NCBI RefSeq assembly: GCF_002234675.1
Contig: NC_019876.2
Coordinates: 11,157,245-11,221,244 of the forward strand
Reading direction: 5' to 3'
Length of the DNA: 64,000 nt
Source of the DNA: Oryzias latipes
Lineage: Eukaryota > Chordata > Actinopteri > Beloniformes > Adrianichthyidae
In this document: positions 1 through 64,000 of the stretch, one piece after another
Position numbering within the stretch: the stretch's first letter is position 1
Layout: each line of letters starts with the position of its first letter
The notes under the pieces: model-generated
The model's database searches: none
Seen by the model: the letters and a program-made list of their open reading frames with translations, nothing else
What the model was told of the DNA's origin: nothing
Made by a program: the position numbers and the translations under genes

Positions 1-268
1 AGTCACGTTTTTGAAAAACAGCTCATTTGTGTCTTCGAAAATACGCTGAGCAGGTCACAAGCTCCGGGGTCGGGTGGGAATGCTCCACGCCATCAGTCCC
101 ACACATGCCCCATAACAAGTTTCTAATGAACTACCGCCACTCTGCAGAAAGTATGTCCCAGAAAACGCCAAAAAAAAATTATTTCGGCTACAAGCCGGAT
201 AATTATAAATAAAAGATCACTAGGAACGCTTTTAGGACAGCTCAAAAGATGATCGGAGAGGGTCTTTG
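1..268 (-). repeat. TTAA-family DNA transposon fragment, copy 1
   Basis: Carries the family block seen many times in the window: 'aactaccgccactctgcag', then a variant of 'tatgtcctagaaaatgac', 'aagatcactaggaacgc' and 'tcaaaagatgatcgga'. The left part runs off the window. Family ends read TTAAAG(T/A)CCCACTCC with TTAA at the border, as in cut-and-paste transposons with TTAA targets. Confidence 0.6.
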
Positions 269-1324
269 AAAGGTTTCAAACAATAAGTCCTAATGTTTTA
301 AATAAATCTATATGAAGCTTTTTTGGACAACTACAAGGAGACATTAGTTTTTAATATATAGGCAGGAACGTTTTTAAATCAAAAGCAGTTGTGCTTTCCA
401 CATCACTCATTTTAATTTTAAGAAAAACAACAAAACTTGTCAACAGCTGTCTATTATCTCACAAACATTCTGATTTAAATCCTGATTATTTTAAGAAATC
501 TGTCAGAATATTTGTTGATTTTTTTTTGTTTTTAAACAGAAGCACTGGGATGGTGGTGAGCAGGCATGACGCTCTGATGGTATCATGAACAGACACATAA
601 GCGGCTGGCTGGTCATGGAGTCGACACGCTGTAAAAGGTGGGCATGAGGTGGCCTGCGATCTGGGCTTCTGCCCAAATTTGTGTCTGCATAACATAGTGG
701 AGGACATGGACGGGTGAAGTGGGGCAGAAGGCATACATACTCCCAATTCCCACAGATACGTGGTAGGTCAAGCCTGAGACGCAGTAAGAGAAAAGAAAGA
801 GAGACACGTTTTTATAAATGAAAAAACAACTCTACTTAAAAAAAGACATCAGGGAATTCTTTAAATTAGAAATGAAATAACTTTTTTTTCACTGTAAAGA
901 CAATAAAACAAGAAATGTCCTTTCAAATGCATTTTGTGCATTTCATATTCAAGAGTTATTGTATACATGTGCACTCTCCAGACCAGGAACTCAATCCCAT
1001 AATTCATTATGGGATTTGTAAACCTGTAATCTGAACTTCCATAGGATTCTGAACAGAGAAAAGGAAGTGGGGGAGGCTCATGGACCCACAATGACATTCA
1101 GAAAAAGGCCAATAGGGCAGGATGAAGTAACAAAAACAAAAATATGCCCCTAAATTTAAACTTTATTGAAATCAAAGGAACTGACAAAATCACGCCCACC
1201 CTCACACACACAGTTGTCATCAATAGTAACTTAAGCATTAAAAAGCTAAAAGGATGACCCTGACTGCAGAAGTTACAACTTTTTAACACTTTTTTTAACA
1301 CCGGAGATGTCATCGGTGACACCT

Positions 1325-1495
1325 AAATACCATAACCCTAGCTCTTCGACAATTTATGCGTTCAACGTGAATCCGCCCATTCTGCCGTAGAGAAAAGCAA
1401 CTTTTTATGTCGGCTTTGCAAAGCCTCTTCCGAATCCGCCGGAATAACATTGATTGTGTAAACGGTTGAAGAGTTATGGTTATGGTAGTCAAAAT
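1325..1495. repeat. Palindromic MITE-like element (family A)
   Basis: The left end 'accataaccctagctcttc' is matched in inverse at the right end by 'gaagagttatggttatggt', and inside them 'tatgcgttcaacg' faces 'cattgattgtgtaaac'. The whole can fold as one imperfect hairpin. A related palindrome lies at about 3815-4110. No ORF. Confidence 0.55.
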
Positions 1496-1984
1496 AATGC
1501 AAATACTGGAACCAAAATATCTGGTGTTAAAGAGTTAACTAATTTGAAAAAAAAATGAAAGAAAGTCAGCCTCTAGTGGTTAATTGAGGTACTGCACTCC
1601 TTTTGGTTTGTTTCATGTTTTGGAACAAAATGTGAAAACTTGATTTTGACCTTTATTGTTGCATCTTAAACATACACAGCAGAGCGGTTATGTGGTTGCT
1701 TGTAAAATACTGAAGCACGCTTCCTTGCACGCACTCAGAGCAGTGTTTACATACGGTGTGGCCCAGGCTACACTCTCACTCACTCTCACACTCTCTGTGG
1801 CTTTAAACAGCCATCTTGTTGAAAAATAAACTTACTTTAGATAAACAGGGAAAATGATTGGAGTAACTAATGTTAATGAAGGCTGAAGCTGTAAAACTAA
1901 TCATTGTTTGCAACATTTGTACTGCAATAAGACTCAAAATCTGTACAGTGCTTGAAGATACGGAACACCAAAGCCGGATTTACT

Positions 1985-2340
1985 CTGGTCAGTCTGCAGT
2001 GCGTCTGCGGTGCGTCTCCATTACGTCGCGTGGGGAGTCCGTCTCATGACCGTCAGGTATTTTACATTGACTACGCTGCGTCTCCGGTCTGTGCCCACTC
2101 CCCCTGGCCACCTCCGTGTCACCGGCATCCAAAGCTTTGTCAATCAGGCCCTAATTATGTCAGGCTTCTTTCGTCATCCATTGATAGAAATCCTGTGTGA
2201 AGCTTGCATTGCGTTCCAGAGGGACGGACGTCAGACGCAGACATGACGGAGGAATCTAAACATTTTGACCGATTAATGAACCGATTTTTTTGTGTCGACG
2301 CAACAGAGCCGCACTACAGACGGACCGGTGGGAATCAGGC
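1985..2340. repeat. Candidate terminal-inverted-repeat MITE
   Basis: The left end 'gtctgcagtgcgtctgc' resembles the inverse of the right end 'gagccgcactacagac'. The interior is CpG-rich compared with the flanks and contains a short ATG-initiated frame at 2243 that stops after about 30 codons. No target duplication was identified, so the borders are approximate. Confidence 0.35.
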
Positions 2341-2381
2341 GTAATGGGAGATCATGTCAGGATAATGTTAAAGACAATTTA

Positions 2382-11057
<8,676 letters not shown>

Positions 11058-13288
11058 GACTATAAAAAATAAACTAAATAATTATTTTTATATTTGGGGC
11101 ACTACCTGAACGAGACTGCCTCGCCTTCTCTGTTTATCAAGCAACGTCACTTTGTATAGCCTCGACTGTCAAAATAAAACAACTTCCGGTAAACCAATAA
11201 AAAAACATTTCATATTAAAAGCACAAAATGTCCGTTTTCTTTTAGTGTTTCTGTTCGTCTGCTGATGTTAAATGTTACAGATCGAGTAGTGACGGACACT
11301 TCTACCTTGCAAAACAAGAAAGGTGAAGCGCGACATAGACAACTTCCGGGGAAACAGTGGCTAGTTCTAAAAAAAAAAAAACAATTTCACAGTAAAAGCA
11401 CAAAATATCTGCTTTGGTTCAGTAACAAGAATCTAAAAAGTATTTTCTCTCTCTTGTCTTTCGCATAGTGCATGATATTTAATCTTTAAATAATATTATA
11501 GTACTTAGTTCAATTTAAATAAAAATGAGAGGCAACAAAGTGTATTCTTTTTTTTACTTTATTAAAAAAGGACAAAAAAATCCACTCTGTAATAACTTGC
11601 AGTGCTGCTTTCTTCCTTACAAGTTAATGAATTTTACAATTCCTTTATTCCTTTAAAATCTCACAATTGTAGTATTTCTTTCTAGGATGAATGTAAGAGT
11701 GACTTAAAACAGTGATATATTTTTAAAATCTAAAACTTTAAACAGGTATAACTAAAATTAAGCAAAAAAAAAAAAAAAACTTAGGTGACATTTTTTTCTG
11801 TGTTGTGCAAGTTTCCTTACAAAAATGCTTTCATGCACTGAATACTTTCAAAAATCTACTAACATTACATTCAGCTCAAATATTCCTGATGTGACAGTGC
11901 AACTTAACATTTTAAAGCACCTTTAGGCACCACATACAGGAGTTTTCTCCATCATATACTATAAATGATTTGTAAAGAGAAATTGATCTTAAAAAAGAAA
12001 AGTTTAGGAAGTAAACATTGGATGTATTTTTTGTTTTTTCTTAGAAAAGCTTGCTTCCTAAAAACAGTTTTAAAACCTGATATTTTACATTTTTTACAAG
12101 CTACTTTCTGTGCATAACAGCTTTTTCCACAAACCATCATTTATGGGGAAAAGCAAAAACTGCAGTAAACTGATTTATTTACCAAAATAAAAGAGGATTG
12201 CGGAGGAAGATTCACTTTAACAGTTTAAAAAAACAAAAACAAAAAACAAACGAAGGCACAAAGAAATCCCATAGACACCTGATAACTACCATTAACCTTT
12301 TAAGGCACTATTAATGTGCATCCTTGCTTGACGTCACAGTGAGTGCGATAAATAAAACAATTCCTAAAACAGTGTTCCCTCGTTTATCACGCAAAATAAC
12401 GATAGTTGAAAACCTTAGAGGGATTATAGATGGTTAAAGACTGCAAAACCCCTCACTACACACTTTTCTCAGTATGCAGTGATCATTTTCACAATTTTCT
12501 CCTTTGTTAAGTCTCCAATTTAAAAGCTTCACAGAAAAATAAACCAGTATTACAGAATGAAAACAAAGATCTACTCGCAACCAAAGATTTAAGTAAATGT
12601 GAAAAACTGAACACATTCTGCAAAGTATAAGATACTTGGTTCAGGTTTAAGGATGTTATGTTAAAGTTCAGTAAAGGTTTACAAGTTAGACTGGCAATCA
12701 CTGTCATTATTTTGTATTTTAGAAACAAAAAAGTTTATCTAAGTTCATATAAGTTCTTGTTTTAGATTTTATTAGGATTTGTTAAGATGGACTAGCTAGT
12801 ACTCAGGGACTCATTTTGTTCTAAAATGAGTCATTTCCACTTTTGTGTCACTGTATTTAAAATTAATTACGATCAGATACATAAAAACGTGAAAAATAAA
12901 CAATTTTTTTGGGTTGTATAACTTTCAATTTCTATTTAACAGTTAGCTTTTAAAACTTATTTTTCTCTTTTTGAATGCTTATGTGAAACTCCTAGTTTCT
13001 AGATTTTAACATTTTATAAGTTTTCCTGTTAAGTAAAAATGACTTGTTGTTCGGACAAATCCTTTTACTACTTTGTAGTGATTTTCTTCTTAAGATTAGT
13101 GTTTTTTTCCTACTTTTAGGCCAAAGGAGATACGGCACGGAGGACATCGACAATGGTCACAACAGCCAATCAGCACTCAGAACACAATGTGTTAAAAAAA
13201 ACAAAAACAGGCAAAGTTGCACTGAAAAAACTGTGACAAAGCGAGTAAACATTGTTCTACATTTCTTTCCAATCAATCCTCAAGAGAA
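11058..13288. other. Intergenic spacer, ccdc149 5' flank and kinase/KEN gene 3' flank
   Basis: AT-rich sequence with many A and T runs. The right part should contain the 3' UTR of the kinase/KEN gene and the left part the ccdc149 promoter, with GC-richer sequence around 10860-11060. I recognise no RNA gene, ORF or transposon here. Confidence 0.5.
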
Positions 13289-16200
13289 TCAACTCTGAAG
13301 CTTTTTGTCCCTCAAGTCCTCTGGCTGAGACTCTTGAACGGGAACATTTGGATGGTCCTCAGGGCTTGTGGGCGGAGTCAAATAGGCAGATCTGGAGTCC
13401 TCTCTCTGAAACATCTGCTTTAAGGGAGTTTCTTCATTCCATCCTTGGGCTTTGGAGAACTTGTAAATACACCCGAACAGATCAGGAAACAGCGTCAGGA
13501 CATCGATGTCAGCTGCATCCTCAGCACTGTTTAAAAAAAAGGGACATTTTTAGACATGTTCAACTGTTGCTATTTACAGAATATGCTATTTTTATTTCAA
13601 AGCAGTTAATCCATTTTTCTTACTAGTGCTCATGGAGGTTGCGTATGAAGCGCAGTAATCCAAGTGCAGTTTCTGGGTAAGCTTTGCCTTTGCCATCTAT
13701 TTTTCCAACCAGATCCTCTGGAAACTGTTTGAAGGAAAGAAAGAATGGATCTAAACTTCTCAAAGAACAAAAAGTAAAGGTGTCATGTTGTGCTCACCTT
13801 CTGTTTCCATTGTGTGAAGGATCTGTTAGCGGCAAATCTTTCCAGGGAGTCGATCAGTTCCTGGTCTGCTTTCCGACAGTTTGAAGCCTCTTTCCTATTA
13901 CCGATGCGCTTCAAGTATTCCAGTTTCCTTGAACAAATAATACTCATTAAAGTTACAGGTCACAGGATTTTTGATGTTGAATAACGTATTAATTTAGAAT
14001 TTGGGTTGAATTCTTACATCCTAGATGACCAGAAAAAAGGATGACTCAGACACTTTTCCATATTTGGTCGTTTTGCTGGATCTTTATCTATCATCTGCTC
14101 AATGAGATCCTTAGCCAGCAGATCTTCAACATCATCCAAACTGTAGTTGCCCTTGTATATGTTGAACTCACATTCAAATGATTTGCCAAATGGATGGTGT
14201 CCACTTGAGAGGATGTAATAAATCAGCATCCCCGCCACCTTAAACAGACTCAAAGCAGTATTTATCCATGCATTCAGGAGTTTCCCCAAACCAGTTTATG
14301 GGTTAGAAATGCTCACCTGCACATCGGTGTTTGACTTGTAAGGGATTTCACATTCTTGTCCTAATGTCTCTGTGGCCATCCAGCACTTGGTTCCTGCGCT
14401 CACCGTCCGGAGAGTCGTTTCATCTTTACGCAGGCGTCTGCTGATGCCAAAGTCAGCCAGCCGCGCATTACCTTTGACATCTGCGGGAAGAAAAACTTAA
14501 AAGATTAACCTCAGAATGTTTAAAAAGTTGATATTTAGGATACACTTGCATTGTCTGAATACATATTCAAAATAACATTGCATTTGAAAAACTAATGAGA
14601 AAAAAAGACATTGAATAAAAGGAAGAAGTTAGAAGTACTACTCAGCTTTAGCTATTACAAATTTTTTTCAATAATTGGGCTCAGGTGCATAAAAGATAAT
14701 AGATGTGAATAGAATTTCTTACCAATCAAAACATTCTGCGGTTTGAGATCTCTGTGAAGAACTTGAGGATTTTGACAGTGAAGAACTTTTAAACTGTGGA
14801 GAAAGTCACCAACAAGTTTCTCCTTCATCTGTAGACTGCTGACGTGGTCTCTGATGTATTCCTCCAGGGTGTACTCGCAAAGTTGGAGGGCGAGATAACC
14901 GAAGTTTTGGTCTTCCGCTGCGTCGATGTACCTCACAATTAATGGGTGATCGAGCTCTGGCAGCCGCAGGATTCCTTCCTCGTTCTTCAGCACTTCATAG
15001 TTACTCTTAGACATCCTCTTGATCGCAACCTCTGTCCCATCGTTTCTCAGCCCCAAGAAAACCTCGGTGCCGTCGCTCCCCTTAGAGATGCGGAATTCAG
15101 CCTTATTCACGTAAGTGATGCTCCCAATCCTGCAGACGTTGCTCTCCTCTGCGAGCCGTTTTAGTTTTTCATTCCACCTCTTACTGATGGGCAGCCATTT
15201 TTTGACCTGGGAAGGTTTGACATGCGTTTCCTGGACAGGTGGTCCAGTCAAACTTGTTTGCACCAGGGATGTTGTTACCTGATTAGCTAAAGACGCGTTG
15301 GTTTCATCGTTGGGGTCCTCTTGCTTCTCTGATTTTTTAGACTTGCTTTTCTTTTTCTTCTTTTTTTTCTTGTGTACAGCCGGACTGGCCAACTCTGCAG
15401 AGTTTGGCTCAAGAAAATTCTTCAGGCGTCTCAGCGCTTCTTTCAGTTTGTCGTTCAGTGTTATATCTGCAGATATCAGTATGTTTTCAGGCACGGAGGA
15501 AATCCCAACCGAGTGAAACATCTGAGCAGGGTTGTCCACTGAAAGCAAGTTTGCAAAAATGCCATAGGCATAAGCCCTGGTTGTGGAGGGGTGATGCTCT
15601 TTTAAAAATGGGGCAACCTTCTCACTCAGACTTTTCAAAAACGAAAAATCCCAAGAGCTGATGCCTTTGGATTTTTGCGTTACCACATACAGTGTTTGTA
15701 GGACTGTTTCAAAGTTTACAGGTATGTCTTGCATCTGCAGGCCAACTATCATGCCATCAGCTCTTCTTTTTGTGCAAAGTTCATCAAGCAGTTCAGGAAT
15801 AATGGCCAAAGCTTCCTCATTTGGTATCTCATCCATTGTGCAGAAAACTGCATGCAAACTAGAAGTTGCCCTACATTTGTGTAAATGTGGGATTTTTCCA
15901 AAACGACTGACAGCACTTGTGATGTAGGCATTCAATTTTCTAGTTTCTTTCAACCATTTGATGCTTCCTTGGCTATATTTTTCCCGATCTCGCCCAGAAA
16001 GTGTGAAAAGAATTTCAATCATGGTCAAATGAGTCGTAGGATCCTCCCAAAACATGAAGGGATCAAAGTCTTTTATGACTGTTTCAGGAGAGTTTTGTTT
16101 GAGTGAAATCTCCAAATCCCAAAAGGGCTTTATTTGGGAGCACAGTTCGTGTCCTTGAGAGGCCAAGTCAGAAATCTTCTGAACAAACGTTTTTAAGTTA

Positions 16201-16652
16201 TTACTGTCGATGAGCAACAAAGTTGCTTGTGCACCAGCTGAGAGGAGACATTTCATAACATCCTCCCTGTTGTTGACAGCAGCAAACTCCAGTGGTGTTG
16301 GGAGGCTCACGTTTGGATTTGCACCAACATCTAATAGTTCTTTCACAAAACAGAGAGGTGCATTAAATTTCGACACAAAGTGCAAAGCAGTAAAGCCTGA
16401 GGTGGAAGCTATATTTGGATTTGCTCCTTGACGTAGCAGATAAGAGAAAATATCCTTGTTATGTTTATAAGCTGCTGCAATCAGAGGAGTTACATAATCT
16501 TTAAGTTGTCTGCATGGATATATCCCATCCATATCGTTGTCCCTCAGTAACTTTTTGAGCTTTTTCAGATTGTTGCTCAGTATGCACTCAATGACAGGAT
16601 GCGTCTCTGTCGGCGGTTGGACTGACAGTTGGACTTGTGTGAAGATATTCAT
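13289..16652 (-). CDS. Ankyrin repeat + protein kinase + KEN endoribonuclease (RNase L/IRE1-like)
   Basis: Six exons in transcript order: 14723-16652, 14317-14480, 14018-14238, 13798-13927, 13624-13724, 13289-13526. They join in frame to 927 codons. ATG is at 16650-16652, 19 nt after a good acceptor (ctctcttcag), so the 5' UTR is probably split. Residues about 20-150 are three to four ankyrin repeats ([35 protein letters not shown]). About 150-400 is a region without a recognised domain. A run of eight lysines follows near 430. The kinase has VAIK (K545), HRDLKPQN (H633, R634, D635) and DFG (653-655), so the usual catalytic set is present. About 773-890 is a KEN domain with RNLHEHY (R843, N844, H848), matching the catalytic Arg-Asn and His of IRE1 and RNase L. 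There is no signal peptide or membrane segment, unlike IRE1, so a cytosolic RNase L-like protein is likely. RNase L has nine ankyrin repeats; here there are fewer. Ligand and targets are unknown. Confidence 0.87.
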
Positions 16653-16799
16653 GTTTCTGGGTTTAGATAACCTGAAGAGAGACAAAGTTTTGGGTCTTAT
16701 AAACTATTTTAAATGTCAAACAAAAAGAAAGACAGCCACCAGATGTACAACTATTTAGCCTAAAGACGGCTTTAATCGTTATATTTGTAGTTTTAAATG

Positions 16800-16926
16800 T
16801 AAGGGCTAATGGCCGACAAAGCGTGCATTATCAGAAATTAACGCACAACGTGGAAGCCTAAACCGACATCAGCGAAGAGCGTTAATATCTGATAATTCAC
16901 ACTTCAAAGGCCATTAACCCGCTTAT
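16800..16926. repeat. Hairpin-forming element upstream of the kinase/KEN gene
   Basis: The left arm 'gggctaatggcc' and 'gcattatcag' faces the right arm 'ctgataattcacacttc' and 'ggccattaaccc', making an imperfect palindrome of about 125 bp. One arm recurs at 21360-21418. It lies 150 bp upstream of the kinase/KEN coding exon, so in its 5' UTR intron or promoter. Confidence 0.6.
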
Positions 16927-17286
16927 ACCATGGTCACTAACAAAATAAATAAATATAAAATCAGTTTTTTGTACTTTGTTGTTATTTTTTCGGTTTGGAT
17001 CGATTTTTCCACAAAAAGCAGACTATTTGTTAAATGGTGCAGCCGCAAAGGAAAGTGATATATATGCTGAACATCACCATATAAATAAAGCATCATTTCA
17101 GACAGAAAGTTCACCTCTTAAGGCTTGTTTTTGTCCAGATGATGAAGCAAAAGTTGGTTTCAAAGAAGCCAGCGCAGTGATACAGAAAATTTAAGCTATG
17201 TGACATGAGGCTGAAATTGGCTTCCTATTCACAGCTTCCGACTGGCGAGGGCACTAAAGGAACATTCCACTGCATTTTTCACACTA

Positions 17287-17954
17287 AAGGCCCGTACACA
17301 TTGGGACGAATATTCGCCAGGCGTTATTCGCCAGCGTTTTTGGTGTTCACACCCAGGCGATTTTCGCTGACGATGAGCCGAGCGAACACGCAATTTCATT
17401 CCCTGACATTAGATGGCGCTTAATGTAAAACAGAAATACTCCTGTACACAAGGTGGCGCTGCGCAACTTTACGCTTCTTAAAGTCGCTTTTCACTCAGAA
17501 GAAGAGAGCAAGTATTTACGCGCTTGTCAGAATCATACAAAGAAAACATGAATATTTCAAGCACCAGTTGCTCCAAATGGTGCTTGGTTCGGGGATATTT
17601 TAGAATGTCCGTCATTATTTCTTCGCGGCTGTGTAGATGCAACTCCGCATCTATCTTCTTCGCTGGTATGTGTGCTCAGCAAGGCAGTTTTGTGTTTGAG
17701 CGCCCCCAAGTTGTATTTTACTGTATCTTCAGAGGCTCCAGACACGTGTGCAAAAGCGCCGGTCTCATTGGTCGAATAGATTTCGACGCGACGCGTCAAA
17801 AAAAAAAAAACGAACCCGAGGCGCTTTTTTTTTTGACGCGTGGCGTTTTTTCGCGTCGGTGTGCACACTCTCATTGGTGCCCTTTGTCTAGTCACGAGGC
17901 GTTAAACGTCGGCGAAAATCGAGCGCGAAATTCGTCCCGGTGTGTACGGGCCTT
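17287..17954. mobile_element. Non-autonomous DNA transposon (668 bp) with TIRs and TA duplication
   Basis: Starts AAGGCCCGTACACATTGGG and ends with the inverse, CCCGGTGTGTACGGGCCTT. TA lies on both sides (17285-17286 and 17955-17956). The interior is CpG-rich with 'gacgcg' words and an A-run and T-run pair that can form a stem. No transposase frame; the open frames here are chance. Confidence 0.75.
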
Positions 17955-18189
17955 TAGACCACCTAGGACCTGGTCCTGGTCCAACATGTAATTATGCATT
18001 ACATTGTAAAGAATACATTAAACACACTCTCTGATTTGTAAAACCTTTATCCAATTTGTGAAAATGTAAAATATCATTTTAATTTTATCGCATTTTACGC
18101 ACCAAGTCCACCTAAGACCAGGTCCTGTTCAAAAACCGCTGGACCTGGACTGCTCAAACCAGGATAAAATCATAATTTAGATAGTAAAG

Positions 18190-19370
18190 TAGGGTTGGGC
18201 GATGTCCCGTAAATTGGCCGTTGACAATGTTTGCTGTCAACCATCGGGATGGACGATGACATTGTGGGGGGGGGGGGGGGGGGTATTTTTTTACATGTTT
18301 CGTTCTTATATAACTGCTATTCGTTTTTTTGCTTTTTTCATTTTATTTCCCAACTAATGACTAATCCGCGATGATCCAGTACAAACTGAGGGAAGTGACT
18401 TTAACAAAAAAAGTAACAAACAAAATAGAAAAGAAGTAGTCCGCTCCCGCACTTCACTAGTGAAGTGGACCGGCGGAGCGCGGACTTACAGCTTTGTGTT
18501 TGAGGGGAAGGGGGGGGGGGGGTGCTTTGTTACATGAGCGCTATGTGTGGGAGATTTAAGACTGCGATCCGTCCCGCAGCTCTAGGGGTACAAGCAACCG
18601 AACTCAGAACCGGGTCTAAAAGTGTGTGTCTGAGCACAGCTCGGATCGTCAGCACACACAGCGGTTTGAGCTTCAAAGCAGAAATGTCGCTCAGTCCTTA
18701 GAAAACATTCAAACAATCACGCGGTTTTGTGTTTTCAGTCGTGTCCCGACTAAATAAAGGCTGATGTTATTCTTACATGTTTACGTGCAGCCAGCAAGCA
18801 GCACCACCCAAAGCTAATGTTGTTAGCCCGTGTTAGCATACTGCTAATCCTGGCTTCGTTCAGAAAAAGCACTGACCACACGGATTAAAATTCAAATGAT
18901 GAGCGAACAGGTGTTTCATAATAACCGTAACATTATTAAAAGCACGTTTAGAAGATCATCTCGTATTTTACCGAGCTGACATGTCAATGTATATAGCCGC
19001 TCGGCGCTGTTTAACATTGTTTTGTATTGAATTGTTACATTCAATAAAGTTTGAAAAAAAAAGCCGCTCGGCGGAATTCATATCCTTCCGGTTTTCAAAC
19101 CCTACTGCGCATGTGCGAATGATTTATTCCGACGGAAAGTGTGACCTTAGTGAACGTTTTTATATTCTGAAAACATTTTTCTGGGCCCATGTACACGGTT
19201 GGATTCTAATCCGACCATTGATCCCATCAAGATATTTTGTAAATGTAACCGCGGCTTATGGTGTCGACGCGCAACGTGGCGGGGGCATGGCATCACGATG
19301 GTGGTCTCTCCATCGGGATGTCAGTCACCCATCACGATGGACGATGATATCGTCAATCGGCACAACCCTA
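18190..19370. mobile_element. Non-autonomous hAT-like element with perfect 8-bp target duplication
   Basis: TAGTAAAG occurs at 18182-18189 and again at 19371-19378. The ends are TAGGGTTGGGCGATG on the left and the inverse of it, ending CACAACCCTA, on the right. An 8-bp duplication is the mark of the hAT superfamily. The 1181-bp interior has G-runs (18266-18284 and 18510-18522) and no transposase frame. Confidence 0.8.
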
Positions 19371-19743
19371 TAGTAAAGAATACATTAAAATTTGATTTCT
19401 GAAACCTTTTTTTTCCCTGAAATTGAGGAAGGGAGATATGCGAACAAGGGAGGAGAGGAGAGGTACGGACAACAGAGAAAAGCGTGGGTGAAACTGAAAA
19501 AATAAGAGATAAACATTAAAATGTCAGGGTCCAAAAAGAGAATGGTAAAAGTTGGTTTGGTCACGTTTACTTTATGATAGGGTTATGTTTTTGTGGTTTT
19601 CCTGCTCGCAGCGCTTTGTGTTTTAAAATAAATATATGTTGTTTAGAACTCTGCTGCCTTTATTTTTGTGAATTTGCGTCGTCTGACTTCAATACAACTC
19701 ACCCCACAACAATGGGCAGACTGATGCACAAAAAATAAACATA

Positions 19744-20998
19744 CAGTGGTGGACAAAATTGTTGGTACCCCTCAGTTAAAGAAAGAAAGTCCACAATGCT
19801 CACTGAAACGACTTGAAACGTTCAAAAGTAACAATAAATTAAAATTTCTTGAAAATTAAATAATCAAAATCAGCCATTACTTTTGAGTTGTTGATTAACA
19901 GAATTATTTTAAAAAACAAGCTAATGAAATAGTGCTGGACAAAAATGATGGTACCTCCATAAAAGATTGAGAACTAATTGCCCAGGGGGTCATGATGAAC
20001 CCAGGTATGTCCTTTAATTGACATCACAGCTGTTTTCAAACCCATAATCAGTCAGTCTGACTATTTAAAGGGAGACAAATAGTCATGTTGCTGTTTGGTG
20101 AAAAGGTGTGTACCACACTGAACATGGACAATAGAAAGTGAAGGAGAGAATTGCCCCAGGACATTAGAAACAAAATTATAGACAAACATCGTAAAGGTAA
20201 AGGCTATAAAACCATCTCTAAGCAGCTTGAAGTTCCTCTGACGACAGTGGCACATATTATTCAGAAGTTTAAGACCCACAGGACAGTAGCCAACCTCCCT
20301 GGATGTGGCCGGAAGAGGATAATTGATGACAAATTGAGGAGACGGATAGTTGGAACTGTATCTAAAGAGCCCAGAACAACCTCCAAAGACATTAAAGGTG
20401 ATCTACTAGTTCAAGGTACATCAGTGTCAGATCGCATCATTCGTCCTTGTTTAAGCCAGAGTGGACTTCATGGGAGACGACCAAGGAGGACACCACTGTT
20501 GAAAGGAAATCATAAAAAAAAAGCCAGACTGGAATTTGCAAAAATGCATGTTGACAAGCCACAAAGTGGCCTGCTATGAGCCCAGATCTGAATCCCATTG
20601 AACATCTGTGGAAGGAGCTGAAACATGCCATTTGGAGAAGACACTCGTCAAACCTGAGACAACTGGAGCAGTTTGCTCATGAGGAGTGGGCCAAAATACC
20701 TGTGGACAGGTGCAGAAGGCTCATTGACAAATACAGAAACCGGTTAATTGTAGTGATTGCCTCAAAAGGTTGTGCAACAAAATATTAAGTTATGGGTACC
20801 ATCATTATGTCCAGCCCTATTTCATTAGTTTTTTTTTAATATTTCTGTTAATCAACAACTCAAAAGTAATGGCTGATTTTGATTATTTAAATTTCAATAC
20901 ATTTTAATTTATTGTTACTTTTGAACGTTTCAAGTCATTTCAGTGAGCATTGTGGACTTTCTTTAGCTGAGGGGTAACAACAATTTTGTCCACCACTG
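19744..20998 (+). mobile_element. Tc1-like transposon with long inverted repeats, internally deleted
   Basis: Starts CAGTGGTGGACAAAATTGTTG and ends with the near-perfect inverse, CAACAATTTTGTCCACCACTG, with TA on both sides. The inverted repeats run to about 210 bp per end (inner limit near 19960 and 20790, both with a ggtacc word), the long-TIR layout known in fish Tc1 families. At 1255 bp it is shorter than complete elements because the middle of the transposase gene is lost. Confidence 0.9.
20124..20788 (+). pseudogene. Tc1 transposase remnant, catalytic middle deleted
   Basis: The N-terminal part has the paired-type helix-turn-helix domains (QDIRNKIIDKHRKGKGYKTI, then VPLTTVAHIIQKFKTHRTV) and the second HTH (SKEPRTTSKDIKGDL). 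The C-terminal part has the SPDLNPIEHLWKELKHAI motif near the last acid of the DDE triad. The joint near 20575 skips most of the catalytic domain and shifts frame. The ATG at 20124 is followed five codons later by TGA, probably a decayed CGA. Inactive. Confidence 0.85.
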
Positions 20999-21339
20999 TA
21001 ATTTTAAATATATCAACTACGTTGAATCATCCTATTTGTAATTTTCACAAAACAGAAACTGTGTTTAATGTATTATTTACTATCTAAATCATGATTTGAT
21101 CCTGGTTTGAGCAGTCCAGGTCCAGCGGTTTTTGAACAGGACCTGGTCTTAGGTGGACTTGGTGCGTAAAATGCAATAAAATTATCCTATTTTAAATTTT
21201 CACAAATCAGAGACTGTGTTTAATGTATTGTTTACTATCTAAATAATAATTTAATCCACATTTGAGCGGTCCAGGTCCTGTGGTTTTTGAACAGGACCCG
21301 GTGTTAGTGTGGAAAATGTAGTGGAATGGTATGAACGCT

Positions 21340-21482
21340 TCGCGTCGGACGGTTCAAGCTCCACGGCGTGCGATAAAAAGTGATAATGCACACTTCATAG
21401 GCCATTAACCCTTACTTTATGCACTCCCAGCAGCCAATCAGAATCGAGAATTTACCCGGACCATCCATGGTATAAGTAATAT
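21340..21482. repeat. Half-copy of the hairpin element, right flank of the nested cluster
   Basis: Read on the minus strand, 'taagggttaatggcc', 'gtgtgcattatcac' and 'gcacgccgtgg' align with 16800-16880. The right border carries 'ccatggtataag', whose inverse is found at 16921-16934 next to the first copy. The pair brackets the whole 16.8-21.5 kb transposon cluster. Confidence 0.5.
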
Positions 21483-23911
21483 TAATATATGTTGTCCCTG
21501 TCTTAAACAAACAACTTAGCTTACATGTTTTCAGTCGATAACCCCAGCAGTTTTGGACAAAAACACAATTTATTTGAGCCCTAAATACGGGTGTGGTTCC
21601 TAAGCAGTAAAACTATGCGAAAAAATATCATCCAAAAACATACCAGCAAACTTAACTTTCTCTAAAATACAATTCAATGAACAATATGGACTCACCGTTG
21701 TAACTTAGCGTTCTTATTTTAATCATTTCTTGAAGAACAATTAAAACGCTACCTTTAGTTTCACTTTACAGCCGTTTACTGGGCGGCAAAAAAAAGTATC
21801 TTCTTCGAACCGATGTAGTTATGAAACAGTTGTGGGCGCTACTGCCATCTACAGGCTGGTGGTGTATGGACGCCGATAAATGATAGAACATTTCTACTAA
21901 ATCTTCAAATACTTCTCATGGCTTTTTGCTCTCATACAAACACACGCACACACATCAAAAGGAAAACACATGTAGCCTGGTTTCGATTTCTTTTTCACAA
22001 AATATACACTGATACAAATCCTAAAAGTTATTTTGGATGGGTAGATGCCATTTAGTTTTTTAAATGAGTTTCTTTAACTATAGGAAAAGTGGGGTCTTTT
22101 AAAAATAGTTCTTAATTTGTTCCTAATTTTAATTAAGTTTTCATACATAACTATAGCAGTTTAATGTCGTTCTTATTAATTGATTGTTACAACATTAAAT
22201 CGAACAATGGGATTTCTTGTTTTAATAATAACAGTAATTGTGGTGTCATGAGTTAATATAATAGTGCTCCTTTTTATTAAGTTCAAATCTCACATACTGT
22301 CAATTTTGTTGATTAGGTGAAAAAGTAAAGTATGTCAGAACCCCTTCACTACTCACTAATTTGTGACCCTGTGTGTATTGTTAGGCAGTCACTTTTGACC
22401 AGGAACACTAAAAGTGCCACAGCATTGATTAAAACACTCCAAATGCAATAAAAAAAAGGTGATCATCTCTTTTTTTGTTCAAGGATGTGGCGCCTATCAT
22501 AATGCCTTGATGCAATCACACCTAAAACACAATATGTGTTAAGTTGTAAATCAGTCAGATTTGACCTGAACATGACCGTAGGGTCAAAAAATGTTTATCA
22601 TCTTCAGTAATTTTGGAGCTACTTGTCAAGTAAAGTATTAGGATGTTCATGTCTACATTTAATCTCAAATCTAGAATGTTCCCCTCAAAAAGTTTTTTGT
22701 CTGTAAAACGAAAACAGCACAGTTGCATTTTTACTCCTTTATTTGAATATTCAACTGAATAAACTTACAGTAATTTTCAGAATAAGTGACATTCAATACC
22801 GAATTCATACAAAATCAGTTTAAAACTTGCATATTTTTCTAAATCCGCAATGCCATTCCTCTTGTTAATAAAGCACTAGAAGACATCAAGTTTCTCTAGA
22901 AATAGTTTTTTTGTTTTGTTTTAATGTCATGCCCTTGCAAGCTGCAGTAACTTTTTTTTTCATTTTGAAGTTAAGTGCAAAGATCTGTAGTGACATTGCC
23001 AAAAATCTTTTCAGAATTTTCTGTTCATTTTATGAGTCATCCAGATTCAGGTTTCTGAAAAAAAGCAGACGTGACAGATTTGTTTCCAGTGGATCTATTT
23101 ACAGAGTTTCACACAAGGCCTCTGACGTCAATGGTGAAGGTTTATTTAAGAAAGAAAGACCAAAACTGGATACCCTTAGACGTCCCTGATCAACAACAAT
23201 TTTACAGACTGCTGCAACATCAAGTTTCAAAGATGCAAAAGTTGTAAAACTAAAAATACTCACCTTCTGTAGGTTTGCATCGACTTAGTCTCTCCTAAAA
23301 AGAGCAAATTGTTGACTTTTTTTAATAAGCTGCATGTAACACAGCGTTTAGCACCTACACTTAATTCAACAGCTAAACAACTACAGTCAAGAAGAATTTT
23401 TTAAATAAAGGTTTGTGCTTTCAAACTTTTCTTCCTTGGAAGATTTGGGTGCGATGCTTCATCACGGCCAGAGGGAGGCACTGTTGAGCCATGAGAACAC
23501 AGAGCTCCTGTGGGGCAAAGATCTGTACAGTAATTACCACAGGCTGTTAGGAGCATGGATGGACAAGCAAAGGGATTTTAGTTTTTTTCAGGTGGTTTCT
23601 ATTTTTGGAGGGGAAGTGTCAATGTTTTTGCACGTAAAAGATGAACTAAAAAACAACCTTGAACAAAAACTGACTTCAAAATTCTTATTATCCATGCAAT
23701 TTGGATTTCTTTCTTTTCTAGTTTTGTAAACTCTTAAAGTTTGGAAATTTACAAGAACAAAATGATAAAAAAAATTTGAAAAAGAAGTTAAGATGCTACC
23801 TGACCTAGCTCTTCTGTTAGCGTATGTATTTGTATTGGCTAGTTCATAATGGCTAGTCCCTTTTTTTGTGGAAGACATTTGATTCCAGAAGGGACAATAA
23901 GGCACGGCCCC
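21483..23911. other. Spacer downstream of lgi2 (probable 3' UTR on the right)
   Basis: No conserved coding exon recognised. Sequence next to 23912 should hold the lgi2 3' UTR on the minus strand. A small stretch at about 23263-23296 has an acceptor- and donor-like frame on the minus strand (ag before 'gagagactaagtcg', gtgagt after 'acctacagaag') but no supporting homology. Confidence 0.4.
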
Positions 23912-26900
23912 TCACAAGCTCAGATCAATGGAGATGTGTTCAAAGATCTTTGTGTTTCCCTTGAAGCTGGAGGAAAAGACGAAGTCCCTGCGGTCGGTGG
24001 AAACCACCGTAAAGGAGCGCGGCGCTTGGATGTACACCTCCTTGAAGCGCTCAAAGAGTTTCTTGTCCTCGTCCCAAAGGTAAATCTGCGAAAAGGTGTA
24101 GTCGCTTCCCAGAGCCAGGTAGTACCGTTCTTTGAAGGAGAACGGCTGCAGCGTCATGGAACCTCGGGAAGGAACTGCCTGGATCTCGGCAAACTGTTTG
24201 GGGCTCCACCGCAGAACTTTGGAGTCGCCGATGTATCGCGTCAAAGCCAGGTACAGCTCCTCTTTGATCCGGAAGTGCTTGACAGCCACTACATCTTCCA
24301 TGTTTGGAATTTCTCCCTGCTGGACGAACTTCTGGCTGCTCCGAATCCACTGGTAAATCACAGGAACCTGAGAGCGGCTCGCCAAAATCAGATGGGCCTT
24401 TCCATCCAAGTTTAGGAACTCTGCATCGGTGTCGCGGAACCACTCGTGAAGAGACTGATACGAGTAAAAGCCGTTGTCGTTCCACTTGTAGAGGGTGGAC
24501 AGGCCGGCTTTGGAGCTGTCTGCAACCACAAAGAACCAATCGGTGCCAATCTGGAACACCTCAATGTCGTTGGGCTTGGAGATCTTAGTCACTTCAATGT
24601 CCTGGAACTTGTTGAAGCGGCTTTGATCATCGTCAAACTTGTAAATGTGAGAACCTCCGAAGAGCTGAGCCACGATGACAAACACCTCATCCTGGATGAC
24701 AACCGACTTGCAGCTCACAATAGACTGACCTGAAAGGCACAGGAACCATTTCAAGAAGAGGGACACTCAACCAAAGCATCTTTGTAAATCAATCACCCAG
24801 CAGGGTGGTACTTAGGACGGAAGTGGGTTGAAATTGGGTAAAAACGTGGCTCCTAAGCATTAACTGTATCTAAGAACTGGGCTGAGTGATTCTGACATCA
24901 TCCATAGAAAATAGTTCCAACAAAATGAAATCAATTCAGTCACCAGTTTTTCACAATATTGACGTCGCCATGTTGTAACTAGTAGTCGTCAATAAGCAGG
25001 GATTGGTTCGAGTCGGTCTGAGTAATTGTTTCTATGGAAACCACTCTCGCAAATCAGGGGTGAGCTTGTTGGAAATCTACACCCCTTCCACTGAAAGCAG
25101 GCTTTAGTGAATCTTTTAAACATTTCGAACATTCAACCATAGTTTTATTGAGGCATTCGATTGGTCATTTTTTAAGATGAGTAACTTGTAATCTAGAAAA
25201 AATATCATGACAAGTAACAGCTGTTTATTTCTCAATCAAAGTCTATGGGATTTTTGGCTTCTTGGAGCCAGCAGGTACTTCCTGTTCCAGTTCTTTTGTC
25301 CAGTTAATGGTCCTAAGTCACTTCCATAACATGGCCACCCTATGTGAGCAAAGAGTAGAAGACCCATTATTGGATATGAAAAGGTACAATGGCTACATGG
25401 ACGGATGCAAGCACCCCAGCTGGGCTAAAACCCTAAATTACAGGAGATCAAATAGAGAACACACATGGGAATTTACAGGTAGGGAACCTGCAATCCCACC
25501 TACATGGGTCCTATTCCTTAAACGCACAGTTTAACTATTTGGGGCCCGTATTATAATGCCGACTGGGCAGTAGGGACAAAATACTAGTCCTTTATGGCAT
25601 CTGTTTAGGCACAAACATAACACAACAGCAGCAACACAGGAAACAGACCTTTTTGGTTTGATGGTAGTAATGATAAACAAGAAAAAGTACCAAACCCTTA
25701 AAGTGGAGTCTTATATCCATCATCCGATAATAATGGTGTTTTTTTATTATTATTGTTATGTTCTTGTAGCATTTTTCTTTTGATAGAGGACAAATAAAAG
25801 AAATCTTAAATTTGAATTTCTGAGTATTTTATTTTTTATTAAAATCCTTAATATGGTTGGATAGCTACAATATTGCTCGCCCTTTTTTGTTGTACCACTA
25901 ATGTTAGATTAGGGGTGTGAGGGGCTGTAAGCTAGCATGTAAACAGATGGATGACGCTGTAAGTACCATGTCCATTCGGCCTGAAACAACCATTTGGGTC
26001 CTTCAACTAATGCAGACGTCACATTATGTGTTTGGCCGTCCGTTGGTCCGATGACGTATCAGATAGTGATTGGTCTGGACAAGTGTTGATACTACCATAG
26101 AAGAAGAAATTATGCGGTCCGTTGTAAACAAACAGAGCTCCGACAAAGAGCGAGATTATCTTCTAAACGTGCTTTTATTTTGTTATGATTATTATTAAGT
26201 GCATTTGGAGCCAAACGCACTGCGAACCCTTCTCCGAACCGCACACCATAACAAAACACCTTCCGCGAACATGAAACTACGCGACTCCAGCTGCTCTAAT
26301 CAGAGACACGGTTCACTTGTGTAGAGCAGCGGGTTCATTCTAACAGCCATGGATATTTTTACAAAGTGGGTGTTGGCAAAATCTCTCTATAAACACTACA
26401 AAGAATAATGTCAGACACAACTTATGAAGGAAAAGAACTTTGGGTTACAAAAGGAAACGTGACATGAAAATATGTAGAGCCCAAGCAGATCTCCACGCTA
26501 CGTAATTTGTCCAAGTTGGGTCACCGTAGTGTGAAGTAATCCTCAATCGAAAGGACCCAGAGCGGTTATTGCAGGCCGAATGGTCATCGTGCCCACAACG
26601 GAAAGTAGGGGCGGGCTTACTCTTTGCCAACGATCCCGCCCATAACTCAGTGGCAAACTTCTAATGAACTACTGCTGCTCTGCTGAAACTATGTCCTAGA
26701 AAATGACCCAGGTTTTTAATTTTTGCCAATAATGACATAATCGTAATTAAAAGACCACTGGGAACACTTTGAAAATGGATCAAAAGATGATCGGAGTGGG
26801 GCTTTAAGTGGAGCTTACCTGTAATATTATCGTATGTCCTGAAGTTCATTTCAATGTGGTCCCACTGGAAAACCATACAACTCTCTGTGGTTGGAGCAGC

Positions 26901-29306
26901 AATGGTCACGTAGACGTCATTCTTGTAACTGAACGTGTCGACAGACAGAGACTCTGCATCCAAGGACTGATGGAGGACGAAATCTGTAAAACAAGTTCTG
27001 CTTTTTTACAAACAGCCAGAGGTGATCACGTCACAAGAGCCTCTCGCTGGGAGGATCTGAGGTGCAGCCAGATAGACTGGAGTCTGACATGAGTCTCTCA
27101 CCCGTGGAAACGCACTCGTTGTGCAGGCTGTTCATGTCGTTAAGGCGCTTGTCCTTCAGGTCCTCCGGTGCGGCACAAAAGACATCGGATACGGTGGCGT
27201 TGGTGCTCTTCAGCCACGTCATGAGCCATTTTACCCGGCAGTCGCACTCAAAGGCATTACCTCGCAAGTCCCTGTGAAACAGAACGACTGTCTGTCACTG
27301 CAGAAAAGCGTGCTGAGAGGCTGCAACTTCAGAGTTCATAAAACAACAGACAGGGAAGGTTCTAACACGGAGAACTCACAGCTCTATTAGTGAGTCCAGG
27401 TCAGCAAAGAGGTCCCGAGGCAGAGCTTTAATGTTGTTGTTCGCCAAAGACCTGGAAGCAGCAAATGAAAAAGAAAATGGAATCAGGAAGTGTTTAAACG
27501 GGTTTCATAAACAACGTCTAGATCACAATTCTAAACATACAAGTGAGTCAAATCCCTGAGTCCTCTGAAGGAAAACCTGGACGTAGTCTCCAGCTTATTG
27601 CTCTCAATGAACCTGAGGGTTTAAAACAAAGGAAATGAGAAAATTACTTTTCTTTATGTGAAGTTTGCCAAAAGCAAAAACTCTACAAACATTTGGGCTT
27701 TTCAAAGTAAGAGAAATTCCTAATTTGTTGAAGTGATTTCATTTGAAATCATTATTATACTTTTATTAATCTTGTGTTTTTCTGTAGTTTGAACTAATAT
27801 GATGATAGATATGGAGGTTAGAAAAACTGGATTAAAACGGGAAACCATTTAATTATACTTTCATCTTATGCTATGATGTAGTTTCATAATTGGAGTCAAA
27901 CCAGGTACTGTAGGGCGAAGGCATTCACACACACATGTACATTCACACCTATGGACAATTTAGATTAAGTAACCTATGAAGCATGTTTTTGGAGAAAACA
28001 CACGCATGCACAGGGAGAACATGCAAACTCCACACAATTTTTGGGGTCACAGTTTTATTTTTATATATGATTTGCTAAGAAGCAATGAAAAAACAACAAC
28101 TTTCAATTGGCTCATTTTAAGCCTGCTGTATTGTAATCTAACAATATTAAAATTCCTGAGTTTAGCACAACTCATGTGTTTGACATTTTCAACGTAAACA
28201 TAACAGTACGCAACACAAATGCAACGATTCACTTTCCCCACAATTCGGTTCAACGGTCAAATTTAAGTCATCATCAACCAAAGTTCTCCAAATATAACAC
28301 TTACAGGTACTCCAGATGTGGTAGACCTGAGAAAGCATCATCCCGTATGGTTGTTAGAGAATTGGAATTCAGAAGTCTGCAACAAGAACAAAAAAGGCAT
28401 AAAAGTTAGTATTAGTTTACTGTTTTACTTATTATAAACTCTACTGTTCTTTGTATCATCTAATAGCATATGTACATTCTGTAAAATCAGGGGCTGAATT
28501 GTTTAATATTTGTTAAGCTAAAACCGGAAACAGTTGAAAATGGAAGACTTATACTTTTGGGGGGGAACCCATTTACACATAATTTCAAAACAACATAGGT
28601 CAATTCCCTGTCTCTAACCCGGCTGGTTTTGCTGACACCAAAGCCGTCACATCAGTGGAGACAAATTATTAATGGACTCCAGTAAATACAGTATGGATCT
28701 GCGCTGAAAGCTCCTGATCACACTTAACTCGTTCATCTTCAGAAGACTAATCATTATTAAAAAAAGAGCCTCCTTTATTAAGTAACTTCTATAGGGATGA
28801 CTGCATCCCTGATAGTTGCTGAGCATCCTTTTAGTGTGCACAGGCTGCATGATTTGTCCTTAAAGTTGGGATTTGCTGCAGAGCATCAGTGCAAAGAGAA
28901 GAAGAAAGCAGCTGTTCTCACAGCAGCTGGAGGGATGGCATGTGAGAAAACACCCCTTCCTTGAGCTCAGTGAAAGTCCCATTGACGATGCTCCTGAGAA
29001 ACCAGAGAAAGAAAAAAAGAGGGGTTGAACTTAAACGATGGAAGAAAAAACAAGAATCCAGAACAGTTTAAGTGCGCAGCGTCTATTGCTGCGCATGTCT
29101 GTCACCAGAGATTTAGAACATACTCACAAGGACAGAATTTCGCTGGGAGAGCTTCTCAGGACATGGGAGGACCCGACGCAGATGATGGACTCCTTGGAGC
29201 AGCTGCATGTTGAGGGGCATCGGAAAGCCCGCTTTGGGTGAGCCGGTTCCGACAGGTTGCACAGCCACAAACACAGCAGGGTCCAAATCTTGAGAGCTGG
29301 CGGCAT
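23912..29306 (-). CDS. lgi2: Leucine-rich glioma-inactivated protein 2 (LGI2)
   Basis: A secreted neuronal protein of the LGI family, whose members bind ADAM22/ADAM23 at synapses. Eight exons in transcript order: 29128-29306, 28922-28993, 28305-28376, 27541-27612, 27380-27451, 27102-27271, 26819-26983, 23912-24729; 539 codons, TGA at 23912-23914. Residues 1-22 are a signal peptide (LKIWTLLCLWLCNL). C30, C34, C36 and C43 form the LRR N-cap. Four 72-nt exons each encode one leucine-rich repeat, the classic LGI layout. Exon 6 encodes the Cys-rich C-cap (GNAFECDCRVKWLMTW). From about residue 220 follow the seven EPTP/EAR blades of the propeller: WDHIEMNFRTYDNITG, AQLFGGSHIYKFDDD, ISKPNDIEVFQIG, GFYSYQSLHEWFRDTDAEF, ALGSDYTFSQIYLWD, ending FEHISIDLSL. 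Length is close to human LGI2. Fish often keep two LGI2 copies (a/b); I cannot say which this is. An RE1 site lies upstream. Confidence 0.97.
24880..25240 (+). repeat. Dispersed repeat with X-box and CCAAT-type motifs, copy 2
   Basis: Inverse copy of 4540-4990. It carries the X-box-like palindromic word gtttctatggaaac at 25028-25041, with 'gattggtt' and 'gattggtc' nearby. It sits in the last lgi2 intron, just upstream of the final exon on the transcript. Confidence 0.6.
25696..26807 (-). repeat. TTAA-family DNA transposon, copy 3, interrupted by another element
   Basis: Outer ends are 'ccttaaagtggagtc' at 25696 and 'ggagtggggctttaag' at 26793-26808. The family start-codon region is recognisable at about 25855-25955 ('attgctcgccc', 'gttgtaccactaatgttag'). 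The copy resumes at about 26630 with 'cgcccataactcag'. The right end stops 10-11 nt from the lgi2 exon 7 donor. Confidence 0.65.
25975..26585. mobile_element. TIR element inserted into TTAA-family copy 3
   Basis: Left end 'ccattcggcctgaaac', with 'tttgggtcctt' just inside; right end has the inverse, 'aaaggaccc' then 'tgcaggccgaatgg'. It splits the surrounding repeat, so it is the younger of the two. No transposase frame; no certain target duplication. Confidence 0.5.
27905..28055. repeat. Fish L2-like repeat fragment in an lgi2 intron
   Basis: Contains 'cacctatggacaatttagat', 'aacctatgaagcatg' and 'agggagaacatgcaaactcc', the same words as the longer copy at 41045-41395. Confidence 0.6.
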
Positions 29307-29656
29307 GATTCTAGGCGGGTTCGCATGTGTGATGATGAGGGTGAGGACGCGAGGAAGGCAGCGCGCGCGTGCGTTTCTACCCTGCGCCGCCGTGAAATGC
29401 TGCACTGACATCAGCAAATCAGCTGCAGCTCCTCTGTGGACGCCTTCGCCGTTTAGCAAGGCAGTTGCAGCAGCAAATGAAAACAGGGGATGCATCATTT
29501 TATTTTTCATCATTTGAGATGAATCCATAATTGGACTATTTTAGTAGCATTGAGGAAAATATAGTTTTTTGGCATTATTTTTGCTGTAATAATCAAATTA
29601 TTAATAAAATTAATGCATAATCTATTTAACAGTATTAAGGAATATAGTTTAAAATA

Positions 29657-29658
29657 GT

Positions 29659-29700
<42 letters not shown>
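29657..29700. repeat. (GT)n followed by a 28-base G run
   Basis: Eight GT units followed by uninterrupted G from 29673 to 29700. Capable of forming G-quadruplexes. It lies about 0.4 kb upstream of the lgi2 start codon. Confidence 0.9.
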
Positions 29701-29704
<4 letters not shown>

Positions 29705-30217
29705 GGAAAACGTATGTTCACTGCATCGTTTTTATGGTAGTAAATTGAGATTAATTCATGATCTATTAAATTCGATTAAGGAAAACAGGCTAAAACTGGT
29801 TTACTTGCGTCATTTTATTATTCAGAACCTGAGATTGTACCAAAATCCAACTAATTGGAATACGAGAAAATGGGTTAAAGTATTTTTGCATCATTTTATT
29901 TTTTAATAATTTGAGATGAATCTATAATCTGACTATTTAAGGATAAGAGGTATAGGTTTCTGTATCTGAGAACTAGAATGAATGAGTTTCTCAATGAAAA
30001 CAGGGGTTTTCACTTCATTTTTCATAGTTTCATTTTTCAGTTTTTAACATGGTTTTCAGTTTCAAACATTCAATTATTTAAAATCTGTGGGCAAACGCAT
30101 CATAAGAAGGTTCTACTCAAATAGTATTTGAATGAAACTGTATAAGTCATATAAGGTTACACTGCACTTTTTTTGTATGGATTTCCCCTCCCTCTTAGGA
30201 TCTAAACGGCGCATATC

Positions 30218-30238
30218 TGCAGCACCACGGACAGCGCC
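30218..30238 (+). promoter_or_regulatory. REST/NRSF binding site (RE1 element) upstream of lgi2
   Basis: The 21-bp word begins TGC and continues AGCACCACGGACAGCGCC. It agrees with the canonical RE1 consensus at every position but the second (G for T), with both half-sites at normal spacing. REST silences neuronal genes in non-neuronal cells, and LGI2 is neuronal. The site is about 0.9 kb upstream of the lgi2 ATG. Orientation relative to the gene does not matter for this factor. Confidence 0.8.
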
Positions 30239-31313
30239 TCCGTGGCCACACACGAGATTTCTTTGACAATATTGCAGATTTACTGTTGGAAACATGCTGA
30301 TCTTACATTAAAAAAATAGAAAAACACATTGATTGCGCTTATATACATATATTTTCCATTTCTGCACATAAAAACACAGATTTCAGATCATTAAAGCTCA
30401 CATTCATTTTGACTGATCATCATTGACATGCATTGCTGCATAGTGACAGCAGCATCAGAGGCAGTAGGGTTTTTTCTCCCTCTCTTCTCTCAGTGCCTCA
30501 GTACAGCTCTGGAACAGTGGAATGTGCTGATACAACGGCATAACTATCAGAGAGCAGCCCCCCTTTCTGAAGGCTGCCGGCTGAGGCGGCTCTGCCGCTA
30601 CACAGCATCTGTGACCTGCATTACTAATAGCAAGACGAAGAGCAACATCTGCACAGACGCGGCTGCTTCTGAGCACAGAGGAGACGTGGAATATCCCAAC
30701 ATGATCAGATTTTTTTTACCTGAGCCTCTTGCATACGGTGTTGATTCAAACTCTGAACATACGCACTTCCTTGTCTGGTCACAGATGATTCTTTGGTCTA
30801 CTTAGCTGTTAATTCATTTAAAATGATTCGTTATATAACCTAAAAACATAACAGACAGTCCATTACAGAGTTCAGATGGAGTTAATGGATCAGCAATTAG
30901 ATTGTTTGGTATATCAGTCAGAGAAGGGGGGCTAATTTATGCCAAAAAGAGAACATAAATTCATTATGCACCATCTGTCTGCCTAATGCTACGACAATAT
31001 TACATGCTAAGACTCCCCGCTCAATTATGAGACGCTTTTAATTCAGAGAAATTGCTACATGAAGCTCAATCTTTTAATCTTCTTTTTTTAATAAAACATG
31101 ATCTAAAAATGAAAAAAAAAAAACAGAAAACAGTTTGACAGTTTATTAAATTATAGCTATAGAGGCAAAAGGCCATTTTGCTCCTTAGAGATTTAAAGGC
31201 AGGTGTTGTGCAATCAAAGGCAGCGAACCTGTCCAGGTTTATTAATAAATATCTGAATTCCTATGCTTGAACAAACAAGCTGCTGATAGTTTCATCTCTG
31301 GATGTCACCACGT

Positions 31314-42014
<10,701 letters not shown>

Positions 42015-45000
42015 TTCTGGAAAAACATAAGAGAGAGAGGGACACAAAAACAGTATAATTTTCTTAAATTTCCAATTCTCTTTGACCAGAAAATCGTTTA
42101 TTGCTTTATTAGAGAATACCTTCATATATTTGCAATGCTGTACTGCCCTTTTTTGAGTATTTTATTCTGAAATACAACTTAACAGTTAGTATTACTTGAT
42201 TTATATCCAATGTGCAATAAATCCACACTAAACAAAAAATTTAAATTGACAACAACTAACATCTGCTTGCAAAAGTCATGACTGCAGATGTGCAGCAAAT
42301 CTTGGGGGGGGGGGAAAATAACACAATTTTCAAATATCAAAAGCAAAAGTTCCGGTACTACATCATTTTTTCCCCAAGTTTGTACTTATTTTGTTTCTCA
42401 TTTCAACCGACTTTAGCATAATGTTGTTTTGCAATCTTTTATTGTTATTCTCAACACATTTGGACTCAAATACACTGGCAAATTTTGTAGATCCTTTCAA
42501 CTTAAAAGCCCTTGGTTTGTCTTTCTGCTCAACAGGACTTTTCTTACCCAAATAAGCCTTTCTGGACTCAATTTAAAATGTTATTTATTTATAAATTTAT
42601 AACATTAGGTTGTTCTGTCTTGCAGGACAAGGACAGCTGAGTAACTGAGAATATGAGCCGAGAATAACAATAAATAATCACAAAACTAGGACATTTTTGT
42701 ATTTCCAAATAAAAGTAAGAGCAGCTAATTAACGGATATTTTGAATGAACCAAACAATAACGTTACTTAGTGCAAATTCCAGAACGAATAACAGTAGAAA
42801 AATACTGCCAGTCAGTGGAGATATGATAAGAAGAGGCTGCTGCAACTGCACACAGTCAACACATGTTGTTGCTATGCTAAGCTAGGCTAAGCTAAGGTTT
42901 TAGCCAGATTCGCTGACGTCTCTTTTTAAGCAAAAAGAAGTTTTTTTAAAAAACGTCTCCATACCCAGAACACCTTTGTCTCAAGTCTGTTTCGCATTTA
43001 CCACTGAGGCAGATGAAGCAAAAGTGACAACTACTGTAGGGAGAACGAGGAAACGAGGAAAAGTGTCAGTCAGAAACAGAAGGACAACAGTTGCTGCTGT
43101 CACGTGACATTTTTAGATCACGTGATCAGCGCAGAGTTTTTAGTTCATTTTATAACATTTTGGAAAGGTATACCGAGGTATTCTTTCCAATACCAATAAT
43201 ATTTGTCCAAACTTAAATGTAAAAAAAGATTTTCAAAAAATTATAGATGGAGGATGAAGAAAACACTTAAAATTTATATTTGTGTGATAGAAAACTTTTA
43301 ATGAAAAAGCGTTGGTTTGTCAGATATATAAATAAAGATTCTGCTTTATTTAGACAGTGCAGTATCGATTATTCAAGTCCCTTCATTGATTTTACTTCAA
43401 AACAAAAGATATAATAAGTAAAAGTTATAGATTAAACGTGTGTAAAAATCATAAAAATGTAGATTGTTGGGTAATTAATATCATTCCACCCAAAACCAGA
43501 TCTGGTTTCTTATCCATCCAGACAAAAACGTGTTTTTGAGCTTAAAAAGCTTACAAGATTTACTCAAACATTTTGTTTTTTACAAACTAACCGGCTACCA
43601 AATAATATAAAAAAAAAATCCAAAAACCAAATCTTAGTTTCTTTAAAAGAATTCAATAATTTACTTCAAAAATATCACTTAGCAAAAGTAGTCTATTTAA
43701 GTGTACAAGTCTACTTGGTTTATAGTACAAAACGTGAGGCAGTGTACTTGAAGTTTACTTTTTAGATACCATCATAAACTTTAAATGTTCCTGCCATAGT
43801 ATTAATAAGTTAAGTCACTTAAAATGTAAATAGAGGCCATAGATGTTGTCAGTGAAAACACTTTTCTTAAAGTTCCACTCTACTTCCTACAGTACATGTA
43901 CATGATGCATTCATGGCCTCTGCACCCTTTACCAATAAAAGACCGATTTGGTCCAGTTTCTTATTGACCAAAACCCAACAAGAGCCACAAAGTCCCACCT
44001 CAACAATTAGAATTTGTGGCAATTAAGTCATTCGTTTACAACATGCAGCTTGTAAATATTACAAGAATTGTGTTATATTATTTTATTTTTAATCATTTTA
44101 CCTTCCTTTACTTTTTGTCTGCAGCACATGCAAGTTCCTTTCAAAATAAAATACTTCATTAAAATTGTTAACACAGAAAACTCCTCATAATTCAATTCTA
44201 GAACATTTTTAAATGTTAGATTTGAGAAAATACATAGATTAATGGGTACAAAAACACAAATGAAATGTGTTTAGGCAATAGACTACTATTTGCTAAGGGA
44301 TTATTACTATAAAGATTTTTATTTGTAGTAGTAAAGTCTGACATTTTCTTTTGATTTATTCTATCAGTCAGACAGTAAAGTTAAGAAAAATTATGTTTGA
44401 TGTCCAAAAACAACAACTTCCTGCACAGTTTCCTCCTCTAAAAAACATAAAGCAGCACAAAATGAAAGCAAAGGGTAACAAGTTCACAAAAATATAGCCA
44501 GAAGTGTTGCTACTAAATTGCTGGTTACCTTTGAATAATTACAGAATCTAGGCGGGAAATGAAAGCAGAATCTCTCCGAGGCTTGGCTGCAACAGGGAAG
44601 TGAAGGATGGCAAGTCACTGGCATAGCAGAGCCTTCACTTCAACAGCTATGCCAACATCTTGCCCTCATTCAGGACCCAATATGAAAATCAGTGGTGATG
44701 CTTTCACGGTCCTCCCCCGTGTTCGGGTAAAAAGTTTCTTGTTTTCAGAGGCGAGCAAAGGAAAAAAAATCTGTTGAAAGTAAGAAAGTTTTAAACAACA
44801 ATACGAATAACAAATAAAGAATAGAAAGAAAAACACACATCCACGTTGATCTAATTTAACCCCGATTTTAAAATACGTTTTTTCAGCTAACAAAAAGACA
44901 CGCATCGTGAAAATATTTTCGTAAAAAGCAATAAAAATACATATATATCAATATAGCCTTTCTCCATCAGTGCAAAACATTATCTAAAAAAAACAGACGT

Positions 45001-46605
45001 TTTCCGTGAAGAGTTGGTTCAATAAATATTTATCCTTCCCGCTTGCATGGTGTTTCATCTTTGCAGCGCTTGGAAAATCTAAGAATTCCTACTTTTCCTT
45101 CGGCCTTGAACGTATCTTTTCTGAAACCCGTCCCTTGTCTATCGTGCAGAAAACCCAAAGAGAGTTTCTCCTTCACCTCTTTTAAATCCCAGAGGGGGGC
45201 AGATAGCGTCGGTGGGCGTGGTTTCTTGGGTGCTGGCAGGTCACTTCATTGGCTGAGAGGAATCGGAAAATCAAATCAGTTTCAACCTGTCTGGGTTGAA
45301 AAACTCTCCCATGCACACCTATGCATTGAATGAAAACTCAAAAAGAAAATAGTCCACCAGAACTGCAATTTTAATTCCTGGGAAATCTGGCGCAGAAAGT
45401 GCGCCACACCGCCGTTCAGGTTCTTACAAAGTCCTGACCCAGATTTTGATAAATGAAATTCATTAGTATTAGAATTCACCACAATCTATTGTGTTTGTTG
45501 CTTTTTCCCACTAAAATATCAAAAATTCCCAAAAGCAGAATTGCTATTTAACTTTGAAATAATTTGAGTTTTCTCTAAAAAGATCTTTATTTAGACATAA
45601 ATATTACTCTGGCTTTCAATACAAATGCACACAAAAGGTTTGTTAGTTAAGTTAGTTTGGTCTTTAATTTTTAGATTTTTAAACGATGATGATCATACAT
45701 GAGTGAAAAAATTTCATTTTTTATTTTAACCACTGCTGGGATTAAACTAAATCAAGAGGTAGCTTTAACATTCCTGCCAAATGCACATGTCAGACATCTA
45801 AGCAAAATGATAGTAAAAGGCTTAATCTGTTGTCACAGTGGTTTAGTATTAGAATAAGTTTGAATTTCTTATTTTATATATTGTTGCTTTTCAGAGACAA
45901 CATGTTTAAATGGCAAATCAACAGCAGCCGGTGATCTTATTTGTCACAGGATGTATTTTATTCTGAAAGGAACTTATGTGTGCTGCTGTCAATAGTAACA
46001 TAAAAGCAATCAAACACAAATTATAGTTTGATTTGATTTGATTTATTTATTTCAATCATTGTAGTCAAAGCAATAAAGAATTTTCACATATTTATCAAAC
46101 TCATTACAGAAATGATGAAATGCATAGAAAAAAAAGACAGAAAACAAAGCAAAAAAGTCACTTACAGGCTCTGAGTAGGATGTAAACTGACTGAATACTA
46201 CTTAAAGTGGAACATTTTAAGTTGACATAGATAGTATATTGAAAGTAAACTTCAGGTATACTGCCTCACTTTCAGTGTAAGTACTTGCAGTCCACCTAAA
46301 TAGACAGATTTTTGCTGAGAGATCACATGTAATAAGACACTAGCATGAGTTTCACATTGACATTAGTATGTAAATCTTGTAGAATTTGCTTCCAGCGTTG
46401 CTCTTTCTCTCTCTTTTACCCTTCTTTCTGTAATTCATGCAGACTCTCTCTTTCCTGCAGGAACACAGCCTGAAGGCTGGGCCGTGTCTGATACTTCATT
46501 ACCCGCCCTTGACATCCAGAACACGGGCTCCTCAGGGTTGCCAATCATTTCTTTTTTATGAACATTTTCAGTGTACGTTTGTCCCATCAACTCTGTAGGA
46601 CAGGA
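42015..46605. other. sepsecs 5' flank and AT-rich spacer
   Basis: A likely non-coding first sepsecs exon ends at 43002 (minus strand, ..cctcagtg then gtaaatg); the coding exon is preceded by a good acceptor, gtttttccag. E-boxes lie just upstream of this region at 43099 and 43117. From about 43150 to 46600 I see only AT-rich sequence without recognisable genes or transposons. Confidence 0.45.
43002..43126 (-). promoter_or_regulatory. Putative sepsecs 5' UTR exon/promoter with two CACGTG E-boxes
   Basis: GTCACGTGAC at 43099-43108 and ATCACGTGAT at 43117-43126 are perfect palindromic E-boxes; the first equals the CLEAR/TFEB-type consensus. They lie about 10-40 bp beyond the inferred first exon, about 1.1 kb upstream of the ATG. 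The exon is inferred from its donor only. Confidence 0.4.
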
Positions 46606-46609
46606 TTAA

Positions 46610-46814
46610 CCCTTGTGCTATCCTACGCACTTGAACATTGGGAGTTGGGTCATATAGACCCACTAGACAGTGCTCTGAACCTTTTTTCTTCAATGATTTG
46701 TGATCTTCACTGGTGTCCATGGATTATATGAAATCTTTCCACCTTTATCCACCTTTGTCACGGTAGGAATAACACGTCAATGTAAGGGTGGGGTCATCTA
46801 AGATAGCACAAGGG
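46610..46814. mobile_element. piggyBac-like MITE, copy 2 (TTAA duplication)
   Basis: Same sequence as 38016-38219 and same orientation, with TTAA at 46606-46609 and 46815-46818. TIRs CCCTTGTGCTATCCTA and the inverse are intact apart from a small insertion at the right end (tctaagatagcac). Confidence 0.85.
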
Positions 46815-46831
46815 TTAAAGATTGCCACTTA

Positions 46832-47345
46832 TTAAAGTCCCGCTGTAATCTTTATTTGATCTATTTTCAAAGCAGTGATCTTTTCTTAAGCCATTTTTAG
46901 CCCATACAAAAAAAAAAACGTGTCGTTTTCCAGGACTTCGGTTCTGCAGAGCGGCAGTAGATCATAAGAAATCAGTGCTGAGAACCCGGTCTACACGCTC
47001 TCCTGCTAGTTTACACCCCCAGCTTAACATTAAATTAAAAATGGCGAGCAATACAGGAGCTATCCAGTTTGGAGCCAGATGCCAGCTTAGACTTACGTGG
47101 ATCTAGTCGTCTACAAGTTGATGCATCAGAATGGAGGAGACCAGGAAGCTCATGACCCATCCAGTATATTTTCTGCATCACAAATACGAGCCTTTCTTTA
47201 CTTCTGCTCCTGATTCAAAACAATTTGAATAAAGAAATACTTAGAAATGCAATTTTGAAAGGCATTTTTTAATATGTCCTCTGTCATCAGAAAAATACAG
47301 CAAAACATGTTAAAAACCCTACTTCTATTGGAGTGGTCTTATAAA
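46832..47345 (+). repeat. TTAA-family DNA transposon, copy 7
   Basis: Starts TTAAAGTCCCGCTGTAATC, contains the family ATG followed by a slightly shifted MASNTGAIQ frame at 47040, and ends near 'attggagtggtcttataa'. It begins 14 bp from MITE copy 2. Confidence 0.7.
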
Positions 47346-47861
47346 CAGCAACACTAAAACTGGCACCTGAGTTGACATTACAAAGGATTGGGGGTTATTC
47401 CAATAAGGCAAGTTCAATCCAGATTTCGGAAATGGGGATTTTTTTTTGTTTTGTTTAAAGTCTTTACCCAGAAGTCTCTATTTACATGTATTTAGTTAGT
47501 CATTTTCATTGGAGCGTCCATTACTTCAGAAAACATTTTCTCAATTACTTCCCCACAGAATCTAGGTTTCTGTTAGCTTTTCTTTTCGGGAAAGGAGACT
47601 GTATTCTCACCAATCCATCACTGTCTGTCAGCCAGAAGTGCAGCATGAAAGAGTAACTCTGAAATAATGTCGCTTTGATCAACTGCCAAAGGCTGAGGTG
47701 AGTTCTTTGAACACACCCTCTGCTGTTTTTGTACCTGGTGTTTGAGTCATATTCCAAACCGCTTCATGCCTGAATTTATTTCCAATAACATAAAAATAAA
47801 ATAAAATCTTCAGTGTTTTTTTTCCGTTCAAGATGATGCTTTTATAGAGACCAACTAATGT

Positions 47862-48600
47862 TTTTGGTGTTTTTAACATGTTCTTGTTGCATTTTTCCTG
47901 ATGATGAAAGATTTCTGTGAAGAAAATGTTGATAAAAATCGCATATCTGAATCAGACAAATTGTTGTGAATCAGACTAAAAGAAAATGCAGTTTGAAAAA
48001 GATTGTATTTGTGAAGTAGAAAATATACAGGGCTCCCTGCTCCACTCCATTCTGATGCATCCACTTGTAGACAAATAGATCCACGTACGTCTGTGTTTTC
48101 CTCGTCTGAGCTGGAATCTGGATCTAAACTGTACGGCTGGATAGCTCCGATATTGCTCGCCATTTTTGTTGCAGAGATAATGTTGTTGTTTTTTTTTTGA
48201 AGGGGGGGGGCTGTGCTATCCTATGTCCCCACCCTTACATTGACGTGTTCTCCCTACCATGACAAAGGTGGATAAAGGTGGAAAGATTTCATGTAATCCA
48301 TGGACACCAGTGAAGATCACAAATCATTGAAGAAGAATGGTTCAGAGCACTGTCTAGTGGGTCTAGATGACCCAACTCCCAATGGTAAAGTGTCTAGGAT
48401 AGCACAATGGATAAACAGAGAGCTCTCATCAACGGGGAGGTTAGGGGGCGGGGTTACTTCACGTCAACAGTGAACAACTGCCCCTCTGCAGAAACTATTT
48501 ACTAGAAAACATTAAAACAAAAAAGAAGGCGTCATCATAATAGAAGACAACTGGGAACGCTTTTAGATTGGATCAAATGATTATTTTGGTGGGACTTTAT
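47862..48600 (-). repeat. TTAA-family DNA transposon, copy 8, best-preserved family ORF
   Basis: The minus strand ATG at 48163 opens MASNIGAIQPYSLDPDSSSDE and stays open for 96 codons, running past the conserved VDASEWSGAGS segment. The 5' non-coding part is split by a piggyBac-like MITE (48211-48412). Ends at 'ggtgggactttatttaag'. Confidence 0.7.
48211..48412. mobile_element. piggyBac-like MITE, copy 3, reverse orientation
   Basis: Reverse complement of copies 1 and 2 ('ctgtgctatcctatgtcccc' to 'ctaggatagcacaatgg'). Flanking TTAA words have decayed. Inserted inside TTAA-family copy 8. Confidence 0.75.
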
Positions 48601-49839
48601 TTAAGTGGAGTCCAGAATTTGACGGTAGGGGTTAGCATTTTACATTAATCATGTGGTGAGATACATCGACAGTCCTGTCCAGTGAAGGCCCTGCCCTGTG
48701 TGCCATCACACACCAAATAAGAGACTTCACAACTCCTCTCTCTAAACCCTTTCTGCACTTTTGAGTAACAAGTTCTTAAAATTCAGAAAAAACAAGGAGA
48801 ATAAATTCAAAAATGTTGGGTCAAGCAGTTTTGTAACAGTTTATGTTCTTACAGAATGTTGAATAAATTGAGTTCCGTGGTCTCTGATGTTGAGTGTTTG
48901 ATGATGAGGTCATCTGTGGAATAAATTCTGTCTCATCTCAGCAGATGTGGACTGTTTTCCTTTTTTTTCTTTTTAAAGGGTAAAGTTGAAAATCCTGAGT
49001 CAGAATGTCTTTTTATACCTCCCTTTCTGTGTTTTTGCCTCACTAAAGCCCTCTGTCAGATGTTTCTCATGCCGAATCATGAGCCCACATGTGTAAAAAA
49101 CACATGATTCAAAGGAAGGCCGGCTCACTGGGGAATCATCAAGCGGCCTCATCATTGTTTTCAGGAAACCTGAAGCGAGCTTTTTTACGGTGTGTGACTT
49201 TAGGGAATTTTAGGATGATTTTGATTCGCTCCAGCTCCTCTGCTGCTGGAAAGAAAGCGAGGGCAAAATGTGGCCTGTGAGACTTCTGTGCTGAGTCAAA
49301 GAGCAGCTGGCAGCAGTTTGCAGATGAGGGCAAGAAACAAATATAGCAGTGGGGGGGTGGAAAAAGTACTTTGTGTCCTCCACCTTTTCTTCAGAAGCAC
49401 ATGGAGTTTTTTCATCACTGCTGAATGACAAAAAACAACAACAAATAAACTCAAAATCGACCAATAAGTAGCTTCTCAGTGATGCTCGAGGAGTTTGGAG
49501 GCGGTTAAATCTTGCGGCTGGCGCTAAAGGAGATTTTTTTTTTTAATTTAAGATGGGTGCCATTCTTTTTTTAGTTTTATTTTGACGGCTTCGACCCATT
49601 GCGATGTCGCCATTTTTTTCATGGGGTGGGGTCCTCGAAACTCCTTTTTTTTGTTACCAGGTACTAGGTAAATTTTGTTGAGTCTTTGAGTAAGTAGCGA
49701 GGTTGAAATTTTCCCTCAAAGGCAAAGTAATAAATAAGAATTGCAAAAAACGACACGGTCCATGATGGCTGCCGGCCATAAGAAAGTGCTGCTTCAAACG
49801 TCATTTGTCACATTCACTCTGAAAAAAACTAAGAATAAT

Positions 49840-50340
49840 AAAGTTCAACTTAACCTTATAGGTTTTTCTCCCAACCCTTGCGGTCTTCCAACCTAATCCC
49901 TGTCCTCAGACCCTCCTTCTCGGTAAGGAAAAACTCTTAAAACAAAAAAAATAAAAAACGAATTCTGCAACAAAAAGAAGAAATCTGTCCACAGAGATCC
50001 TCCCCCCAGAGAAGAGCTAACTGATCTAACTCTACAACTACATCTCTCAATTCACGCCGTTGCTCTTCGTTTTTGGAACTCCCTCCCATTTTCGTTGCGT
50101 CAGATTGACTCCGTTGAATGTTTCAAACCTCAGGTTAAGACGTTTTTATTCAGGAGAGCTTTTAGTTGATTTTAGTCCTTTACCACGTTTTACTGGGTTT
50201 TGTTTTATTTTATTACTATTGTATTTTATCACCTCTCTGTGTTTTGATTTGAATTTATGCTCCTTTTGTACAGCGCTTTGTGATTCTTTCTGGGAAAAGT
50301 GCTGTATTAACAAAGATATTCTATTCTATTCTCCAAATGA
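49840..50340 (+). mobile_element. 3' end of a Rex1/CR1-like LINE
   Basis: The last coding part reads HAVALRFWNSLPFSLRQID and then ECFKPQVKTFLFRRAFS before a stop at 50168. A 3' UTR with 'tacagcgctttgtgattc' and an (ATTCT)n tail ending near 50333 follows. Strongly 5'-truncated. Confidence 0.65.
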
Positions 50341-53300
50341 AAACAAGTCTACATGATCCATCCTGCTGTGACAATGATTTTGTGTTTCTTTAAGAAGGGA
50401 AACCCCCATTTTTTTCCGTTTCCATCCTCTGTTCACAGCTCCTCTCATTCACTGCTGTTGTCTGAGACCCAGGAAACTGTTTCCAATGAAAAGTGCTGGG
50501 AAGATCTCATTGGTGTTACCAGGAAAAAAGAAAAAAAAAATCTGGGACTTCCTCCAAAAGGGAAGAAATAATCTTCTAGGGAAAGATCTGAGATCGGGGT
50601 TCTGGAAGGGTCCGACTTCATGTGAATTTCTAATTGTCTATTAGTTTAATAGTTCCTGAGGAATGAGATTTAATTTTGCTAGGCAGAAAAAAAAGAGGTT
50701 GTCCCAAGTCGGTTTGTGGAGACTAACATGCATGTCCTGTCAAGTTAGGAAACCAAAAGGCCAATTCCTTCCCATTTCCCACATGGAATCCAAGAAACCT
50801 GAATGTCATCCAATAAACTGACGTTACCAAAGTTTTTACGAAAAACTCCAAATATTTATAAAATCCGTCACATAGTTTTACTAAAAAAGAAGTTCAGATC
50901 CAGGCTGTAATGCTCGTCATGTAATACCTGAAGCAGGGGAAATACAATTAGTAATTTACTTGGAAACCCTCAAGACAGACGTTCTGTGGAAAAACAAAGG
51001 CGAAGGAAATTCTGCAGAAGGTTTCCAAAAAAGCTGGAAGACAGTTTGGAGTGGGTGGAAAGTTGGAAATAAAGGCAGGGTTGCGTCATCAAGTTGTAAA
51101 GACTGCAGTTTGAAAATCCGGCCACAAGAGGGCGACAAACACCATAAGTTCTCTTAAGAAAATCCTGCTGGACATTGACAGTCAGTGACTCACCGTTTTA
51201 CCAAAAACTTTTTTGCAGACTTTAGAAGTATTTAGGAGTATTTTTTTTTTTGTTAAAAAAGATTTTAGCATCCAGTTTGAACCCACTATTTAGGGATGAA
51301 TGACTGAGCTGAAGGTTATTATGTTATGTTATCTCGTTTTTCTGTTGTCGGGAGCAGAAAATGTAAAAATGTACTTTTTGGAAAGAAAAAAAACCAAGAC
51401 AAGTTATTTAAAAATGCTTAAAGTATCAGAAAAACACTGCGAGCTGGAATATGGCATATTTTAATCTACATATTGTGCACAAGTAACTGTAACCCTTCAC
51501 TTCAAAACTAGGCCCCTTAGAAATTAGTCACAAATTCCTGCTGGAAAATCAGCCAAAGGGGTCAATAAATAATGCACCTACCATGAATTCTTTTTTTCAG
51601 GAAATTCTTTTAGAAACATTTTCTCAAACTAGGATCATTATGCTATTAAAAATACTTATTGACACAATTATTTTTCTTGCAAGACAAAAAATAAAACATT
51701 TTTGCTTGAAACAGGGGTCTTTTATTTACTTAAGATTCAGTTTTTGCAGTATTAATTAAACAAAGTGAAAAAAGCTGAAAATTTCAATGAACTTAATAAT
51801 TTTTTTTTTATTTAGCAATAAATCTACAATAGTTTTTAAAGTTGTTCAAAAATAATATAGCATTTTCAAAGTGACAACTTCTTGTTAAAGCTTACTTTCT
51901 TGTTTTGGGGAATTAAAAAGAGAAACAATATATTATTTATTTCTTTTTTACATCCGTACTGCTAGATAGCTAAATTGAAAAATATTCCGTTTCTTTTGCT
52001 TGTGTCAAACCTCAGACTTGAAATCTACTGAAAGGCAGAAAAAATGGGTTTAAACTCATGTAAATATATACAAGATATTTAATAAATCATGCAGGAAAAT
52101 CAGTTGCTGCTCCGAAAGCATGTCATTAATAATTATTCGTTAGTAAATTGCAACATAAGAAGAAAAATAATGTTATTGTGAGGGTGTGTACAAAAATACA
52201 CACTTATAGGGTTATTTATGGTGTGTATTTCCTGGAAAAATGAAGAATCAACACACAGTGAGCCAAAGTTATACATCTTATTTCTTCTATACAGACACAA
52301 AGTCTTTTTCATGTCAGGGTCAGAACATAAAGATTTTATAAATTGGGGGAAGGAGGGCAAAAGGGTGGAAAAATACCAGAGTGGAGGGCCATCAAAAAAC
52401 AAAAGCATTGAAAATACCCCATTTCTAACAGCTTTATTATTATTGATTTTATTTTATATAAAAAAATATTGCTTTTGGTATTTTTGCAATCCTTAAAAAA
52501 GATTGTATTGATGATTTCTTCATCTTTTTCATTAATGATACCAATATTGACATAAAATTGTAGCTCCGCCCCTGTTTCATGTTATATTTCAGATTAAATG
52601 TCACCGATTAATTTGAATGAAATACTCACTTGTGTAGTTGATTTATCATCTTTATTTATTCATATTATATACTTTATGTTTTTACATAGAGACATATTTC
52701 TTTTAAACATATATAGATTATATATGGTTAATTTGTATCTGTATACAGCATATGTACATCTCAAATAAATCTTACATTAACACCAAGAAAAAAAAAGAAC
52801 ATTTACAGTGCAAGAATGTTCATCAGTGGTTCACTTTCACAGTCTCTTACCCTGGTAAAACTACGTTTTTGTGCCGCGCCCTTGTGCTGAAGCGACTTGA
52901 TATTTTTTCTTTGCCCTCCTCTGCATTCCTGGTCTCACTCAAATAGAGAAATGGGAGGGGTTGGGAACCTGATGTTTGGACTAGAGCAGCTTTAGAAACA
53001 GGAAAAAATAAAAAGGTACAGAGAAGACATAGTTTGGGATTTTCTTTTTCTTTTTTACCCATTATCACATTCAAATTGTTGAAAATTAGGCTCATCTGCT
53101 TTGTGATGTAATGTGTGAATAAGTGAACAAAATATTGATGCCATATTACTCAGATCTGATACTAAATTTGACTTTTGGAGTTTTGTAAACAAAACGGCAA
53201 CAAAAAAAAAAGCATTTCTGAAGCCCAAATTGCCCTTTTTGTCCTCATAAAACGTCACAGTATTCTTTGAAAGGAGGGGAGGGGAGATGAAACTGTGGGT

Positions 53301-54134
53301 GAGGTGGGATCACATTAGCCAGAATGTGTGGGCCTTACAGTACATGAGTCATCACAGAGACCATAAACTGACTCCTCGATACATGGAAACACACTTCTTT
53401 ATAAGTTGCTGTATTATTTGGAGAATTGGTGAATCAGAAGGGGCAATATGGTATTTGAAGATCTCATGGTCCTAAAAAAACAAACGAAACAAAAAAAGGC
53501 TGGGGTTTTTTTTGGGGTAATGCGCGTGTCTAAAAACATTGATGATACTAAAGGGCCATCTGCATACAATACTAATGTCCCCCCCCCCATTTAATAGAGC
53601 AAAACAATGTTAATAAAAAGGCATAAAGAATACATGTGAAGCATTTAGACTGCAAAAGAAGAAAAGATAAACAGTGGGGTTTGTATTTACAACGGTAAAA
53701 TAACCAACAAGTACTTGGCGTTTTTCTCTGAACGGATGCATAAAAAGTCAACATACAGTACGCGGTTGGTCTAAGCTCTGCTGTACAGTCTGTGGGTAAC
53801 CAGCCCAGAATCCTCGCATGCATTTGACCTTACACATTCAGAGAACTCACTATTATTTTACAGAGAACTCCTATGAAGCTGCTGTACAGAGGCTGTGTTG
53901 AGGTAAAGCAGGTATTTCAGGCCAGCTCTAGGAGGAAAGGGTTATTTTTGAAGAACTGGCGCCCACTTTAAAATGTGGGACTTAAGACAAAGAGGACAGC
54001 TGGGGGTGGGAACAGACGACACATGTTATATTGCCGTAAAGTCTGTGATTTTCCACATTCTATGTAGCTTAAAGAGGTTGTGATTATGAATTGTATGCAG
54101 TATAAAACACAGATGTCTTCTTTGAAATTTATAT

Positions 54135-54249
54135 GTATATAGATATATATATATATCTCTCTCTATATATATAGAGAGATAAATATATATATATCTATAT
54201 AGACATATATATAGATATATATATATATATATATATATCTATATATATG

Positions 54250-54297
<48 letters not shown>
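54135..54297. repeat. Compound (AT)n/(AG)n microsatellite
   Basis: Alternating tatata tracts with ctctctc and agagaga islands that can pair, followed by about 20 AG units ending at 54297. Highly self-complementary. Confidence 0.9.
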
Positions 54298-54299
<2 letters not shown>

Positions 54300-55747
54300 A
54301 ATCTGTCACATCTCTACTTATGGATAGGTTGAAGGAGCAGTTTTCATGTGGTGACTCCAAATGCCGATTGCACACATGCACACCAAAGCACCTTTGATTA
54401 GAAAAGAAATTGCACAAATTTTTATAGATATCATTGACCATACATGTTAACAGCTTCTACCTAGAGATCAAGCACTGTTTTGCATTAAGTAGTCATGAAA
54501 CATTGTTGGAAAAGTTTACATTTTGGTATACGACTTCTTAAATGTAATTTGATAGGCTAATATTCACCTTCAAATGTCCTTTTATGTTTTTTTCCTCTTC
54601 ATGCAGTTAACACCTGAACCTTCTACCTCCAGCAGCTTGACTAGCTGGTGATTTGAGCCAAGTTCTACAGTGAACAAAGCACTAAACATTGACTAATCTA
54701 AGTCAACCATGATGCCTAAACACTGTAAAGTTCTCTTCAGATGGATTTTTTTTACACTGATTTAACTATGGAGCACTAATGAGCCTAGTAGTACTCATGC
54801 ATTTTTCCCCAACTAGCACAACACATTGTAGGCTAGCATATTTCAGAGAATCAAGAACTTTAATTTGGCTTTTTTTCTTTTTTTTAAATGTATCTTTATT
54901 TTTTTTTTAAATTAGTGCATGTGACGCGTGATCAGTTCTGTTAAATCAGAACGTGTGTGCTTAGTTAAAAACATAACAAACCAAAAAAACAGCAGATTGT
55001 CAAGATGGCTTCGTGTTAGCTAATACTGCTAATGCTACAGTATGCTATTGCTAGTAATGGTGAAGCCAAAATAGAAATTCACTTAAGGAAACATTCGATG
55101 GTGGCTGATAGGGGAAGATAGGAACTGAAGCGTAGATGTGCAAAAAACAAACAAAACAAGACACTAAAAGTAAGAAGTTCATGTATTTTCAGAGAAATCC
55201 AGAGAAAAAAAAATCAGCTCAATCAGGCGTTTAAAACAAAACACCCGTTCGTTATCCATGTATTCACCCACATCCCTGTGCTGCTGGTGAAGCCTCAGTG
55301 TGTGCTTTCACCTTCTCAGCTCAGTCACTACATTTGCAGATTGCAGGAGTTTTGCAGAATGCAGCTCCACATCACTGGTTGCAGTCTGGATTCTAGAGAA
55401 CCTAATGGCATGCATAATACTTCTATATTTGGCATACGTCCCCCCATTTTACCTGCCAGTGGAATAGTAATAATAATAATAAACAAAATTCACTTTGTGA
55501 ACTGGTCAAGACAAGCTTTTGTCTTTGTTGGTTTACCCACCTCCTGGTGCCACCTACAATAATCAATAAAAATGCAGGAAAATGTCACTTTTTAAAATAT
55601 TTCTATGCTATTCTCATGTACGATTTGTATAATTGTTATTTTTTATATTATTCCTGGTACAAAGAGTTAGTTGGGAGCGACAGCAGACAAAACGGATGGT
55701 TGTTGGAGTGGTAGAGAAGGAGAGCGGGGTAGCTCCATGACAGGCGC

Positions 55748-56308
55748 TCAGATCGATACCGGGCAGGTGATCACCCTGTCCTCCAGCATGACGCTGACCA
55801 CCAGGAAGACGAAGTACAACATGAACATGATGAAGCCCAGGAGCTTGCTCATGCGCCACTTGCAGGCGGCGATGGAGATGATGACAAAGAGGAGCATGAG
55901 GAAGAGGAGCACGATGGCACAAAACAGTCCGTTGGAGCTGACTTGTACCGGCTTCAGGCCGTTGAAGAAGGACCAGAAGAGCCAGGGGAACGGCAATCTG
56001 CAAACAAACAGACACAGCGTCCTGAAGGTCGTGGCGATTTGAGGAAAGTCATTGGTGGTTTTTCCTTCACTGTGCCATATTGACATTCAGACCTACTCCC
56101 ATCACCGTTAGAGCTATTTTATAAGCCAAATCAACAAACCTATGTCATTTTCTAGGACATACCTTATTTTCCGCGCTAGAGAGCGCACAGGATTATAGGG
56201 TGCATTGTCAATAAATGGTCGATTTCTTAACTTATGTCACATATGAGGGGCAATAAGGGAGACAAAAGTCAGAAATAAGTTTGTCACTCAGTAAGACATT
56301 ACTGCGTT

Positions 56309-56350
<42 letters not shown>

Positions 56351-59028
56351 TAGATAAATGACTTTATTAATCCCACAATGGGGAAATTTCATTTATCTTT
56401 CATGATTATTATTATTATTATTATATGAATATTTAATTCATGATAACTAGTTTGTCTTAGCAATTGTTTGTAACACGTTAGCCACTTTACCGTTTTCACA
56501 ATACCTGTAACTCCAAGCCTTGTTTGGAACACGTAAAATAAAATACTTCTTCTTTCACTTTCGGCTTGTCCCATCAGGGGTCGCCACAGCGTATCAGCCA
56601 CTTTACAGCGGAAGATTTGCATGGTAATCTTGGCAATGTTTTATGCCAGATGCCCTTCCTGACGCAACCCTCTCAAATCAACCGGGCTTGGGACCGGCAC
56701 AGGAGTAGAGAAGGGAACAGGGAGCAGCCCGGATTCGAACCCAGGTTTCATGGACGGAAGGCGCCGCAAACCAGCACGAGCTACGTAAAATAAAAGACTG
56801 ATAACGCTAAAACAAATGTTATGTATGACTACGGACGCTGGGACACGCTAGTAAAGTTACCATATTAACAATACCTGTAACTCCCAGCCTTGTTTGGAAC
56901 ACGTAAAACAACAGACTGATACCACAACACAATTGTTACTATGACTATGCTAACTTACGACGTTGTTGATAACACGTAAAAAAAAAAACAGTTGGACGCC
57001 GCTACACGTTAGCCACTTTACCATATTAGGAATACCTGTGACTTCCACCCTTGTTTGCAACACGTAAAACAAAACGGACCGATACTGGTAAAACAAATGT
57101 TACTATGACTAGCTATGCTAACTTCTTATCATTGTTAGTAACACCTAAAAAAACCAGTCTGACGCCGCTGCACTTTAGCTTCGTTAGCATATTCACAATA
57201 ACACCCAACTTAACTTTTTGACAGAGTGCCGTGTACCTCTCAGAATCGCGTCAACATCAGTTAACAGAACCAGAATTGTCTAAATAAACTGGGCTCCGGA
57301 TTACAAGGTAAACTGATGCTTTTTGAAAAACATTAAGGCTTTTACTGACACACTTTAGTGGGGAAAATACAGCAGTTCCTGCAGTAGTTCATTAGAAATT
57401 CACCCCTGAGTTGTGGGCAGGACCATTGGCACTGAGCAACCCCCTTTGCCTCCCCACTGCTGAGAGCTCAGAGCAGGGATCATGTAGCCCATCCAGCATA
57501 TTTTCTACATCATAAATACAATATTTTTCAAACTTCAATTTTTGTTAGAAACACCAACAACACATTTTTACTTTAGAGTGGCTCTGTAAGAACTCAACAC
57601 AGGATTAAAACTGAACTGCATCTGAGACAGGTTGTAGTTGTCCTCCAGTTTTCCTGCTTGAAGTGATTGGCTAAAGTAAAAAACAGAGCAAATAAGGATT
57701 AAAAAGACAGGGGCCATCATTTCCTATTTTATTATGGAGTAAAAACAACTATAAAAACCACCTAAAACTAGATGAAGTGTGAAACACCAAAAAGTGCATT
57801 AATCTCACTTTATTTCCTTTACATTTTGACTCAAAACTGTCAAAAACAACATCTTATAGTCCTGTAATTACTAAACTGTGCTCATTTGGCGTCTTTTGAA
57901 TGCACTTGAAACATCTGCCTTTCTTTTAATATTATTAAATAATTATGCACTCATAAAAACATATACAGAAAGCCTGATTAAATATAAATCCTACAGATTT
58001 AGAGTTGGACTAAAAATGATCTTAACATCCACGATAACCATAATAGTGGAGGAGAAGAGGCCTCATATTCTCTTTCTTTTTTTTCCTTTTTATGTAAGAT
58101 GTTTCCCATTTGGTAGATTTGTATTGCAGTTTTAGGGCAGGAAACCAAACTTAAGAAGAAGACAGTCAGAATTAAATTAAATTAAAAACAGAATTAATAA
58201 GCTAACGTTTTTTTTTTCTAACCCTTTCTAGTGAGATACAGAATAAATCAAACAAGTTGCACTGATAACAGCAATAAAGGCTTTAACTTTGGAGGCAAAA
58301 ACAGAGTTAGGATGTAAAGGGTGCTGATGTCGGATGACATACCCAACAGTGATGTCAAAGATGTTGGAGCCCACAGAGCTGGAAACAGCCATGTCACCCA
58401 AACCCTTGCGTGCCACAATGACGCTGGTGATTAAGTCTGGGATGGAGGTACCAGCTGCTAAAATAGTCAGACCCATGATCTCTTCCGTGATCCCAATAGT
58501 CTCTCCGACCTGCAATATGAAATAAAGAAAAAAAACATGTTTGTTGTGTTTCTCATATGATGACTGAGGTATGAATGCAGAGTTTTGTCTTGAGTGAGAC
58601 GGCTGCTATTCTGTCTGAGTGAGAAATTGTCAGATTCTTTTGCATATTCCAGGTATAAAAGACACGATCAGATTTTTCTGTGTTATATAAACAAGTGAGA
58701 TGTTTTGTTTGTGTACCTGGTGAGCCCACCAGACCATAAGGTAGGAGAATACTGCAATCCAGGTGATGGAACCCAAGAACGTGACTGGGAAGAACTTCTT
58801 GGATGACTGGAAGTTGAAAAGGATCATCAGGGGATTGTTGCACAATCATATCACGCTGATGAGATTTGGTTTTCAGAAACCAGCCCAACCCACCGTCTTT
58901 CTGACATCAGGCAATGTTATCCACAAAGGGAGGACTATAGGCATGATGAGGAGGTAAGTAAAGCGCTTGCGGTTGGATTCCGGCCATGACAGGCTCAGAG
59001 GCTGGTCCTCTTCCTCCTCATCTTCAGC
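55748..59028 (-). CDS. slc24a2: K+-dependent Na+/Ca2+ exchanger, NCKX1/2 group (last four exons)
   Basis: A plasma-membrane exchanger that moves Na+ in against Ca2+ and K+. Exons in transcript order: 58894-59028, 58717-58806, 58343-58509, 55748-55997; in frame to TGA at 55748-55750 (214 codons incl. stop). This is the C-terminal half: end of the acidic cytosolic loop ([18 protein letters not shown]), then hydrophobic segments. The alpha-2 repeat is present: [20 protein letters not shown] with the ion-binding Asp, then [18 protein letters not shown]. The end is [31 protein letters not shown], which excludes NCKX3-5. Paralogue choice is provisional: [22 protein letters not shown] and TCPVSI favour NCKX2, NGLKPV favours NCKX1. 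N-terminal exons lie right of the window or were not recognised. Confidence 0.88.
56150..56400. repeat. MITE scrap, (GACA)n tract and LINE-type 3' tail
   Basis: 'ttattttccgcgctaga' resembles the hairpin MITE at 59090-59296. Next come about ten GACA units (56307-56350), then 'atgactttattaatcccaca' and 'atggggaaatttc', a common 3' end of fish non-LTR elements. All in the last exchanger intron. Confidence 0.5.
56544..56782 (-). mobile_element. tRNA-derived SINE with 13-bp target duplication and LINE-matching tail
   Basis: ACGTAAAATAAAA occurs at 56531-56543 and 56783-56795. On the minus strand the head carries a perfect B-box-like GGGTTCGAATCC of a tRNA promoter. The body has 'gggttgcgtcaggaagggca'. 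The 3' tail 'gctgtggcgacccctgat' then 'gacaagccgaaag' matches the tail of the LINE at 8181-9636, which implies mobilisation by that LINE family. Confidence 0.85.
57333..57600 (+). repeat. TTAA-family DNA transposon, internally deleted copy 10
   Basis: Begins with 'taaggcttttactgacac', has 'ctgcagtagttcattagaaa', 'tgagttgtgggcagg' and 'ccatccagcatattttctac', and ends 'ttagagtggctctgtaag'. The ORF start region is missing. Confidence 0.55.
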
Positions 59029-59089
59029 CTGAAAACAAACAGTAGAGGGGTTCAAAAAGACAGACAGGAGAAGAACATAGGTTTTAAGT

Positions 59090-59296
59090 ACCGGATTTTC
59101 TGCACTATATGGCACACTTAAAAGCCTTTGATTAAAAAAACAACAAAAGAAAAAAGAATAGTCTGGATTTATCTCTGTCTCTTTTGTCTAGCTCATTGCG
59201 CCTTATATTTTGATGCGCCTTATACATAAGTTTTGAAAATAGACCGTTCAATGAGGATGCGTCTTACTGTGTGCCCCTTAGTGCAAAAAATACGGT
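59090..59296. repeat. Hairpin MITE of the 'gcgccttat' family
   Basis: Ends ACCGGATTTTCTGCACTA and the inverse, TAGTGCAAAAAATACGGT. The interior has 'gcgccttatattttgatgcg', familiar from abundant fish palindromic MITEs. It starts 60 bp upstream of an exchanger exon. Confidence 0.7.
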
Positions 59297-59573
59297 AATT
59301 CCAACAATGGAAGAGTCAGTGGCCTTTTTATTTTGCCATCTATTCAGGTACAGCAGAGTTCTAATTCCCATTGAACACGATTTGTGCGTCAAATTAGTGT
59401 CAGCCACCTCAGTTCTGACGCATGTCAGACTTGTCGGTCGGCTCCCGTCCAAAAATGCGTTCAGTGTCTTAACCGTCCTGCCGTGTGTGGGAGAAGTTAC
59501 TGTTCATAGTTTTCCGCCTGATTGCTACATGATAGCATGGAGTGTATACTTGTTTATCTTAAATACAGTCAAA

Positions 59574-59810
59574 GCATTCACAGTCCCATTCACCCAAGCA
59601 CACACACATTCACAGTCCCATTCACCCAGGCACACACACATTCACTGCTGCCTAACAGTGGTGCCAACCTTAAACCATCAGGAGCAATGTGGGGTTCAGG
59701 GTCTCCCCCAAGGGCACTTGGACACATGAACCTTACAATCTTCCAATCAGAGGTTGAATTTTCTACCTCTGCACCTTGGCTGCCATATAGCAGCCATGTA
59801 GCTACTATAA
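59574..59810. repeat. 32-bp tandem duplication and adjoining fish repeat
   Basis: 'cattcacagtcccattcacc' plus 'caagcacacaca' is repeated twice in tandem. It is followed by 'ggggttcagggtctcccc' and 'caagggcacttggacacatg', which resemble a common fish interspersed repeat. Confidence 0.55.
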
Positions 59811-61784
59811 ATGGTCTAAATAAGTTAATGACCACTTGTTGTTACACATAAATATCATTGAGAATTCCTCACAGCCACTCAGCTTTACCAATGGTCTCAC
59901 TATGACCTTTCCATACTGACCAACCAGCAGGCAGGACTTCAAAGGGGATAACGCGGCACATAGAGGTCTGCAGAAGTGGGATGGCAGGGCCTGAAAGCGT
60001 GCGTGGCCTTTGCTCTGTGGTGACCTTAAGACAGACACGCAGGAGGACGGTTGTGGCTCCAGGCTTCAGAGGCTCAGCCTCACCAGTGGGGCTCCGGGGC
60101 TCATCACTGTAGACTGCTGATGTGAGCTGCACAGGCTGTGGTCTGACTCAACCTGCTATTGGAGTGGCTAAAGAGCCAGAGACTTTCAAAACCAGAGACT
60201 TTAAAAAAAAAAAAAACACTCTTCATGTTATGCAATATTCTAATAATCTTTAATGAATGTTTTACAAAGCACCAAAAATGTTTCAGAAGGGGTTTTTGAT
60301 GAGTAAGGATCACTGACGGACATTCTTCTGCCGCAGGGGTTAGGGGGTGTTCTCCGTATTCTGTGGATGTTTCTGGTCCCTAACCTCCTCGAATACGGTT
60401 GGGAATACTGTATTTGGGCTTTGACATAGGCTTAAAGGTTACTACAGCAGGTCCCTCTGTGAGCAGAAATGTGCCCTGGTCCCTTTGAATCCAATTATTC
60501 GGGATGATAAGGACTCATGAGAGCCGGCAGAGAGCAGGCACATGCACGCATGTCTGAATAGACACATGGGTGACCCAGAATTAGTGTTTTGCCCTTGAGA
60601 GAAGGATGTTAGCATGGTGCAAAAAACAACAGGGAGGACGTACTGTAAAAAAAAAGCTGCTGAGAAGCGATGTTGCACCAGAACTGTCAGAACCTGTAAC
60701 TCGATTCAATAAAACCTGTAAAGCAAACCCAGGAGAGAACCAGAAATCTTTAAAGATGGCCTCTGCACGAATCATAGATCATATGGAGCTTATCCTGCTG
60801 TGACAGCGGCTGCTGCTCAGCATTGCTGGTAACCTTGGTAATCAGAGCTGCCAAACAAAAGGCAGCGCGTGCATCACTTATGCTTAGCATTTGGATGTCT
60901 CCTCCTCTCCATATCCAGATGGCTGCATTGTTGTCTGTTAAAAGGGTTTGGTGAAAAACCAAAAAACACCAAAGCTTTGTGAAGATCAGTCCTGGGTTGA
61001 ATTCAGTGCTTTTCTTTTTTTTGAAGATGTAAGGGGGATGGGGGGGGGGTTGTCATTAACATTTAGTACCCAAGGCAGAATCTTGCTCAAATGTGCTCTT
61101 AAATGAAGACAATAATACTGGAATTTGTCTTGAGGCTTCTTGGTGGACATTTTGCTGTACATTTTCAACAATCTACTGATTTGTGTCTCATGTGTCCCAT
61201 GTGGCTAATGCTCCCCACACTGACGTGATTCCAAAATGCCAGCCCCCTGGGGGCCTTTCCTGCCCTGTGGTGCCTCAGTTGGTTGCATTGCCAACTCTGA
61301 GCTTAAAGGCACTGACTTTTATCAGACTCCACCGAGCTGCGAGGGGACCAACATGGCATTTGGCAATTTGTTTTCCTTCCGTGGGGGGAGTGTTTAGCCC
61401 TTGTTCTCAGTGATACTACAAGGGTTAAAAGGGGTGTGGGCCCAGGTTTAGATGCAAACAGTTTTCATCTGTAGAATTGGTTAATAAGGAAATCCTACCC
61501 TCTTTTTGTTGCAAACAAATAGTTATGCTCCAATTTAAAGTTGCACTGAAAGACAGTTATAAATGCTGCCATTTTAAGGCCGACCCCTAGTGGACGTTTG
61601 GGAAACTGCAATATGGGTTTGCATAAAATATCACCAGCAGTTCTAGAACCAAAATAAAACTATCAAACTGCATTTCAAAAATCCACAATGAGTCACATCG
61701 TCTCCCACTTTGAGTATTTCCTTAGTCAAATCAGTGTAACTGACTAGATCCATGTATCTGGCTCAAAACTATAAATGAAACTGT

Positions 61785-62838
61785 AAATAGCGCCAGTATT
61801 GTTCCCCTATTTTGTTGCACCACTAATGTTAGGTTGGGGGTGTGAGGGGCTGTAAGCTAGAGGTAGAGCGTGTAAACAGAGGGCTCTCAGCAACAGGGAG
61901 GGGGTGTGGCTTTAGGCCAATAGTTATGCCCACAACTCAGAAGTGAACTACAGCCGCTCTGCAGAATCTATGTCCTAGAAAATGATTTTTTTTTTATTTA
62001 GACTAAAAACGGCATAATCAAAATTAAAAGACTAGAGGTGTCAATTTATTGTGTCAATTGCAATTAATTCGTTACAGATAAATGAGTGCAATTTTCATTT
62101 TTAAAGCGTCAATCTCATGTATCACTACTGTCATGTTGTGAAATATAAAAAAAGGTTTCCCGGCATGAACGTTTTAGTTGAACTCGGCTCAAAATGCGTC
62201 TTACATTGCCCTTGGTGTCTCAAGCATCTGCCCCTCAGTGTTGTGATGTCATCAATGTGCGACTTTGTAGTTGTTAGCCGATTTAATCCAAAATGCCATA
62301 GCCCCCATCTTTTATCCATAATGTAAGGGAAAAAGCCTGACGGGATGTTTGTTATAGATTAATGAGGCACATAGAGACCTGATTGGATAAGACGGTAAAC
62401 TGTGGAAGAAGGTAAGGAAAGATGTATTATGGCATTAATAAGAAGTTTGTGGTCAAGATTCTTAGGAGAAAAAAGCGCTTTTTTCTTTTTGAAGTGTTGA
62501 ATTAGAGAGCCTGATGGTCCCCCCCCCCCGTAAAGTATGGCATTGAAAATAATCCCCCTTAGTCGTGTAAAATAAAAGTTGCTGGACTACTATAGGAAAA
62601 CGTCATAAATCTTCTTTTTAAATTGTATTTTTGATCTTTTACTGCACCACATTGTCAGACATTTAAATGAAAATACCTCAAAATAAGGCTTTTCACGGCA
62701 ATATTAGGTTAGATTCAAACTTGATCATATAGATTCATTAATTACAAGTAAAGATTAATTACATGCACACACAGTACTATCAAAGAACCACTGGGAACAC
62801 TTTGAAAATGGATCAAAATATGATCAAAGTGGGATATA
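61785..62838 (-). repeat. TTAA-family DNA transposon, copy 11, split by an insertion
   Basis: The family block runs from 'gcgccagtattgttccc' through 'gcaccactaatgttaggtt', 'cagaatctatgtcctagaaa' and 'cataatcaaaattaaaag' to 62032. It resumes at 62783 with 'aaccactgggaacactttg'. The 750 bp between (62033-62782) are foreign and contain no recognised ORF. Confidence 0.6.
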
Positions 62839-64000
62839 AAGGTTTGTGTTGCATCCTCTTACACCAAAAATATAAAATACACCAAATAGTTGTATTTTAG
62901 ACCAAACCATTGATTTCTCCTTAAAAAAAAGAAAAAAAAATGGCAGTTTTTTTATTATTGTTTTGGAAATTGTACAAGAAGCGTGCTTTGGTTTTTCATT
63001 TGGATTTAAATAGCCCCCTTGCTGCCCGCTCATGGTTGCCAGGGCACCAAAAAATAGGTGGAGGGGGCTCAACAGTTACCATGATGGAGCCTCTGGTGGC
63101 ATACGAAGGCGTAAGCTGTTTCCAGCAACTTCTTGGCTGACACAGACAGGTGCGCAGTTGGACACTTTTCTAAAAATAGCAGCCTATAGGAATTCGGCTT
63201 GTCAATAAGCATCCAGGCCTCTGAAAGTCAGCCAGCCTGAGAAAGCTGCTCCTTTGAGTGAATGTTCTCAGGTTTTCTGTTTTTTCAGTTTGAAAGAGTT
63301 GGTTTTGTTGAATTTTATTCAAAACCTGACCATATTGCAATATGGTTGATTGTTAAAGACATTTTCTTTACCCGTTTTTATGCATAACTAAATATGAAGG
63401 GAAGAATAACAATCCTTGAACAAGAAATGCCTTTTCCTGTTATGAAAAGAAAATCTTCCTGAACTTAGTGAAGTTTGTTAAATGCAAAGCTGCAGATTAA
63501 TAAGTTTTTTGTGCATGAAATGATCATCCTGCAAAGATTTTTAGATTGTAATACTAGTCAGTGTCGGTAGTTTAGACTCAGGTAAATTGAACCAGATTAA
63601 AATGAGATGGATGATTGTGATAGTAGTTTACTGACAATAACAATGGACATTTTTGACATAAAATGTTCAAAGGATATGAATTTTTAATCAGGTTTTCCAG
63701 AATTTATAGCAAGCATTTATGCTTCTATAAATCTATCTGCTGTGTTTGAAAATCCTGCAAGACTTTAATGTTGTTGTTTTTTTTACAACATAAGCTTTTT
63801 CATGTTAAACTATATTTTCACAGATGGAAACAACAGCATTAAGGGAACACATTGGACAAATACATCCATATTTACATTAGTATTCAGTCATTTATTGTAA
63901 TATCCCCACCCACCCCAGGGATTCAGTTGATGAAGTGCATTGTGGGAGTCCTTTCCGTCTGTCTTTACAGACAGGTGCTCTTAAGCAGTTTAAAGTCCCA

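Follow-up and report, generated by a model that had tools for sequence, protein, structure and literature searches.

The question raised by this locus is whether a 21-bp word upstream of an LGI-family gene of Oryzias latipes is a genuine RE1/NRSE, the element at which REST silences vertebrate neuronal genes, and, if so, which gene it would control. The window, meaning the whole 64,000-nucleotide stretch of DNA that was analysed, corresponds to C18:11157245-11221244 of the genome.

The word and the gene beside it

The features identified in the window are collected in Table 1. The word TGCAGCACCACGGACAGCGCC agrees with the canonical RE1/NRSE TTCAGCACCACGGACAGCGCC, the form used in zebrafish transgenes (PMC3529185), in 20 of 21 letters, and both half-sites are present at the canonical 2-bp spacing. 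Each of the outer letters (1 and 18-21) agrees with TTCAGCACCACGGACAGCGCC, and the sole mismatch is a G in place of T at position 2. The site differs from the transgenic element in this letter, in being a single copy rather than a tandem, and in lying at a native locus. The original prediction of a near-perfect RE1 with both half-sites was borne out on the forward strand at exactly the position listed, although the count of 20 in 21 is slightly flattering, since the one mismatch sits on a core position (PMC1794552).

Table 1. Coordinates of features in the window (position 1 is the first nucleotide of the 64,000).
Feature	Position	Strand	Remarks
RE1/NRSE word	30218-30238	+	20/21 letters as in the canonical word
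Left half-site TGCAGCACC	30218-30226	+	part of RE1/NRSE
Spacer AC	30227-30228	+	part of RE1/NRSE
Right half-site GGACAGCGCC	30229-30238	+	part of RE1/NRSE
Mismatch, T to G	30219	+	position 2 of the word
lgi2-like gene	23912-29306	-	8 coding exons, 539 aa; ATG at 29306; open frame; all 7 introns GT...AG
lgi2-like exons	29306-29128, 28993-28922, 28376-28305, 27612-27541, 27451-27380, 27271-27102, 26983-26819, 24729-23912	-	
CpG-rich stretch	29200-29399		over lgi2 exon 1 and 5' flank; GC 0.60, CpG o/e 0.96
Decayed AT-rich repeats	29476-30140		between lgi2 start and RE1; unit about 100 bp by eye; two short self-matches
Run of 28 G	29673-29700		within the decayed AT-rich repeats
sepsecs	31317-39004	-	three matched frames: 31317-31589, 38484-38696, 38786-39004
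Similar stretch, copy 1	about 26740-26805	-	by eye; in last lgi2 intron
Similar stretch, copy 2	about 31685-31750	+	by eye; in intron-side flank of last sepsecs exon
LINE reverse transcriptase-like frame	8211-9593	-	461 codons; by eye
Ankyrin repeats, then protein kinase domain	14658-16703	-	long open frame; Pfam
Tc1/Sleeping-Beauty-like transposase pieces	20142-20785	+	20142-20576 by Pfam, second piece by eye
mir-31 precursor	44596-44676	-	Rfam 58.3 bits (gathering 51)
Sodium/calcium exchanger-like frame	58231-58605	-	exon-like; by eye

The reading frame of the neighbouring gene is intact. Its protein is of the LGI family and carries EPTP repeats, and its best PDB match was LGI1 (residues 23-538, E 1.3e-204); no relative was found when viral contigs were scanned for LGI. 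Among the paralogues, lgi2 is the best name, because the gene lying upstream on the same strand is sepsecs and a table of human genes on 4p places LGI2 adjacent to SEPSECS (PMC10048360). The RE1 lies 911 bp upstream of the lgi2 start codon, in agreement with the roughly 0.9 kb originally given, and its predicted place upstream of lgi2 likewise held for this LGI2-like gene, the name being supported by the adjoining sepsecs. On the other side of the RE1, the last coding frame of sepsecs ends about 1.08 kb away. The CpG-rich stretch is likely to be the lgi2 promoter region.

Two other structures at the word were considered and rejected. A hairpin was discounted because its 7-bp arms, CCACGGA and TCCGTGG (30225-30231 and 30239-30245), are short and many such pairs occur in 701 bases. 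A 33-codon forward-strand open frame running over the RE1 looked protein-like by eye, but as a coding exon it was given up, with no Pfam family at E up to 1 and only three weak PDB matches (best E 0.7).

Several features elsewhere in the window were recorded in passing. The mir-31 precursor, about 14 kb from the RE1, was the sole Rfam match, and the frame with ankyrin repeats and a kinase domain has a layout that we take to resemble RNase L. The similar stretch found in introns of both lgi2 and sepsecs, CACT..ATCATCTT or GTCATCTT..GTGTTCCC.GTGGTCTTTTAAT, is likely a dispersed repeat.

Expectation by chance in the window and in the genome

No second RE1 was found on either strand of the window at up to 4 mismatches, which leaves a single site. 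With the spacer ignored, the RE1 departs from the canonical word at 1 of 19 letters and the second-best 21-mer on either strand at 5; a search for split half-sites (spacers of 0-12, at most 1 mismatch in the left half and 4 in all) returned the RE1 and one place at 3151 on the reverse strand with 3 mismatches. The number of such matches expected by chance per window, estimated with Markov orders 0-4, was 4e-6 to 1.5e-5 for the 19 specified letters, and 3e-7 to 8e-7 when the full 21 were counted. Among 2000 permuted motifs, the best matches were one at 2 mismatches and ten at 3, with none at 1, while 1 of 100 dinucleotide shuffles contained a match at 3 mismatches or fewer. A match to the looser 16-bp core is less remarkable than one to the full word, with 0.007-0.02 expected per window at 1 mismatch. 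The RE1 match is far beyond chance, and the claim that it would be improbable in a 64-kb window stands on the 5 mismatches of the next-best place and on the 0 of 2000 permuted motifs.

The word was then counted in the host genome (734,051,031 bases, 25 contigs) using the pattern NTYAGCACCNNGGACAGCGCC at no more than 1 mismatch, with position 1 free and position 3 either C or T. The lgi2-side RE1 fits this pattern with one mismatch. A total of 271 matches (131 + 140) were obtained, against 0 for the reversed pattern and 0.4-0.8 expected by chance with the composition of the window as a stand-in for that of the genome, so that nearly every such match comes from a maintained or copied class. The same contrast points to very few chance matches in this fish for the complete 21-bp word at up to one mismatch. 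The density is 0.024 per 64 kb; if the sites were evenly spread, about one window in forty would contain one.

Flanks were compared for eight perfect sites (L001-L008; 8 of the 271, 3,020 bases each), which showed no mutual similarity at E 1e-5. What they have in common with the lgi2-side RE1, a member of the same word class, is the word itself (19-22 bases) and a few weak short matches. These unrelated flanks, in 8 of the 271, indicate that the class is more than a single repeat. Individual sites were listed for 100 of the 271, namely 29 perfect ones and 71 of the 242 with one mismatch, the latter from C1-C8. Three identical TCAGCACCATGGTCAGCGCC words on C6 (12862767, 12874011, and 12885247), spaced at about 11.2 kb, may be repeats, and a GGTCAG variant, seen in 17 of the 71 listed one-mismatch sites, may reflect the spread of an RE1-bearing repeat.

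The changed core position

The published RE1 core comprises positions 2-9 and 12-17 (PMC1794552). In the 71 listed one-mismatch sites, the mismatch fell most often at positions 19 (21 sites), 14 (17, all T), 20 (15), and 21 (5), and otherwise at positions 3, 6, and 18 (3 each) and 2, 9, 12, and 13 (1 each). Position 2 is thus constrained in this genome as it is in print, and the lgi2-side site belongs to a rare sub-class; the one listed site altered there, on C7, has C rather than G. Chance would give 0.01-0.03 exact matches genome-wide to VYAGCACCNNGGACAGCGCC, with a letter other than T at position 2, and at least two exist (the lgi2-side site and that on C7), from which the sub-class seems to be derived from RE1s, whether working or decaying.

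How much this letter counts depends on the definition adopted. The strict 17-bp consensus NTYAGMRCCNNRGMSAG demands T at position 2 (PMC4430910), where the lgi2-side site has G; compared by eye, its remaining 16 positions agree. This consensus is one in-silico filter among RE1 definitions, and in profile-based definitions not every base is obligatory (PMC1794552). A zebrafish scan with the core 16-mer TCAGCACCnnGGACAG accepted one mismatch and gave 1102 sites (PMC3531662); the lgi2-side RE1 has one mismatch to that core. The weight-matrix scan proposed with the original prediction was performed with a REST profile built from 16 table rows of published sites, 14 of them unique once two repeats were dropped (PMC1794552), which is a small profile. 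The lgi2-side RE1 scored 29.5, inside the 18.4-33.7 spanned by the profile's own sites (4 of the 14 being higher), whereas the next place in the window scored 12.0; the consensus scores 34.0. Compared with a consensus RE1, the lgi2-side site may be weakened by its change from T to G.

Prediction from a motif alone can mislead, given that ChIP-seq confirmed 57 of 111 predicted targets common to human, mouse, and frog (PMC4430910) and that an earlier mammalian scan estimated 41% chance sites (PMC1794552). The lgi2-side RE1 is a longer match than the published filters require, but its core mismatch weighs in the opposite direction. RE1 places also turn over, the site having been kept in human for 12 of 85 homologous frog regions (PMC4430910).

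Proposed silencing of lgi2 and alternative readings

In print, REST at an RE1 brings in CoREST and Sin3A with histone deacetylases (PMC4430910), and its binding is accompanied by lower promoter acetylation (PMC2687797). Placed near the basal promoters of zebrafish transgenes, NRSE words, even as a single element, suppress non-neuronal expression (PMC3531662), and this suppression depends on Rest (PMC3529185). Context matters, in that a UAS reporter was not restricted by NRSEs placed at the UAS alone (PMC3529185). In killifish, REST matters for the diapause programme, which has no bearing on lgi2 (PMC11970524). Support for neuronal expression comes from mammals: PV basket cells are rich in LGI2, which supports their synapses (PMC6607995), and LGI2 has been used to mark Golgi cells of the mouse cerebellum (PMC9854201). 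The lgi2 locus resembles REST-silenced vertebrate neuronal genes (PMC1794552, PMC4430910) in belonging to a neuronal synaptic family and in having an RE1 less than 1 kb from the start codon. It differs from them in that LGI2 and NRSF were not found together in the main texts of the papers searched. LGI2 and RE1 did co-occur in one main text, as unrelated words, and no LGI2 was among the papers listed by broader literature searches. Neither strings with GCAGCACCnnGGACAG nor at least two RE1 consensus strings together were found in paper main texts, and the excerpts of PMC8415321 and PMC4430910 contained no LGI.

The reading that we favour, and hold to be likely, is that the word is a genuine RE1 silencer, bound by Rest, through which lgi2 is kept low outside neurons. 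We infer Rest binding, repression, and the choice of lgi2 as target, rather than sepsecs or a distant gene, from the word and its setting. The original proposal of fish lgi2 as a direct REST target is plausible and has partial support. Rest would be recruited to the 21-bp element, which lies some 0.9 kb upstream of the gene, and would there engage CoREST/Sin3-HDAC complexes that reduce histone acetylation. Transcription of lgi2 would in this way stay low in progenitors and in cells that are not neurons, and in neurons a fall of Rest would release it.

The strongest competitor, though rather unlikely, is an RE1 that is weak or decaying after past function, with the change at position 2 lowering the affinity of Rest and the site little used. 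It overlaps with the favoured reading, and the two are not mutually exclusive. The core status of position 2 in print (PMC1794552), the T that 13 of the 14 published sites at miRNA genes have there, and its alteration in a single one of the 71 listed sites all speak for it, but a decaying site should also have lost some of its loosely constrained letters, and all 20 others are intact; moreover, C occupies this position in the published mir-9-1 site (PMC1794552 table). We regard it as less probable still that Rest does use the site but mainly for another target, for instance a gene farther away or a transcript missing from the annotation. In frog, mouse, and human, a distance of more than 20 kb separates about 65% of NRSEs from a gene (PMC4430910), sepsecs ends close by, and a polypyrimidine-AG stretch was seen by eye before the word on the forward strand; against this, the lgi2 promoter region is nearest, sepsecs turns its 3' end rather than its promoter to the site, and the short open frame that spans the RE1 is without a family match.

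Very little weight is given to the two remaining explanations. A resemblance by chance, without function, draws on the many motifs any of which could have been spotted at the outset, and on the looser 16-bp core expectation, yet chance would supply the full word at one mismatch about 1e-5 times per window, and the genome-wide count far exceeds its empty control. Carriage of the RE1 by a mobile element has precedent in the repeat-embedded RE1s described in human (PMC2687797) but is just as improbable here, where the flanks have no second copy in the window and none at the eight other RE1 loci; a self-comparison of 29900-30700 gave two short matches, both to the left of the RE1.

Genuine silencing by Rest at this word would probably add a new case to a familiar type of switch. 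A more tentative and less probable proposal is that lgi2 is a direct Rest target whose variant RE1, with reduced affinity owing to G at position 2, tunes the timing of lgi2 release during neuronal maturation; if true, this would connect Rest with a family of synaptic genes related to epilepsy. If the site is occupied, a gene of that epilepsy-linked family would join the REST network of fish, and the locus would offer a clean single-site setting for the effect of a core-position change on repression by REST.
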